NCBI RefSeq assembly: GCF_039908645.1
Contig: NZ_CP150917.1
Coordinates: 2,305,501 to 2,369,500, forward strand
Length of the DNA stretch: 64,000 nt
From: Pseudomonas helvetica
Lineage (GTDB): Bacteria > Pseudomonadota > Gammaproteobacteria > Pseudomonadales > Pseudomonadaceae
Direction: 5' to 3'
In this document: in pieces, positions 1-64,000 of the stretch
How positions within the stretch are numbered: the first letter of the stretch is position 1
Layout of the letters: each line of letters opens with the position of its first letter
Position numbers and translations under genes: made by a program
Notes under the pieces: model-generated
Told to the model about the DNA's origin: nothing
Databases searched by the model: none
What the model saw: the letters and a program-made list of their open reading frames with translations, nothing else

Positions 1-600
1 GTGCAGAACCACCTCGAAGAATTCGTGCGCCAGTTCAAATGGGCGCTCAGTTCGCGGCAGGTGTTCGAATGGCAGAAGATGACCCGCCCCGAAACCCTCA
101 CCGACATCCAGCGCGCCGCCCGATTCTTCTACCTGCAGCACCATGCCTTCGCTGGCAAGGTCACCGGGCAGACGTTCGGTACCGCCACCACCGGCCCGGC
201 CATCAACCTGTTGCGGATCGAGGAAAACCTCTCGGCCGCCTGGCAGCGCCTGTCCGGCACCTACGTCGAAAACCTGCCTTGGCTAGAATGTGCCGAGCGC
301 TACGACCGCCCTCATACTTTTCACTACATGGACCCGCCTTACTGGCAGACCGCCGGCTATGGCGTGGACTTTCCGTTCGAGAACTACGAGCGGATGGCCG
401 ACTTCATGCGCCGCTGCAAAGGCAAGGTGATGGTCAGCATCAACGACCATCCAGACATCCGCCGTGTATTCGAGGGCTTCCACTTCGAGACACTGGACAT
501 TCGCTACACCACGACCAACCAGAGACAGGGGAAGGCCGGAGTCAGTGGCGAGCTGGTGATCATGAATTGGGAGCCGGCAGCGTTGGCCGGACTGTTCTGA
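1..600 (+). CDS. DNA adenine methylase, D12 class (5' truncated by window edge)
   Basis: Transfers a methyl group from S-adenosylmethionine to N6 of adenine in DNA. The reading frame is open from the first base, so the N-terminal SAM-binding FxGG region probably lies outside the window. The catalytic DPPY motif is at about residues 111-114, and the tail ends in a SGELVIMNW segment. Phage-borne Dam proteins of Pseudomonas have this layout. It sits next to decayed accessory genes, and a second eroded copy of the same 3' end lies at 4533-4646. I infer a prophage origin. The target sequence cannot be read from the protein. Confidence 0.85.
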   Translation: MQNHLEEFVRQFKWALSSRQVFEWQKMTRPETLTDIQRAARFFYLQHHAFAGKVTGQTFGTATTGPAINLLRIEENLSAAWQRLSGTYVENLPWLECAERYDRPHTFHYMDPPYWQTAGYGVDFPFENYERMADFMRRCKGKVMVSINDHPDIRRVFEGFHFETLDIRYTTTNQRQGKAGVSGELVIMNWEPAALAGLF

Positions 601-1100
601 TCACCATGGCGCGAACCCAGGGCATCCGATGCCCCACAGCTGCAACAGCTCGGTGAGTTTGATAAGAAACTCGACAGTCGCCATTAGAAGAATCAGCACA
701 TTCATTTTTTATTCTCGCAAAAAAACATGCCGCGCTTATTAGCGTGGTAGCGGAAAGGGAATAGGTGGATCTGCTTTTTAAACTAGTTGTTTATTGCGGT
801 GTTCGTCAATGGTTGATCGCAATTAATTGCACTTGGTACTACGAGCGTATCGAGAAAGTTGTCCTAGGGCTGAAAGTGTATGCGTCCGTATCTCCTTCTT
901 TGTCCTAGGGCTACGGGTGTATATGGTTGAGCTGGATGTTTCTCGTGATTTTTCCTACAACTGTTTTTTACACAAAAAGTGGAAGTTACGTACGTACATA
1001 CATATGTAAGTAGTATGCGGCTTTTTTTCTCGTGTGAGGGGTTGAAACACTTGCTGTTACTGGCTTCTGAGCAGTTGGTAGAGGCTGAACATTTCAGCTG
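601..1100. other. AT-rich intergenic stretch, no convincing gene
   Basis: About 500 bases between the methylase stop and the broken SRAP gene. Base composition is much more AT-rich than the methylase. It contains a spaced 13-bp direct repeat (see 859-912) and alternating purine-pyrimidine sequence near 985-1005. A 60-codon open frame at 827-1009 has no ribosome-binding site that I can see and no recognisable protein features, so I leave it uncalled. Confidence 0.5.
859..912 (+). repeat. Spaced 13-bp direct repeat
   Basis: TTGTCCTAGGGCT occurs at 859-871 and again at 900-912, a period of 41 bp or roughly four helical turns. Each copy is followed four bases later by GTGTAT. Spacing by whole helical turns fits a pair of protein binding sites on one face of the DNA. 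No regulator is adjacent, so the function is unknown. Confidence 0.55.
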
Positions 1101-1813
1101 TTAATTACACGAAAGTTGTAAATCATGTCGTAAGTCCTCAGCGGGCAGAGAGTAGATCATCCCAGTACTGGGTTCGCCGGAGCGATGAGCGCCGCCCCTG
1201 AACCACTCAAATACGTCTGCCGGTTCGCCCTGCTGCAGCACCATCTCTTCTGCGCGTTCTTTGGGTGTTGCCGGATCCAGCCATTCACGCGCCAGCTCTG
1301 ACGAGAGCGCTACTGGACGCCGGCCATGGATATCCACCATCCCGCCGGCACTGTCGACGGTGATGATCACGAAGCCGTCATGCTCGGTGGCTTCTCGCCC
1401 AGCGATTGGGTATTGACCAATTGCAGCACACAGGATGGGCGCACGGTCCCGCCGACGTATCAAATAAGGCTGCTTTTTAGGTCCGCCTTCATCCACCCAT
1501 TCAAATCAGTTGTTGATCGCGACGACAGCTCGATGCGGCCAGATGGCACGAAAGAAGGGGGGTGTGCGCGATTTTTTCTACTCGAGCATTGATGGGGGCC
1601 GCACGATCTTTCGCCCAATGCGGGCGCCATCCCCAGCGCGCCATGTCCGCGTGCAGAAATCCTTCCTCCTGGTGAAAGAGAGCAAGCTGTGTGGTTGGGG
1701 CGGCGTTGTAGCGTTCCAGGGGCAGATCCCCGATGTGATTGGAGTGCATTGGGCATGCTCAAGGCGGCAACGAAGTCATGAATGCCGCTGTACTGCGAGA
1801 GTCGTCCATACAT
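1101..1813 (-). pseudogene. SRAP (YedK/HMCES-like) protein, multiply disrupted
   Basis: SRAP proteins crosslink to abasic sites in single-stranded DNA through Cys2. Here the N-terminus reads MYGRLSQYSG, so the codon for the essential Cys2 has become Tyr (TAT at 1808-1810). The homologous reading moves to another frame near 1750 (NAAPTTQLALFH, then RWGWRPHWAKDRAAPINARVE) and to the third frame near 1562 (FFRAIWPHRA). It then meets a TGA at 1506-1508 where the family has the first Trp of a WFEW segment, and continues as FEWVDEGGPKKQPYLIRR. One missense, two frameshifts and one nonsense change make this a clear pseudogene. The extreme C-terminus also looks altered. Confidence 0.85.
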
Positions 1814-1943
1814 AGCCTGTTCGCCTATCTGATATTTTCTACTACTCCGGACTGGGGCATGCGTCGAGAAGTGATGAGCAAAAGTTACACTGCTAAGCTT
1901 GATCAATTGTGGGGGATCTGCTGTCGACAGGGATAATATTAAT

Positions 1944-2705
1944 CTAAGGTAGCTCAATGATGTTTATTTGGATGTCATTTTGTTTAGCGATTTCGGAGAT
2001 TCCTTCGATGATCAATTCCCGGCTTTGCATTAGATCTTTGGATAGCATGTTTGTCCGAAATGGCCATTCATCGCATATGTGGCCATTCTTCAGAAGAAAG
2101 CTCGTTCGCTGCTCTCCTTCGTACATATATATAAGGGCTAGTGTGGCTTCTTTGGTGTAGATTTTACTGTTGAAGATTTTTTTGCTTTTTGTGAGTTGCT
2201 TGTATTTTTTCATGTGTCGAAAAACAATGGATTCAGGGGGTTTTGCAGTTTTACATTTTATAGCTGTGCTTTCTGTGATAAGAATCAAATCAATAGGGTC
2301 CGTTGAGCCAAGGAATGGATTTGGTTTGATCTCAAGTTCGGAGTATTTTTCCGGAGCAAATGATGTTGCTTCCAGCCCTTTAATAACTAATGGGGGGTTG
2401 AATTTTTGTAGGCAAAAAAACCGTTTTGGCTTCTTAAATATAACGTGGATCTCATATATTATTAATGGTTTGTCCTTTAGATTTGCTATCGATAGGGATG
2501 TGATTCTAAGAGGGCTGTTTGAAGAGGCGCCTATAGTGGCAAAATATACCGCTTTGTTACCCCACTTTTTGGATGCCGCCATTAAACCGATTGCGACACC
2601 AAGAATTGCGGCAAGGTTGCGAAGGTCATTTAAGTCTATAAGATATTTTAAAGGGGAGAAGTCAAGTGATTCTATTACGGTTAGGAAGGGTTGAAGGGAG
2701 TCCAT
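1944..2705 (-). CDS. Uncharacterised single-span membrane protein, AT-rich
   Basis: A 253-residue protein with one likely transmembrane segment around residues 30-46 (NLAAILGVAIGLMAA), then a soluble region that looks largely beta (SLSIANLKDKPLIIYEIHV, PPLVIKGLEA). I recall similar proteins scattered on plasmids and islands with no known role, but this is from memory. Codon use is far more AT-rich than in the core genes of this window, which suggests recent acquisition. It lies 64 bp from the 2770-3672 gene on the same strand and may be cotranscribed with it. No enzymatic motif is visible. Confidence 0.7.
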   Translation of the reverse strand: MDSLQPFLTVIESLDFSPLKYLIDLNDLRNLAAILGVAIGLMAASKKWGNKAVYFATIGASSNSPLRITSLSIANLKDKPLIIYEIHVIFKKPKRFFCLQKFNPPLVIKGLEATSFAPEKYSELEIKPNPFLGSTDPIDLILITESTAIKCKTAKPPESIVFRHMKKYKQLTKSKKIFNSKIYTKEATLALIYMYEGEQRTSFLLKNGHICDEWPFRTNMLSKDLMQSRELIIEGISEIAKQNDIQINIIELP

Positions 2706-2769
2706 ATTTAATCCGTGCTTGTTGTCTACGATGCTCTGTGTTTTTTAAGTCGTTTTCTAGTCGGCGTAG

Positions 2770-3672
2770 TCAGAGTAAATTTTTCTGAGCTTCGTAGACG
2801 TACTTGAAAGGTGAGCTGGGTCTTTTGATTTTTTGAAAATTAATGTCTGCTTTTAATTCAAGAAGGCTAGCGAGAGCAGCTCCTCCTGATGAGATTACTC
2901 TAGCAGTCTCTGGTAATGCTAGTTGACCTGTTGCTACCCAAGCCGTTACCGCTGCCCCGGTTGCTTTCGTTAGTCCAAAGTTGAGAGAGGCCTTAAGATT
3001 GGTGAGATACATAGGGAATTTCCATTCCCTGCAAACACTAGCTAAGTCAGCGCATGACTTATCAAGTTCCGACAATTTTCGATCAAGTTCTTCCTTGATA
3101 TCGGTTGAGGCTTCAATCTCTCTGGTTAATGATTCTATATGCCATCTAAAAGCCAAAAGCTCATCGCGTCGTTTTTGTCTGAAGCTGAGGATTTCTGCTA
3201 GAGGGACGTCGGGGGCAGGTGCAGGCATGGCGTTATAAAGTTGGAGAGAGGTTCCGCCTTTTGAAATCGAAAATCCGCTCTCTACTAGAATAGAGTTTTC
3301 ACCTCCTCCCAAACTCCACATCCCGGAATGACTTTTTTCGTATTCAATTAGAGTAAGGCTAGGGAGCTTTGCTAATGCCTGGCCGAATTCTCCGAATAAA
3401 TTAAATTTGGGTGTGTATAGTACCCCGGAATCTATCAGGAATTGCATGTCCTGATCTGGAGCTATATGGATGATGTTGCTGGTCGGCATGGATAGCCGGT
3501 CCCAATAAAGTAGCGATGCTCTGAGTTCTTGTGCGTTTAATTGGCTGGATTCTAGTTTAATAGTGGATCCATCGATTTTAATTGGTGCATTAATAATCAA
3601 ACCGCGAAGAGTGTCGATTCTTGGTTTGCCATAATGTGGATCCGTTTGTTTCCGATGCTTAGCTTCGCCCAT
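2770..3672 (-). CDS. Uncharacterised protein, possibly DUF6236-like
   Basis: A 300-residue soluble protein starting MGEAKHRKQ. Visible segments are GLIINAPIKIDG (about 25-36), LRASLLYWDRLSMP (about 51-64), a GMWSLGGGENS stretch (about 117-127), a predicted helical or coiled part with DIKEELDRKLSELD (about 193-206), and a C-terminal SPFKYVYEAQ. These resemble, from memory, proteins catalogued as DUF6236; I could not verify this. It is AT-rich like its downstream neighbour at 1944-2705, and the two probably form one accessory cassette. No signal peptide or catalytic motif is evident. Confidence 0.65.
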   Translation of the reverse strand: MGEAKHRKQTDPHYGKPRIDTLRGLIINAPIKIDGSTIKLESSQLNAQELRASLLYWDRLSMPTSNIIHIAPDQDMQFLIDSGVLYTPKFNLFGEFGQALAKLPSLTLIEYEKSHSGMWSLGGGENSILVESGFSISKGGTSLQLYNAMPAPAPDVPLAEILSFRQKRRDELLAFRWHIESLTREIEASTDIKEELDRKLSELDKSCADLASVCREWKFPMYLTNLKASLNFGLTKATGAAVTAWVATGQLALPETARVISSGGAALASLLELKADINFQKIKRPSSPFKYVYEAQKNLL

Positions 3673-3814
3673 GTTGCCACCTAGTATTATTTTTTAACTG
3701 TATACACTCAAAGCTTTGCAGCTCTTAGAGGTTAAGTCACGCACTGGCCGCCTCACTATCAGATTTTGTATCGCATAGCGTAAGAAAAATTGGTGTAGTT
3801 CGGTAGAGCTTATC

Positions 3815-3955
3815 ATGGGAGATGTAGGAACGCTTAAAGTTTATATAGCTAATCGTTATGGGCGCCTGGCTGGACCGTCAAACAAGGGAGGTTGGGGGGC
3901 TGGCGAGGGTGGTGGCAAAAATGGGGCAAACCATACGCTAATCTATGCAGCTTAA
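3815..3955 (+). CDS. Possible 46-residue glycine-rich peptide
   Basis: ATG at 3815, TAA at 3953-3955. The product begins MGDVGTLKVYIANRYGRLAG and then has a glycine/asparagine-rich tail (GAGEGGGKNGANH). The ribosome-binding site is weak (GTAGAG). A strong hairpin terminator begins 33 bp after the stop on the same strand, which supports a transcription unit here. I recognise no family. It could equally be the relic of a larger gene. Confidence 0.3.
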   Translation: MGDVGTLKVYIANRYGRLAGPSNKGGWGAGEGGGKNGANHTLIYAA

Positions 3956-3988
3956 TGCCAGTTGAGCTATCCGTGACTTGTCAAGAAA

Positions 3989-4028
3989 GCCCTACAGCTC
4001 ATGTTATTCGGGGCTGTAGGGCTTTTTT
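3989..4028 (+). terminator. Intrinsic terminator
   Basis: GCCCTACAGC (3989-3998) pairs with GCTGTAGGGC (4013-4022), followed by a run of T. It ends the unit holding the small ORF at 3815-3955. In the other direction the T-run is poor, so it may only partly serve the gene at 4057-4392. Confidence 0.8.
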
Positions 4029-4056
4029 GCGTTAGCACTTCAACATAGTCGACGTG

Positions 4057-4392
4057 TTACTCAGTGTCGGCAATCTTTTCGCCGACGATGGTCATTTTTA
4101 ATTGAGGTTGTCCGACCACCACGCCATCCAAGTGTAGCTTCCCTCTTTTGTAGTCCACTGCGCCTTTGGCCTCCAGAACGTAGTTGTCAATGCCAACGAC
4201 ATTGGTGTTGCCTGACTTCCATTTCGAGATCGTGAACTGCGATTGAAATTCGCCTGAATGTGTAGGTACTTTGCCCCGGTACAGATAGTGAGCATCGCCA
4301 CCATTCGCTGAGCCATCCTTCACAACCACGATTCCATCACCGTAGTCGCCTGTGTTGGCCTTGAACTTGACGTAAAAAATGCCTTGAGACAT
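4057..4392 (-). CDS. GrlR-like small regulatory protein
   Basis: A 111-residue protein beginning MSQGIFYVKFKAN. The pattern GIFYVKF, then GDGIVVVKDGSANGGDAHYLYRG, then alternating beta strands and a terminal QLKMTIVGEKI matches the GrlR fold, a small beta-barrel known as a negative regulator of type III secretion in enteric pathogens. The start is set by a GGAG seven bases before the ATG at 4392; an upstream in-frame extension lacks such a site. No type III genes or GrlA partner lie in the window. Homologues of this barrel occur widely as orphans in Proteobacteria, so the target is unknown. Confidence 0.6.
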   Translation of the reverse strand: MSQGIFYVKFKANTGDYGDGIVVVKDGSANGGDAHYLYRGKVPTHSGEFQSQFTISKWKSGNTNVVGIDNYVLEAKGAVDYKRGKLHLDGVVVGQPQLKMTIVGEKIADTE

Positions 4393-4532
4393 CGCGCTGC
4401 TCCAGCTTGGGATTGAGAAATGAGGATAGGATCCAATCACCATCTCGCAAGGATCAGGTTGTAACAAATTGCATTAGGAGGTCGTGAGCGATTTTGATAG
4501 GGCAGCATAGGAGGGCGGATCTTGGCTGTGTC

Positions 4533-4646
4533 GCGGATTGGCATTCGCTACTGCAACACCGACCATCGGCGAGGAAAGGCCGAGGTGAGCGGCGAGCTGG
4601 TGATCATGAACTGAAAGCCTTCAGCGTTGGAGGGCTGTTTTGCTGA
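4533..4646 (+). pseudogene. Eroded 3' end of a second DNA adenine methylase gene
   Basis: The stretch encodes IRY, then GKAEVSGELVIMN, closely matching the last 50 residues or so of the methylase at 1-600. The Trp codon after IMN has become TGA, and later bases (AGCGTTGG, CTGTTTTGCTGA) still align with the end of the intact copy. Everything upstream of the match is missing. Two related 3' ends about 4 kb apart suggest two prophage remnants, or a recombination that trapped the intervening cargo. Confidence 0.7.
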
Positions 4647-4794
4647 AAATGGCCGATAGTCACGTTTGGTAGGGGTGGAGTCTCGTCGAACTGCTGGCGT
4701 CTGTTTCTATTCGTTCTGAGTCTGAGAAAATCAGGAACAGACACCTTAACAGACACCTAGTTGAAGCGGAGAAGGCTGGAGGCTTTGAAAATAG

Positions 4795-4865
4795 TGGAGC
4801 GGGTGAAGGGAATCGAACCCTCGTTATCAGCTTGGGAAGTTGATCTCATCTAGTGAGACACCCTC
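4795..4865 (-). pseudogene. Decayed tRNA-Gly(CCC)-like sequence, candidate att site
   Basis: Read on the minus strand, the 3' half is an apparently intact tRNA-Gly: anticodon loop TTCCCAA (CCC), GCTGA stem strand, T-arm with GTTCGATTC, acceptor CACCCGCTCCA. The 5' half is degraded. A GAGGGTG at 4859-4865 could pair with the acceptor with one mismatch, but the D-arm region is about 3 nt too short and the anticodon stem has a mismatch. A conserved tRNA 3' half with a scrambled 5' half is the usual result of island or phage integration into a tRNA gene. Confidence 0.6.
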
Positions 4866-5294
4866 TGTAATCCGAACTGAGAGTGATTTGGCAGCTTTTT
4901 GTTGTAATTCTTGGCCCCTAGCCGCAGTCCATTGCCTTTAGTCTGGTTATACGTTGACTTATGTGGCTGGAGAGAAATTGTTATGTGGCTCCGAGATGTC
5001 CTACAGTACTAATGCGTTTCTTAAAAATTTAGAGTTGGATATTTGTTGTGTACATGTCTGTGTCTAAAGCTGCTTATGTCAATTTGATAGTAAATTAATT
5101 TCTAGATGGTCTAAGTTGTTGTTAGTTGAGGGCTACAGTGATTGATGAGGTTGTAGGTTTGTTAGTGTGGAGTTTGCTGTCTGCCTTTATGGTAGATTGG
5201 TCTAGATTGAAGAAGTGTGTTGGCAGGTTGTTGGAGTATAGATAGAGGTGAAAGCCTTGTTTTAGATTTTTGGTTAAATTCTAAGGAGATAAGT
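4866..5294. other. AT-rich non-coding stretch upstream of the 5295 gene
   Basis: About 430 bases without a convincing reading frame on either strand. AT-rich throughout, it presumably includes the promoter of the 5295-5831 gene. I could not single out a reliable -35/-10 pair. Confidence 0.4.
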
Positions 5295-5831
5295 ATGACG
5301 ATCTGCGATGATGCCCGTAAAGCTGGTATCGATAAAATAGATGCTGCATTAAATCCATTGATTGATGAGGTTGCAACTATAATAGCTAATATGACGGAGT
5401 TGGGGGCGGATCCGAGAAAGTTTTATGATTTAAAAAATAAAAAGCTGATTGATTTGGTCTCTATGCTTTCGGATTTGGGAGTGCAGAAAAACAATCAAAT
5501 AAATGAAGTTAACGAAAAGGTTGATAGCGATTGCCAGGGGCAAATGGATTTTCTTCAGAGTGTTCTTGACTTGGTTATAGCGAGCTATACAAAAGGCCTA
5601 TCAGTGATCCTGCCCGAATACATGACGCATATTGATGTGGCAGAAATACTCAGTGGGAAACCATTGGGTGGCCCTAATAGCGTGTTCAATCAAGTGCGGG
5701 ATGGTATTTTTAATACAATTGGGATCGGAGAGGATAACGATTTGCGAAAGGTTTATACAAATCCAGTCGAAACAGCGAAAGGGGCTGCGAATGGGGCACT
5801 TGAACGTGCAGGATTGCCATTCCGTTTCTAA
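5295..5831 (+). CDS. Uncharacterised helical protein, AT-rich orphan
   Basis: A 178-residue soluble protein beginning MTICDDARKAGIDKIDAAL. The ATG is chosen because AAGGAG lies seven bases upstream (5283-5288); the longer frame to 5217 has no site. The first 100 residues look helical, and a glycine-rich section (GKPLGGPNSVFNQVRDG) precedes a tail ending GAANGALERAGLPFRF. There is no signal peptide or membrane span, and I recognise no family. AT-rich codon use matches the 1944-3672 genes and points to horizontal origin. Confidence 0.65.
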   Translation: MTICDDARKAGIDKIDAALNPLIDEVATIIANMTELGADPRKFYDLKNKKLIDLVSMLSDLGVQKNNQINEVNEKVDSDCQGQMDFLQSVLDLVIASYTKGLSVILPEYMTHIDVAEILSGKPLGGPNSVFNQVRDGIFNTIGIGEDNDLRKVYTNPVETAKGAANGALERAGLPFRF

Positions 5832-6043
5832 AGACGTAGGAATGCTATTAATTAAGTGATGAGGGCATGGCTAAGCTCAACATTTCATGTCGTTGTGGAG
5901 ATGGGCTGTAGCCCTCCATTTAGGTTTTACTCAATCCACCCACATTACCTAAGTGCTGTGTTAGGAGGCCTATCCGTTAGTCTAAGGACTGGCATAGACC
6001 GGGGCGCCGGGGCTACGAACGCAGGGCAAGGTCTTGTCCGAAG

Positions 6044-6365
6044 TTTTTCGATGCTTTCTCACTGAGGTTCTATGATCTGGTAAACGGAGTGCTTACCCTG
6101 CACGTTTCTTTTGCCTATGAGGGGGATCAGGATCAGGATCAGGATCAGGATCAGGACCGGATGTATTACGGCCGTGCGTTCTATCTTGATGCCCTGATTC
6201 GCTTAGTGCGGCGTGAGGACGAATGGCGGCTTGCGGAGGGAGGATGGGTTGGAAATACTGGCAGGGGAAAGCGACAGAGATCTCGACCATCAGATGGAGT
6301 TGGATGACCAGTACGAGCAGTGGCTTGCTGAGCAGAAGGCTAGCGGAAGTTTAGGGCAAAATTAG
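6044..6365 (+). pseudogene. Decayed coding trace of unknown gene
   Basis: One frame reads FFDAFSLRFYDLVNGVLTLHV, then the hexamer-encoded acidic/glutamine run, then MYYGRAFYLDALIRLVRRED. Protein-like sequence then appears in another frame as MELDDQYEQWLAEQKASGS, ending at TAG 6363-6365. The change of frame suggests a broken gene end, perhaps of phage origin. No family is recognised, and the coding call itself is tentative. Confidence 0.3.
6125..6154 (+). repeat. Tandem hexamer (GATCAG)x5
   Basis: Five perfect copies of GATCAG. In the frame that looks coding this gives alternating Asp-Gln. Each copy contains GATC, the Dam methylation target, so the array packs five GATC sites into 30 bp. Such repeats change length by slippage. 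Confidence 0.9.
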
Positions 6366-6386
6366 GGCAAATTCAGGGCCGCTATG

Positions 6387-6553
6387 GGCCCAGGCTGTGT
6401 GAAAACGTTTCAGAGCGAGTTTGACAGTCAGAACCGCAACGAAAATCGCGTTCCTACGTAAATTTTAGATCTGCTGACCAACCAAACGCTGGCAGATTTT
6501 ACGTAGCAACGCAGACTTCAAAACGGTACATGCGTTTTCACACAGCCTGGGCC
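6387..6553. mobile_element. 167-bp MITE-like element with perfect inverted ends
   Basis: The outer 21 bases at 6387-6407 and 6533-6553 are perfect reverse complements (GGCCCAGGCTGTGTGAAAACG and its complement). If the terminal repeat proper is the 17-bp CAGGCTGTGTGAAAACG, then GGCC flanks both sides as a 4-bp target duplication. The 130-bp interior has no reading frame. I infer a non-autonomous element moved by a transposase that recognises CAGGCTGTGTG-type ends; the parent family is not assigned and no transposase gene is in the window. Confidence 0.75.
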
Positions 6554-7089
6554 GCAAGACGCCAAGGGCAAAGGGCACCGTATTCTCTGGCCTGAAGCGG
6601 TCCTCAGGGATGTAAGCAGGGGTTCGAATCCCTATCTGCGCTTTACTCGTTTACTCGAGAGTCATGTCAATGACCGCATTCGACTTTGCTGCCTGCGGGA
6701 AAGAAATAAATAGGCCGGCCAGAAACAGCCGGCCTACCACATTGATAATTCTGTCCCTTTTCTTTATGGGACTTTCCACATCTAGAACGTAAATGCCTAC
6801 GATAGTAGACTCAAGAACTGGATGATTCCTTTTCATGGTGTGCCCACGAAGTACCTGACGAATTATCTGTGATGGCGACGTCTGCTTGAACGCTACAAAG
6901 CGGAGTTCAACCCATTGACTTGCCTGGGGGAGTCGCTTGGTATACGGCCACGCAACAGCTAACTCAGACATAGCCAATAGAAAAACCGCCGGTGCGGGGT
7001 TTCTTGATGAGACAGGTAGCGAGTTTAGAACCAACCGGCTCTCCGTGAGGAGAGCCTGGCAAGCAACAAATCGCTAATATTTACCTTGA

Positions 7090-8190
7090 TCATTGAGTAT
7101 CTGTGGCTTCAACAATTGAGGTTACATCTAAAACAACACCGCTTGATAGGCTTCCCTTCGGCGCATCCATGACAATGGATTCAGCAACATTGGCAACGGC
7201 AATGTCAGCGGCAGCAACAGCTGCACTGGCAATAGCATTGGACGCAGCAGCAGCTGCTGCTGTCTCAGCAGTCGATTCAGCAACAACTGCAGTAGCTGTT
7301 GCATTGTTGGAGGCAGCAACAGCTGCTTTGCTGCGTACCGCCAGATCACGAGGTGCAACACTTGCGGCTATATCCGCAGCCTCTCTTGCAGTATTTGCAG
7401 CAGTGAGCGCCGTAGTTGCTGCAACAGTATCAGCAGTCTTGGCTGCTGAAGCAACTTTGGCTGCTGAAGCAGCAGCAACGAGCGCCTCCTTCATATTATT
7501 TTCAGTTACCGCCTTGCCTCGAAATCCGACATATAACCCAGCACCATACGTAGTCGCATCGTATCCGTCATTATATTTAACCCCCAACTTCGCTAAAATA
7601 ATTTTTTTCACTGCGGGAGGGAGGTCAATCGCCGCGCCCCCGGCACCACCGCTATAAATGCGATAGCTCACATCGTAAGAATACATATGCGTCGGGATAT
7701 ATAATTTAATATCCTTCTCCCCATCCCTTAACACCGCCACATCTGCCGCACATGTGGTTGAATTAATTTTCTGTAGCACTTCGGAAATACTAACGTCAGG
7801 TAAAGAATAGACTCTCCCTCTAGTAAGTCCAAGCGTAACGCCATATTTCATGGCGTAATTTGCATACAGTCCGCCCAAATCATCACTTTTCAATTCAATA
7901 TCGAAAGTCGCCGCCGAGCCGCTAACAAGCTCATAGTCAGGTGTCTTGTTAACTGCTCTTTTTGCCTTGATTTGATCTTCGCTCAAGCCAGTAAGCATTG
8001 CTGCCGAACAAACCTGCTCAAAATTACTGCCCTTCTTAGCCATAAACAAACTATACGGATGACCCTCATCGCTTGAGGGCACGAACACGTTAGGGATCTT
8101 CATTTCTTCCCTAACAAACGATTCATAAGTGTGCTGGCACCCGCTTATAAGAAAAACACCGGACAGCAGTATGGGTTTTATCCTTTTCAT
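7090..8190 (-). CDS. Alanine-rich lipoprotein of unknown function
   Basis: A 366-residue protein with a lipoprotein signal: MKRIKPILLSGVFLISGCQ, with the lipobox Cys at residue 18 (ISGC). The start is fixed by GGGAG seven bases before ATG 8190. Residues about 20-230 form a globular part with a glycine-rich turn (YSGGAGGAAIDLPP). Residues about 240-340 are extremely alanine-rich with regular Ala/Thr/Val/Asp heptad-like spacing, probably one long helix. A short non-repetitive tail follows. Likely anchored in the outer membrane with the helix projecting into the periplasm. No close family is recognised, and the gene is isolated. Confidence 0.75.
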   Translation of the reverse strand: MKRIKPILLSGVFLISGCQHTYESFVREEMKIPNVFVPSSDEGHPYSLFMAKKGSNFEQVCSAAMLTGLSEDQIKAKRAVNKTPDYELVSGSAATFDIELKSDDLGGLYANYAMKYGVTLGLTRGRVYSLPDVSISEVLQKINSTTCAADVAVLRDGEKDIKLYIPTHMYSYDVSYRIYSGGAGGAAIDLPPAVKKIILAKLGVKYNDGYDATTYGAGLYVGFRGKAVTENNMKEALVAAASAAKVASAAKTADTVAATTALTAANTAREAADIAASVAPRDLAVRSKAAVAASNNATATAVVAESTAETAAAAAASNAIASAAVAAADIAVANVAESIVMDAPKGSLSSGVVLDVTSIVEATDTQ

Positions 8191-9132
8191 CTCATAACTC
8201 CCAACTTTGATCAGTTCATCTAGGTGAAATAGGTGCCAAGCTAACTTGTGTTGTAAATTATTAATCGGCCAAACATACAACTCTGAAGCCACGTGTCTGA
8301 AAACCACATCAAGGCATCGCCAAAAAACGATAGTTCACAACCGCCTTCTTCGCTAATTGAGTGGCGTTGCGAAACGCAAATCCAGCGCATTTTCGCCGAT
8401 TGAGTCGAGTGGCTGATTCTGGCCCGATAGCTACCTGTGAGGTGAACCGGGATGGTCCCCCGAATTCACCTCGACATGACTGTCGATTGGCCTTTTGTGT
8501 GCAATCGGTCAACCGATGTCCAATTTCTTCAATCGAGCCAAGCCTTGTTTGATATGGCTGGCGTTTTCACCCATGGTCCACAGTGCTCCACGGACATTTC
8601 CGCCCACTTCCTGCGCCCCTTGCTCCTCAACCAAGAGGGTCAACTCCATAATGGCCGCCTGCAGAGCCGCTGGTTTTCGTAAAGTCTTTCCAGCACGTCC
8701 GGCAGCGAATAATTGTTTGGCATGACGTCGACTCCTTTCGAGAAAAGTACAAGCATAGTACCGGCAGTGCCCTTGTCAGGCAGTAATGGCAGCTTGCTTA
8801 GAAATTGCTACAAAGCGAAGAGGTTTCGGCGGGTTAGCCAGTCTGGCTGGGGCGTTGGAGGAGTACTAGACCCAATCCATCATCGGGGCTATGGGGAGCA
8901 AGTAGAGGAGTTTTTTACGATTGAATCCAGCTTCCAACACACCACACCTTCATCGGACATTTCCCGCAACCCGCATCGGTTCCCGCCGCTTTACCCCCAG
9001 TCACCTCACCAGATAACCTCCTCGCGTCGCTGCAAAATCAGCGACCGGATGTGGAAGTCCGTTCTATAGCTAAAGGCGCCCAAGCGCCCATAAACACATG
9101 TCGGCGTTTTTTATGCCAACATTGTCGTGTTA
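8191..9132. other. Intergenic region with one small decayed gene
   Basis: About 940 bases. The only protein-like trace is the minus-strand helical remnant at 8509-8723. Other open frames here read as low-complexity or antisense sequence, and I do not support them. The right end leads into the structured leader at 9133. Confidence 0.4.
8509..8723 (-). pseudogene. Small helical protein remnant, frameshifted
   Basis: On the minus strand ATG 8723 opens MPNNYSLPDVLERLYENQ, which soon hits a stop. A different frame then carries AALQAAIMELTLLVEEQG, then GGNVRGALWTMGENASHIKQG, ending at TGA 8509-8511. The start and stop are out of register by 2 nt, so a frameshift lies between them. I recall small Pseudomonas proteins with this helical motif, but their role is not known to me. 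It could instead be a shorter intact ORF from the internal ATG at MELTLLVEEQ. Confidence 0.4.
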
Positions 9133-9210
9133 TGGCGGCTGTGCGCGGGGCACTCCCGAGTGCGCCGGGATCCTTTAGCCCCGGTCTTCCACACCTGCGT
9201 ACGGCTGCCA
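9133..9210 (+). ncRNA. Candidate structured leader RNA (three-way junction)
   Basis: TGGCGGCTGTGCGCGGG (9133-9149) pairs with CCTGCGTACGGCTGCCA (9194-9210) over 17 consecutive positions, four of them G-U. Inside are two hairpins: GCACT/AGTGC (9150-9154 with 9159-9163) and GCCGGG/CCCGGT (9164-9169 with 9180-9185). The wobble pairs favour RNA over a DNA palindrome. It ends 55 bp before the DUF6124-type start codon. From memory, similar sequences precede other genes of this type in Pseudomonas. A cis-regulatory role is inferred. Confidence 0.6.
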
Positions 9211-9265
9211 CCCTCATGTGGAAGTGAGATTGGCGGTTCACTGAATTGCTAAAGGAGTTCCACTC

Positions 9266-9565
9266 ATGAAAAAGATCACCCCCAATCCCCCCGAGACCGC
9301 AGCGGTTTCCGACCCCACCACCCACATCTTCACCATCGCCCCCAACATCGACACCGAAACCCTGTTAATCCACACCTCCGAAACCCTCGCATCCCTTAAC
9401 GCCATGACCACCGACCTGGCCTTCGAACTCGAAGGTTCACGCCGCCATGTGGCCTTGGCGATGCAGCAACTGGTTGTACTCAGCGAGTTGTTGGTGAACC
9501 GCGCACTGGAGCACTTCGACACGCCGGATGCGGCATCCGGGGTTTCCTCCGCTGCTCGTCACTGA
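9266..9565 (+). CDS. DUF6124-type small Pseudomonas protein
   Basis: A 99-residue soluble protein with a proline-rich start (MKKITPNPPET), then a conserved core of the form FTIAPNIDTETLLIHTSETL, a mid section with MTTDLAFELEGSRR, and a helical end (VALAMQQLVVLSELLVNRAL). These features are those of the DUF6124 family as I remember it, which is expanded in Pseudomonas. AAAGGAG precedes the ATG. The biochemical role is unknown. It is followed 35 bp downstream by a second small gene and preceded by a structured leader. Confidence 0.7.
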   Translation: MKKITPNPPETAAVSDPTTHIFTIAPNIDTETLLIHTSETLASLNAMTTDLAFELEGSRRHVALAMQQLVVLSELLVNRALEHFDTPDAASGVSSAARH

Positions 9566-9600
9566 ATGCTCACGCTGGTTCATTCACTGGAGGTTCTGCT

Positions 9601-9861
9601 ATGGCTCGATACATGCCGATCACCGGCATTGATTGCACAATTGCATCGCTGTTGATCGACACCGAAGCGCCGGTCGATGTGTTGCACGACACGGCGGCGT
9701 ACCGCATTCGCAGCGTGACGCAATTGCTGGAAACGCTTTCCTTGGGCGAAGGGCTTGGCCGTGATGCGTTGCTGTTGCGGGACTTTGCGCGGGTGTTGGT
9801 GATTCCGCTGCGCGATGGGTGTGATTTGATGGATGTGGTTGGGCGGCGGTTGCGGAGGTAA
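9601..9861 (+). CDS. Small protein, possibly DUF3077-like
   Basis: An 86-residue protein beginning MARYMPITGIDCTIASLL. The centre (VDVLHDTAAYRIRSVTQLLETLSL) looks helical and resembles the core of DUF3077 proteins, which often pair with DUF6124-type genes in Pseudomonas; this is from memory and weak. GGAGG lies eight bases before the ATG. It is probably cotranscribed with the gene ending at 9565. There is no signal peptide, membrane span or catalytic motif. Confidence 0.55.
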   Translation: MARYMPITGIDCTIASLLIDTEAPVDVLHDTAAYRIRSVTQLLETLSLGEGLGRDALLLRDFARVLVIPLRDGCDLMDVVGRRLRR

Positions 9862-9910
9862 AGCAATGGGGTAGCCGTGAGGTTGCCCCTTTTTGGTTGG
9901 GTTGTCCCGT

Positions 9911-10073
9911 CCTGTAGCAGCTGTCGAGCCTGCGAGGCTGCGTCAGGCCTGGGTTGTGTTCGGATGAGGCGGTGGTGAATCAGGAAACGCGTTCCTTCAC
10001 GCCAACCGCGTACTCAGGATTTGCGAGGACTTTGTCCTCGAACGCAGCCTCGCGGGCTCGGCAGCTGCTACGG
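9911..10073. repeat. Inverted pair of Pseudomonas REP sequences
   Basis: CCTGTAGCAGCTGTCGAGCC at 9911-9930 continues into GCGAGGCTGCG, and the near complement (CGCAGCCTCGCGGGCTC, GCAGCTGCTACGG) runs at 10043-10073. A small hairpin CGAGGAC/GTCCTCG sits at 10024-10040. This is a typical REP doublet that could fold into a long cruciform or a bidirectional transcript end. It fills the gap downstream of the small-gene pair. Confidence 0.8.
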
Positions 10074-10195
10074 ACGTAGTCGTTTTCCGTGTTTCAGCTT
10101 TGTGTAGATAGCTATCGGTGCAGTCAGTGGGGGCAGGTTGATTTTTTATAATAACCAACTTTATCTGCCCACTTATTTTTGAAAGTAACCAGTAG

Positions 10196-10324
10196 TCAAT
10201 CTACGCTCTCATTAGCCTCTTTCGTGGCCTGTTCTTTCTTCCGGTTTTTTAAATCTCTTCTGGCAGCCCATACAAGGCCAATGATTGTAACGGCAACAAG
10301 GATGATGATTTGTTCAGTAGGCAT
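10196..10324 (-). CDS. Small single-span membrane protein
   Basis: A 42-residue peptide, MPTEQIIILVAVTIIGLVWA followed by a basic stretch (RRDLKNRKK) and an acidic end. It has one transmembrane helix at about residues 5-20, with the charged C-terminus likely cytoplasmic. The start at 10324 has GAAGGAAA upstream; the longer frame to 10399 does not look protein-like. Function unknown. Confidence 0.5.
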   Translation of the reverse strand: MPTEQIIILVAVTIIGLVWAARRDLKNRKKEQATKEANESVD

Positions 10325-10543
10325 TTGCTTTCCTTCATAAGGCATCCGTTGGAATAGCGACGTCCCTGAATTCGCATAAGGTGTGTCCATGCTAATCAAC
10401 GAGAGGAATGCAATTGTTAATAATGTGTACCTCAGATGTAAAAGAATGTGATCGAAGGGAGCGCGAATAATTAAAGTGTTACAGAAGTTGTAGAAGGTAT
10501 GCAGGAGCGGCCATTGCGGTCGCTCCTTATTTATTTCGAGGCT

Positions 10544-11239
10544 TTATATCGAACGCTGATTAACCCGCTTGCTCAGTTCCTCCGCGCTTTCCTTGCGCTC
10601 CGAATAGCGGTCGACGAGGTCGGGGCGGTCGCGTAGCAGGAGGGTGAATTTCAGCAGTTCTTCCATCACGTCGACCACGCGGTCGTAGAGCGCGGAGGGT
10701 TTCATGCGGTTCTGGTCGTCGAACTCCAAGAAGGCCTTCGGCACGGAGGACTGGTTGGGGATGGTGAACATGCGCATCCAGCGCCCCAATACGCGCAGTT
10801 GGTTGACGGTGTTGAACGATTGCGAGCCGCCCGAGACCTGCATCACGGCCAGGGTTTTGCCTTGGGTCGGGCGTACGGCGCCCATCGCCAGCGGCACCCA
10901 GTCTATTTGCGCCTTGAACACGGCGGACATCGAGCCGTGGCGTTCCGGCGAGCACCACACCTGGCCTTCGGACCACTGCATCAGTGTCAGCAGCTCCTGG
11001 ACTTTCGGGTGGTCGCTGGGCGCGTCGTCCGGCAGCGGCAGGCCGGACGGGTTGAAGATCCGCGTTTCGGCGCCGAAGTGTTCCAGCAACCGGGCCGCTT
11101 CTTCCACCAACAGGCGGCTGAACGAGCGCGGGCGGGTCGAACCATAGAGCAGCAATATGCGTGGCTTGGGGTTGTCGACCGCGGCGTGGTGCAGGGTGTC
11201 GGACAGCAGCGAGTCGAGGTTTGGCAGTTGATCGCTCAT
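10544..11239 (-). CDS. arsH: ArsH, NADPH-dependent FMN reductase
   Basis: A 231-residue flavodoxin-like protein. ArsH uses FMN and NADPH and in Pseudomonas is reported to oxidise trivalent organoarsenicals. Key segments are the FMN phosphate loop [14 protein letters not shown] (about 29-42) and the conserved [18 protein letters not shown], with [13 protein letters not shown] later. ATG 11239 follows the arsC stop by 13 bp, so the two are one operon. Ends TAA 10544-10546. The usual arsR and arsB/acr3 genes are absent on both sides. Confidence 0.93.
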
Positions 11240-11252
11240 GCGGCGCTCCAGA

Positions 11253-11723
11253 CTAAAGGGTGGCGATGCGCTCGAGTTCGCGCTGGAGGGCGGCGGCGTC
11301 GAGGCGTTCGAAGGGCAACTGGAGGAAAGCGCGGCAACGGGTTTCGATGGTCGCCAGTGTGGCGTTGAAGGCGGCGGTGATTTGTTCTTCGCTACCGCTG
11401 ACGTCGGACGGGTCTTCAAGCCCCCAATGCGCCTTGAGTGCGGGGCCGAAATACACCGGGCAGGTTTCACCGGCGGCCTTGTCGCACACGGTGATGACGA
11501 TGTCTGGCGGGCTGTCTGCAAAGGCGTCGTTGCCCTTGCTGCTCAGCCCGTCAGTGGCAATGCCGGCGGTCTGCAAGGTGGTCAGGCTGCGTGGCAGGAC
11601 CTGGCCTTTCGGAAAGCTGCCGGCGCTCACGGCTTCGAAACCTGCTGGGGCGAGGTGGTTGAACATGGCTTCGGACAGGATGCTGCGGCAGCTGTTGGCC
11701 GTGCACATGAACAGGACTTTCAT
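11253..11723 (-). CDS. arsC: Arsenate reductase, low-molecular-weight phosphatase type
   Basis: Reduces arsenate to arsenite. The 156-residue protein opens [14 protein letters not shown] with the CX5R loop (Cys7 nucleophile, Arg13), then [14 protein letters not shown], and a second cysteine in [16 protein letters not shown] (about 78-93) as expected for thioredoxin-type ArsC. Upstream is a 100-bp AT-containing promoter region and a shared terminator. No arsR is adjacent, so control is either by a distant repressor or lost. Arsenite made here would need a pump coded elsewhere. Confidence 0.93.
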
Positions 11724-11843
11724 CGGTTACTCCGTAGGGCGCCGGGTCGGGGGTAGATATATGGTTTGGCGAATATACGGATTGTCGGATATCAGGTAAA
11801 GCGCGGTGAGTGACATCAGGGAGTAGATTTCTTGACCGAAACG

Positions 11844-11877
11844 AAAATGGGCGACCGCATCGGGTCGCCCATTTTTT
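11844..11877. terminator. Bidirectional intrinsic terminator
   Basis: AAAATGGGCGACC and GGTCGCCCATTTTTT form a long perfect stem with A-run and T-run on either side. On the minus strand it ends the 11940-12428 gene before the ars promoter. Its stem resembles the one at 14821-14851. Confidence 0.85.
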
Positions 11878-11939
11878 CGGGATCGGCAGGGAAGGGTGAC
11901 ACACCGCAATGCTTCCCTGCGTGGCGCTCTGCTTTAGAT

Positions 11940-12428
11940 TTAGAGCTCCAAACCTTCCTGTATCACCGAGAGAAAGTTGTCCTCATCGAGCTTGACCGGG
12001 TCTGGTTGCGGTTGTCCGCTGCGTGGGATTGTCTGTATCTGCCAATAGGCTTCACCGTGTTCGGTCTCGGTCCGGCGCAAATACCGCTCTTGGCCTTTGG
12101 AGAGGATATCGACACGACCCATGCCGCCAATGACGAAGCGCGCGATGGGGTCGAGGGTGATGCTGTGGTGGTTGCCCTCGATCAGCAGTTTGTCGATGGC
12201 GTAGTTGAAGCTCTCGCCGGAGGGGAGGTTTTCGATAACGTGTGTGGGGATGCGGCGAATGTTCAAGCCAGCTTCGGTCAGTGGCTCCAGCCATGCTTCA
12301 AGCTGGTGGTACATCGCATAGACCTGTATCGGCCAATGCTCAATCGCCGTATCTGCGCAGGCTTCCGCGTCCGCACGGGTTTGTTGTTTCTGTTTCAGTT
12401 TTACAGCGAGCTCATCTGCCTTACTCAT
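11940..12428 (-). CDS. Uncharacterised soluble protein
   Basis: A 162-residue protein beginning MSKADELAVKLKQKQQ. It has a helical N-terminus rich in Lys/Gln, a middle with WPIQVYAMYHQLEAWLEPLT, and a mixed alpha/beta end (FNYAIDKLLIEGNHHSITLD, FVIGGMGRVDIL). AGGG precedes the ATG. There is no signal peptide or membrane span. I do not recognise the family. It is a single-gene unit with its own terminator at 11844-11877. Confidence 0.65.
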   Translation of the reverse strand: MSKADELAVKLKQKQQTRADAEACADTAIEHWPIQVYAMYHQLEAWLEPLTEAGLNIRRIPTHVIENLPSGESFNYAIDKLLIEGNHHSITLDPIARFVIGGMGRVDILSKGQERYLRRTETEHGEAYWQIQTIPRSGQPQPDPVKLDEDNFLSVIQEGLEL

Positions 12429-12834
12429 TCCGATTCCCTATCGTGGTGTGAATTTTAGCGATGCCACACCAAGGTACTTCACCTGGGCATGCGATGACCA
12501 GACCGAAAAAAGCTCAGAGAAAAAAGCGCGATTGGACTGTGTTTTTACGGCGGGAAGCTGTGGCTATTGTCCTGTTTTCCTGTCGGAAGCTTGGTTGAAG
12601 GGCACTGCTGTTGTCCTGTAAACTCCGCGCTCGATTTTTCGAGAGTCGAACTAACACTCGATTGAAAGTTACTGCGTACTTTGCAGGTGTCTGTTCTATT
12701 TGTATCTATCGATAGAGTAGCAATCAGAGTTGTTGGTGTTAGTGAGTCACTGGATAGCGTAACTCGTATTCAGCTCAAGGAATGATATCTGGCCTACCGA
12801 TCTCATCGGTTAACATACGTGTGAAATTTTAAAT
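12429..12834. other. Intergenic region before the secreted gene pair
   Basis: About 400 bases without a gene. It contains the short palindrome CTATCGATAG near 12704-12716 and a CTCGATTTTTCGAGAG hairpin near 12632. These may belong to the promoter of 12835-13806, but nothing is certain. Confidence 0.4.
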
Positions 12835-13233
12835 ATGATCAAGCAAAGTGTGAAATCCATCGCGTCCCTCGGGTTGGTATTGGTGGCGAGCCTCGCCTGT
12901 GCCTCGGCTCCTGAGAAGGTTGACTTGGGGGAGTTGTATGACAGCTACCTTGAGCACAATCAGTCCTCCATGAACATGCCGCAGTTCAAGAAAGAGATTC
13001 TGATTTCCGGCAGCGTTCTCGGCGTTTCAAAGAACTTCTCCGGCGAAGCCGTGATGGAGGCCGGTCTTGCCGATTCTGATGAAGTACTGGCAAGACTGAC
13101 GGGTTTTGACGCGGACGAGTCGAACAAGATGGACGCGATGGCGGTCGGTACCGACTTTAAAGCGGTGTGCGTACTGGCGATGACGATGGGTTCGGAATAC
13201 ATGGCCCTGACTGACTGCGTGTTCAAGCCGTAA
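12835..13233 (+). CDS. Secreted OB-fold (tRNA_anti-like) protein, putative
   Basis: A 132-residue exported protein. The signal peptide is MIKQSVKSIASLGLVLVASL with cleavage near ACASA (residues 20-25). The mature part has the strand order GSVLGVSKNFSGEAVMEAGL, then VLARLTGFD, then FKAVCVLAMTMGSEYMALTDCVF, which matches the pattern of tRNA_anti-like OB-fold domains. The two cysteines (about 112 and 128) could form a disulfide in the periplasm. Its stop directly abuts the GTG of the next gene, so the two are cotranscribed and translationally coupled. Confidence 0.65.
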   Translation: MIKQSVKSIASLGLVLVASLACASAPEKVDLGELYDSYLEHNQSSMNMPQFKKEILISGSVLGVSKNFSGEAVMEAGLADSDEVLARLTGFDADESNKMDAMAVGTDFKAVCVLAMTMGSEYMALTDCVFKP

Positions 13234-13806
13234 GTGCGTGTTCAATCCTCTTGGGCAGTGTTGGCGTTCACCGCCTTCGCGAGCCTGGCCGTAAACGCTC
13301 AGCCGCTGGATCAGCGGGATTTGATCGAGCGTTTGACGCACTGCACGGCTTCTTTGCAAGACGTTATGGTCTTCAACGGTCTGGTTGAACGCAAAGAGCT
13401 GACGCTGACCGCAGCGTCGGAGTTCGAACCGTGGGGCGGTCTGGCCTGGACCATCGAACCTGCGCTGTCCTTTGGTAACGTGAGTTCGTCGGTGGCGGTG
13501 ATGAGCGACCATCGCAGTTTTTACCTGCGGGTGCCGTCCACTCAACCCGGTGTGGATATCCGGACAACGGCTCAGCAGTTGCAACTGGCGAATACCGGCA
13601 GCGGCGGTGAGGCCAACGATTTCCGTAAGGTCATGGACGACCGAACGCTCCAGGCGATGTCTACTGGCGAGCCGGATAACTACTGGGTTGGATGTTTCTA
13701 CGATCAAGATGCGGTACAGCGGCAGTTCGATCTGGAACTCAATGCAACGCCAGAACGTATGAATGAAAAAAATGCCAGGCAACAGGCATTGGGCAATGAG
13801 AGTTAA
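13234..13806 (+). CDS. Secreted protein of unknown function
   Basis: A 190-residue protein starting at GTG immediately after the previous stop. The signal peptide is about residues 1-22 (AVLAFTAFASLAVNAQP). The mature protein has two cysteines, at about residues 37 (LTHCTASLQD) and 153 (WVGCFYDQ). The section LTLTAASEFEPWGGLAWTIE suggests beta structure. No family is recognised. Coupling to the OB-fold protein suggests the two act together in the periplasm. Confidence 0.6.
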   Translation: MRVQSSWAVLAFTAFASLAVNAQPLDQRDLIERLTHCTASLQDVMVFNGLVERKELTLTAASEFEPWGGLAWTIEPALSFGNVSSSVAVMSDHRSFYLRVPSTQPGVDIRTTAQQLQLANTGSGGEANDFRKVMDDRTLQAMSTGEPDNYWVGCFYDQDAVQRQFDLELNATPERMNEKNARQQALGNES

Positions 13807-13863
13807 TATTGTCCCGGTGATTTCATACACCTGAACACTTAATGGCGTATACGCCATAAGGAA

Positions 13864-13910
13864 AAAGGGCCGGTCACTCATGTCTGTAAGTCAGGAGTGG
13901 CCGGTCCTTT
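13864..13910 (+). terminator. Terminator after the secreted gene pair
   Basis: AAGGGCCGGTCACTC pairs (with two G-U) with GAGTGGCCGGTCCTTT across a 15-nt loop, followed by TTTA. It ends the 12835-13806 transcript. Confidence 0.65.
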
Positions 13911-14130
13911 ATGTGCCGTATTTCCCATGCCGCCATGGCAGTTGCGTTACTCTTCGTTGCGTTAAGTATCCTACCGAATTCACCGCATTGTGCTTTTCTT
14001 TAGGCGCGGCATGTACAACCTGTTGTGAGCAACAGGTGGTTGAAATGTCCGTGTGAGCAGAATCGTGCTGGCATTAAACGTCAGCTCGACAATGAGGCAA
14101 CCAACCGATTCGCCTCCGGGGAGAGGGTTA

Positions 14131-14793
14131 ATGAAAAAACTGTATGCACTGGTTGCGCTCTTTGCGCTGACGATTGGCAGCGTCGGCATGAGCGACGCTC
14201 GGTCCCATCGCGATAAGCAGCAGACCGAGTCGGTGGCGGGGGTGTTTGATTACTACCTGCTGACGCTGTCCTGGTCGCCGACGTTTTGCCTGACTCATCA
14301 GAACAACCCGCAATGCTCGGGCAAAGGCTACGGCTTTGTGCTCCATGGTCTATGGCCGCAATACGCCAAGGGCGGTTGGCCGGAGTCGTGTCCGCCGATG
14401 GTGCCGTTGTCGCCAGCGGAGCAGAAGCAAGGGCTGACGCTGTTTGTGACGCCAAAATTGCTTCAGCATGAATGGTCCAAGCACGGCACCTGCAGCGGCC
14501 TTGGCGCCTCGGGTTATCTGGATATGGCGGATAAGGCGGTTGGCACGGTGAAGATCCCGGACAAGCTGAAACCCTTGAGCACCGAGATCTACTTCCCGGC
14601 GCAGGAAATTGCGCAGATGTTCCGTCAGAGCAATCCCGGGATTCCAGAGAATGGCATCGCGATTGTCTGCAACGGACCCGAGTTGTCGGAAGTGCGCGTG
14701 TGCCTGGGTAAAGACTTGTCGTTCGGGTCTTGTGGCAAGGGCGTGAAAAGTCAGTGTCGAGCGGGTGATATTCGGGTTCCGCCAATGCGTTGA
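14131..14793 (+). CDS. Ribonuclease T2/RNase I family, exported
   Basis: A 220-residue endoribonuclease that cleaves RNA via 2',3'-cyclic phosphates. The signal peptide is residues 1-23 (MKKLYALVALFALTIGSVGM). Both catalytic blocks are intact: CAS I FVLHGLWPQ (about 70-78) with the catalytic His, and CAS II HEWSKHGTC (about 114-122) with Glu and His. Several cysteines are placed for disulfides. GGAGAGG before ATG 14131 fixes the start; an earlier in-frame ATG would give a non-signal leader. Acts in the periplasm or outside the cell. Confidence 0.9.
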   Translation: MKKLYALVALFALTIGSVGMSDARSHRDKQQTESVAGVFDYYLLTLSWSPTFCLTHQNNPQCSGKGYGFVLHGLWPQYAKGGWPESCPPMVPLSPAEQKQGLTLFVTPKLLQHEWSKHGTCSGLGASGYLDMADKAVGTVKIPDKLKPLSTEIYFPAQEIAQMFRQSNPGIPENGIAIVCNGPELSEVRVCLGKDLSFGSCGKGVKSQCRAGDIRVPPMR

Positions 14794-14820
14794 AGGGGAT
14801 CGTTGTCGATTTATTGGCAT

Positions 14821-14851
14821 AAAAAATGGGCGACTTCGGTCGCCCATTTTT
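14821..14851. terminator. Bidirectional terminator between convergent genes
   Basis: AAAAAATGGGCGAC, loop TTCG, GTCGCCCATTTTT. A perfect stem with a stable tetraloop and T-runs in both directions serves both the RNase gene and the HAD gene. Confidence 0.9.
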
Positions 14852-14891
14852 GTGTGTTCGTTGCCTTGTAAATGTGTTGCCTGTCGGTTCG

Positions 14892-15545
14892 TTATGCCGG
14901 CTCGCTCAGTGCCTGCACCGGCAACCCCAGCGCTGCCAGGTCTTTGCGCAGTTGCGCGGCACTGGTGAACTGCAGCGCATTGAAGCCTTCCTGACGTGCA
15001 CCTGCGATGTTCGGCGCGTGATCATCGATAAACACCGCATGGTGACCTTCGAACCGGTAGCGAGATTTCAGTAGCTGGAAGATCGCCGGGTCGGGCTTGA
15101 TGAGGCCTTCTTCGCCAGACACCAGAATGCCCTCGAATGTCTGCAGAAAGGGAAAACGCTGAAGGGCAATCGGGAAGGTTTCGGCGGACCAGTTGGTCAG
15201 GGCCAGCAGGCGGACGCCTTTGGCGTGCAGTTCATCGAGGATCTGCACGCTCTCTTCCAGTACGCCGCCGAGTGTCTCTTCCCAGCGCTCGTGGTACGCA
15301 CGAATCAGCGCCTCTTGCGACGGATGCCGCGCGATGGCTTCCTCGACCCCTTCCTGCCACGACCGGCCTGCGTCCTGGCGCTCGTTCCACTCGGGAGGGC
15401 AGACCTCGGAAAGAAAAGTCTCCATGGCCTGTACGTCTTCGCCGAAGATCTTCCGGTAAAGGTTTCTTGGGTTCCAGCGAATCAGCACGTTACCGAGGTC
15501 GAACACAACGGTGTCGATGGTTGCGGGGCGGTTCAGAGTGTTCAT
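14892..15545 (-). CDS. HAD-superfamily hydrolase (subfamily IA)
   Basis: A 217-residue phosphatase-like protein. Motif I is FDLGNVLIRW (Asp nucleophile at about 16; Asn takes the place of the usual second Asp, as in YihX-type enzymes). Motif II is LALTNWS, motif III Lys is in EGLIKPDP, and motif IV is FIDDHAPNIAGA. A four-helix cap lies between motifs I and II. Likely acts on sugar phosphates or nucleotides; the substrate cannot be told. Single gene, sharing a terminator with the RNase gene. Confidence 0.88.
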   Translation of the reverse strand: MNTLNRPATIDTVVFDLGNVLIRWNPRNLYRKIFGEDVQAMETFLSEVCPPEWNERQDAGRSWQEGVEEAIARHPSQEALIRAYHERWEETLGGVLEESVQILDELHAKGVRLLALTNWSAETFPIALQRFPFLQTFEGILVSGEEGLIKPDPAIFQLLKSRYRFEGHHAVFIDDHAPNIAGARQEGFNALQFTSAAQLRKDLAALGLPVQALSEPA

Positions 15546-15585
15546 GCTTTTCCTCCATGGATTGGCTTCTTAGGGAGCCCTTGTT

Positions 15586-16200
15586 TTACCGCATCCCAAA
15601 CCGAATAACACCCTCCGTAAACAAACTGATTATCCATCTGAACGGCCCATACAACAGCGCGCTGCCGCCCTCGACTCGACCGGTATCGCGGTGGTTTTCC
15701 TCATCTTCCAGAATCGACTGGACCGTTTCATAGGCCGCCAGGTCGTTCCGGCTTTCAAGGTAGGAGAGCTGGTTTTTCAAATGGCTCACCACGACCGATT
15801 CCACGGCCCAGGTGCAGGCCATGACGCCGCTTTTGCCGAGCAGTGCCGAGATAAAACCCATGAACCAGCCCCCGGCACCACAGAGCCAGTAGCTCTTGCA
15901 CTTGATGCCGTTGCGGCGCTGTATCTCTTCCCAAAACCGGTTCATGTGACGTTTTTCGTCTTCCATGAAGCTTTCCAGAAGAGGCACGTAGTCTTTGCGT
16001 AGCAGGCGCGATACAAAGATCTGCGATCGGTAAATGTTGATAGCGCCGAATTCCCCGGCGTGGTTCACCTTGAGAATTTTTCTGGCGGTGTCCAGCGATG
16101 CCGTGCTGTCTTTATATTTCATCGAGCGTGGACACTCACAGGGCGGTTTTGGTGGGAAGCATTGGCGTTTCAAACGAGCATCAACAAATGCGTTGAACAT
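15586..16200 (-). CDS. Coq7-like di-iron protein (divergent paralogue)
   Basis: A ferritin-like protein of about 204 residues with di-iron ligand signatures in the Coq7 order: NHAGEFGAINIY, EDEKRHM, a central VESVVVSHL, and DEENHRD. Coq7 hydroxylates demethoxyubiquinone in ubiquinone synthesis. This sequence differs from the main Pseudomonas Coq7 as I recall it, and it carries a hydrophobic stretch, FMGFISALLGKSGVMACTWAV, that could dip into the membrane. No strong ribosome site marks the start; ATG 16200 is chosen, with MKYKDS at 16122 as the alternative. The substrate is uncertain. Confidence 0.75.
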   Translation of the reverse strand: MFNAFVDARLKRQCFPPKPPCECPRSMKYKDSTASLDTARKILKVNHAGEFGAINIYRSQIFVSRLLRKDYVPLLESFMEDEKRHMNRFWEEIQRRNGIKCKSYWLCGAGGWFMGFISALLGKSGVMACTWAVESVVVSHLKNQLSYLESRNDLAAYETVQSILEDEENHRDTGRVEGGSALLYGPFRWIISLFTEGVIRFGMR

Positions 16201-16322
16201 TACAGGAGAAAACAAGAAGCGGGGTTATGACTCGCACCACAATTGCTCCTCATCACCCCTGTAGGCTAAGCTCCCCCGCCATTAAGGGATCTGGGCTTTT
16301 GCTCATGCCTTACCCTTCAAGG

Positions 16323-17903
16323 ATGACGCTTTTGCCTACCCCCATTCACGACCCTCATTACACCCCCGGCGGCCCTCTTAAACGCTTGCCGCTGCGCAAG
16401 GCTGCGATGATGTTTGTTGCAGCGGTCTGCCTGTGTTTGTGTGGTTTGCTTTACCTGCAACTGGAACAGTCCCGGCGCTACGATTTGTCGTTGGCTGAGG
16501 TGGCGTCGTCGAACCTGACGCGGGCGATGGCGCAGCAGGCGCAGGACACGTTTCTGAGCGCGGACCTGGTGATGACCAGCCTGGTCGACTGGATACAGGC
16601 AGAGGGTTTTGGCGTAATGCAAAACCCGCGGCTGCAACAGATCTTCGCACGTCGGGTGCAGGCGCTCGAGCAGTTACACGGGCTGTTTCTGTTCGATAAA
16701 AACGGCCAGTGGGTGGTGACATCGTTTGATGACTTGCCGCGTCGCGGAGGTGTGGCCGATCGCGACTACTTCAAGTTCCATCAGCAGAATCCTACCTTGC
16801 TCGCGCACATTGGGCCGGCGATTCGTAGCCGGCAGAATGGCGAGTGGATCATTCCGATTTCCCGGCGGATAAACGACCCGCATGGCGAGTTCCAGGGCGT
16901 GCTGCTGGCCGGGATCAAGCTGTCGTACTTCGATCAGTTCTTCAAGAGCTTCAGCCTCGATGACAATGGCGTGATGTTTCTGGCGTTGTCGGACGGTACG
17001 CTGCTGGCCAGGCGACCGTTCGAGGAAGCGCGAATAGGCGAGTCGCTGGCACATGGGGATATTTTCCAGAAGTACCTGCCCCATGCCAGTTTCGGCAATG
17101 GGATGATCCGTTCGGTGGTGGATAACGTGATCCGGCTGTATGGCTATCGTCAGCTGGACGCCTACCCGCTGGTGGTTGCCGCGGCGACCCCGAAGGAGAC
17201 GATTCTTCGGGGCTGGTACGCCAACGCCTATCAATCCAGCGTCGTCGTCGCCCTGGTGGTGCTCGGAGTGGGTTTGTTCGGTTGGGTATTTGTGCTGCAG
17301 GTTCGCAATGGTGAGCTTATCGAGGCGGATTTGCGGACTGCGCAAGAGCAGCTGGAAGTGATCGCGACTCACGATAGCCTGACCGGGTTGGCGAATCGTC
17401 GGCTGTTCGAGCGGGCGCTGGACATCGAATTTGCACGGGGTGCCCGCCAACAGAGTTCGTTGAGCCTGATCATGCTCGATATCGATTTTTTCAAACGTTA
17501 CAACGATGCCTACGGTCATGTGGCGGGGGATCAGTGCCTGGCGGAAGTGGCGCGCGCGGTAAACAGTTGTTGTCTGCGCAAATCCGACCTGGCGGTGCGT
17601 TATGGCGGTGAAGAGTTTGCGGTGCTGTTGCCCGACACGGACATTCACGGCGCCTTTACGATTGCCGAGCAGATCCGCCACAGTCTCAAGGACAAGCACA
17701 TCATCCATTCAGGCGCGCCTTCGGGGCATCTGACGGTGAGCCTGGGCTGTTATGCGTTTGTGCCCAAAGACGGGGATAGCATCGAAATGTTTATCGAGCG
17801 GGCAGACGCGGCGTTGTATCAGGCGAAAAACTTGGGTCGAAACCGCACGGTGGTGATGTCGATGGAAGGAAATCCTGAAGTGGTCGTGCATCCAGAAGTC
17901 TGA
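16323..17903 (+). CDS. Membrane diguanylate cyclase with periplasmic sensor
   Basis: Makes cyclic di-GMP from two GTP. The 526-residue protein has a transmembrane helix at about 25-46 (MMFVAAVCLCLCGLLYL), a periplasmic Cache-like sensor (about 47-305, with GVADRDYFKFH and GEWIIPISRRI), a second helix (about 310-330, VVVALVVLGVGLFGWVFVL) and a C-terminal GGDEF domain. The active site is GGEEF at about 428-432, and an RxxD inhibitory site (RKSD) lies exactly five residues before it, so product inhibition is expected. The start is uncertain (16305 or 16227 also possible). The Cache type suggests a small ligand such as an amino or organic acid. Confidence 0.88.
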   Translation: MTLLPTPIHDPHYTPGGPLKRLPLRKAAMMFVAAVCLCLCGLLYLQLEQSRRYDLSLAEVASSNLTRAMAQQAQDTFLSADLVMTSLVDWIQAEGFGVMQNPRLQQIFARRVQALEQLHGLFLFDKNGQWVVTSFDDLPRRGGVADRDYFKFHQQNPTLLAHIGPAIRSRQNGEWIIPISRRINDPHGEFQGVLLAGIKLSYFDQFFKSFSLDDNGVMFLALSDGTLLARRPFEEARIGESLAHGDIFQKYLPHASFGNGMIRSVVDNVIRLYGYRQLDAYPLVVAAATPKETILRGWYANAYQSSVVVALVVLGVGLFGWVFVLQVRNGELIEADLRTAQEQLEVIATHDSLTGLANRRLFERALDIEFARGARQQSSLSLIMLDIDFFKRYNDAYGHVAGDQCLAEVARAVNSCCLRKSDLAVRYGGEEFAVLLPDTDIHGAFTIAEQIRHSLKDKHIIHSGAPSGHLTVSLGCYAFVPKDGDSIEMFIERADAALYQAKNLGRNRTVVMSMEGNPEVVVHPEV

Positions 17904-17968
17904 TGAAAGGGCGGGGCGCGGTTGCACAGTGGACCCGCCTGTAATGTTTGTTTTTTATGAGGCACCAC

Positions 17969-18868
17969 ATGAAGTATTCACCTTCGCGACGTTCATTGTT
18001 GAAGGCAGGTCTGACACTGCCATTGATCACACTGGTCGTTCCGGCCTGGGCTAACGCTTCGGCTGCGGATAAACCGCTGGCCGAGTTGTACAAGAAACTT
18101 GCCGAGTTGGAGAACAGTGCGAAAGGTCGATTGGGCGTTGCCTTGATCAACACTGCCAATGGTCACGAGATTCAGTATCGGGGCGGTGAGCGTTTTCCGT
18201 TCTGCAGTACTTTCAAGTTGATGTTGGCCGCAGCGGTGTTGCACAAAAGCATGGCTGAGCCGGGGTTGCTGGAAAAGCATATTGCCTATGCTGAAGCCGA
18301 CCTGCTGTCTTACGCCCCCATCGCCAAACAGAATCTGAAACAGGGCATGAGCGTTGCGCAGCTGTGCGGCGCCACCTTGCAATACAGCGATAACACTGCC
18401 GCCAACTTGTTGATCAAGGAGATGGGTGGAGTGGCAGCGGTTAACCAGTTCGCCAAAGGCCTGGGTGATCCGGCGTTCCGGCTTGATCGCCGGGAGCCGG
18501 AGCTGAATACGGCGATTCCTGATGATCAGCGTGATACCACGACACCGGCTGCGATGGCCGCCAGTGTGCAGAAAGTGGTGCTGGGTGATGCGTTGGCAAC
18601 GCCACAGCGCGAGCAGTTGGTGACCTGGCTCAAGGGCAACACCACTGGCGATGCGAGCATTCGGGCCGGCACACCGACGGGTTGGATCGTCGGCGATAAA
18701 ACCGGTAGCGGCGACTACGGCACCACAAACGATGTGGCGGTGCTTTGGCCACAGACAGGCGCACCCGTGGTGCTCGCGGTTTACTTCACCCAACATCAAA
18801 AAGACGCCGAAGCACGTCGTGATGTTCTGGCGTCTGCCACCCGTTTGGTGATGGCGCACGCGTCCTGA
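17969..18868 (+). CDS. Class A beta-lactamase
   Basis: Hydrolyses beta-lactams in the periplasm. The 299-residue precursor has a Tat-like signal ([18 protein letters not shown]). The catalytic set is complete: STFK (Ser70/Lys73), YSDN loop (130-132), RREPELN with Glu166, and DKTGSGDYG (234-237). GAGG lies six bases before ATG 17969. No AmpR-type regulator is adjacent. It is followed 14 bp later by an arylamine N-acetyltransferase in the same direction. Substrate range cannot be read from sequence by eye. Confidence 0.93.
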
Positions 18869-18882
18869 GCAAGGAGTCATTG

Positions 18883-19722
18883 ATGATTCAGGCTGAACTA
18901 TCGAACGTTGACCTCTACCTGAAACGCCTCGGTTATGACACGCCGCCGTCGCCCACGCTCGACACCCTTCGCGAGTTGCAGTCGCGTCATACCGCAACGT
19001 TCCCTTTTGAAACCCTGTCGACGATGTTGTGGGTTCCGGTGCCCATCGACCTGCCTTCGGTCGAGCGCAAAGTCCTGCACGAGGGGCGAGGCGGTTACTG
19101 TTACGAGCTGAACAACATGTTCCTCGCCCTGCTTCAGCAACTGGGGTTCGAAGCCCGAGGGATCAGCGGGCGGGTGGTGATGGGTGGCCCCGAGGACGCG
19201 TTGACCGCGCGTACTCACCGCTTGAGCCTGGTCACCCTGGACGGGGTTCGTTACATCACGGATGTCGGCTTTGGCGGCATGGTGCCCACGGCGCCGCTGC
19301 GCCTTGATACTGAAGAGGAGCAGCCGACCGGCCATGAGCCGTACCGCATCGTTCGCAAGGACAGCAGCTACGCTTTGCGTGCGAAGGTCGCGGGGGAGTG
19401 GCGGCCGATGTACGTGTTCGATCTGCAGGTTCAGTCAGACATCGACTATCAGATCGGCAATTGGTATGTCTCGACCCACCCCGACTCTCCGTTTCGAGGG
19501 CAATTGAAGGTGGCGCGCACCGGGCCAGGGATGCGCCGCACGCTCAACAACGGTAGTTATGCGATTCACCGGATGGGCCAGGAGAGCGAGCGCCGGCAGC
19601 TCACGAATGCTGATGAAGTGATTGCGGTGCTGGAGCGCGAGTTCGACATTCGCCTGCCGCAGCATCCAGAGTTGAGGCAGGTGCTGGCGCAACTGGTCAG
19701 CTCAAGCGAAAGACCTGACTGA
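18883..19722 (+). CDS. nat: Arylamine N-acetyltransferase
   Basis: Transfers acetyl from acetyl-CoA to arylamines and hydrazines. The 279-residue protein shows the Cys-His-Asp triad: Cys in RGGYCYELNN (about 70), His in ARTHRLSLV (about 108) and Asp in ITDVGFGG (about 124). FPFETLSTM is the usual N-terminal helix signature. The start is the ATG at 18883 with AAGGAG seven bases upstream, rather than the TTG three bases earlier. Probably cotranscribed with the beta-lactamase. Confidence 0.93.
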   Translation: MIQAELSNVDLYLKRLGYDTPPSPTLDTLRELQSRHTATFPFETLSTMLWVPVPIDLPSVERKVLHEGRGGYCYELNNMFLALLQQLGFEARGISGRVVMGGPEDALTARTHRLSLVTLDGVRYITDVGFGGMVPTAPLRLDTEEEQPTGHEPYRIVRKDSSYALRAKVAGEWRPMYVFDLQVQSDIDYQIGNWYVSTHPDSPFRGQLKVARTGPGMRRTLNNGSYAIHRMGQESERRQLTNADEVIAVLEREFDIRLPQHPELRQVLAQLVSSSERPD

Positions 19723-19730
19723 GCGCTGCG

Positions 19731-20111
19731 TCAGGCATGGTTCAGTGTTCGAGTCGCTTTGGGTTTTGCCTTCGGGCTGTGCTCGGCTTCGAGCATCCGG
19801 TTGATTTCACTGGCTGCCACACTCAACGTCTGCTCCAGTGATTTCAGTTCAGCAGCGGTAATTCCCTTCTTCAGGTGTTTGATGCCTGCGTCAATGGCGG
19901 AGGCAGGCGTCGGACCCTGACCTTTTGCGTTCAGCAAGGCTTGGCGCAAGGTATTGTTGATCACGGTCTGATAGCCATATCCCGCACTCTCTGCGAGCTC
20001 GCGTGCTGCCTCTATCACGGCGTCATCGAGCATGATGGTGATGCGGGTCTTGCCTTTACTGGCGGCAACCGGCCCACGTTTGGCGCTGCTGAAGTCGTAT
20101 TCTTCTTTCAT
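19731..20111 (-). CDS. brnA: BrnA-type antitoxin
   Basis: A 126-residue DNA-binding antitoxin. The core KTRITIMLDDAVIEAARELAES followed by GYGYQTVINNTLRQAL is a ribbon-helix-helix domain, here preceded by the KRGPV motif common in BrnA. The tail beyond residue 75 is longer than usual and ends in a basic stretch (SPKAKPKATR). It starts four bases after the brnT stop, in the normal toxin-first order. The dimer should neutralise BrnT and repress the operon. Confidence 0.85.
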   Translation of the reverse strand: MKEEYDFSSAKRGPVAASKGKTRITIMLDDAVIEAARELAESAGYGYQTVINNTLRQALLNAKGQGPTPASAIDAGIKHLKKGITAAELKSLEQTLSVAASEINRMLEAEHSPKAKPKATRTLNHA

Positions 20112-20114
20112 GGT

Positions 20115-20396
20115 TCAAGCCTCCAGGTATTGGCGGCGCTCATTGTGGGTGGCGATGCGAGCAGAAATGATTCGAACGAAGTTCGGATCGCGGTAGGTGT
20201 AGACAACCACCAGTACCCGGCCCACAGCATCCTTACCCATAACGATCCACCGTTGCTCATCATGGTCGCTGTCCGGGAGCGTCAGGGCATTGTTGTCGTA
20301 GAACACCGGTTCTGTGTCGGCGAGACTGATGCCCTTGTGCTTCCTTTTGTTTGCAGCGTTTTTTACTTCGTCGTACTGAATGTCGAACGCTTTCAT
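20115..20396 (-). CDS. brnT: BrnT-type ribonuclease toxin
   Basis: A 93-residue RelE-fold toxin that cleaves RNA. Signature segments are YDEVKNAANKRKHKGISLAD (about 8-27), a central strand with VVVYTYRD, and the C-terminal RIISARIATHNERRQYLEA carrying the conserved Arg and Tyr. The full length is retained with no obvious loss. An inverted repeat directly before the start codon is the likely autoregulatory operator. Confidence 0.9.
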   Translation of the reverse strand: MKAFDIQYDEVKNAANKRKHKGISLADTEPVFYDNNALTLPDSDHDEQRWIVMGKDAVGRVLVVVYTYRDPNFVRIISARIATHNERRQYLEA

Positions 20397-20417
20397 TATG
20401 CATACTTTATATGTATA
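20397..20417. promoter_or_regulatory. Candidate BrnA operator
   Basis: TATGCATA (20397-20404) and TATGTATA (20410-20417) form a near-perfect inverted repeat around CTTTA, starting at the base next to the brnT start codon. A ribbon-helix-helix repressor bound here would block initiation of translation-proximal transcription. Inferred from position and symmetry. Confidence 0.5.
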
Positions 20418-20540
20418 AAAAAGGCAGCGAGTGAACCGTTGATCGCTGAAGAGACTTGAAGGTTAGTCGTCGTGGGGGAGGGGCCGAGGGAAGAACTATT
20501 TCAAGGTTTTGATGTGGGACTGCAAATACCGGTCGGCAAA

Positions 20541-20551
20541 CTGTATACAAC
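20541..20551. promoter_or_regulatory. Candidate operator before the nucleobase permease
   Basis: CTGTATACAAC contains the 8-bp palindrome TGTATACA, with a related half TTGAATACAG about 30 bp downstream (20575-20584). Palindromes of this type are used by GntR-like repressors of purine catabolism genes. The assignment is a guess from location, 69 bp before the permease start. Confidence 0.35.
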
Positions 20552-20619
20552 TCTATAGACATTTGTCTTGAGTATTGAATACAGTGTGCGCATAACAAAA
20601 ACCAGGGAACCCCCTCACG

Positions 20620-22140
20620 ATGAAAACGCCCTCTGTTTCACACCAGCGGCCTGAGGATGAAAACCTCGGGGTCGGCGCGAATATGGCTTACGGCCTGCAA
20701 CACGTTCTGACCATGTATGGCGGTATCGTTGCGGTACCACTGATCATCGGCCAGGCGGCCGGGCTTTCTCCGGCCGACATCGGTTTGTTGATTGCGGCGT
20801 CACTGTTTGCGGGGGGCTTGGCGACATTGCTGCAAACCCTCGGATTACCGTTTTTCGGCTGTCAGTTGCCGCTGGTTCAGGGCGTTTCGTTCTCGGGTGT
20901 CGCGACCATGGTGGCGATTGTCGGCAGCGGTGGTGAGGGCGGTTTTCAGTCGATTCTGGGGGCGGTGGTCGCCGCCTCGCTGATCGGGCTGCTGATCACG
21001 CCGGTGTTCTCTCGAATTACCAAGTTCTTCCCGCCGTTGGTCACCGGTATCGTGATTACCACCATCGGCCTGACGCTGATGCCGGTGGCAGCGCGCTGGG
21101 CCATGGGCGGTAACAGTCACGCCGAGAGCTTCGGCAGCATGGCGAACATCGGGCTGGCGGCATTGACGCTGGCACTGGTGCTGATGTTGAGCAAGATCGG
21201 CAGCGCCACGATCTCCCGCTTGTCGATTCTGTTGGCCATGGTGATCGGTACGGTGATTGCGGTGTTCCTTGGCATGGCCGACTTTTCGACGGTGACTCAG
21301 GGGCCGATGTTTGGCTTCCCGGCACCGTTCCACTTCGGCATGCCGACCTTCCACTTCGCAGCGATCCTGTCGATGTGCATTGTGATCATGGTGACGCTGG
21401 TGGAAACCTCTGCGGACATTCTGGCGGTCGGTGAAATCATTGGCACCAAGGTTGATTCCAGGCGTCTGGGCAATGGGCTGCGGGCTGACATGCTGTCGAG
21501 CATGATCGCGCCGATCTTTGGCTCCTTCACCCAAAGTGCCTTTGCCCAGAACGTCGGGCTGGTGGCGGTGACCGGGATCAAGAGCCGCTATGTGGTGGCC
21601 ACCGGCGGGGTGTTCCTGGTGGTGCTCGGGCTGTTGCCGGTGATGGGGCGCGTGATCGCCGCTGTGCCGACATCCGTCCTCGGTGGTGCCGGTATCGTGC
21701 TGTTTGGCACCGTGGCGGCGAGTGGTATACGTACGCTGTCCAAGGTCGATTACCGCAACAACGTGAACCTGATCATCGTCGCCACTTCCATCGGCTTCGG
21801 CATGATCCCCATCGCCGCTCCCAACTTCTACGATCACTTCCCTAGCTGGTTTGCGACCATCTTCCATTCCGGCATCAGCTCGTCGGCGATCATGGCGATC
21901 GCACTCAACCTGACCTTCAACCACTTCACCACCGGTAACTCGGACCAGCAGTCGGTCTTTGCTGCCGGCACCGAACGGACCTTGCGTTTCCAGGATCTGG
22001 CGGCGTTGCGCGAAGGGGATTACTTCAGTCGCGGCAAGCTGCACGACTGCGACGGTAACGAAGTCCCGGTGGTGGTGGATTCATCCCACGGCCCGACGGA
22101 GCATCATGCGGAGCATGCCAAAAGCAGTGAGCATGTCTGA
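20620..22140 (+). CDS. NCS2-family nucleobase:cation symporter (xanthine/uric acid type)
   Basis: A 506-residue inner-membrane transporter with about 12-14 hydrophobic segments. It carries the family motif QNVGLVAVTG (about 315-324), the N-terminal GLQHVLTMYGG and the VETSADILAVGE segment with the conserved acidic residue. The length and QNVGL motif place it in the purine branch (xanthine or uric acid) rather than uracil, but the substrate is inferred. The last 40 residues are hydrophilic and His-rich (EHHAEHAKSSEHV). Monocistronic with a strong terminator. Confidence 0.9.
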   Translation: MKTPSVSHQRPEDENLGVGANMAYGLQHVLTMYGGIVAVPLIIGQAAGLSPADIGLLIAASLFAGGLATLLQTLGLPFFGCQLPLVQGVSFSGVATMVAIVGSGGEGGFQSILGAVVAASLIGLLITPVFSRITKFFPPLVTGIVITTIGLTLMPVAARWAMGGNSHAESFGSMANIGLAALTLALVLMLSKIGSATISRLSILLAMVIGTVIAVFLGMADFSTVTQGPMFGFPAPFHFGMPTFHFAAILSMCIVIMVTLVETSADILAVGEIIGTKVDSRRLGNGLRADMLSSMIAPIFGSFTQSAFAQNVGLVAVTGIKSRYVVATGGVFLVVLGLLPVMGRVIAAVPTSVLGGAGIVLFGTVAASGIRTLSKVDYRNNVNLIIVATSIGFGMIPIAAPNFYDHFPSWFATIFHSGISSSAIMAIALNLTFNHFTTGNSDQQSVFAAGTERTLRFQDLAALREGDYFSRGKLHDCDGNEVPVVVDSSHGPTEHHAEHAKSSEHV

Positions 22141-22196
22141 CGACACTGTGCAGAGCGGCGCCTGACCGACGACGCGCTCACAATCGATAAACAGAA

Positions 22197-22232
22197 GGGC
22201 AGAAGGGATCGCATCCCTTCTGCCCTTTTTGC
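22197..22232 (+). terminator. Terminator of the permease gene
   Basis: GGGCAGAAGGGAT, loop CGC, ATCCCTTCTGCCC, then TTTTT. A long perfect stem. Confidence 0.9.
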
Positions 22233-22274
22233 ATGGCGCATTCCGACTGACAGTCGACAAGTCGCAGTGGAGGG

Positions 22275-22787
22275 CTAGGGACGACTGGCCTCGCTGGCGA
22301 TCAGCATCATTGCCGCCGAGAGCGTGTGGCCATCGGTGATCTGGCCGGCGGTGATCATGGCCATCAGTTCCTGGCGGGTGATGAACAAAAGATCATCCAC
22401 CTCGCCATCGGTTGTGTCGGTGGCTTGTGTATCGAGGTAGACCTGGCACACCGCAACCGCACTGGCAATCAGCGATGTGTTGCTGTGCAGCAAACCCAAC
22501 TCCTTGACCTTCAGCGCCTGCCAGCCCGTTTCCTCCAGCAGCTCGCGGGCCGCCGCGTCGCAGGCGGTTTCGTTCTCGTCGATGGCGCCCCGCGGGAACT
22601 CGATGGACATCCCGCCAATGGCCCGGCGCTTGAGGTTGACCAGCATCAACCGGCCGTCTTCAAGGGTCGGTACGGCCACCACGCCGTTGATAGCCCGGGC
22701 TTCCTTGATGATGAAGTAGCCGTTCTCGCGGACCACGTTGAAGTATGGGGTTTCCAGCAGGCACTGGGATTCGGTGACAGGCTTCAT
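22275..22787 (-). CDS. Nudix hydrolase
   Basis: A 170-residue protein with a complete Nudix box, GAIDENETACDAAAREL then LEETGW (about residues 67-89), which binds Mg2+ and cleaves nucleoside diphosphate derivatives. The FNVVRENGYFIIKE and VNLKRRAIGGMSIEFPRG segments resemble ADP-ribose or NADH pyrophosphatases. It lies 8 bp after nrtR in the same direction, so it is part of the NrtR-controlled NAD unit, and an ADP-ribose or NAD-linked substrate is likely. Confidence 0.88.
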   Translation of the reverse strand: MKPVTESQCLLETPYFNVVRENGYFIIKEARAINGVVAVPTLEDGRLMLVNLKRRAIGGMSIEFPRGAIDENETACDAAARELLEETGWQALKVKELGLLHSNTSLIASAVAVCQVYLDTQATDTTDGEVDDLLFITRQELMAMITAGQITDGHTLSAAMMLIASEASRP

Positions 22788-22795
22788 GCGCGGTA

Positions 22796-23503
22796 TTACT
22801 CCAGAAAGCAGCGATCGAAAAGGTAGAGGTTGGCGGGTTTGAGGTTTTCCACCGTGGCTTGCGGGCGGCCGCCGTCGCCGCTTTTCTTGCGCCCGGTCTC
22901 TTGCAGGTGGCCGGCCTCGATCATCTTCAGCAGGCGCTGGCGGATGCTGGTCTTGAGCACCGGTCGTTCAAGCACCAGGGAGAATATGCTCACCGCTTCA
23001 GGCGCGCTGAATTCGTTGCCGAGGAACATCAACGGCAGGCTGCTGTACAACGACTTGGAGAACAGGCGCTCCTGCACCGAGGCCACCAGGCTGTTGTGAT
23101 CGAAGGGCAGTCTGGTCGAGGCTTCGGCCACGTCTTTGAGCGGGAAAAATCCCTGGTGTTCGGCCGGCTGGACCGCATCGCTGACGATGGCGAGGTAGAA
23201 GGTCGACGACGACCAGCAACGCGGATCGCGGAACGCGTCGCCGACCGTGCCGACCTGCTCGATCCAGGCCAGCGGCATGCCGACTTTTTTCGAGGCGCGC
23301 AGGCGCTCCACGGCGTCGTTCAGCGTGAGGTCTTCGACCCCGCCATTGACCACGATCCCGGGGAGTGCCCAGTGGCCGGCGAACGGTTCGGTTTCGCGTC
23401 GGTTCAGGAGGATTTCCAGCGCCTTGGTTTCCCGGCAATAGCGCAGCACACAAAGGTCGATGGTGTGCAGGTAAGCGCTTGGAGGGGGGATGCGGTCTGG
23501 CAT
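22796..23503 (-). CDS. nrtR: NrtR, Nudix-related transcriptional regulator of NAD metabolism
   Basis: A 235-residue repressor. The N-terminal Nudix-like domain (about 8-145) binds ADP-ribose, but its Nudix box is degenerate: GIVVNGGVEDLTLNDAVERL lacks the REXXEE ligands, as is usual in NrtR. The C-terminal winged helix (about 150-225) has LKTSIRQRLLKMIEAGHLQE and KSGDGGRP. ATG 23503 begins one base after the nadD-like stop; ATG 23533 would overlap that gene. Two identical palindromic boxes in the nearby divergent spacer are its probable targets. Confidence 0.9.
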   Translation of the reverse strand: MPDRIPPPSAYLHTIDLCVLRYCRETKALEILLNRRETEPFAGHWALPGIVVNGGVEDLTLNDAVERLRASKKVGMPLAWIEQVGTVGDAFRDPRCWSSSTFYLAIVSDAVQPAEHQGFFPLKDVAEASTRLPFDHNSLVASVQERLFSKSLYSSLPLMFLGNEFSAPEAVSIFSLVLERPVLKTSIRQRLLKMIEAGHLQETGRKKSGDGGRPQATVENLKPANLYLFDRCFLE

Positions 23504-23504
23504 G

Positions 23505-24050
23505 TCAGCTTCCGTGGGCAGCGTAGAGGTCATAGTTTACCGGATCCATGCCGGGTGCCATCCAGTGGGTGGGCAGCGACTCGCCCAAGGCCAGCCGTTC
23601 GCGCAGCACCGTACTGCGCACATGGATTTGTTCCTCGACGCAGATGATGGAAAAGCGCTCCAGCAACTCCGGGCCGCGATAGAAGGTTGGCAGCAGGTCA
23701 GCCACATCCTGGCCGACCACCAGGGCGATCTGTTTACCGTCCATGGCCAGGCTGTCGGCGAGATGAGCGAGCAGGGTGTAGCTGTAGATCGGACCTTCGA
23801 CGCCGCGCGCCACGATCTGTTCGACCCGGCTGGCACGCACTTCCGCGCAGCAAAGCGGCTGTACGTGCTCGACGATCGATTCCAGCCAGTTCAGGCGCAG
23901 TTCATAGTCGGCCATTCGTTTGCCGTAAGGGTGCCTGAAGCTGGGGGCCACCAGCAAACGCCTGGCCTGGCATGAGGCTTCGATCATCACCTGGGCGTGC
24001 CCGGCGTGAGGAGGGTTGAAGGCGCCGCCGTAGAGGGCTATTTCATACAT
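23505..24050 (-). CDS. Nicotinate-mononucleotide adenylyltransferase-like protein (second NadD)
   Basis: A 181-residue nucleotidyltransferase. The ATP-binding signature GGAFNPPHAGH is at about 8-18, the second conserved block is VVGQDVADLLPTFY (about 112-125), and RSTVLRERL near 155 is the SSTxxR-like motif. Joins ATP and a pyridine mononucleotide. Pseudomonas has a core nadD elsewhere, so this is probably an additional salvage copy. GGGAG precedes ATG 24050, and an NrtR-like box lies 18 bp upstream. Confidence 0.85.
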   Translation of the reverse strand: MYEIALYGGAFNPPHAGHAQVMIEASCQARRLLVAPSFRHPYGKRMADYELRLNWLESIVEHVQPLCCAEVRASRVEQIVARGVEGPIYSYTLLAHLADSLAMDGKQIALVVGQDVADLLPTFYRGPELLERFSIICVEEQIHVRSTVLRERLALGESLPTHWMAPGMDPVNYDLYAAHGS

Positions 24051-24067
24051 GGCTGATCTCCCTGTTA

Positions 24068-24082
24068 GTACATGACGTGTAC
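24068..24082. promoter_or_regulatory. Probable NrtR box (nadD side)
   Basis: GTACATGACGTGTAC, with half-sites GTACA and TGTAC. Identical to the box at 24196-24210. It lies 18 bp upstream of the minus-strand nadD-like start, where a repressor would block transcription. Confidence 0.75.
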
Positions 24083-24195
24083 CTTATCACCGAATCCGTT
24101 CAGACGAAACCATCTCCCATTGCTCACATGCATACAGATAATGGGCGGGATTCTTCGCGGTAAAAATATTTTCATGGTCGGGTATTGCAACGAAA

Positions 24196-24210
24196 GTACA
24201 TGACGTGTAC
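24196..24210. promoter_or_regulatory. Probable NrtR box (pncA side)
   Basis: GTACATGACGTGTAC, 31 bp before the pncA start codon, identical to the 24068-24082 copy. The pair brackets the 190-bp divergent spacer and links both operons to NrtR. Confidence 0.75.
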
Positions 24211-24240
24211 TTTTTGATCCATGCAAAGGAGAGACCCGAC

Positions 24241-24888
24241 ATGACCAGCCAGACCCTGAAAACCGCTTCCTTCGATGTTGATGCGCAAAAGAGCTTCACG
24301 CCGTTGTGCCCTGATGAGCTGCCCGTTGCGGGCGGCGAGCAGATCGGTAGCGAGCTGAACTTCATGGCCACCCTGGCCAGCCTGCGTGTCGGCAGCAAGG
24401 ACGCTCATACGGCTCAGGCCCCGTGGGTGGTGGCCGAGCACTCGCAAATGTTCCAGTCGACCGGCCTCGAACACGCCGATATCACTTGGGTCAGCCACTG
24501 TGTCCCTGGCACTGAAGGCTTCACCTTGCTGGACGAGTTGCCGACCCCGTACGACTACGACTACTTCGTCTGGAAGGGTGTCGAGCCGGACCTGCACCCT
24601 TACGGCGCCTGCTACCACGACCTGCACGGCAAGCTCTCCACCGGCGTGATCGAGTTCCTGAACAGCCAGGGTGTGAAGCGGGTCATCGTCGGAGGCCTGG
24701 CGCTGGACTTCTGCGTCAAGACCACCGCCTTGCAACTGGCCGCTGCCGGTTTCAAGGTGATCATCCACTTGCCGGCCTGCCGGGCCATTAGTGAAGAGGG
24801 CGCCACTCAAGCCATTCAAGACATGCAACAAGCGGGAATCTCGGTGACCGCGACCCGCGAAGAAACCGCCAGTCTGGCAAGCGCATAA
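24241..24888 (+). CDS. pncA: Nicotinamidase (isochorismatase family)
   Basis: Hydrolyses nicotinamide to nicotinate. The 215-residue protein has the catalytic Asp in SFDVDAQKSF (about 12), metal ligands in SKDAHT (Asp/His, about 53-56) and SHCVPGTEGF, Lys in VWKGVEP (about 108) and the nucleophile Cys in GLALDFCVKTTA (about 160). GGAG precedes ATG 24241, and the longer frame lacks one. First gene of pncA-pncB-nadE, under an NrtR-like box. Confidence 0.92.
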   Translation: MTSQTLKTASFDVDAQKSFTPLCPDELPVAGGEQIGSELNFMATLASLRVGSKDAHTAQAPWVVAEHSQMFQSTGLEHADITWVSHCVPGTEGFTLLDELPTPYDYDYFVWKGVEPDLHPYGACYHDLHGKLSTGVIEFLNSQGVKRVIVGGLALDFCVKTTALQLAAAGFKVIIHLPACRAISEEGATQAIQDMQQAGISVTATREETASLASA

Positions 24889-24898
24889 GGAAGAAAAC

Positions 24899-26128
24899 AT
24901 GGAAAGTGCATTCGATAGCAGCAACGGCGTCATCCAGAGTCTTCTGGATACCGACTACTACACCTTCACCATGATGCAGGCGGTGCTGCACCAGCACCCG
25001 AACGTCGAGGTGGAATACCAGTTCATCGTGCGCTCGAAAGAGCGGCTCGGGCACCTGATCCCGGACATTCGCGATGAGCTGGAGAAGCTCGCTGGCCTGC
25101 AGTTGCGCGAAGGTGAGCAGCGGTTTCTGTTCAATAAGCGTTTCCGTGAATACCTGACACCGGACTTTGAACAGTTCCTCGGTCTGTTTCGCTTCAACCT
25201 GCGCTACATCCACGTGTCGGAAGTCGACGGCCAACTGCACATCCGCGTCCGTGGTCCGATGTTGCACTGCATCATGTTCGAGCAGCCGGTGCTGGCGATG
25301 GTCAGTGAACTGCGCAACCGCGAGAAGTATCCGGAAGTCGAGCTGGCCGACGTGACCCGCAAGCTGTACCAGAAGTTCGAATGGCTGGAAAAAAACGCCA
25401 GCCGCGAAGAGCTCGCCGAGTTTCGCGTTTCGGACTTCTCCACCCGCCGGCGCCTGTCGTTCAGGGCCCAGCGCGAAGTGGTCAACGTCATGCGCAGTGA
25501 CTTCCCCGGGGTGTTCGTCGGTACCAGCAATGCTCACCTGGCCTACGAGTTCGACCTGCCGCTGATCGGCACCATGGCCCACCAATGGCTGATGGTTCAC
25601 CAGCAACTCGGGCGGTTGCGCGAGAGCCAGAACGCCGCACTGGAAAACTGGGTGCGCGAGTACCGTGGCAGGCTGGGGATTGCGCTCACCGACTGCATCA
25701 GCACCGACTTCTTCCTCAAGGATTTCGACCTGTACTTCGCCAAGCTCTATGACGGCCTGCGTCAGGATTCCGGTGACCCGATCGTCTGGGCCGACAAGGT
25801 GCTGGGGTGTTACAAGGAACTGGGTATCGATCCAAGAACCAAGGACCTGATGTTCTCCGACGGCCTCAACTTCGAGAAGTGCCTGCCAATCCTGCGCCAT
25901 GTGCGTGGCAAGGCCAGATTCGGTTTCGGCATGGGCACCAGCCTGGCTTGCGATGTCGAGGGCGTCGAGCCGCTGAGCATCGTCATGAAGCTGGTGCGGG
26001 TGCATGGCGAGCCGGTGGTGAAGTTCTCCGACGACCCGATCAAGAACGTCTGTGAAGACGCTTCGTTCCTGCGCTACGCGGCCCAGGTATTCAACGTCAG
26101 CCTGATCAATCCACAACTGGGAGCCTGA
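24899..26128 (+). CDS. pncB: Nicotinate phosphoribosyltransferase
   Basis: Makes nicotinate mononucleotide from nicotinate and PRPP. The 409-residue protein has [20 protein letters not shown] near the N-terminus, [12 protein letters not shown] (about 180-191), [22 protein letters not shown] (about 203-224; the phospho-accepting His is probably here), [10 protein letters not shown] and the [10 protein letters not shown] phosphate loop. It begins 10 bp after pncA. Full family length. Confidence 0.95.
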
Positions 26129-26129
26129 T

Positions 26130-26960
26130 ATGACTATGCAGCAGCAAGAGCGCATTGCCCGGGAACTGGGCATCGACCGGCAACTCGCCCGGGGTGGCGA
26201 GGCCGCTGAAATCGTCCGTCGTGTCGATTTCATTAAGCAGGTGCTGCGCGAGTCGGGCTGCAAGGCCCTGGTGCTCGGTATCAGTGGCGGCGTCGACTCC
26301 CTGACTGCCGGCCGCCTGTGCCAGCTGGCGGTGGAGCAGTTGCGGGCCGAGGATCATGAGGCGCGCTTTATCGCCGTGCGCCTGCCGTACAAGACCCAGG
26401 CCGATGAGCGTGACGCCCAGGCCTCCCTGGACTTCATCCGCCCGGACCTGATCACCACCAGCAACATCGCCGACTGTGTCGACGGCCTGATGGCCAATAT
26501 CGCCATCGATGGCTTGCAGCCTTCGGCCGAACTCACCGACTTTGCCAAAGGCAACGTCAAGGCCCGGGCGCGGATGCTGGCGCAATACGCCATCGCCAAC
26601 TTCTGCAACGGATTGGTGGTCGGTACCGATCATGGTGCGGAAGCGCTGATGGGTTTCTTCACCAAATTCGGCGACGGCGCCTGCGATCTGGCGCCGCTGT
26701 CCGGGTTGATCAAAAGCCAGGTGCGGTTGCTGGCCGACGCCCTGGGCGCGCCGACGCATCTGGTGCGCAAGGCGCCGACCGCCGACCTGGAAGACCTGGC
26801 ACCGGGCAAGCTGGATGAGGCGGCGTATGGTTGCAGTTACGAGGAAATCGATGCGTATCTGATGGGCGAAGCGGTGTCGCAGCAGGCGCAGCAGATCATC
26901 GAAAGCGCCTACATCAAAACCGCTCACAAACGCGAACTGCCTCGTGTCCCCCGGCCATAG
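26130..26960 (+). CDS. nadE: NH3-dependent NAD synthetase
   Basis: Converts deamido-NAD to NAD with ATP and ammonia. The 276-residue protein has the PP-loop [13 protein letters not shown] (about 50-62), [15 protein letters not shown] (about 135-149) and [20 protein letters not shown]. There is no glutaminase domain, so it uses free ammonia. ATG one base after the pncB stop implies translational coupling. This completes the salvage route nicotinamide to NAD in one transcript. Confidence 0.95.
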
Positions 26961-26967
26961 ACGTTGA

Positions 26968-27005
26968 AGCTGCCGCAGGTTCGGGCCGCGTTCGGACGAT
27001 CTTTT
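26968..27005. repeat. REP-like element (copy 1 of an identical 38-bp pair)
   Basis: Starts AGCTGCCGCAGGTTCGGGCC and ends GACGATCTTTT. The same 38 bases recur at 27906-27943 in the same orientation. A Pseudomonas intergenic REP type. Confidence 0.8.
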
Positions 27006-27022
27006 GATTTTCCATCAGCCAC

Positions 27023-27058
27023 AAAAAAGCCCCTGAATCTTTCGATTCAGGGGCTTTT
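27023..27058. terminator. Bidirectional terminator (nadE operon and tRNA-Asn)
   Basis: GCCCCTGAATC, loop TTTC, GATTCAGGGGC, flanked by AAAAAA on the left and TTTT on the right. Ends the rightward NAD operon and the leftward tRNA-Asn transcript. Confidence 0.9.
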
Positions 27059-27071
27059 CGATAGTGCTGTC

Positions 27072-27147
<76 letters not shown>

Positions 27148-27400
27148 ATGCGCCGTATGTTACTGATTAAAAAGGACAAGTCAAGCATCAATTGCTCGAA
27201 TGGCAGATTTTCAGGTGGGCGGTGATGATTCTTCAGGCGAGGAGGGCGTTGTCAGCCATTGGCGGTTACCAGAATCGTCGCGGAGGTCTACCATGGCCCC
27301 CCGGAAGTGGTTTCACGCGCTGCCGGCCCTCAGCCGAAAAGGTACGCGTCATGACTCACCAACCACTGCTCACGTCGTCAATGCTGCGCGAGGTGTTCGT

Positions 27401-27634
27401 ATGAGCATTGCTCAGATCAGCCTGCCAAAAGGCGTCGGGCCGCATGCCGAGAAACTCTTCGATGCAATCGCTCAGGCGAGCACCGCTGATGAGTTGAATC
27501 GCGCTGGCGGCAAGGCTGAAGGGTTTGTGCTGGGGCTGGAAAGCACCAAGGCGATCAAAAGCCAGGTTGCCGAATCGCTGTATGTGGCTTATGACGACGC
27601 CGCCAGTCAGCGTTCGAGCGAACTGGCGGGCTGA
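27401..27634 (+). CDS. Small conserved-looking soluble protein
   Basis: A 77-residue protein, MSIAQISLPKGVGPHAEKLF followed by helical segments (STADELNRAGGKAEGFVLGLE) and an acidic end. GAGG lies upstream of ATG 27401. There is no signal peptide or membrane span. It converges with the gene at 27641-27850. Function unknown. Confidence 0.6.
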   Translation: MSIAQISLPKGVGPHAEKLFDAIAQASTADELNRAGGKAEGFVLGLESTKAIKSQVAESLYVAYDDAASQRSSELAG

Positions 27635-27640
27635 TCGACC

Positions 27641-27850
27641 TTAACCGCCGAAGGTGAAGGTGCCGAGCAGGAACTTGGCGTACAGCGACGTGGCGGCCAG
27701 TTGCACCAGCCACAGGGCCAGGCCGCCAAGAAAGACGCCCAAGGCAACTTGCCACACCAGCCCGCTGCTGCGTTTGGTCTGGTTGCGTGGCACAAAGCGG
27801 TCCAGGTCCAGGTCGTCATCGCGGTCAGCGCGTAAGTCATCGTTTTTCAT
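27641..27850 (-). CDS. Small single-span membrane protein
   Basis: A 69-residue protein, MKNDDLRADRDDDLDLDRFV, then a basic linker and one membrane helix at about 31-53 (LVWQVALGVFLGGLALWLVQL), with a short glycine-ending tail. The strongly acidic N-terminus should be cytoplasmic. GAGAG precedes ATG 27850. Similar proteins occur in other Pseudomonas as I recall; function unknown. Confidence 0.65.
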   Translation of the reverse strand: MKNDDLRADRDDDLDLDRFVPRNQTKRSSGLVWQVALGVFLGGLALWLVQLAATSLYAKFLLGTFTFGG

Positions 27851-27905
27851 AAGATCTCTCAATAGGTGAAATGCGCGGTTTCTCGGGTGTACACGCTGAT
27901 GTAGG

Positions 27906-27943
27906 AGCTGCCGCAGGTTCGGGCCGCGTTCGGACGATCTTTT
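27906..27943. repeat. REP-like element (copy 2 of an identical 38-bp pair)
   Basis: Identical over 38 bp to 26968-27005. Together they bracket tRNA-Asn and two small genes as a direct repeat about 0.94 kb apart. Confidence 0.8.
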
Positions 27944-28010
27944 CAGGTCGACACCGATGTATCAGTTTAGAGCCCATAGCCTGCGCATTCAGAATTATCT
28001 GCTCGCCAAC

Positions 28011-28042
28011 GAAAAGGGGAAGCCAAACGGCTTCCCCTTTTC
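28011..28042 (-). terminator. Terminator of tyrB
   Basis: GAAAAGGGGAAGCC, loop AAAC, GGCTTCCCCTTTTC. A perfect stem 16 bp beyond the tyrB stop; the stem itself supplies A/T-runs on both strands. Confidence 0.85.
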
Positions 28043-28057
28043 TATCGCGCGTGTGGC

Positions 28058-29254
28058 TTAGATCACCTGAGCGATGGCCTTGGTCACTACGTCGATGTTG
28101 CTCTGGTTCAGCGTGGCAACGCAGATGCGGCCGGTGTCCAGGGCGTAGATGCCGAACTCGTTACGCAGACGGGTCACTTGCTCAACCGTCAGGCCCGAGT
28201 ACGAGAACATGCCGCGTTGACGGCCGACGAAGCTGAAGTCCTGGTGAGGCGCGTTTTTCGCCAGCAGATCGACCATCTGCTGGCGCATGCCGCGAATGCG
28301 CAGACGCATTTCAGCCAGTTCCTGTTCCCATTGGGCGCGCAGTTCAGGGCTGTTCAGTACGGCCGCAACGATCGCTGCACCGTGGGTCGGCGGGTTGGAG
28401 TAGTTGGTGCGGATCACGCGTTTGACTTGCGACAGCACGCGAGCGCTTTCTTCTTTCGATTCGCTGACGATCGACAGTGCGCCAACACGTTCACCGTACA
28501 GCGAGAACGATTTGGAGAACGAGCTGGAAACGAAGAAGTTCAGGCCCGACTCGGCGAACAGGCGCACGGCAGCGGCGTCTTCGTCGATACCGTCGCCAAA
28601 GCCCTGATAGGCCATGTCGAGGAACGGCACGTGGTTTTTCGCCTTGATCACGTCCAGCACGTTGTTCCAGTCTGCCGGGCTCAGGTCGACGCCAGTCGGG
28701 TTGTGGCAGCAGGCGTGCAGCACAACGATGGAGCCAGCCGGCAGGGCGTTCAGGTCTTCCAGCAGGCCGGCGCGGTTCACGTCGTGAGTCGCGGCGTCGT
28801 AGTAGCGATAGTTCTGAACCGGGAAGCCGGCGGTTTCGAACAGCGCGCGGTGGTTTTCCCAGCTTGGGTCGCTGATCGCAACGACGGCGTTCGGCAGCAG
28901 TTGCTTGAGGAAGTCAGCGCCGATTTTCAGTGCGCCGGTACCGCCGACGGACTGGGCGGTGACAACCCGGCCAGCGGCAAGCAGTGGCGAGTCTTTACCG
29001 AACAGCAGCTTTTGCACGGCCTGGTCGTAGGCGGCGATACCGTCGATCGGCAGGTAGCCACGGGAAGCGTGTTGAGCAGCGCGAATCGTCTCGGCTTCGA
29101 CAACGGCTCGCAGGAGTGGAATTCGCCCCTCCTCGTTGCAGTAAACACCGACCCCCAGGTTGACCTTATTGGTACGGGTGTCAGCGTTGAATGCTTCGTT
29201 GAGGCCCAGGATTGGATCGCGTGGTGCCATTTCGACAGCGGAGAAGAGGCTCAT
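28058..29254 (-). CDS. tyrB: Aromatic/aspartate aminotransferase
   Basis: A PLP enzyme of 398 residues exchanging amino groups between aromatic amino acids or aspartate and 2-oxoglutarate. It has NLGVGVYCNEEG (about 32-43), the cofactor-binding CCHNPTGVD (about 187-195), the Schiff-base Lys in SSSFSKSFSLYGERVGA (Lys about 247) and the substrate carboxylate Arg in the C-terminal part (GRQRGMFSYSGL). Divergent from uvrB, the usual Pseudomonas arrangement. Which substrate dominates is not readable. Confidence 0.93.
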   Translation of the reverse strand: MSLFSAVEMAPRDPILGLNEAFNADTRTNKVNLGVGVYCNEEGRIPLLRAVVEAETIRAAQHASRGYLPIDGIAAYDQAVQKLLFGKDSPLLAAGRVVTAQSVGGTGALKIGADFLKQLLPNAVVAISDPSWENHRALFETAGFPVQNYRYYDAATHDVNRAGLLEDLNALPAGSIVVLHACCHNPTGVDLSPADWNNVLDVIKAKNHVPFLDMAYQGFGDGIDEDAAAVRLFAESGLNFFVSSSFSKSFSLYGERVGALSIVSESKEESARVLSQVKRVIRTNYSNPPTHGAAIVAAVLNSPELRAQWEQELAEMRLRIRGMRQQMVDLLAKNAPHQDFSFVGRQRGMFSYSGLTVEQVTRLRNEFGIYALDTGRICVATLNQSNIDVVTKAIAQVI

Positions 29255-29603
29255 TATTGCGGCGGCTCTGAATGAAATGTGGAGGGACGTGTGGCGCTCC
29301 AGCCGAATGCACTAGAGCGGTGCACAAACGGGGAGCTAGTATAGAGGCCTACACCGGGCGCGGCGACAGGCGTTTCCGCTTTTCGGGCAGGTTTTTTCGG
29401 ATTATTTTTTGTTCGTTAGCCTTATTGTCATGTCAATGGCTTAGGGGCATGTAGGACGTTTGCCTTGAAACTAGAGGTATTCGGCACCACATCAACGGTT
29501 ATCATGATTTTTCCCTGCGACATTCGTCGTGAGCGACCTTCACCGTTCTGGCACGCCCGCCAGCGCCGGAGTGCGTCGCTCCTTGGAAACCAATAGGTAC
29601 GAT
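29255..29603. promoter_or_regulatory. Divergent promoter region tyrB/uvrB
   Basis: About 350 bp with poly-T tracts near 29388-29412. I looked for a LexA-type CTG-N10-CAG site near uvrB and found none that I trust. An open in-frame extension upstream of uvrB (29529) is rejected as the start because it lacks family similarity. Confidence 0.4.
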
Positions 29604-31619
29604 ATGTCTGAATTCCAGCTAGTCACCCGCTTCGAGCCCGCCGGCGATCAGCCGGAAGCCATCCGTCTGATGGTCGAGGGCATCGAGGCCGGGCTGGCGC
29701 ACCAGACGTTGCTTGGTGTGACCGGTTCGGGCAAGACCTTCAGTATCGCCAACGTGATCGCCCAGGTGCAGCGACCGACGCTGGTGCTGGCGCCGAACAA
29801 GACGCTGGCGGCGCAACTGTATGGCGAGTTCAAGGCGTTCTTCCCGAACAACGCGGTGGAGTACTTCGTTTCCTACTACGACTACTACCAGCCCGAAGCC
29901 TACGTGCCGTCGTCCGATACCTTCATTGAGAAAGACGCCTCGATCAACGATCACATCGAGCAGATGCGACTGTCGGCGACCAAAGCGTTGCTGGAGCGCA
30001 AGGACGCGATCATCGTCACCACGGTCTCGTGCATCTACGGTTTGGGCAGCCCGGAAACCTATCTGAAAATGGTGCTGCACGTCGATCGTGGCGACAAGCT
30101 CGATCAGCGCGCCTTGCTGCGCCGTTTGGCTGACCTGCAATACACCCGCAATGACATGGATTTTGCTCGCGCGACCTTCCGCGTGCGCGGTGACGTGATT
30201 GATATCCACCCGGCGGAATCCGATTTTGAAGCGATCCGTATTGAGCTCTTCGATGATGAAGTGGAGAAGATTTCCGCTTTCGATCCGCTCACCGGCGAAG
30301 TGATTCGCCAGCTGCCGCGTTTCACCTTCTATCCGAAAAGCCACTATGTAACGCCGCGAGAAACCCTGCTGGGAGCCATCGAAGGGATCAAGGTCGAGCT
30401 GCAGGAGCGCCTGGAATACCTGCGCTCCAACAATAAACTGGTGGAGGCCCAGCGGCTGGAGCAGCGCACCCGTTTTGACCTGGAGATGATTCTGGAGCTG
30501 GGTTACTGCAACGGTATCGAAAACTACTCGCGCTACCTCTCGGGTCGAGAGTCGGGTGAGCCGCCTCCCACCTTGTTTGACTATCTGCCCGCCGATGCCT
30601 TGCTGGTGATCGACGAATCCCACGTCAGCGTGCCGCAGGTTGGCGCGATGTATAAGGGCGACCGTTCGCGTAAAGAGACGCTGGTCGAATACGGTTTCCG
30701 GCTGCCCTCGGCGCTGGACAACCGGCCGATGCGTTTTGATGAATGGGAAAGCATCAGTCCACAGACGATTTTCGTCTCGGCCACCCCAGGTAACTACGAG
30801 GCGGAACACGCCGGTCGGGTGATCGAGCAGCTGGTGCGGCCGACCGGTCTGGTCGATCCGCAAATCGAGATTCGTCCAGCACTGACTCAGGTCGACGACT
30901 TGCTCTCGGAAATCACCAAGCGTGTGGCGCTGGAGGAGCGGGTGTTGGTCACTACGTTGACCAAGCGCATGTCCGAAGACTTGACCGACTACCTCGCCGA
31001 CCACGGTGTGCGGGTGCGTTATCTGCACTCGGACATTGATACGGTGGAGCGGGTCGAGATCATCCGCGATTTGCGTCTGGGCACCTTCGATGTGCTGGTA
31101 GGGATCAACCTGCTGCGTGAAGGCCTGGACATGCCGGAAGTGTCGCTGGTGGCGATTCTCGATGCCGACAAGGAGGGCTTCCTGCGCTCCGAGCGTTCGC
31201 TGATCCAGACCATCGGTCGCGCGGCGCGGAACCTCAATGGCCGGGCGATTCTGTATGCCGACCGGATCACCGGGTCGATGGAGCGGGCGATTGGCGAGAC
31301 CGAGCGCCGTCGCGACAAGCAAATCGCTTTCAACCTGGCCAATGGCATCACCCCCAAAGGCGTGTTCAAGGACGTTGCCGACATCATGGAAGGCGCGACC
31401 GTGCCGGGTTCGCGCAGCAAGAAGCGCAAAGGCATGGCCAAGGCTGCCGAGGAAAGTGCCCGCTACGAAAACGAGCTGCGTTCGCCGAGCGAAATCGCCA
31501 AACGCATTCGTCAGTTGGAAGAAAAAATGTACCAGCTCGCCCGCGACCTGGAGTTCGAAGCAGCCGCGCAGACACGCGACGAAATCACCAAGATGCGCGA
31601 GCGGTTGTTGACTGTCTGA
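29604..31619 (+). CDS. uvrB: Excinuclease ABC subunit B
   Basis: The damage-verifying helicase-like subunit of nucleotide excision repair. The 671-residue protein has Walker [11 protein letters not shown] (about 40-49), the beta-hairpin [12 protein letters not shown] (about 93-104), DEAD-like [11 protein letters not shown] (about 336-346), motif [12 protein letters not shown] (about 535-544) and a C-terminal UVR motif ([19 protein letters not shown]). ATG 29604 has AGG a short distance upstream and gives the family start [10 protein letters not shown]. Complete. Confidence 0.97.
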
Positions 31620-31633
31620 TGATCGTGCGCGGT

Positions 31634-31770
31634 CCCTGTGGCGAGGGAGCTTGCTCCCGCTCGGCCGCGAAGCGGTCGTAATCCGGCAATCGCGCTCCAT
31701 CTGAATACTCGCGGCGGCTGATTTCAGGGTCGCTTCGCAACCCAACGGGAGCAAGCTCCCTCGCCACAGG
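31634..31770. repeat. Inverted REP pair
   Basis: CCTGTGGCGAGGGAGCTTGC at the left and its complement, GCAAGCTCCCTCGCCACAGG, at the right (31751-31770), with inner arms GGCCGCGAAGCGG and GGGTCGCTTCGCAACCC. Occupies the gap between the convergent uvrB and emrB-like genes and may act as a transcript barrier. Confidence 0.85.
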
Positions 31771-31788
31771 TGCGTGCATGTCTCAGGC

Positions 31789-33339
31789 TTAGTGCGCTTC
31801 GCCAGCCTTCAGGCCGGGCGGCAGCGCCTTGGTCAGCAGGATCGCCAGCATGCTCACCCCCAGCGCAATCCCGACAAAGTGAAACGCATCGTTGTAGGCC
31901 ATGATCAAGGCCTGCTGATGGGTGATTTCGCTGAGTTTGCCCAGCGCCGCCGTTTCGCTGCCAAATCGATCGATCATGCTCGCCATGCGCTCGGCGACCT
32001 GCGGGTTGGTCGGCACGATCGACTCGCGTAAATAATCGAAGTAGGTCTTGGTTCGGGCATCCAGCAGGGTGGCGAGCAGGGCGATGCCAATCGCGCCGCC
32101 GAGGTTGCGCAAGATGTTGAACAGGCTCGACGCGGAGCCTGCATCCTGCGGCAGGATGTAGGCGGTGGCGATCAGCGAAATAGTCACCATGATCAGCGGC
32201 TGGCCCAGCGCGCGGACGAGCTGGATCTGATTGAACTGTGGTCCGGCGAAGTCGGGGTTGAGCGCGCCCGAAAGAATACTCGCCAAGCCAAACAGGCCAA
32301 AGCCGAGCGTGCACAGCCACTTTGGTGAAACGAACTTCATCAGTTTCGGCACCAGCGGAATCAGGAACAACTGCGGTACGCCCATCCACATGATCACTTC
32401 GCCGATCTGCAAGGCGTTGTAGCTCTGGATCTGCGCCAGGTACAGCGGCAGCAGATAAATCGAACCATAAAGCCCCACGCCCATGCCCAGGCTGGAAATG
32501 CTCGATAAGCCGAAGTTGCGGTTGCGCAAGATGCCCAGATTGATCAGCGGATTGGGCTTGGACACTTGCACGATCACAAAGGTGATCAGGCTCAACAGGG
32601 CGATGCAACCCAGCGTCACGATCAGGTTCGATTCCAGCCAGTCCTTGCGATGGCCTTCCTCGAGAAACACCTGTAAGCACCCGAGGCCAACACCCAGCGT
32701 GAGAATGCCCATGTAGTCGGTGCTTTTGAGCAATTCCCAGTGGGCTGCTTTCTTCTCCAGGCCATACATGAGGCCGGCGATCATGATCAGCCCTGGCGGA
32801 ATGTTGATGTAGAAGATGTACTTCCAGCCCCAGTTTTCCGTCAGCCAGCCGCCGAGGGTCGGGCCGATAGAGGGCGCGAAGGTCGCGGTCATGGCGAACA
32901 TCGCCATGCCTTTGGCACGATGGTGTTCGGGGAGTTTGATCAGTGTCAGGGTGAACGCCAGCGGGATCAGTGCGCCGCCAGTGAAGCCCTGCAAGGCGCG
33001 AAACACGATCATGCTCTCCAGGCTCCAGGCCATCGAGCAGAGCAGCGAGGCGGCCAGAAAGCCCAGCGAAACCCACACCGCCAGGCGTCGTGCCGAGAGC
33101 AGTTGCACCAGCCACGCGGTGAGCGGAATCATGATGATTTCCGCCACCAGGTATGACGTGGAAATCCATGAGCCTTCTTCCAGGGTCGCTGACAGCGCGC
33201 CTTGAATGTCCTTGAGCGAGGCGTTGGTGATCTGGATGTCGAGCACCGCCATGAAGGCGCCGAGCATCACGCTCATCACCGCAATCCAGTCCCTCCTGGT
33301 CGGTTCGCCGACCGGGCGGATCAGTTGATCACCGGCCAT
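31789..33339 (-). CDS. EmrB-type MFS multidrug efflux transporter (DHA2 family)
   Basis: A 516-residue inner-membrane pump with about 14 membrane segments. DHA2 signatures are MLGAFMAVLDIQITNAS (about 22-38), the WISTSYLVAEIIMIPLTAW segment and the motif C-like TFAPSIGPTLGGWL (about 131-144). ATG 33339 overlaps the last 11 bp of the emrA-like gene, so the two are coupled. With the adaptor it would export drugs across both membranes through an outer-membrane channel not present here. Confidence 0.92.
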   Translation of the reverse strand: MAGDQLIRPVGEPTRRDWIAVMSVMLGAFMAVLDIQITNASLKDIQGALSATLEEGSWISTSYLVAEIIMIPLTAWLVQLLSARRLAVWVSLGFLAASLLCSMAWSLESMIVFRALQGFTGGALIPLAFTLTLIKLPEHHRAKGMAMFAMTATFAPSIGPTLGGWLTENWGWKYIFYINIPPGLIMIAGLMYGLEKKAAHWELLKSTDYMGILTLGVGLGCLQVFLEEGHRKDWLESNLIVTLGCIALLSLITFVIVQVSKPNPLINLGILRNRNFGLSSISSLGMGVGLYGSIYLLPLYLAQIQSYNALQIGEVIMWMGVPQLFLIPLVPKLMKFVSPKWLCTLGFGLFGLASILSGALNPDFAGPQFNQIQLVRALGQPLIMVTISLIATAYILPQDAGSASSLFNILRNLGGAIGIALLATLLDARTKTYFDYLRESIVPTNPQVAERMASMIDRFGSETAALGKLSEITHQQALIMAYNDAFHFVGIALGVSMLAILLTKALPPGLKAGEAH

Positions 33340-34375
33340 TGCCAAGGTCTTTGATGTTGACTTTGACGGTGACCGACATGCCCGGGCGGATCTTGCCGTG
33401 CAGCGGGTTGTCGGCAGCAAACGTCAGTTTCACCGGAATCCGTTGCACCACTTTGGTGAAGTTGCCGGTGGCATTGTCCGGTGGCAGCAGGCTGAACTGC
33501 GCGCCCGAGGCGGCGAACAGGCTGTCGACCCGGGCTTCGATCGGTGTGTCGCTGTAGGCATCGAAGGTCAGTTCGGCTTTCTGGCCGGGCTGCATATGAC
33601 CAATCTGGGTTTCCTTGAAGTTGGCCTGAATCCAGATGTCCTGGTCCGGGACAATCGACAGCAGGTAAGCGCCAGCCTGTACGTATTGGCCATTGCGGGC
33701 GGCACGCTGGCCGATCAGGCCGCTGATCGGTGCGTGGATTTCGCTGCGGGTCAGGTTCAGTCGGGCCTGCGCCAGATCGGCTTTGGCGTTGGCGATCTGC
33801 GCGTCCAGGCGCTTGATCTCGGCCGTCAAGGCGTTGACCTGTTGACGCTGGCCCTGGGCGTCAGCCTGGGCCTTGGCGACTTGCGAGCGAGCGATGCGGT
33901 TGTCGGCGGAGAGGGTGGTCACCCGTTCTTCCGAGACATAGCCCGGTTTGCGCAGGGTTTGCGCGCGTGACAAATCGATTTGCGAGCGGCCGAGGGTGGC
34001 CTGGCTGGCAGCGACCTGAGCTTCGCTGGCGGCGATCAGGCTGGCTTGTTGGGTCAGTTTGCTCTGGGCTTGCAGGCGCTCGGCTTCGCGGGTGGCGAGG
34101 GTCGCGTTGGCGCGGTCGACGGCGAGATGGAAGTCATCGCCTTCGAGTTTGATCAACAGTTGGCCTTTTTCGACGTGCTGGTTGTCCTGTACCAGCACTT
34201 CCTCAATGCGCGCGCCCAACTGGCTGGAGACACGGGTGATTTCACCCTGGACATAAGCGTTATCGGTGCTTTCGTAAAACCGTCCCTTGAAGAACCATTC
34301 AGCGAAGAAGCCCCCGGCAACCAGCAGGACGATCAGCAGGAAAGTGAACAGGCGACGCTTGAGTTGGGCAGGCAT
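33329..34375 (-). CDS. EmrA-type membrane fusion protein (HlyD family)
   Basis: A 348-residue periplasmic adaptor. It has one N-terminal membrane helix (about 8-26, FTFLLIVLLVAGGFFAEWF), a biotinyl-lipoyl half motif (YVQGEITRVSSQLGARIEEV), a long alpha-hairpin rich in Ala/Gln (about 85-200), the second lipoyl half (IHAPISGLIGQRA) and a beta-barrel. No TetR or MarR regulator is adjacent. Forms an efflux unit with the downstream EmrB-like pump. Confidence 0.92.
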   Translation of the reverse strand: MPAQLKRRLFTFLLIVLLVAGGFFAEWFFKGRFYESTDNAYVQGEITRVSSQLGARIEEVLVQDNQHVEKGQLLIKLEGDDFHLAVDRANATLATREAERLQAQSKLTQQASLIAASEAQVAASQATLGRSQIDLSRAQTLRKPGYVSEERVTTLSADNRIARSQVAKAQADAQGQRQQVNALTAEIKRLDAQIANAKADLAQARLNLTRSEIHAPISGLIGQRAARNGQYVQAGAYLLSIVPDQDIWIQANFKETQIGHMQPGQKAELTFDAYSDTPIEARVDSLFAASGAQFSLLPPDNATGNFTKVVQRIPVKLTFAADNPLHGKIRPGMSVTVKVNIKDLGNGR

Positions 34376-34606
34376 GAGCAGACTGTAGTCGAGAAAGTGT
34401 AAGGAGATTTATCAGTACTCGAATCTGTCATATAGCCGATAAGCGGTAAATGCCACTTATTGATAATCAGCCGTTGAGCGCTGCCAGAGCCTTTTGTAGC
34501 CCCAACGTTGGCTTAAATGCCCTGCTCACTGGAGCCGGGCGGGCAACGCCTGTTACCATTCGCCCTTTGTTTCATCTCCGCTTTTTATATTCTTTCGAGA
34601 CATGCC

Positions 34607-36088
34607 ATGACCACCGTCCGCACTCGCATCGCGCCATCGCCTACCGGCGATCCCCATGTCGGCACCGCTTACATCGCTTTGTTCAACTACTGCTTTGCCA
34701 AGCAGCATGGCGGTGAGTTCATCCTGCGGATTGAAGACACCGACCAATTGCGTTCGACCCGCGAGTCCGAACAGCAGATTTTCGATGCCTTGCGCTGGTT
34801 GGGCATCAACTGGAGTGAAGGCCCGGATGTCGGCGGCCCGCACGGTCCGTATCGCCAGAGCGAACGTGGCGACATCTATCAGAAGTACTGCCAGCAACTG
34901 GTCGATCTGGGTCACGCGTTCCCGTGCTTCTGCACGAGCGACGAGCTGGACCAGATGCGCGCCGAGCAAATGGCCCGCGGCGAAACCCCGCGTTACGACG
35001 GCCGTGCGCTGTTGCTCTCCAAGGAAGAAGTGGCGCGCCGTCTGGCCGCTGGCGAGCCGCACGTCATCCGCATGAAGGTCCCGACCGAAGGCGTTTGCGT
35101 GGTGCCGGACATGTTGCGTGGCGACGTCGAGATCCCGTGGGATCGCATGGACATGCAAGTGTTGATGAAGACCGACGGCCTGCCGACCTACTTCCTCGCC
35201 AACGTGGTCGACGACCACCTGATGGGCATCACCCACGTATTGCGCGGCGAAGAATGGCTGCCATCGGCGCCGAAGCTGATCCTGCTTTACGAGTACTTCG
35301 GCTGGGAGCAACCAGAGCTGTGCTACATGCCGCTGCTGCGTAACCCGGACAAGAGCAAGCTATCCAAGCGCAAGAACCCGACCTCGGTGACGTTCTACGA
35401 GCGCATGGGCTTCATGCCGGAAGCGATGCTCAACTACCTCGGTCGCATGGGCTGGTCGATGCCGGACGAGCGCGAGAAGTTCTCGCTGCAGGAAATGGTC
35501 GACAACTTCGACCTCAAGCGCGTTTCCCTCGGCGGGCCGATTTTCGACATCGAGAAGCTGTCGTGGCTCAACGGCCAATGGCTGCGTGATCTGCCGGTGG
35601 AAGAGTTCGCCAGCCGCGTGCAGGCGTGGGCGCTGAACCCTGAATACATGATGAAGATCGCGCCGCACGTGCAGGGTCGGGTTGAAACCTTCAGCCAGAT
35701 CGCACCGTTGGCCGGATTCTTCTTCGCCGGTGGCGTGACTCCGGATGCCAAGCTGTTCGAATCCAAGAAGCTCTCGGGCGATCAGGTTCGTCAGTTGATG
35801 CAGTTGATCCTGTGGAAGCTCGAAAGCCTGCGTCAGTGGGAAAAGGACAGCATCACGGCGACCATTCAGGCGGTGGTCGAATCCCTGGAGCTGAAGCTGC
35901 GTGATGCCATGCCGCTGATGTTCGCGGCAATCACCGGCCAGGCCAGCTCGGTGTCGGTGCTGGATGCGATGGAAATCCTTGGCCCGGACCTGACGCGTTT
36001 CCGTCTGCGCCAGGCGATCGACTTGCTCGGTGGCGTGTCGAAGAAAGAAAACAAAGAGTGGGAAAAGCTCCTGGGCGCTATCGCCTGA
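34607..36088 (+). CDS. gltX: Glutamyl-tRNA synthetase
   Basis: Charges tRNA-Glu. The 493-residue class I enzyme has the HIGH-type motif in [14 protein letters not shown] (about 9-22), a [15 protein letters not shown] segment and KMSKS as KLSKRKN (about 251-257). The 493-residue length is typical. ATG 34607 is chosen over an upstream frame because it gives the family N-terminus [14 protein letters not shown]. tRNA-Glu genes lie just downstream. Confidence 0.96.
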
Positions 36089-36103
36089 GGTGTTTGACCC
36101 CGT

Positions 36104-36136
36104 GCAGGAGCCGCCGAAGGCTGCGATCTTTTGATC
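36104..36136. repeat. Single REP-like sequence
   Basis: GCAGGAGCCGCCGAAGGCTG followed by CGATCTTTTGATC. A lone half of the Pseudomonas REP type seen elsewhere in the window, between gltX and the tRNA cluster. Confidence 0.6.
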
Positions 36137-36277
36137 TTGCTCTTCGGCGTCACCCCCATTTTTCGGGGGGAGGGCGGTAAGTGATTGTTATGGCGGCAAA
36201 AAATTTTGAAAATTGTTAAAAATAAGTTTGACAGCTTTCCGATGCGCCATTAAGATTCGCCCCGTCCTCAGCGATGA

Positions 36278-36353
<76 letters not shown>

Positions 36354-36432
36354 ATTTACACTTCAAGGCCTGGCCACACCGGTCTTGAAGCGATCAACAC
36401 TCAGCGTTGATCAGTTGTATAGAAGGGTTTGC

Positions 36433-36508
36433 GTCCCCTTCGTCTAGTGGCCTAGGACACCGCCCTTTCACGGCGGTAACAGGGGTTCGAGTCCCCTAGG
36501 GGACGCCA
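36433..36508 (+). tRNA. tRNA-Glu (TTC), copy 1
   Basis: GTCCCCT acceptor, anticodon stem-loop CCGCCCTTTCACGGCGG, T-arm AGGGGTTCGAGTCCCCT, CCA encoded. 79 bp after tRNA-Ala copy 1. Confidence 0.97.
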
Positions 36509-36561
36509 GTTTTACAGAAGTGATGTTGCAAGATGTCACTCCGCCGCGAGGCGAAAAATCC

Positions 36562-36637
<76 letters not shown>

Positions 36638-36717
36638 ATTTTACAGTTCAAGGTCTGGCCACACCGGCCTTGAATCGATCAGTACTCAGCACTGATCAGT
36701 TGTATAGAAGGGTTTGC

Positions 36718-36793
36718 GTCCCCTTCGTCTAGTGGCCTAGGACACCGCCCTTTCACGGCGGTAACAGGGGTTCGAGTCCCCTAGGGGACGCCA
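36718..36793 (+). tRNA. tRNA-Glu (TTC), copy 2
   Basis: Appears identical to copy 1 over all 76 bases. Followed by a CCGCTCTGCGGG hairpin and a second hairpin with TTTTG near 36823-36851 that probably ends the cluster transcript. Confidence 0.97.
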
Positions 36794-36939
36794 CGATTAC
36801 CCGCTCTGCGGGATTTATAAGGGTCATTCAATTATTGAATGGCCCTTTTGTTTGTCTGGCGTTTGGCCAATCCTCTCTTTCTCCCCGCGCTGTTCTTCTG
36901 ACCAACGGTCACATCAACGACTTGCGAATAATTATTATG

Positions 36940-36952
36940 AGAATAATATTCT
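36940..36952. promoter_or_regulatory. Palindromic operator candidate before the TetR gene
   Basis: AGAATAATATTCT is a perfect 13-bp palindrome, flanked by further GAATAAT and TAATATTC arms (36926-36965). It sits 23 bp before the TetR-family start codon, the normal place for autorepression. Confidence 0.6.
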
Positions 36953-36975
36953 ATTCGTAATATTCGGAGGCAACG

Positions 36976-37515
36976 ATGAACGATAAAAAAGCTCAAACCC
37001 GTGAACGCATTCTCCAGGCCGCCAGCTCTGCGCTGGTCCAGCGCGGCCCGGCAGAGCCTAGCGTGGGTGAAGTGATGGGGGCTGCCGGTCTTACCGTCGG
37101 CGGCTTCTACGCACACTTCGAAAGCAAGGACGCCATGATGCTGGAGGCCTTCACGCAATTGCTCGGCCAGCGTCGGGCGCTGATCGCCGAAATGGACGCC
37201 ACGCTGACCGGCGAAGAGCGCCGGGCGCTGGTCGCTGCGTTTTACCTGTCGCGCAAACACCGTGATTCCACCGAGCACGCTTGCCCGATTCCGGCGTCGA
37301 TAGGCGAGTTGGGGCGTCTGCCGGACGATTTCCGTCTGGCCTTGAATGAACACATCGAGCTGATGGTCGCGCAGTTGGCCGCCAGCCCGGAAGACACCGA
37401 TAAAGCGCTGGCTGACTTGGCGCTGATGGTCGGTGGTTTGGCCCTGGCGCGGGCGCTGGGTGCCGGTGAGTTGTCCGATCGATTGCTGCGTGCCGCCAAG
37501 TCGGCGGTGCTATGA
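36976..37515 (+). CDS. TetR/AcrR-family regulator
   Basis: A 179-residue repressor. The N-terminal helix-turn-helix is at about 8-52 (QTRERILQAASSAL, then VGEVMGAAGLTVGGFYAHFESKDAMM). The ligand domain is all-helical with a Cys in EHACPIPASIGEL, a feature seen in some members. GGAGG precedes the ATG. A strong palindrome upstream and a hydrolase gene 29 bp downstream suggest it controls itself and that hydrolase. Confidence 0.88.
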   Translation: MNDKKAQTRERILQAASSALVQRGPAEPSVGEVMGAAGLTVGGFYAHFESKDAMMLEAFTQLLGQRRALIAEMDATLTGEERRALVAAFYLSRKHRDSTEHACPIPASIGELGRLPDDFRLALNEHIELMVAQLAASPEDTDKALADLALMVGGLALARALGAGELSDRLLRAAKSAVL

Positions 37516-37544
37516 CCTGAAGCACAAGCCTTTGGAGATGAGCG

Positions 37545-38378
37545 ATGAGCACGTTAAGTTGGGTTCGTGGCGTTAACGGCACCTTGGGCTGGGTTGCACC
37601 GCAATGGGTGGCGAGCAAGATGCGTTCGGTGTTCATGACGCCGCGCGAGCTGCCTCCGCGTGATTGGGAAATGCCGCTGCTGGCGAAGTCCGAGCGGATC
37701 ACTCTGCGCTTCGGCCTTTCAGCATTGCGCTGGGGGCAAGGCCCGACAGTGCTGCTGATGCACGGCTGGGAGGGGCGGCCGACACAATTCGCCAGCCTGA
37801 TCACCGCGCTGGTAGACGCCGGCTACACCGTGGTCGCGCTGGATGGTCCGGCTCACGGTCGCTCGCCGGGTCGCGAGGCCAACGTCGTGCTTTTTGCTCG
37901 GGCGATGCTTGAAGCGGCGGCAGAGCTGCCTCCCTTGCAAGCGGTCATCGGCCACTCCATGGGCGGCGCCAGTGCGATGCTTGCCGTTCAATTGGGTTTG
38001 CGTACTGAAACCCTGGTCAGCATCGCCGCACCGGCACGGATTCTCGCCGTTTTGCGCGGTTTTTCCCGTCACGTTCGCATGCCGCCCAAGGCGCGTTCGG
38101 CGTTTATCCGCAAGGTCGAACGGGATGTCGGTATCCAGGCTTCACGACTCGACGTCGCCCACTATCAACTGGATATGCCAGGGCTGATCGTGCACGCCGA
38201 AGACGACGTCTTTGTTTCGGTCAATGAGTCGCAATTGATTCACGACGCTTGGTTCGACAGCCGGCTGTTGCGCCTGGAGGAGGGTGGGCATCAGCGGGTG
38301 CTGGCGGATCCGCGAGTGATCGAAGGCGTGCTCTCGCTGCTGTCCGGTCGGAGCTTGCAGGCGCGCCAATCGGCCTGA
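37545..38378 (+). CDS. Alpha/beta-fold hydrolase
   Basis: A 277-residue serine hydrolase. The oxyanion region is LLMHGWEGRP (about 71-80), the nucleophile elbow GHSMGGAS (Ser about 140), the acid likely Asp in HAEDDVFVS (about 224) and the base His in EGGHQRVL (about 250). Substrate unknown; an ester or lactone is likely. It is preceded by GGAGATGAGCG and the TetR gene in the same direction. Confidence 0.88.
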   Translation: MSTLSWVRGVNGTLGWVAPQWVASKMRSVFMTPRELPPRDWEMPLLAKSERITLRFGLSALRWGQGPTVLLMHGWEGRPTQFASLITALVDAGYTVVALDGPAHGRSPGREANVVLFARAMLEAAAELPPLQAVIGHSMGGASAMLAVQLGLRTETLVSIAAPARILAVLRGFSRHVRMPPKARSAFIRKVERDVGIQASRLDVAHYQLDMPGLIVHAEDDVFVSVNESQLIHDAWFDSRLLRLEEGGHQRVLADPRVIEGVLSLLSGRSLQARQSA

Positions 38379-38425
38379 TCATCCGTTACACTGCCCCGGT
38401 CGAATAATCTGACCGGGAGTGGGGC

Positions 38426-38863
38426 ATGGGCTGGGATCGGGCAACGCCGTTTATCATTGACCTGCAGGTTGCTGCCGAGGACATCGATGGGTTGGGGCAC
38501 GCCAATAATGCGGTGTACGTCACCTGGCTCGAGCGCTGCGCCTGGCGCCACTCGCAGCGCCTAGGGCTGGACCTGACCGAGTATCGGCGGCTGGACCGGG
38601 CGATGGCCGTGGTGCGCCACGAGATCGATTACCTGGCGGCCGCCTATGAAGGTGACGAGTTGCAGTTGGCGACCTGGATCGTCGACTGGGATCAGCGCTT
38701 GAAGATGACCCGGCACTTCCAGCTCAAACGCCCGAGCGACAACGCCACGCTGCTGCGGGCGCAAACCACGTTTGTCTGCATCGAGCTGTCCAGCGGCAAG
38801 CCCAGACGCATGCCGGCGGAGTTCATCGAAGGCTACGGCCCAGCGTTGCAAGTCAGCGCCTGA
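38426..38863 (+). CDS. Hotdog-fold acyl-CoA thioesterase
   Basis: A 145-residue 4HBT-type enzyme. The active-site helix is DIDGLGHANNAVYVTWLE (about 19-36) with the catalytic Asp, and the central strands FQLKR and TTFVCIEL are conserved. It cleaves acyl-CoA or acyl-ACP thioesters. Located between the hydrolase and dusC, with a short REP after it. Confidence 0.85.
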   Translation: MGWDRATPFIIDLQVAAEDIDGLGHANNAVYVTWLERCAWRHSQRLGLDLTEYRRLDRAMAVVRHEIDYLAAAYEGDELQLATWIVDWDQRLKMTRHFQLKRPSDNATLLRAQTTFVCIELSSGKPRRMPAEFIEGYGPALQVSA

Positions 38864-38869
38864 TCACCC

Positions 38870-38900
38870 TGTGGCGAGGGGGCAAGCCCCCTCGCCACAT
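38870..38900. repeat. Single palindromic REP
   Basis: TGTGGCGAGGGGG and CCCCCTCGCCACA around CAAG-type centre. The same GTGGCGAGGG family as 31634 and 54470. Confidence 0.8.
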
Positions 38901-38967
38901 GGGTAGGCGCAAGTCTTTCGATTGATAATCCAGTAAACTGCCGCACGTTTTTCGTTGAGTGTTTTCC

Positions 38968-39927
38968 ATGCAAATTGCTTTGGCGCCCATGGAGGGGTTG
39001 GTCGACAACATCCTGCGGGACGTGTTGACCCGTGTTGGCGGTATCGATTGGTGCGTGACCGAGTTCATTCGGATCAACGATCAACTGCTCACGCCTGCCT
39101 ATTTCCACAAATTCGGCCCTGAATTGCTGAACGGCGCCAAGACCGCTTCAGGCGTGCCGTTGCGCGTGCAATTGCTCGGTTCCGATCCGGTGTGCCTGGC
39201 AGAAAACGCGGCGCTGGCCTGTGAGCTGGGTTCGGAGGTGATCGACCTGAACTTCGGTTGCCCGGCCAAGACCGTGAACAAATCGCGCGGCGGTGCTGTA
39301 CTGCTCAAGGAACCGGAGCTGCTCAACGAAATCGTCGAACATGTACGCCGCGCAGTGCCGGCACACATCCCGGTGACGGCCAAGATGCGTTTGGGTTTTG
39401 ACAGTCCCGACGGCGCGCTGGTGTGTGCCACTGCGTTGGCTGAGGGCGGTGCTGCGCACATTGTGGTGCACGCACGGACCAAGACGGATGGCTACAAGCC
39501 GCCAGCACATTGGGAATGGATCCCGCGGGTGCAGGAAGTGGTCAAGGTGCCGGTGTTCGCCAACGGCGATATCTGGAGCGTTGAAGACTGGCGCCGTTGC
39601 CGCGAAATCAGCGGCGTGGAAGACATCATGCTGGGTCGTGGCCTGGTGTCGCGTCCTGATCTGGCGCGGCAAATCGCTGCCGCACGGGCCGGTGAAGAGG
39701 TGGTCGAGATGACCTGGGCCGAGCTGTTGCCGCTGCTTCAGGACTTCTGGCTGCAAGCCAAGGCGCAGATGACGCCGCGCCAGTCGCCGGGTCGCTTGAA
39801 ACAGTGGCTGGCGATGCTGACCCGCAATTATCCCGAAGCGGTGGAGCTGTTCACGGTCCTGCGTCGTGAGACTGAGCTGGATCAGGTGTCGCGTTTGCTG
39901 GGTCTGCAGGCGTGCGAAGCCGCCTGA
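38968..39927 (+). CDS. dusC: tRNA-dihydrouridine(16) synthase
   Basis: Reduces uridine 16 of tRNA using FMN and NADPH. The 319-residue protein begins [18 protein letters not shown], with the catalytic Cys in [15 protein letters not shown] (about 98), the FMN phosphate region [13 protein letters not shown] and [12 protein letters not shown]. The C-terminal helical domain has the DusC character. ATG 38968 is used rather than a start three codons upstream, for family fit. Confidence 0.93.
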
Positions 39928-39958
39928 AACCTTTTTTGAAAAAAAACACAAAAAATCT

Positions 39959-39987
39959 CTTGAAATGCAATCGGCGGTCCTTATCTA
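39959..39987 (+). promoter_or_regulatory. Sigma-32 (heat-shock) promoter of ibpA
   Basis: -35 CTTGAAA (39959-39965), 13-bp spacer, -10 CCTTATCTA (39979-39987), close to the CTTGAAA / CCCCATNTA consensus. The start would fall near 39993. Confidence 0.8.
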
Positions 39988-39994
39988 AGGATTA

Positions 39995-40058
39995 CGCGAT
40001 GCCGAATTCGGGTCGCGGAGACAAAAAACTTGCTGATTATTTTCAGGAGATTTGAATC
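39995..40058 (+). promoter_or_regulatory. ROSE-like RNA thermometer
   Basis: The leader has a stable hairpin (CGCGA, CCGAATTCGG, TCGCG; 39995-40017) and then CTTGCT (40029-40034), able to pair imperfectly with the ribosome site AGGAG (40045-40049). The UUGCU-versus-AGGA pairing is the hallmark of ROSE elements before ibpA-type genes; heat opens it. Confidence 0.75.
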
Positions 40059-40505
40059 ATGAGTACTGCATTTTCCATGGCGCCACTGTTCCGTTCCTCG
40101 GTGGGCTTCGATCGTTTCAACGATCTGTTCGAGTCAGCACTGCGCAATGAGCCAGGCAGCACCTATCCACCGTACAACGTTGAAAAACATGGCGACGACG
40201 AATACCGCATCGTCGTCGCAGCAGCCGGCTTCCAGGAAGAAGACCTGGAGCTGCAAGTGGAGAAAGGTGTGCTGACCATCAGTGGTGGCAAACGTGACGC
40301 CAATGAAGACGTCACCTATCTGTACCAAGGCATCGCACAGCGCGCTTTCAAGCTGTCCTTCCGGCTGGCGGACCACATTGAAATCAAGGCCGCGGGCCTG
40401 AGCAATGGTCTGTTGAACATCGACCTGCTGCGGGTCGTGCCGGAGGAAGCGAAAGCCAAGCGTATCCCGATCAACGGGACGCAAAAACCGGCTCTGGAAC
40501 ACTGA
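40059..40505 (+). CDS. ibpA: Small heat-shock protein IbpA/Hsp20
   Basis: A 148-residue holdase chaperone. The alpha-crystallin domain is at about 36-130 (YRIVVAAAGFQEEDLELQVE, with GVLTISG and a RAFKLSFRLADHIE strand), with the C-terminal IxI-type anchor in KRIPING. N-terminal MAPLFRSSVGFDRFNDLF is typical of Pseudomonas IbpA. Control is doubly heat-linked: a sigma-32-like promoter and a ROSE-like leader. Confidence 0.95.
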   Translation: MSTAFSMAPLFRSSVGFDRFNDLFESALRNEPGSTYPPYNVEKHGDDEYRIVVAAAGFQEEDLELQVEKGVLTISGGKRDANEDVTYLYQGIAQRAFKLSFRLADHIEIKAAGLSNGLLNIDLLRVVPEEAKAKRIPINGTQKPALEH

Positions 40506-40520
40506 GTCATCGCGATGAGA

Positions 40521-40545
40521 AAGGGCGCCACCGGCGCCCTTTTTT
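40521..40545. terminator. Terminator of ibpA
   Basis: AAAGGGCGCC, loop ACC, GGCGCCCTTTTTT. It separates the convergent ibpA and GGDEF-EAL genes, with T-rich ends on both strands. Confidence 0.9.
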
Positions 40546-40552
40546 GTGCTCG

Positions 40553-43500
40553 TCATTTGAGCAGTTTCAGGAAGCCCTCCAGCGGCAGCGGCTGACTGTG
40601 CAGGTAGCCTTGATACAAGTGGCAGCCCAGCCCCTGCAAGAAATCGAGCTGTTCAGTGGTTTCGACACCTTCGGCAATCACCGTCAATTCAAGGCTGCGG
40701 GCCATGGCCACGATGGCGCGGATGATTTCCGCGTCGTTCGGATCGCTGGTCGCATCGCGGATGAACGACTGGTCGATCTTCAAGGTGTCCACCGGCAGGC
40801 GCTTGAGGTACGTCAGCGAGGAGTAGCCGGTGCCAAAGTCGTCCATGGCGAAACTGACGCCAAGTTTCTTCAGGCGGCGCATCTTGCTGATGGTGTCGTC
40901 CAGGTTCTGAATCACGATGCCTTCGGTGACCTCCAGCTTGAGCAGCGAATACGGCAGTCCATGGCTGCTCAGGGTTTGTTCAATCCGCTCGACAAAGTCG
41001 TTCTGGCGAAATTGCCGTGGGCTGATGTTCACGCAAAGGCTGAAGTTCAGCGGATCGATCAGGCCTCTATCGATCAATTGCCTGAAGGCCTGGCAGGTCT
41101 CATCGAGGATCCAGGCACCGACCTCAAGAATCAGCCCGCTGTCTTCCAGTACCTTGATGAATTCGCTGGGCGATTGCTCCCCCAGCCGCGGGTGGCGCCA
41201 GCGCACCAAGGCTTCGGCGCCGATAATGCGACCGTCCAGGGCGTCCACCTGAGGCTGGTATTGCACGCTGAACTCACCACGCGAAAGGGCCAGGCGCAGG
41301 TCGGTTTCCATCCGCAGGCGTTCACTGGCGGCTTTTTGCATGGTGTTGTGGAACATCTGCGTGGCATTGCGTCCCGAATCCTTGGCTCGGTACAGGGCAA
41401 TGTCGGCACGCTTGAGCAGGTCGGTCGGGGTTGAGCCGTGATCGGGGATCAAGGCCACGCCGATGCTCGGGGTGACTTGCAGGCGCTGACCGTCGAGGAA
41501 CATCGGCTCGGACAACAGCTCGCGCAGCGTGTCGGCCAACTCGCGAACCTGTTCGCTGACTTGGTTGCGTGTACCTTCCAGGCCGCTCAACAGCACCACA
41601 AACTCATCGCCACCGAGTCGCGCCACGGTGTCTTCCATGCGCACACTGGCTTCGAGGCGCGCAGTGATGATTTTCAGCACGGTGTCGCCCACCGGGTGAC
41701 CGAGCGAGTCGTTGATGTGCTTGAAGTGGTCGAGATCGAGGAACAGCAAGGCGCCGCGCAGGTTGTGGCGTTTCAGCAAGGCGATCTGCTGGCTTAGGCG
41801 ATCCATCAGCAGGGCGCGGTTGGGCAGGTTGGTCAGTGGGTCGTGGTAGGCGAGGTGACGGATCTGCGCTTCGGCGTTTTTCAGCAGGCTGACGTCCCGG
41901 GCGGTCATCAGCAGGCAGGCGGTTTCGTTCAGGGTGATGGGCTCGATCGACACTTCGACGGTGAGAATTTCGCCGCGCTTGTTGCGGCCGAGCATTTCCT
42001 GGTGATGCACCCGGCCTTTGGCCTTCAGCGCGGCCAGCAGGGTTGAGCGTTGTTTTTCTTCGGCCCAGATGCCGATCTGATACACGGTTTTGCCCACCAC
42101 TTCGTCGGCGCTGTAGCCGGTCAAGCGGCAGAAGCCGTCGTTGACCTCCAGGTAGCGTCCGCTGTCGCGCTCGGTGATGGTGATGGCGTCGGGGCTGGAG
42201 TGAAACGCCTTGGCGAATTTCTCTTCACTGGCCTTGAGGGCGGCCTCCGAGCGCTGCTGCTGGGTGATATCGCGCAAGGTGGTGACAATGCACGGTTCGT
42301 TGCCGACGCTGATCTGACGGCTGGAAATCACGCAGGTCAAGGGTTGCCCGTCCTTGTGGTGAACAATGATTGCGACGTTGTTCAGCGCCTGTTCGCGAAT
42401 CACCTGCTCGATGCGTTGCTGACGCTTCACCGAAGCGTCCCAGAGGCCAATCTCGTCGGCACTGCGGTCGATGACGTCGGTGGTGGTCCAGCCGAAGATC
42501 TGAGTGAAGGCGGGGTTGATCTCGATGAACTGGCCGGTGTCCTGGCGCGTCACGCAGATCGGGTCCGGGCTGACCTGGAACAGGCTGGCGAATTTTTCTT
42601 CGGAGGTGATCAGGCGCTGCTCGCGCTCCACCTGGTCGGTGATGTCGAGCAACGTACCGGCCATGCGCAGGGGGGCGCCGGACTCATCGCGATAGAGCCG
42701 TGCACGGCTTTCCAGGTAGCGCGAACTGCCGTCGGGTAATTGCACACGGTAAGTCAGTTGATAATTGCCGGCCGGGCCTTCGCGGAGGCTGCGGTAGGCG
42801 TCGCGCATGCTGTCGCGTTCATCGTCCGGCACGCCTTCGAAAAACGCGTCGAAGGGCTCGTGAAAGGGGATCGGGTCCAGGCCATGCAGCTGTGCGGCAC
42901 GGGCCGAGCCATAGAGCATGCCGCTGGGAATGTGCCAGTCCCAGGTGCCGAGTTGCGCCGAGTCGAGGGCCAGGTCCAGGCGCTCCTGACTGTCTTTGAG
43001 CGCTTGCTCGGCGAGTTTGCGTTCGCTGGTATCGAGGAAAGTGCTGAGCAGGTAGGGCTGGCCTTCGAGTTCAACCTTTTGCGCGCTGAGAATGCCATCG
43101 TGGACCTGGCCGTTGCTGGCGCGAAACTGCACCTCCATGCTGACCAGTTCGCCCTTGGCCTTGGTTGCCTTGACCAGTTTGGCGCGTTGTTCCGGGTTCA
43201 CCCAAAGGCCCAGCTCCAGTGTCGTGCGGCCGATCACGCTGTGCACGGGCCAGCCAAACAGGCTTTCGAAGTATTGATTGGCTTCGCTGATCAGGCCGTC
43301 TTCCTGACGGGTCAGCAGCACCATGTTCGGGCATAGATGAAATAGTGTTGCGAAACGTTTCTCCGAGCTGCTCAGGGCCTGTTCGCGTTGGCGTTGATGG
43401 GTGATCTCGCGGATTACCCCGATCATCCGTGGCCGGCCTTGCTTGTCCGGTATCAGGCTGCCGTTGATCTCCAGCCAGTGCAAGCTGCCGTCGGGCCAGC

Positions 43501-43843
43501 GGATCCGGTGATGCATCGCCTGTTCCAGCGGTGCACCGGCCACTACGGCGTTAAAGGCTCGCAGGGTTTTGGCGCGATCCTCCACCGGCAGCAGATCCAG
43601 GTATTCCAGGTCGGCTGGCAGTGGTTTTTTTGGGTCAAACCCGAACAAGGCTTGAGTCCCACGTGACCAACTGATCAGCCCGCGTTCAATGTCCCAGTAC
43701 CAGGCGCCCAAGCGTGCACCGTTCAAGGCGGCGAGCAGTTGTGGCGCGCTCTCCCAACTCTGCTCCGAGGTACGCGGGTCGAGCGCCTGAATGCGCGGCA
43801 TTTGGGGCGTGCGTGAGCGAGTGCGGTCAGCAGATTTGGGCAT
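40553..43843 (-). CDS. Five-PAS GGDEF-EAL protein (cyclic-di-GMP turnover)
   Basis: A 1096-residue soluble protein with no membrane helix. About five PAS/PAC modules fill residues 35-655 (e.g. ARLGAWYWDIERG, HLCPNMVLLTRQEDG, AQLGTWDWHIPSG, QVSPDPICVTRQDTG, HSSPDAITITERDSG). GGDEF follows (about 665-830) with intact RLGGDEFVVLLSG and an RxxD site (RMED) five residues before it. The EAL domain (about 850-1095) has GAEALVRW, NISPRQF, DDFGTGYSSL and IAEGVETTEQ. Both catalytic sets look complete, so it could make or degrade c-di-GMP. ATG 43843 is preferred to a TTG nine bases upstream. Confidence 0.93.
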   Translation of the reverse strand: MPKSADRTRSRTPQMPRIQALDPRTSEQSWESAPQLLAALNGARLGAWYWDIERGLISWSRGTQALFGFDPKKPLPADLEYLDLLPVEDRAKTLRAFNAVVAGAPLEQAMHHRIRWPDGSLHWLEINGSLIPDKQGRPRMIGVIREITHQRQREQALSSSEKRFATLFHLCPNMVLLTRQEDGLISEANQYFESLFGWPVHSVIGRTTLELGLWVNPEQRAKLVKATKAKGELVSMEVQFRASNGQVHDGILSAQKVELEGQPYLLSTFLDTSERKLAEQALKDSQERLDLALDSAQLGTWDWHIPSGMLYGSARAAQLHGLDPIPFHEPFDAFFEGVPDDERDSMRDAYRSLREGPAGNYQLTYRVQLPDGSSRYLESRARLYRDESGAPLRMAGTLLDITDQVEREQRLITSEEKFASLFQVSPDPICVTRQDTGQFIEINPAFTQIFGWTTTDVIDRSADEIGLWDASVKRQQRIEQVIREQALNNVAIIVHHKDGQPLTCVISSRQISVGNEPCIVTTLRDITQQQRSEAALKASEEKFAKAFHSSPDAITITERDSGRYLEVNDGFCRLTGYSADEVVGKTVYQIGIWAEEKQRSTLLAALKAKGRVHHQEMLGRNKRGEILTVEVSIEPITLNETACLLMTARDVSLLKNAEAQIRHLAYHDPLTNLPNRALLMDRLSQQIALLKRHNLRGALLFLDLDHFKHINDSLGHPVGDTVLKIITARLEASVRMEDTVARLGGDEFVVLLSGLEGTRNQVSEQVRELADTLRELLSEPMFLDGQRLQVTPSIGVALIPDHGSTPTDLLKRADIALYRAKDSGRNATQMFHNTMQKAASERLRMETDLRLALSRGEFSVQYQPQVDALDGRIIGAEALVRWRHPRLGEQSPSEFIKVLEDSGLILEVGAWILDETCQAFRQLIDRGLIDPLNFSLCVNISPRQFRQNDFVERIEQTLSSHGLPYSLLKLEVTEGIVIQNLDDTISKMRRLKKLGVSFAMDDFGTGYSSLTYLKRLPVDTLKIDQSFIRDATSDPNDAEIIRAIVAMARSLELTVIAEGVETTEQLDFLQGLGCHLYQGYLHSQPLPLEGFLKLLK

Positions 43844-43912
43844 GGGTAACAAGCCTTGGGCTGAATTGGGTGTTTGGCGCTGGGAATTTCGACCTTAAAG
43901 GATTAGCACAAG

Positions 43913-44803
43913 TTAGCCGTGAGTCCGTGGCAAATCGATTTGTGCGTCCAACAAGGCCATGAAAGCCCGTGCAGCATTCGACAGCGTCCGTTCGGTGTGC
44001 ACGATATAGCCTAGCTGGCGAGTGAGCTGTATGCCCGGTAAAGGAATGCGTGCCACTTGATCATCGAGCATGGTGCGCGGCAACACGCTCCAGGCCAGGC
44101 CAATGGAAACCATCATCTTGATAGTTTCCAGATAGTTAGTGCTCATCGCGATGTTCGGCGTCAGTCCCTGGGCTTCGAAAAGTCGTTGCACGATGTGGTG
44201 GGTAAAGGTGTTGCCACCGGGGAAAACCGCCGGATGACGGGCGATATCGGCCAGGCTGACCGCACCGTTACTGATCAGCGAGTGTTCGGGGGCTGCCACA
44301 AAGTCCAGTGGGTCATCCCATACCGGCGTGGCTTTCACCAGCGTGTGTGGCTCGGGTGCCAGGGTAATCACCGCCAGTTCGGCGCGGCCGTGAAGAATTT
44401 CCTCGTAGGCGACTTCCGAATCGAGGAACTGAATATCCAGCGCAACCTCGGGGTAGCGTCGGGTGAACGCCCGCAGCAAGGGCGGCAGGCGGTGCAGGCC
44501 GATGTGATGACTGGTCGCCAGGGTCAGGCGGCCAGTCACTTCGCCGGTCAGGTTGGTCAGCGCCCGGCGTGTGTCATCCAGTACATTCAGAATCTGATAA
44601 GCGCGCGGCAGCAGGGCGCGTCCGGCCTCGGTCAGGCTGACTTCGCGGCCCAGTCGATCAAACAGCCGTACATTGAGTTGCTGTTCCAGCCCGGCGATGC
44701 GTTTGCTGATGGCTGGCTGGGTCAGGTGTAGCCGTTCGCCCGCGCCGGAAAAGCTGCCGGTCTCGGCGATGGCTATAAAAGCATTGAGGTTGGCCAGGTC
44801 CAT
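43913..44803 (-). CDS. LysR-family regulator divergent from leuC
   Basis: A 296-residue activator or repressor. The winged helix-turn-helix is at about 1-60 (LNAFIAIAETGSFSGAGERL, TQPAISKRIAGLEQQL), then a periplasmic-binding-protein-like effector domain. Divergent from leuC with a 147-bp AT-rich spacer, so leuCDB and itself are the likely targets. ATG 44803 gives the family start MDLANLNAF; an extension of ten residues is possible. Confidence 0.9.
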   Translation of the reverse strand: MDLANLNAFIAIAETGSFSGAGERLHLTQPAISKRIAGLEQQLNVRLFDRLGREVSLTEAGRALLPRAYQILNVLDDTRRALTNLTGEVTGRLTLATSHHIGLHRLPPLLRAFTRRYPEVALDIQFLDSEVAYEEILHGRAELAVITLAPEPHTLVKATPVWDDPLDFVAAPEHSLISNGAVSLADIARHPAVFPGGNTFTHHIVQRLFEAQGLTPNIAMSTNYLETIKMMVSIGLAWSVLPRTMLDDQVARIPLPGIQLTRQLGYIVHTERTLSNAARAFMALLDAQIDLPRTHG

Positions 44804-44950
44804 GGTCGTATTCCAGTTGGTTATCCAAAGCATAAAAAATATGAATTTGAGTTATTTAATGTAACCCCATAGGATCGACCTCACAAGCCAAAGGGTTATT
44901 GAGTCGCTTCAAGCCCGGGGCATAGAAACAAGCTGATGAGGAAACGTCTG

Positions 44951-46369
44951 ATGGCCGGCAAAACGCTCTACGACAAGCTCTGGGATTCGCATTTGGTCAA
45001 GCAGCGCGACGATGGTTCGGCGCTGATCTACATCGATCGTCACATCATTCACGAAGTGACCTCGCCGCAAGCCTTCGAAGGTCTGCGTCTGGCCGGGCGC
45101 AAGCCGTGGCGCATCGATGCCAACATCGCGACCCCGGACCACAACGTACCGACGACTCCTGAGCGCAAGGGCGGCATTGCTGCCATCGCTGACGAAGTCT
45201 CGCGTTTGCAGGTTCAGACCCTCGATGACAACTGTGACGAATACGGCATCGTCGAATTCAAGATGAATGACGTGCGTCAAGGCATCGTCCACGTCATCGG
45301 TCCGGAGCAGGGTGCAACCTTGCCGGGCATGACCGTGGTCTGCGGTGACTCCCATACCTCGACCCACGGCGCTTTCGGCGCGTTGGCTCACGGTATCGGC
45401 ACTTCCGAGGTCGAGCACGTGCTCGCCACCCAGTGCCTGGTCGCCAAGAAAATGAAGAACATGCTGGTCCGCGTCGAAGGCAAATTGCCGTTCGGCGTGA
45501 CCGCCAAGGACATCGTTCTGGCCGTTATCGGCAAGATCGGCACTGCCGGCGGTAACGGCCACGCGATCGAATTCGCCGGTAGCGCGATTCGTGATCTGTC
45601 GGTCGAAGGCCGCATGACCATCTGCAACATGTCCATCGAAGCCGGTGCGCGAGTTGGTTTGGTTGCCGCTGACGAAAAGACCGTTGCCTACGTCAAGGGG
45701 CGTCCGTTCGCACCGAAAGGCGCTGAGTGGGACTTGGCTGTCGAAGCCTGGAAAGACCTGGTGTCCGATGCAGACGCGAAGTTCGACACCATCGTTGAAC
45801 TCGACGCTGCGCAGATCAAGCCGCAAGTCAGCTGGGGCACGTCCCCGGAAATGGTTCTCGCCGTCGATCAGAACGTGCCGGACCCGGCTAAAGAGATGGA
45901 CCTGGTCAAGCGCGACTCGATCGTCCGCGCCTTGAAATACATGGGTTTGACCGCCAATCAGGCGATCACCGACATTCAGCTGGACCGCGTGTTCATTGGC
46001 TCCTGCACCAACTCGCGGATCGAAGATTTGCGTGCTGCGGCGGTGATCGCCAAGGGCCGCAAAGTAGCCTCGACCATCAAGCAAGCCATTGTGGTGCCGG
46101 GTTCGGGCCTGGTGAAGGCGCAAGCCGAAGCCGAGGGGCTGGACAAGATTTTCCTCGAGGCCGGTTTCGAATGGCGTGAGCCTGGGTGCTCGATGTGCCT
46201 GGCAATGAACCCGGACCGTTTGGAGTCCGGCGAGCATTGCGCATCGACCTCCAACCGTAACTTCGAAGGCCGTCAGGGCGCCGGTGGCCGTACGCACCTG
46301 GTGAGCCCGGCAATGGCCGCCGCCGCCGCTGTCAACGGTCGTTTCGTCGACGTCCGTGAATTGATCTGA
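44951..46369 (+). CDS. leuC: 3-isopropylmalate dehydratase, large subunit
   Basis: Leucine pathway, isomerises 2- to 3-isopropylmalate with a 4Fe-4S cluster. The 472-residue protein has [15 protein letters not shown] (about 134-148), the cluster Cys in [13 protein letters not shown] (about 349) and the pair in [11 protein letters not shown] (about 409 and 412). GAGG precedes ATG 44951. The gap to leuD is 11 bp. Confidence 0.97.
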
Positions 46370-46380
46370 AGGAGCGCAGC

Positions 46381-47025
46381 ATGAAAGCTTTTACCCAGCA
46401 CACTGGTCTTGTCGCGCCTTTGGATCGTGCCAACGTCGACACCGACCAAATCATTCCCAAGCAGTTCTTGAAGTCGATCAAGCGCACCGGTTTCGGTCCG
46501 AACCTGTTCGATGAGTGGCGTTACCTGGATGTCGGGCAACCGTATCAGGACAACTCCAAGCGTCCGTTGAACAAGGACTTCGTGCTCAACGCCGAGCGTT
46601 ATCAAGGTGCCAGCGTGTTGCTCGCCCGGGAAAACTTCGGCTGCGGTTCGAGCCGCGAGCACGCGCCGTGGGCCCTGGAAGAGTACGGTTTTCGCAGCAT
46701 CATCGCGCCGAGCTACGCCGACATCTTCTTCAACAACAGCTTCAAGAACGGCTTGCTGCCGATCATCCTGAGCGACGCTGAAGTCGACGAATTGTTTGCG
46801 CAAGTGGAAGCTAATCCGGGCTACCAGTTGCAGATTGACTTGCAGGCCCAGACCGTGACCCGTCCTGACGGCAAGGTCCTGAGTTTTGAAATCGATGCTT
46901 TCCGCAAACACTGCCTGCTCAACGGCCTGGACGATATCGGCCTGACCTTGCAGGACGGCGATGCGATTGCCGCGTTCGAAGCCAGGCACCGCGCCAGCCA
47001 GCCATGGTTGTTCCGCGACGCGTGA
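46381..47025 (+). CDS. leuD: 3-isopropylmalate dehydratase, small subunit
   Basis: A 214-residue partner of LeuC carrying the swivel domain. It has [15 protein letters not shown] (about 18-32) and [13 protein letters not shown] (about 86-98). Complete. Confidence 0.97.
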
Positions 47026-47045
47026 TTGTGTGTAAGGCGTAATGA

Positions 47046-47124
47046 CGCCATCGCGAGCAAGCTCGGCTCCTGCATGGGAATGAATGCGTTGCTCTTGTAG
47101 GAGCAAGGCTTGCTCGCGATGGGG
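47046..47124. repeat. Inverted REP pair within the leu cluster
   Basis: GCCATCGCGAGCAAGCTCGG then CTCCTGCA, and TGTAGGAGCAAGGCTTGCTC then GCGATGGGGC, form opposing arms. They split leuD from the methyltransferase gene and could reduce read-through. Confidence 0.8.
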
Positions 47125-47166
47125 CCCGCACAAACAACTCAAGACTCACCCCTTAAGGAAGTCATC

Positions 47167-47934
47167 ATGACCAGCACCGCCCAGCACAGCGACGTAGTAC
47201 AAAAGCAATTCGGTGAACAGGCTGCCGCCTACCTGAGCAGTGCAGTACACGCACAGGGCACCGAATTCGCACTGCTACAGGCCGAGCTGGCGGGTCGCAG
47301 TGATGCGCGAGTGCTGGACCTGGGCTGCGGCGCCGGTCATGTGAGTTTTCATGTGGCTGCGCTGGTCAAGGAAGTGGTCGCCTATGACCTGTCGCAGCAG
47401 ATGCTCGACGTGGTGGCTGGCGCCGCAGTTGATCGTGTTCTGAACAATGTGACCACCGTGCTCGGTGCGGCGGAGCGCCTGCCGTTTGCCGAGGGTGAAT
47501 TTGATTTCGTCTTCAGCCGTTATTCGGCGCACCATTGGAGCGACCTTGGCTTGGCCTTGCGCGAAGTGCGCCGAGTGCTCAAGCCGGGTGGGGTAGCAGT
47601 ATTTATTGATGTCTTGTCGCCGGGCAGTCCGTTGTTCGACACTTACCTGCAAAGTGTTGAAGTGCTGCGCGACACCAGCCACGTGCGTGATTATTCCGCC
47701 GGGGAGTGGTTGCGCCAGGTCAGCGAGGCGGGGTTGCATACCCGTAGCACCACGCGCCAGCGGCTGCGCCTGGAGTACAACTCCTGGGTCGAGCGCATGC
47801 GTACACCTCAGGCGTTGCGCGTGGCGATCCGCGAGTTGCAGCAGGCGATGGGCAATGAAGTTCGCGAGTATTTCGAGATTGAAGCCGATGGTTCGTTCAG
47901 CACCGATGTACTGGTGCTGATGGCTGAACGATAA
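47167..47934 (+). CDS. SAM-dependent methyltransferase (UbiE/class I type)
   Basis: A 255-residue Rossmann-fold methyltransferase. Motif I is VLDLGCGAGHVSFH (about 49-62), the acidic end of strand 2 is AYDLSQQML, and motif III is the LRRVL-type VRRVLKPGGV. The substrate is unknown. It sits between leuD and leuB, a position I recall from other Pseudomonas. TAAGGA before ATG 47167 and no internal terminator suggest cotranscription with leuB. Confidence 0.88.
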   Translation: MTSTAQHSDVVQKQFGEQAAAYLSSAVHAQGTEFALLQAELAGRSDARVLDLGCGAGHVSFHVAALVKEVVAYDLSQQMLDVVAGAAVDRVLNNVTTVLGAAERLPFAEGEFDFVFSRYSAHHWSDLGLALREVRRVLKPGGVAVFIDVLSPGSPLFDTYLQSVEVLRDTSHVRDYSAGEWLRQVSEAGLHTRSTTRQRLRLEYNSWVERMRTPQALRVAIRELQQAMGNEVREYFEIEADGSFSTDVLVLMAER

Positions 47935-47999
47935 GCGCCAAGCGCTGGAATTTTTCCGGGCGCGCCCATGAGCGCGCCGACTGATGACATGAGGAACGC

Positions 48000-49082
<1,083 letters not shown>

Positions 49083-49149
49083 TCTCTCTGGCCCCGCTTG
49101 TCGCTGATGTCGGCAAGCGAGCCCACTTTTTGTAAAAGGTGTAGTTGCG

Positions 49150-50262
49150 ATGAAACGTGTAGGTCTGATCGGTTGGCGCGGTATGGTCGGTTCCGTGCTC
49201 ATGCAGCGGATGCTGGAAGAGCAGGATTTCGATCTTATTGAGCCGGTGTTTTTCACCACTTCCAATGTGGGTGGCCAAGGCCCGTCCGTGGGTAAGGATA
49301 TTGCTCCGCTCAAGGACGCTTACAGCATTGAAGAGCTGAAAACCCTCGACGTGATTCTGACCTGCCAGGGTGGCGACTACACCAGCGAAGTCTTCCCGAA
49401 ACTGCGCGAAGCCGGTTGGCAGGGTTACTGGATCGACGCCGCTTCCAGCCTGCGCATGCAGGATGACGCGGTAATCGTTCTGGACCCGGTGAACCGCAAG
49501 GTCATCGACCAGCAACTCGACGCGGGCACCAAGAACTACATCGGCGGCAACTGCACCGTCAGCCTGATGCTGATGGGCCTGGGCGGTCTGTTCGAAGCCG
49601 GTCTGGTGGAGTGGATGAGTGCCATGACCTATCAGGCGGCCTCCGGTGGCGGCGCGCAGCACATGCGTGAACTGATCAAGCAAATGGGTGTGACCCACGG
49701 CGCTGTCGCCGATCAACTGGCCGATCCGGCCAGCGCCATCCTCGACATCGACCGTCGTGTCGCCGAAGCGATGCGCAGCGATGCGTACCCGACTGAAAAC
49801 TTCGGCGTGCCATTGGCCGGCAGCCTGATCCCGTGGATCGACAAAGAGCTGCCGAACGGTCAGAGCCGCGAAGAGTGGAAGGCCCAGGCCGAGACCAACA
49901 AGATTCTCGGTCGCTTCAAGAGCCCGATCCCGGTGGATGGCATCTGCGTGCGCATCGGCGCCATGCGTTGCCACAGCCAGGCGCTGACCATCAAGCTGAA
50001 CAAAGACGTGCCGATCGCCGATATCGAAGGGCTGATCAGCCAGCACAACCCATGGGTCAAGCTGGTGCCGAACCAGCGCGAAATCAGTATGCAAGAGCTG
50101 AGCCCGACCAAGGTCACCGGCACCCTGAACGTACCGGTTGGCCGTCTGCGCAAGCTGAACATGGGTTCGCAGTTCGTCGGTGCTTTCACCGTCGGCGACC
50201 AACTGCTGTGGGGCGCGGCCGAACCGCTGCGTCGCATGCTGCGGATTCTGCTGGAGCGTTGA
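49150..50262 (+). CDS. asd: Aspartate-semialdehyde dehydrogenase
   Basis: Makes aspartate semialdehyde for lysine, threonine and methionine. The 370-residue protein has the NADP loop [16 protein letters not shown] (about 6-21), the catalytic Cys in [11 protein letters not shown] (about 136) and His in [12 protein letters not shown]. It is the gamma-proteobacterial type. A strong terminator follows. Confidence 0.96.
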
Positions 50263-50280
50263 TTCGCTGATGTAATGAAA

Positions 50281-50314
50281 AAGCCCGCGCCTTGAAAGAG
50301 GCGCGGGCTTTTTA
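50281..50314 (+). terminator. Terminator of the leuB-asd unit
   Basis: AAGCCCGCGCCT, loop TGAAAG, AGGCGCGGGCTT, then TTTATTTT. A perfect stem. Confidence 0.92.
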
Positions 50315-50334
50315 TTTTGGGGCCGATCAGTTCC

Positions 50335-50468
50335 CGTAGCAGCTGCCGAAGGCTGCGTTCGGCTGCGCAGCAGTCGTAAAATCTGAGTGCGCAGTTCTCC
50401 AGAATGATCGGCGCGATCGCATAGGCGAGGACTTTGTCCTCGAACGCAGGCTTCGCCAGCTGCTACAG
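50335..50468. repeat. Inverted REP pair
   Basis: CCGTAGCAGCTGCCGAAGGC with GCGTTCGGCTGCGCAGCAG at left, and GAACGCAGGCTTCGCCAGCT with GCTACAGG at right. The same family as 9911-10073, including the shared CGAGGACTTTGTCCTCGAACGC core. Confidence 0.8.
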
Positions 50469-50543
50469 GTATCGCCTATCAATTGCCTGCATTCAATGCG
50501 CCCGGTAAAGTGCCGCTCCCCCCGTTTCGCCTGAGGTAGATCC

Positions 50544-51554
50544 ATGAGCCAGTCCTTTGATATTGCCGTCGTCGGCGCCACCGGTACTGTCGGCGAAACA
50601 CTCGTCCAGATCCTTGAAGAGCGCGACTTCCCGGTTGCCAACCTGCACCTGCTGGCCAGCAGTGAATCAGCAGGGCATTCGGTGCCGTTTCGCGGCAAGA
50701 ACGTACGGGTGCGGGAAGTCGACGAATTTGATTTCAGCAAGGTCCAGCTGGTGTTCTTCGCCGCCGGTCCTGCGGTCACCCTGAGTTTTGCGCCGCGTGC
50801 CACGGCCGCCGGTTGCGCGCTGATCGATTTGTCCGGCGCCTTGCCGGCGGAACAGGCGCCGCAGGTGGTGCCGGAAGCTAACAGCCAAGTGCTGGCCGGT
50901 TTGAAAAAGCCGTTTCAGGTAAGCAGTCCAAGTGCATCGGCCACCACCCTGGCCGTGGTGCTGGCGCCATTGCGCGAATTGCTCGACCTGCAGCGAGTGA
51001 CCGTCACTGCCAGCCTGGCCGTTTCCGCTCAGGGGCGCGAAGCAGTCAGCGAGCTGGCACGGCAGACAGCAGAGCTGCTGAATGTTCGCCCGCTGGAGCC
51101 GCGTTTCTTTGATCGGCAAATGGCCTTCAACCTGCTGGCACAAGTCGGCACGCCGGATGCTCAGGGCCATACGCTGCTGGAAAAACGCCTGGTTCGAGAG
51201 CTGCGCGAGGTCATGGCGCAGCCTTTATTAAAGATTTCTGTCACTTGCATTCAAGCCCCGGTGTTTTTCGGCGATAGCTTTAGCGTGACCTTGCAGTCAG
51301 CCAAGGCTGTCGACCTGGCGGCGGTGAATGCTGCGCTTGAGGCGGCGCCGGGTGTCGAGCTGGTCGAGGCGGGCGATTACCCGACGCCGGTGGGCGATGC
51401 GGTAGGGCAGGACGTGGTCTACGTCGGTCGGGTTCGCAGCGGTATCGACGATCCGGCGGAACTTAACGTGTGGCTGACGTCAGATAACGTACGCAAAGGC
51501 GCTGCACTCAATGCGGTGCAGGTGGCTGAGTTGTTGATAAAAGACCTTGTGTAA
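50544..51554 (+). CDS. usg: Asd-like protein lacking the catalytic cysteine (Usg family)
   Basis: A 336-residue homologue of aspartate-semialdehyde dehydrogenase. The dinucleotide loop VVGATGTVGETLVQIL is kept (about 9-24). At the site where active enzymes have NPNCSTIQ, this protein reads SSPSASATTLAVVL, so the nucleophilic Cys is gone. The rest of the fold is preserved, so it is unlikely to be a simple pseudogene. Usg proteins of this kind sit before fimV-truA in Pseudomonas; their role is unknown, perhaps binding or regulatory. Confidence 0.85.
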   Translation: MSQSFDIAVVGATGTVGETLVQILEERDFPVANLHLLASSESAGHSVPFRGKNVRVREVDEFDFSKVQLVFFAAGPAVTLSFAPRATAAGCALIDLSGALPAEQAPQVVPEANSQVLAGLKKPFQVSSPSASATTLAVVLAPLRELLDLQRVTVTASLAVSAQGREAVSELARQTAELLNVRPLEPRFFDRQMAFNLLAQVGTPDAQGHTLLEKRLVRELREVMAQPLLKISVTCIQAPVFFGDSFSVTLQSAKAVDLAAVNAALEAAPGVELVEAGDYPTPVGDAVGQDVVYVGRVRSGIDDPAELNVWLTSDNVRKGAALNAVQVAELLIKDLV

Positions 51555-51760
51555 AAGATACTTGGCAACAATTTGCAAATAGATTCTAGTCGTACAGGCC
51601 GCAAGGCCTGAATGCTGGAGGCGAGCCGCCATCAGGGGCTTCCAAGGGCATCAGTGAAATAAGCGCGCGCAGAGACTCTTCGAGGCTGCGCGCAATGCCT
51701 TACGGCAGCGGTATCAACACCTTCTCGCTTGCCGAGGAAAGTTCAACAAAGGATGAGGCT

Positions 51761-54388
51761 ATGGTTCAAGTTCGCAAACTGGTGTTAGCAATAGCGGCCG
51801 CCTCGGCGCTGTCCTCCGGTATGGCGCATGCCCTCGGGCTTGGGGAATTGACCCTGAAGTCGACCCTGAACCAGCCCCTGGTGGCAGAAATCGAGTTGCT
51901 CGACGTCAAGGACCTCACCGCTGCCGAAGTGGTGCCGAGCCTGGCGTCGGCCGATGATTTTGCCAAGGCCGGGGTTGATCGTCAGGCGTTCCTCAACGAC
52001 CTGACATTCACGCCAGTGCTCAATGCCAGCGGTAAAAGCATCCTGCGGGTGACTTCAAGTCAGCCACTCTCCGAGCCGATGGTGAAATTCCTGGTTCAGG
52101 TGATGTGGCCAAGCGGCCGACTGCTGCGCGACTACAGCGTACTGCTCGATCCGTCCAAATTCTCGCCGCAGACGGCTGACGCTGCTGCGCAATCCGCACC
52201 GGCTCAAGCGCCGGCGATCAACGCGCCAGTGACTGGCGCGAGCAAGCCTAAGCAGCACGTCACGACGCCGCGCGACACCTTGTGGGAAATCGCCGCGAAA
52301 GCACGCAATGGCGGCTCGATCCAGCAAACCATGCTGGCGATTCAGGCGCTGAACCCGAACGCCTTTATCGATGGCAACATCAATCGACTGAAAACCGGTC
52401 AGGTCTTGCGCCTGCCGGACGCCACACAAAGCACCAGCTTGCCGCAGCCTAAAGCCATTGCCGAAGTCGCCGCGCAGAACACGGCCTGGCGTCAGGGGCG
52501 TCGCTCGGTTCACCGGGCGCAGGCGCAACAGCTTGATGCAACCAAGCGTGGGCATGATGTGGTCTCGCCGCAAGGCACTGTCAAGGACAAGTTGAGCCTG
52601 GTCTCGGCCGAATCCGGCAAGAAAGGTGGTAAAGGTGCCGCGGGCGATAGCAAGGCCATCAGCAATAAGCTGGCGGTAGCCCAGGAAGGCCTCGATACGA
52701 CTCGTCGTGACAATGCCGAGCTGAAAAGCCGCATAACTGACTTGCAGAGTCAGATGGACAAACTCCAGCGCTTGATCGAGCTGAAAAATAATCAATTGGC
52801 CAAGATGCAGGCAGAAGGCGCGGGGGAAAACTCTGCTGCTCAACCTTCGGCGCCGATCTCGGCTGATCTGGTTGCCCAGCCAGCGGCGGCGCCTGCACCC
52901 GCGGTAGTCCCAGAGGCAACGCCGGCCGCAGTGCCTGCCGAAGCGCCGATTCAGGCAACCCCGGCAGCGAGCGACGAGCAAAAGTACAACGAACTGCTGA
53001 CCAATCCGATACTCCTGGGTCTGGTGGGTGGCGGTGCGGTGGTGGTGCTGTTGCTGCTGTTGTTGCTGGCGCGTCGGCGCAAGGCTCAACAGGAAGCCGA
53101 GAAGCACAAGCGCATGGCGAAGGCACTGGCTGAAGAGTCGGACTTGACGCAAGACTTCGATCTGCCGGAAAGCAGCTTCGAAGGCCTCGAAGTGCCGCCG
53201 CCAGTCGTCAAGCTTGCAACGCCTCCAGCTCCAGCTCCAGCTCCAGTCGTGGCGCCGGTGGTAGTGACGCCGCCGATTGCTGCACCATTGGTCGCGCCGG
53301 CGGCCGAGCGTTCGGACGATGTCCTGGCGCAAGCCCAGTCGCACATCAATGCCGGGCGTTTGAATCAGGCTGCCAGCCTGCTTGAAGAGGGTGTCAAGCA
53401 AGAGCCGCAACGCAGCGACCTGCGCTTGAAGCTGATGGAAGTCTACGGCCAGCAGGGCGATCGCAGTGCGTTCGTGGCGCAAGAGCGTCAGCTGGTTGCC
53501 AATGGCAAAAATCATGCTGACGTTGAACAGCTGAAAAGCCGCTTTCCGGCGATGGTTGCCGTGGCAGCTGTTGGCGGCATCGCCGCCGCAGCGGTTGCCG
53601 CCGAGCTGGATGCGCAGTACGTCAAGGACCTGCTGCATGAGGAGCCCAAGGCGCCGGAGCCTGAAGCTGCACCGGCCGATGATGACTTCGACAGCGCCTT
53701 CGATCTGAGTCTGGACGATCTGGAGGCCGCATCGCCAACGGTCGTTACGCCAGAGACGCCGGAGCCGGCGCTGGATCTGGACGCTTTTCCGCTCGATGAC
53801 GATCTGAGCTTCGAATCTGTTCTGCAACAGCAGACCGAAGCCAAGGACAGCCTGGATGACCTGTCGGATTTCGACCTTGATCTGGGTGGCGACGTGCCGG
53901 ATGCAACGCTGGCCGATGACGAGTTCCTGCTCAACCTCGACGACGATCTGAAAGACCTGCCAGTAGTCGAGTCGCCGGCAGTCACAGAAGCGGCGCTTGA
54001 TGATCTGGAGTTGCCGGCCGATTTCGATCTGTCCCTGGCAGATGAAATCGATGCTCACGCCAAGCCTGAGCCGGACGACTTCATGTCCGAACTGGACGAC
54101 GTCAATGCCGAGCTGGATCGTTTGTCCGGTAGCCTGGAGCATCCGCCTATCGCTGCGCCAAGCTTCACCGCTGAAGATGCGGCGGCGGGGATGGAGATGG
54201 AGATGGGTGAGCCCGATTTCGATTTCCTCTCGGGCACTGACGAAGTTGCGACCAAGCTGGACCTGGCGCAGGCTTACATCGACATGGGTGACAACGATGG
54301 CGCGCGGGACATCCTCGGTGAGGTGCTCAGCGAGGGTAATGACGGTCAGAAGAGCGAAGCCAAGGACATGTTGGCGCGTATGGCCTGA
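51761..54388 (+). CDS. fimV: FimV, peptidoglycan-binding pilus assembly/motility protein
   Basis: An 875-residue inner-membrane protein for type IV pilus and polarity functions. The signal peptide is at 1-24 (MVQVRKLVLAIAAASALSSG), then the FimV N-terminal domain (LGLGELTLKSTLNQPLVAEI), LysM (about 160-217), a coiled coil (about 280-350), a membrane helix (about 418-437, LVGGGAVVVLLLLLLLARRR), a proline/alanine linker and a very acidic cytoplasmic part. The C-terminal FimV domain is KLDLAQAYIDMGDNDGARDI. ATG 51761 with GAGG upstream fits the signal peptide. Confidence 0.93.
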   Translation: MVQVRKLVLAIAAASALSSGMAHALGLGELTLKSTLNQPLVAEIELLDVKDLTAAEVVPSLASADDFAKAGVDRQAFLNDLTFTPVLNASGKSILRVTSSQPLSEPMVKFLVQVMWPSGRLLRDYSVLLDPSKFSPQTADAAAQSAPAQAPAINAPVTGASKPKQHVTTPRDTLWEIAAKARNGGSIQQTMLAIQALNPNAFIDGNINRLKTGQVLRLPDATQSTSLPQPKAIAEVAAQNTAWRQGRRSVHRAQAQQLDATKRGHDVVSPQGTVKDKLSLVSAESGKKGGKGAAGDSKAISNKLAVAQEGLDTTRRDNAELKSRITDLQSQMDKLQRLIELKNNQLAKMQAEGAGENSAAQPSAPISADLVAQPAAAPAPAVVPEATPAAVPAEAPIQATPAASDEQKYNELLTNPILLGLVGGGAVVVLLLLLLLARRRKAQQEAEKHKRMAKALAEESDLTQDFDLPESSFEGLEVPPPVVKLATPPAPAPAPVVAPVVVTPPIAAPLVAPAAERSDDVLAQAQSHINAGRLNQAASLLEEGVKQEPQRSDLRLKLMEVYGQQGDRSAFVAQERQLVANGKNHADVEQLKSRFPAMVAVAAVGGIAAAAVAAELDAQYVKDLLHEEPKAPEPEAAPADDDFDSAFDLSLDDLEAASPTVVTPETPEPALDLDAFPLDDDLSFESVLQQQTEAKDSLDDLSDFDLDLGGDVPDATLADDEFLLNLDDDLKDLPVVESPAVTEAALDDLELPADFDLSLADEIDAHAKPEPDDFMSELDDVNAELDRLSGSLEHPPIAAPSFTAEDAAAGMEMEMGEPDFDFLSGTDEVATKLDLAQAYIDMGDNDGARDILGEVLSEGNDGQKSEAKDMLARMA

Positions 54389-54407
54389 TGACCGGTAACG
54401 CATAATG

Positions 54408-54437
54408 AAAACGGCAGCCCATCGAGGCTGCCGTTTT
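54408..54437 (+). terminator. Terminator of fimV
   Basis: AAAACGGCAGCC, loop CATCGA, GGCTGCCGTTTTT. Located 20 bp after the stop. Confidence 0.88.
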
Positions 54438-54469
54438 TGTTTCGGGGGTTTAGGGATTGGTCACATAAC

Positions 54470-54603
54470 CCGTGGCGAGGGAGCTTGCTCCCGCCGGGTT
54501 GCGAAGCGACCCCGAAATCTGCAATCGCATTCTTTCAGGTACTCCTCGCCAGAAGGCTTTACGACTGCTTCGCAATCGAGCGGGAGCAAGCTCCCTCGCC
54601 ACA
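54470..54603. repeat. Inverted REP pair
   Basis: CCGTGGCGAGGGAGCTTGCT at left and AGCAAGCTCCCTCGCCACAA at right, with inner arms CGGGTTGCGAAGCGACCCCG and CTGCTTCGCAATCG. The same type as 31634-31770. Confidence 0.85.
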
Positions 54604-54614
54604 AGTGCATCACC

Positions 54615-55274
54615 TTAAGCCAGCAAGTCTTCGTAAAACGCACCGAATGGTCGGGTGGAGTGGGCCAGCTGGATTTCGAGGATCCACAGTCCCACATTCG
54701 GGCAGGCGTCGAAATTGCCCAGATCCCCTGCGCGATAGATTGCGTGGGGGAAATCGCTGACCCTGTGACCCTTGATGTCCAGGTTCAACACCCAGCCCAT
54801 TTCGCGCGCCTGTTCTTCTGCGTAGCGATACAGTTCGGGGCCGGCGACCTGATGGGTTCGCCAATAGTCGTGGACCTGATCGAACAGGGTTTTTGCGGCC
54901 GCTGCACAGGCCTGCATTTCAGGGTCGTTGCCGGTGGTGAACGTGGCGCCGCAGTCGCCTTCGTGGCGATCCCACACGACACCGAGATCAATGAAGAAAA
55001 TATCGTTTTCGCCCAGCACCGGATCGCCGCTGGAAGGCTGCTTGAAGGTTTTCAGGGTGTTCTCGCCGAAGCGGATCTTGGTCGGGTGCCAGATGCGGTC
55101 CATGCCCAGCTCGGTCAGTACTTCAAGCCCCATCTGCAGGGCTTCGGACTCGAGCATGCCGGGCTTTATCCGGCGAGCCATTTCTTCGATGGCCTCCCAG
55201 GTCTTGCGTTTGGCGTGGAGCATTCCCTCCAGGCTGTAGGCCAATCCAACGGCTTCCTTTTGCATGGCGCTCAT
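54615..55274 (-). CDS. M24-family metallopeptidase (short, aminopeptidase-like)
   Basis: A 219-residue pita-bread-fold protein. Putative metal ligands: Asp in FIDLGVVWD (about 94), Asp in EGDCGATF (about 106), His in IKGHRVSDFPHA (about 169) and Glu in WILEIQLAHS (about 198), with a final Glu possibly in FYEDLLA. The family signature around the last two ligands is weak, so activity is uncertain. It runs against the fimV-truA direction and is flanked by a REP pair, so it looks like an insertion into the core order. Confidence 0.75.
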   Translation of the reverse strand: MSAMQKEAVGLAYSLEGMLHAKRKTWEAIEEMARRIKPGMLESEALQMGLEVLTELGMDRIWHPTKIRFGENTLKTFKQPSSGDPVLGENDIFFIDLGVVWDRHEGDCGATFTTGNDPEMQACAAAAKTLFDQVHDYWRTHQVAGPELYRYAEEQAREMGWVLNLDIKGHRVSDFPHAIYRAGDLGNFDACPNVGLWILEIQLAHSTRPFGAFYEDLLA

Positions 55275-55487
55275 GTGTCGGGTCTCGTCAGGTTTATGGT
55301 TTTCGTTATGTGGTTATCTATATAGCGAAACTGCGGGCGGCGCATGCAAATGTCAAATCGCTTATTGGGGCCCGAACAAAAAACACCATGAACATGGCGT
55401 CCCGGCCCTGCGGCCTTATAATGCACGCCTTTGCGTAGATCAGCAGGCTGTCATTCCTTGGCAAATATAGATAACCCGGCCGCCGAA

Positions 55488-56312
55488 ATGGCGGCCGACG
55501 GCTTTTTCCGGATCGCGTTGGGCGTTGAATACAAAGGCTCGCGCTATCGCGGCTGGCAGCGTCAGGCGTCCGGTGTGGCCACCGTGCAGGAAATCCTCGA
55601 AACGGCGCTGTCGAAGGTCGCGGACTCGCCGGTGTCCTTGCACTGCGCGGGTCGCACCGACGCCGGCGTGCATGCCTGTGGCCAGGTGGTGCATTTCGAT
55701 ACCCAGGTCGACCGCTCGTTGAAGGCCTGGGTCATGGGCGCCAACATCAACTTGCCCCATGACATCAGTGTCAGTTGGGCCAAGGTCATGCCCGCGCACT
55801 TTCATGCGCGTTTCAAGGCGATTGCCCGGCGTTATCGGTATGTGATCTACAACGATCAGATCCGTCCGGCGCACCTCAACGAAGAGGTCACCTGGAATCA
55901 CCGGCCGCTGGATGTCCAGCGCATGGCCGAGGCGGCGCAACATCTGATCGGTACCCACGACTTCAGCGCTTTCCGCGCCGGACAGTGCCAGGCCAAGTCG
56001 CCGATCAAGGAAATCCATCACCTGCGCGTCACCCGGCACGGCAAGATGATCGTGCTGGATATCCGCGCCAGTGCGTTCCTGCATCACATGGTGCGCAATA
56101 TCGCCGGCGTGCTGATGACCATCGGTGCCGGTGAGCGTCCGGTGGAGTGGGCCAAAGAAGTGCTGGAAAGCCGGGTCCGCCGTACCGGTGGCGTCACGGC
56201 CCATCCATTCGGGCTGTACCTGGTGCAGGTCGAGTACCGCGACGAGTTCGAGTTGCCCGAGCGTTACATCGGTCCGCACTTCCTGACCGGCTTCTCGGAA
56301 CTTGACGGCTGA
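55488..56312 (+). CDS. truA: tRNA pseudouridine(38-40) synthase
   Basis: Isomerises uridines 38-40 in the anticodon stem. The 274-residue protein has GVEYKGSRYRGWQRQ (about 13-27), the catalytic Asp in CAGRTDAGVHACGQ (about 60) and FHARFKAIARRYRY. The start is uncertain: ATG 55488 is chosen, but TTG 55458 would add ten residues (ANIDNPAAE) like those at the N-terminus of some relatives. Confidence 0.95.
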   Translation: MAADGFFRIALGVEYKGSRYRGWQRQASGVATVQEILETALSKVADSPVSLHCAGRTDAGVHACGQVVHFDTQVDRSLKAWVMGANINLPHDISVSWAKVMPAHFHARFKAIARRYRYVIYNDQIRPAHLNEEVTWNHRPLDVQRMAEAAQHLIGTHDFSAFRAGQCQAKSPIKEIHHLRVTRHGKMIVLDIRASAFLHHMVRNIAGVLMTIGAGERPVEWAKEVLESRVRRTGGVTAHPFGLYLVQVEYRDEFELPERYIGPHFLTGFSELDG

Positions 56313-56375
56313 CGCCCTCGAATGCATTTGCTACCATCCGGGACTTTCCCGGATTTGCCCTGAGGTTCAAACGAC

Positions 56376-56999
56376 ATGTCAGCCGTTCGCAGCAAAATTT
56401 GTGGGATTACCCGCATTGAAGATGCGTTGGCAGCGGTTGAAGCCGGGGCGGACGCAATCGGTTTGGTGTTCTATGCCAAAAGCCCGCGAGCGGTAACGGT
56501 GCAGCAGGCCCGCGCGATCATCGCCGCGTTGCCGCCATTCGTGACCACGGTGGGCTTGTTCGTCAACGCCAGCCGCTGCGAACTCGGTGAGATTCTCGAC
56601 GCGGTGCCGCTGGACCTGTTGCAGTTCCACGGCGACGAAACCCCGGCCGATTGCGAGGGTTACCATCGACCGTACATCAAGGCATTGCGGGTCAAGGCGG
56701 GCGACGACATCGCTGCCAGTTGCGATCTTTACGCTAAAGCCAGCGGCATTTTGCTCGATACCTATGTCGAAGGTGTTCCCGGTGGAACCGGCGAGGCCTT
56801 TGACTGGTCATTGATACCGCAAGGTTTGAGCAAGCCGATCATCCTTGCAGGCGGGCTGTCGGCGGCTAATGTCGCCGAGGCCATTGCCCGGGTTCACCCG
56901 TACGCGGTGGACGTCAGCGGTGGGGTAGAGCAGAGCAAGGGCATCAAGGATCACGCGAAGATTCGCGCGTTTATACAGGCAGTGCGCACTAGCGTGTAG
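56376..56999 (+). CDS. trpF: Phosphoribosylanthranilate isomerase
   Basis: The Amadori rearrangement step of tryptophan synthesis. The 207-residue TIM barrel starts [20 protein letters not shown] with the catalytic Cys in KICGIT (about 9) and Asp in LLDTYVEG (about 129), then [16 protein letters not shown]. Complete. Shares a transcript direction with truA and accD. Confidence 0.95.
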
Positions 57000-57218
57000 T
57001 CGATGTGACGGCTGGCAGTCTGCCGCCGTCCATTGCACTGTTACGAAACAGGTGTACTGCATAAGGCAGGCATGGCTGAGGGTTGTTGGGTTGTACGAAG
57101 GTCAGTCTTGCTGACCCGGCTGTCCACCGATCATCGCCGCACACATGAATTTAGCTCAAGGGCATACGCGGGGCTGCGAACCAGAGCGTTCGAGCCGCCG
57201 GTACTGGAGAAAGAAAGC

Positions 57219-58139
57219 ATGAGCAACTGGTTAGTAGACAAACTGATCCCTTCGATCATGCGTTCCGAGGTGAAGAAAAGCTCGGTGCCTGAAGGCCTGT
57301 GGCACAAGTGCCCGTCCTGCGAGGCGGTGTTGTATCGTCCAGAGCTGGAAAAGACCCTGGATGTTTGCCCCAAGTGCAACCACCACATGCGCATCGGCGC
57401 ACGTGCACGGATCGACATCTTCCTTGACGCCGAAGGCCGTGCCGAACTGGGCGCTGACCTGGAGCCGGTTGACCGTCTGAAGTTCCGCGACGGCAAGAAG
57501 TACAAGGATCGCCTGACCGCTGCGCAGAAGCAGACCGGCGAAAAAGACGCACTGATCTCCATGAGCGGTACCCTGCTGGGCATGCCGGTTGTGGTGTCGG
57601 CGTTCGAATTCTCCTTCATGGGCGGTTCGATGGGCGCGATCGTTGGCGAGCGCTTCGTGCGTGCGGCCAACTACGCGCTGGAAAATCGTTGCCCGATGAT
57701 CTGCTTCGCCGCTTCCGGCGGTGCGCGGATGCAGGAAGCGCTGATCTCGCTGATGCAAATGGCCAAGACCTCCGCGGTACTGGCGCGTCTGCGCGAAGAA
57801 GGCATTCCATTCATCTCCGTGCTGACCGACCCGGTCTACGGCGGTGTTTCCGCCAGTCTGGCGATGCTCGGCGACGTGATTGTCGGTGAGCCAAAAGCCC
57901 TGATCGGCTTCGCCGGTCCGCGCGTTATCGAGCAGACCGTGCGTGAAAAACTGCCGGAAGGCTTCCAGCGCAGCGAATTCCTGCTGGAGCACGGCGCGAT
58001 CGACATGATCATTGCGCGTCAGGAGTTGCGTCCGCGTCTGGGTAACCTGCTGGCACAACTGATGGGTCTGCCGACGCCTGAGTTCGTGGCTGCGCCCGTC
58101 GAGCCAATCGTGGTTCCGCCGGTGCCTGCAAACCTATGA
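57219..58139 (+). CDS. accD: Acetyl-CoA carboxylase, carboxyltransferase beta subunit
   Basis: First step of fatty acid synthesis, pairs with AccA. The 306-residue protein has the four-Cys zinc ribbon [13 protein letters not shown] with CPKC (about 29-52) and the crotonase-like carboxyltransferase core with [19 protein letters not shown] (about 168-186). ATG 57219 follows AGAAAGAAAGC; a long upstream frame is not family-like. Overlaps folC by four bases. Confidence 0.97.
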
Positions 58140-59443
58140 CCGAACGTACCCTTGGCGACTGGCTCGCCTACCTTGAGCAGTTGCATCCGTCAGCCATCGA
58201 TATGGGGCTTGCGCGCTCGCAAGAGGTAGCCTCCCGGATGGGATTGGGCAAGCCAGCGCCTCGGGTGATCACGGTCACCGGCACCAACGGCAAAGGGTCT
58301 ACCTGTGCGTTCGTGGCATCATTGCTGCGGGCGCAGGGACTCACGGTCGGTGTCTACAATTCTCCGCACCTGCTGCGTTACAACGAGCGGGTGCAGATCA
58401 ATGGCGTCGAAGCCACTGATGCGCAGTTGTGCGAAGCCTTTGCGGCAGTCGACGCCGGGCGCGGTGAAATTTCCCTGACCTACTTTGAAGTGGGCACTCT
58501 GGCGGCGTTCTGGTTGTTTCAGCGTGCAGGTCTGGATGCGGTGGTGCTGGAAGTCGGCCTCGGCGGACGCCTGGATACCGTCAATCTGGTGGATGCCGAT
58601 GTCGCACTGGTCACCAGTATTGGCGTCGATCACGCAGATTACCTCGGCAATACCCGCGAATCCGTGGCCTTCGAAAAGGCCGGCATTTTCCGTCAGGGCG
58701 CGCCTGCGCTCTGTGGTGACCTCAATCCGCCTCAACCCCTGCTGGATAAAGTGCGCGAGCTCAATTGCCCGTTCTTCTTGCGGGGGCGTGATTTCGATTT
58801 GGGCGTTACCGAGCAGAACTGGCAGTGGCGGGGCGTCGATCCCCAAGGGCGTGCGATAGAGCTGCACGACTTGCCGCTGCTCGATCTGCCGATGGAGAAC
58901 GCCGCGCTGGCGTTGCAGGCTTATGCGCTGCTGGGTTTGCCATGGCAGGCCGAGCAAATTCTCGCTGCGTTGAAAGCAACGAAAGTGGTCGGGCGTCTGG
59001 ATCGCCGCCAGTTCAACTGGCACGGCAAGCGCCTGAACCTGATGCTGGATGTGGGTCATAACCCGCATGCGGCCGAGTATCTGGCCCAGCGTTTGGTTCG
59101 CCGGCCAATAGCGGGTCGACGGTTGGCAGTATTTGGTTTGTTGGCTGACAAGGATCTCGATGGAGTTGTCGGCGAATTGAGTGGTAGTGTCCAGCATTGG
59201 GCTGTCGCCCCGCTCGATTCTGCGCGCGCACGTCCGGTTGCGGATTTGCAGGTTGCGTTGCAGAACCTTGGGGCGTCGGTAACATCCTATGCAAGTGTCG
59301 CCGATGCCCTGGAAGGGCAGTGCGCGCTGGCAACGGCGGAAGATGAAATTCTGCTGTTCGGATCATTTTATTGTGTTGCCGAGGCCCTCGAATGGTTGGC
59401 TCGGCGCTCCACGGAGGAAGCTGCACATGGCTTTGCTGGATAA
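58136..59443 (+). CDS. folC: Dihydrofolate synthase / folylpolyglutamate synthase
   Basis: Adds glutamate to dihydropteroate and folates. The 435-residue Mur-ligase-like enzyme has the P-loop [16 protein letters not shown] (about 43-58), [27 protein letters not shown] (about 138-150), [11 protein letters not shown] and [19 protein letters not shown] overlaps the accD stop (ATGA). Complete. Confidence 0.96.
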
Positions 59444-60074
59444 CGCGTACAAGCAGCGGATGGTTGGGGCTCTGGTTCTGGTGGCATTGGCGGTGATTTT
59501 CTTGCCAATGCTGTTTTCCCGGGAAGATGAGCAGCGTCAGGTGGTGGTTCATGCCCCGGCTGCACCTCAAGCCCCGGCAATGCCGCAGGTGCAGATCGAG
59601 CCCGTGGTGGTGCCGGAGCCGCAAGCGTTGCCGCAGGAGCCGGTTCCAAGTGATGAAGAGATTACTGCCGAACAAGCACCGCCCAAGCCGGTTGCCCCCA
59701 TCGCACCAGCCCCGGTTGTCGCTAAACCGGTAACGCCACCGCCTGCGCCCAAACCGGTAGCAGCGCCGGCGCAACCGATCGCCGCGGCGCCGAGCAAGCC
59801 TGACACCAGCCAGAGTCGCGTCGATGCCAATGGCCTGTCGGTCAGTTGGTCGGTGCAGTTGGCCAGCCTGTCGAGCCGTGAAAGCGCCGAAAGCTTGCAG
59901 AAAACCCTGCGTAGCCAGGGTTACAATGCCTACATCCGTACCGCCGATGGCAAGAACCGGGTGTTTGTCGGTCCGTTGATCGAGCGTGCAGAGGCTGATC
60001 GCCTGCGTGACCTGCTGGGTCGGCAGCAGAACCTCAAGGGCTTTGTCGTTCGCTTTCAGCCTGAACGCGGCTAA
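59427..60074 (+). CDS. SPOR-domain protein (DedD-like)
   Basis: A 215-residue bitopic protein. Membrane helix at about 12-31 (MVGALVLVALAVIFLPMLFS), a long proline/alanine/valine-rich periplasmic linker (about 45-135) and a C-terminal SPOR domain (about 140-212; WSVQLASLSSRESAESL, RVFVGPLIERAEADRL) that binds denuded septal glycan. Overlaps the folC end by 17 bp. Probably works in cell division. Confidence 0.9.
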   Translation: MALLDNAYKQRMVGALVLVALAVIFLPMLFSREDEQRQVVVHAPAAPQAPAMPQVQIEPVVVPEPQALPQEPVPSDEEITAEQAPPKPVAPIAPAPVVAKPVTPPPAPKPVAAPAQPIAAAPSKPDTSQSRVDANGLSVSWSVQLASLSSRESAESLQKTLRSQGYNAYIRTADGKNRVFVGPLIERAEADRLRDLLGRQQNLKGFVVRFQPERG

Positions 60075-60172
60075 CGCTAACTGACTGATTTCAAATGCAC
60101 TTGCAATCGCAGCTTACCGACAGCCATGGGCTCTGCTAAAATGCGCCGCCTTATCCGTCTGTAGGCTGCACT

Positions 60173-60733
60173 GTGCCATTTACCTGGGTTGACTGGGCGA
60201 TCGTCGCGATCGTCGCCATCTCCGCTTTGATTAGTCTGAGCCGCGGCTTCGTCAAGGAAGCCTTGTCGCTGCTGACCTGGATCATCGCAGGAGCTGTTGC
60301 CTGGATGTTCGGTGGCTCACTGTCCGAGTACCTCGCCGGATACATCGAAACACCGTCGGCTCGCGTGATCGCGGGCTGTGCCATCATTTTTGTCGCCACC
60401 TTAATAGTGGGCGCAATGATCAATTACCTTATCAGCGAACTGGTTCGCGTCACCGGCCTGTCCGGGACCGACCGTTTTCTTGGCATGGCCTTCGGCGCGG
60501 CGCGTGGCGCGATGCTGGTGGTCACCGCCGTCGGGCTCTTGAGTCTGGGCCCGGTACAGCAGGATAAGTGGTGGCAGGAGTCAAGGCTCGTGCCACAATT
60601 TCTATTGGTTGCAGACTGGTCCAAAAACCTCATATTAGGGTGGAGCAGTCAGTGGCTGGCCAGCGGTATCAGCGTACCCGCTGACATACCGTTCAAGGAG
60701 CATCTCTTGCCGACGGCCAAAACGCCGCAGTGA
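60173..60733 (+). CDS. cvpA: CvpA family membrane protein
   Basis: A 186-residue inner-membrane protein with about four helices, beginning with GTG and MPFTWVDWAIVAIVAISALI, then SLSRGFVKEALSLLTWIIAG. Known for a colicin V production phenotype in E. coli and located before purF in most gamma-proteobacteria, as here. The molecular role is not settled. Confidence 0.93.
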   Translation: MPFTWVDWAIVAIVAISALISLSRGFVKEALSLLTWIIAGAVAWMFGGSLSEYLAGYIETPSARVIAGCAIIFVATLIVGAMINYLISELVRVTGLSGTDRFLGMAFGAARGAMLVVTAVGLLSLGPVQQDKWWQESRLVPQFLLVADWSKNLILGWSSQWLASGISVPADIPFKEHLLPTAKTPQ

Positions 60734-60774
60734 GATGTGTTCAGTTCAGTTTCATTAAGTAGGGGTTGCGTCGC

Positions 60775-62280
60775 ATGTGTGGCATCGTCGGTATCGTCGG
60801 TAAGTCGAACGTCAATCAGGCGCTGTATGACGCGCTAACCGTCCTCCAGCACCGCGGCCAGGACGCTGCCGGTATCGTGACCAGCCATGATGGCCGGTTA
60901 TTCCTGCGCAAGGACAACGGTCTGGTTCGTGACGTGTTTCATCAGCGTCACATGCAGCGCCTGGTCGGTCACATGGGTATTGGCCATGTGCGTTATCCGA
61001 CTGCGGGCAGCTCGACTTCGGCCGAAGCTCAACCGTTTTACGTCAACTCGCCGTATGGCATCACCCTGGCGCACAACGGTAACCTGACCAATGTTGAACA
61101 GCTGGCCAAGGAGATTTACGAATCTGACCTGCGCCACGTCAACACCAACTCCGATTCGGAAGTGCTGCTCAACGTGTTCGCTCACGAGCTGGCCCAGCGC
61201 GGCAAGTTGCAGCCAACCGAAGAAGACGTGTTTGCGGCCGTCACCGACGTGCACAACCGTTGCGTGGGTGGTTACGCAGTCGTTGCGATGGTGACCGGTT
61301 ACGGCATCGTCGGTTTCCGTGATCCGCACGGCATCCGCCCGATCGTCTTCGGCCAGCGTCATACCGACGAAGGCGTCGAATACATGATCGCCTCTGAAAG
61401 CGTTTCCCTGGACGTGCTCGGTTTCACCCTGATTCGCGACCTCGCGCCGGGCGAAGCGGTCTACATCACTGAAGACGGCAAGCTGCACACCCGTCAGTGC
61501 GCGACCAACCCATCGCTGACTCCATGCATTTTCGAACACGTCTACCTGGCGCGTCCGGATTCGATCATCGATGGCGTTTCGGTTTACAAGGCTCGCCTGC
61601 GCATGGGTGAGAAACTCGCCGAGAAGATCCTGCGCGAGCGTCCGGAGCATGACATCGACGTGGTCATCCCGATTCCGGATACCAGCCGCACCGCGGCGCT
61701 GGAGCTGGCGAACCATCTGGGCGTGAAGTTCCGCGAAGGCTTCGTGAAGAACCGCTACATCGGCCGGACCTTCATCATGCCGGGCCAGGCCGCACGGAAA
61801 AAATCCGTACGCCAGAAGCTCAACGCCATCGAGCTGGAATTCCGCGGCAAGAACGTGATGCTGGTGGACGACTCGATCGTTCGCGGCACCACCTGCAAGC
61901 AGATCATCCAGATGGCTCGCGAAGCCGGCGCCAAAAACGTCTACTTCTGCTCGGCAGCGCCAGCCGTGCGTTACCCGAACGTGTATGGCATCGACATGCC
62001 AAGCGCCCACGAGTTGATCGCTCACAATCGTACGACTCAAGACGTGGCTGATCTGATCGGCGCTGATTGGCTCATCTATCAGGACCTGCCTGACTTGATC
62101 GAAGCGGTCGGTGGCGGCAAGATCAAGATCGAGAACTTCGATTGTGCGGTGTTCGACGGCAAGTACGTCACCGGTGACGTCGACGAGGCTTACCTGAACA
62201 AGATCGAGCAGGCACGTAACGATGCCTCCAAGGTCAAGACGCAGGCAGTCAGTGCGATCATCGATCTGTACAACAACTGA
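60775..62280 (+). CDS. purF: Amidophosphoribosyltransferase
   Basis: First committed step of purine synthesis. The 501-residue protein has the N-terminal Ntn glutaminase [19 protein letters not shown] with Cys2 nucleophile (so ATG 60775 is required), then RGQDAAGI, and the PRPP-binding [12 protein letters not shown] (about 362-373). Complete. Followed by a terminator. Confidence 0.97.
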
Positions 62281-62286
62281 GTTTCT

Positions 62287-62311
62287 ACCGGCCCTGAGGG
62301 GCCGGTTTTGT
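62287..62311 (+). terminator. Terminator of purF
   Basis: ACCGGCCC, loop TGA, GGGGCCGGTTTTG. A short stem seven bases after the stop; the T-run is modest, so read-through to metZ is possible. Confidence 0.7.
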
Positions 62312-62346
62312 ATCTATCAATAAAGAACAAGGCAAGGAGTGACAGC

Positions 62347-63558
62347 ATGAGTCAGGAGTGGGATGCCGGTCGGCTGGACAGCGACCTCGATGGCGTAGCG
62401 TTCGATACCCTGGCCGTACGCGCCGGTCAGCACCGTACGCCGGAAGGCGAACACGGTGATCCGATGTTCTTCACTTCGAGCTACGTGTTCCGTACCGCTG
62501 CCGATGCGGCGGCACGCTTCGCTGGCGAGGTGCCGGGCAACGTTTACTCGCGCTACACCAACCCGACCGTTCGCTCGTTCGAAGAGCGGATTGCCGCTCT
62601 CGAGGGTGCCGAGCAGGCAGTCGCAACGGCTACTGGTATGGCTGCGATCCTTGCGGTGGTGATGAGCCTGTGCAGTGCTGGCGATCATGTGCTGGTCTCG
62701 CGCAGCGTGTTCGGCTCGACCATCAGCCTGTTTGAAAAGTACTTCAAGCGTTTTGGCATCGAAGTCGATTATGTGCCTCTGGCTGAGCTGTCCGGCTGGG
62801 ACGCGGCAATCAAGGCCAACACCAAATTGCTGTTCGTCGAATCGCCGTCCAATCCTTTGGCCGAGTTGGTGGACATTGCTGCGTTGTCGAAAATCGCTCA
62901 CGCCAAGGGCGCGATGCTGGTGGTCGACAACTGCTTCTGCACGCCAGCCTTGCAGCAGCCGCTGAAGCTCGGTGCGGACGTGGTCGTGCATTCGGCTACC
63001 AAGTTCATCGACGGCCAGGGTCGTTGCATGGGCGGTGTGGTGGCCGGTCGTAGCGAGCAGATGAAAGAGATCGTCGGCTTCCTGCGCACCGCCGGGCCGA
63101 CCTTGAGCCCGTTCAACGCCTGGATCTTCCTCAAGGGTCTGGAAACGTTGAACCTGCGCATGAAGGCGCACTGCGCCAATGCCCAGCAACTGGCCGAGTG
63201 GCTGGAGCAGCAGGACGGCATCGAGAAAGTCCACTATGCCGGCCTCAAGAGCCATCCGCAGCATGAGTTGGCTCAGCGCCAGCAGAAGGGTTTTGGCGCC
63301 GTGGTAAGTTTCGAGGTCAAGGGTGGCAAAGACGGCGCCTGGCGTTTTATCGATGCCACGCGTTTGATTTCAATCACCGCCAACCTCGGTGACAGCAAGA
63401 CCACCATTACCCATCCGAGCACCACCTCTCACGGTCGCCTGGCGCCGCAAGAGCGTGAGGCGGCGGGGATTCGCGACAGCTTGATCCGCATTGCGGTCGG
63501 CCTCGAAGACGTGGCTGACCTGCAAGCGGATCTGGCGCGCGGGCTGGCTGCCTTGTGA
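62347..63558 (+). CDS. metZ: O-succinylhomoserine sulfhydrylase
   Basis: Makes homocysteine directly from O-succinylhomoserine and sulfide, the methionine route used by Pseudomonas. The 403-residue PLP enzyme has [20 protein letters not shown] (about 59-78), the Schiff-base Lys in [12 protein letters not shown] (about 211) and a C-terminal [21 protein letters not shown] segment. AAGGAGTGACAGC precedes ATG 62347. Confidence 0.95.
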
Positions 63559-64000
63559 TCGAGTTGTCCGCGCCTGCAAGCAGCGCTAATGGCCGGGTTG
63601 CACTGGTTACCGGTGCTGCGCGCGGCATCGGTCTGGGGATTGCCGCCTGGCTGGTCAGCGAAGGCTGGCAGGTGGTGCTGACCGATCTGGACCGTGCGCG
63701 CGGCTCGAAGGTTGCCAAGGTGCTGGGCGACAACGCCTGCTTCATTGGCATGGACGTGGCCGATGAACAGCAGGTGGCTCAGGGCGTCGCCGAGGTGCTT
63801 GGGCAGTTCGGTCGCATCGACGCGCTGGTGTGCAATGCGGCCGTCGCCGATCCGCACAACATCACGCTGGAAAGCCTCGATCTGGCGTACTGGAATCGGG
63901 TGTTGGCGGTGAACCTCAGTGGGCCAATGTTGCTGGCCAAGCACTGTGCGCCTTACTTGCGCGCTCACAGTGGCGCCATCGTCAATCTGGCCTCGACCCG
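63555..64000 (+). CDS. Short-chain dehydrogenase/reductase (3' truncated by window edge)
   Basis: An NAD(P)-dependent oxidoreductase. GTG 63555 overlaps the metZ stop (GTGA), so the two are coupled. The visible 148 residues include the cofactor motif VTGAARGIG (about 19-27), an Asp after strand 2 (LTDLDRARG) favouring [11 protein letters not shown] (the NAG-like motif as CNAA) and VNLSGPMLL. The catalytic Tyr-Lys lies beyond the window, so its presence cannot be checked. Substrate unknown. Confidence 0.9.

Follow-up and report, generated by a model that had tools for sequence, protein, structure and literature searches.

The window, a stretch of 64,000 nt from Pseudomonas helvetica (contig NZ_CP150917.1, positions 2,305,501 to 2,369,500), carries a structured element in the leader of two small genes (Table 1). 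The first of these genes, whose ATG at 9266 follows position 9210 by 55 bp, had been called a DUF6124-type gene in the first-pass annotation; both the distance and the family stand, the latter confirmed by the match to PF19619. The second, an 86-aa ORF, probably belongs to the same operon; it has 362 relatives, and the named organisms among the best 120 are all Pseudomonas. A profile comparison did not support a common fold of the two proteins (probability 0.1%), PHROGs gave nothing but matches above 0.08 for either of them, and neither matched an entry of NCBIfam or PADLOC. The terminator-like hairpin downstream of the 86-aa ORF is weak when taken alone, because shuffled sequences lead one to expect as many. 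Further 3' of the operon lies an inverted repeat of 30 nt, 93% complementary, with arms 98 nt apart (9914-9943 and 10042-10071), presumably a REP-type element. Seven nearby ORFs were scanned; one encodes ArsH (384 bits) and another an arsC-like phosphatase (LMWPc, 79 bits) that falls below the NCBIfam arsC cut-offs, and no phage genes were found among the seven. Elsewhere in the window there is a genuine known thermometer, a ROSE_3 thermoregulator (RF02523, 39993-40064, plus strand, 72.3 bits with a cut-off of 43), as well as twice-repeated tandem pairs of tRNA-Ala and tRNA-Glu (36278-36793), and a marginal tRNA match on the minus strand (4798-4865, 29.2 bits with a cut-off of 29) that ARAGORN does not call.

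Table 1. Features of the C4 locus, in window coordinates.
Feature	Position	Strand	Remarks
Possible -10 element GATAAC	9012..9017	+	found by eye in leaders aligned on the first hairpin; weak
c4-a1b1 target element (RF03163)	9013..9065	+	57.6 bits, cut-off 46.7; first hairpin 9026-9045
Target a1	9050..9057	+	8-nt match to a', -11.8 kcal/mol
Target b1	9069..9076	+	8-nt match to b', -11.4 kcal/mol
Possible attenuator	9075..9112	+	arm 1 9075-9079 (overlaps b1), arm 2 9082-9088, arm 3 9103-9109 running into T
C4 antisense RNA (RF01695)	9128..9215	+	74.8 bits; P1 9133-9149/9194-9210, P2 9150-9163, P3 9164-9185
C4 loop b'	9171..9179	+	mean P(unpaired) 0.96 in the predicted ensemble
C4 loop a'	9186..9193	+	mean P(unpaired) 0.99 in the predicted ensemble
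Target a2	9217..9224	+	8-nt match to a', -11.8 kcal/mol
Linker resembling the 5' strand of stem P1	9231..9238	+	pairing with the 3' strand of P1 possible
Target b2	9248..9256	+	9-nt match to b', -13.4 kcal/mol; overlaps Shine-Dalgarno 9253-9257
DUF6124 gene, 99 aa	9266..9565	+	PF19619, 107.8 bits, cut-off 27
Second small ORF, 86 aa	9601..9861	+	no Pfam family
Terminator-like hairpin and T run	9868..9896	+	1 found, 1.0 expected from shuffles

The structured element had been described as two hairpins enclosed by a 17-position stem that contains four G-U pairs, and it was read as an RNA. A letter-by-letter check of the two strands of P1 found standard pairing at all 17 positions, with G-U at four, and both hairpins are seen in the predicted fold. 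The fold energy of -47.9 kcal/mol is to be compared with a mean of -32.4 (sd 3.1) for shuffled sequences (z = -5.03), none of 200 of which equalled it. The RNA reading itself is upheld by the stems, which covary, as those of a selected RNA do, over 61 copies of the element from two genomes. Standard pairs occupy 1277 of 1342 cells, compared with a mean of 1079 and a maximum of 1102 when the 3' partners were shuffled 500 times without regard to relatedness, and 17 of 22 stem pairs show changes on both sides; the covariation count refers to stems P1 and P2, P3 being left out. Thus the tests of covariation and stem conservation proposed in the first-pass annotation, when run over these copies, favour an RNA.

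The suggestion that this RNA was undescribed had to be abandoned, because the comparison with Rfam returns the C4 antisense RNA family, RF01695, which covers the element over its full length (9128-9215) well above the cut-off of 45. Stem P1 begins with GG at its 5' end, and GG is likewise present at the C4 cleavage site of phages P1 and P7 as described in PMC5320573. The other suggestion, of a cis-regulatory RNA or thermometer, gives way to that of an antisense RNA, since the loops match sites on both sides of the element and this matching is locus-specific in two species, which is the hallmark of antisense pairing. No Shine-Dalgarno sequence is held in a stem of the element at 9133-9210, that of the DUF6124 gene lying outside it, and no thermometer family of Rfam matches there; a thermometer or riboswitch was set aside since the loops fit outside sites that change together with them. 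The structure is a C4 antisense RNA, a member of a known family in a new setting.

The two pairs of target sites flank C4, a1 and b1 within the leader upstream of it and a2 and b2 between it and the gene. From the anatomy of the leader, transcription would start near 9024-9026. A consensus scan of 8900-9900 found no sigma-70 promoter; the alignment that yielded the possible -10 element used a hairpin finder that handled 60 of the 61 leaders and misplaced several rows. On its own target the window C4 scores 42, compared with 32.5 for the best of the other 25 C4 RNAs of the genome. When the whole leader (9026-9300) is folded in silico, the mean probability of being unpaired is 0.15 for b2, 0.41 for the Shine-Dalgarno sequence and 0.22 for a1; the leader itself could thus share in any silencing, because b2 is mostly paired in this predicted fold without C4. 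The linker between a2 and b2 could pair with the 3' strand of P1, a pairing that scores 16.4 at the C4 loci of the two genomes, compared with 11.8 (sd 2.5) for shuffled linkers.

Upstream of C4, arm 2 of the possible attenuator can pair with either arm 1 or arm 3. Such a three-arm arrangement was found in 14 of 61 leaders and in 63 of 1830 shuffles, and a terminator-like stem in 30 of 61 leaders and 419 of 1830 shuffles, the shuffles preserving base composition only; a generic terminator scan did not list the arms at 9082-9109. Attenuation as a general trait of C4 leaders was rejected, the third arm being present in those 14 leaders only. The region 9026-9114 also gives a marginal match to isrK (RF01394; 51.0 bits with a cut-off of 50).

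The single-contig genome of 6.44 Mb contains 26 C4 RNAs above the cut-off. By hand count 17 of them precede DUF6124 genes, and a further three precede DUF3077 genes, in line with the link to such genes proposed earlier. Of the remaining ones four precede small ORFs, three of which have no Pfam match, the fourth (5890293+) falling outside that scan; one, 425656+, is followed by no ORF; and one (6139037-6139123, plus strand) precedes a Bro-N protein (41.8 bits) of phage-antirepressor type. In 25 of 26 cases C4 is followed by an ORF of 59 aa or more (the script threshold being at least 55), and in 24 of these 25 loci the start codon lies 46-56 nt 3' of C4; at 4304758- the script took an earlier ATG at 31 nt, and the start used for pairing was set by hand. 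The gene after C4 at 5324663- is short and apparently frame-broken. At 4299587-4304552 a C4-led DUF6124 gene is followed by four truncated 3'-end copies, three of them spaced by about 370 bases.

Within the genus, C4 scores above the cut-off in 137 of 149 sampled genomes, this one included, and at least 27 copies are present in 35 of the 149 genomes scored; DUF6124 is above its cut-off in 119 of the 149. A second species, G010, has 35 C4 RNAs above the cut-off, at least 25 of them located no more than 600 nt from a DUF6124 place, as judged from 26 of its 29 such places. In a sample of the class, scored at up to 18 places per genome, C4 was found in 15 of 231 other genomes, in one to six copies each.

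The specificity of the loops was scored as the sum of a' on a2 and b' on b2, for all C4 RNAs against all targets. In the P. helvetica genome the cognate mean is 36.5, compared with 21.7 (sd 3.6) for non-cognate pairs, and 24 of 25 targets are fitted better by their local C4 than by any other, a result equalled in none of 20000 permutations; the exception is 5321931-, where the local C4 ranks 7th. Taken separately, a' ranks first in all 25 cases (without a tie in nine) and b' in 19 of 25 (without a tie in 16); at the a1/b1 targets the local C4 heads the ranking in 22 of 26 cases, and in 21 of them without a tie. These figures come from tighter windows, picked after the weaker ranks of a first scoring whose windows included letters of the stems and in which the own C4 was best in 17 of 25 cases for a2 and 18 of 25 for b2, uniquely in four and 14. 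Cognate and foreign scores overlap, because the top score among the 625 foreign pairs is 34.5 and 10 of the 25 cognates do not exceed it. In G010 the corresponding means are 38.7 and 22.6; the local C4 ranks first in 27 of 31 loci, in 26 of them without a tie, and is surpassed in four, the 31 being what remained once four of the 35 C4 RNAs with no called ORF were excluded, and including at least one misplaced start (1716203-) and one doubtful ORF (337507-). Foreign scores there reach 39.5, between the neighbours 741736- and 741014- with similar loops, and 38. Discrimination between C4-target pairs is therefore strong and incomplete. According to PMC5320573, four nucleotides are enough to separate phage P1 from P7.

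Loops and targets evolve more quickly than the gene that they accompany, yet they remain matched. Among seven paralogues the mean identity is 91% for the protein, 88% for the 5'-most 150 nt of the coding sequence and 76% for the C4 stems, and in the same set it is 67% for a', 64% for a2, 51% for the b' loop and 52% for the b2 window. Part of this contrast could stem from gene conversion in the coding part.

From this body of evidence we consider it likely that the C4-type antisense RNA in the leader represses the gene of the DUF6124 operon. A single transcript would carry a1/b1, C4, a2/b2 and the genes, in the order observed, and C4 would be excised from it by RNase P, by analogy with P1/P7. 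The open loops b' and a' would then pair with the sites they are seen to match, b2 at the Shine-Dalgarno sequence and a2, and this pairing would block translation of DUF6124. The upstream a1/b1 pair would offer C4 a further target, serving as a decoy or, in this leader and some others, as a place where bound C4 would favour a terminator over an anti-terminator. With many such cassettes in one genome, loops and targets have co-diverged as judged in silico, so that each C4 would mainly fit its own gene.

It can be argued instead that the leader works in cis only, as a thermometer, riboswitch or attenuator, and that the Rfam match records descent from a phage C4 that is no longer a separate RNA. 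The predicted pairing of b2 without C4 would suit such a device, as would the linker able to compete for the P1 strand and the three-arm attenuator present in the window leader. Against it, both open loops match two sites, and do so in a locus-specific manner over 25 loci in one genome and 31 in the other, for which a cis-only fold has no need; the Shine-Dalgarno sequence, moreover, lies outside 9133-9210. A purely structural leader is for these reasons unlikely.

The DUF6124 genes with no C4 of their own bear on another possibility, that the chief targets of C4 are other genes, reached in trans, with the match to DUF6124 as just one of several. The genome has 30 DUF6124 places, and 13 of them, nine full-length and four truncated, have no C4 directly upstream. 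A c4-a1b1 element lies upstream of six of the nine full-length genes; in five cases it is above the cut-off, and at L039 it has 31.4 bits. For seven of the nine leaders, the fit to each of the 26 C4 RNAs was scored. The leader of 472468- fits the gene-less 425656+ with a score of 39, one of 200 shuffles being as good, when the earlier start codon is used, and with 35.5 (three of 200) when the later one is taken; that of 5133303- fits 2845782- with 35.5 (one of 200). Action on the transcripts of other genes has been proposed for the C4-like RNAs of A. baumannii as well (PMC5320573). No convincing C4 partner was found for the other five leaders scored, with 22 to 84 of 200 shuffles equal to the best, and on the target of the window C4, which itself scores 42, other C4 RNAs do not exceed 32.5. 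Judged by the C4-led loci and these seven leaders, a mainly trans-acting role is improbable, and the two trans pairings are to be taken as leads only, because foreign scores in G010 reach 38-39.5. The gene-less C4 (425656-425742) ends near a convergent 813-aa ORF, 47 kb from 472468-; conservation as an orphan seems unlikely, since its best match in another genome, 5253884 in G010, precedes a gene.

Functionless debris of prophages is a very improbable account of the C4 cassettes: C4 is a phage family, it leads the DUF6124 gene in all of the 16 virus-labelled contigs scanned, and the broken gene at 5324663-, the gene-less 425656+ and the four truncated tandem DUF6124 fragments look like decay, but pairing is retained in most copies in two species, the stems covary, and 25 of the 26 C4 RNAs are followed by an ORF of 59 aa or more.

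A broader picture may tentatively be drawn. Pseudomonas genomes would harbour dozens of C4-guarded cassettes of the DUF6124/DUF3077 type, with loop-target codes that are nearly private and with proteins that are alike; some C4 RNAs would have lost their genes, and some genes would have been left with no C4, two or more such pairs being rejoined in trans (425656+ on 472468- and 2845782- on 5133303-). The whole could form a phage-derived antisense network selected against cross-reaction, as would be the case for competing immunity-like or addiction-like modules; we regard this as possible, somewhat short of probable. Whatever its wider role, the C4 device is found in tens of copies in a single bacterial genome, ahead of the DUF6124 family, and the DUF6124 genes of the genus gain a concrete candidate regulator. 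The diverged RNA-RNA pairs constitute a natural set for learning the rules of antisense specificity.

Among 50,697 phage records one contains DUF6124, as do 35 virus-labelled contigs; no plasmid record does. In 16 of these 35 contigs the region upstream of the gene was scanned, and C4 precedes DUF6124 in every one of them; in one (L149) the neighbouring genes are what we take to be tail-fibre and tail-sheath genes. C4 is also present in two Pseudomonas phage records (L167 and L168), one of them of 10 kb. The cassette may be a small moron-like unit common to prophages and chromosomes. In the literature searched DUF6124 does not occur by name, DUF3077 does in a single paper, and no control of DUF6124 or DUF3077 genes by C4 was found, as judged mostly by titles.

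In P1-like phages C4 serves as the immunity RNA, and in phage P1 the gene whose ribosome site it covers is icd. Both C4 and c4-a1b1 were catalogued for Proteobacteria and phages by Weinberg in 2010 (PMC2864571). In the description of phages P1 and P7 given in PMC5320573, specificity resides in a', and b' sits over the ribosome site, a mechanism also recounted in PMC12197685; in phage P1 both C4 and Icd affect the expression of ant, and Icd blocks cell division (PMC8201110). The window locus shares with the immI region of P1/P7 the fold, the open a' and b' loops, the placement of b' over the ribosome site, and copies of the target both upstream and downstream of C4. It differs in what is guarded, icd and ant there and DUF6124 here, and in the 26 copies of the RNA in one genome; at the window locus no antirepressor operon was found, the genes being DUF6124 and the 86-aa ORF with no Pfam match. 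What is new here is the number of C4 copies and the matched divergence of loops and targets.

Two other phage systems described in PMC4825925 are similar in arrangement. The CI RNA of P4 is flanked by two copies of its target, seqA and seqC, and so resembles C4 as an antisense RNA between two target copies, a likeness drawn from the description of CI; CI differs in that it ends transcription of the replication genes early (PMC4825925). IsrK/STnc1160 of Gifsy-1 has a leader with a short RNA, a terminator and then a processed complementary RNA before a small ORF; its short form switches on the antirepressor via orf45, and its authors proposed a P4 CI-like role for the downstream RNA (PMC4825925). 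The possible attenuator of the window recalls this short form, which is known for IsrK; the gene at the window locus is DUF6124. The closest parallel in copy number is found in A. baumannii, where the C4-like Group 1 sRNAs number 21 in one genome and have variable a' loops (PMC5320573). Their targets are not identified in that account (PMC5320573), while here nearly every C4 adjoins a target that it matches.
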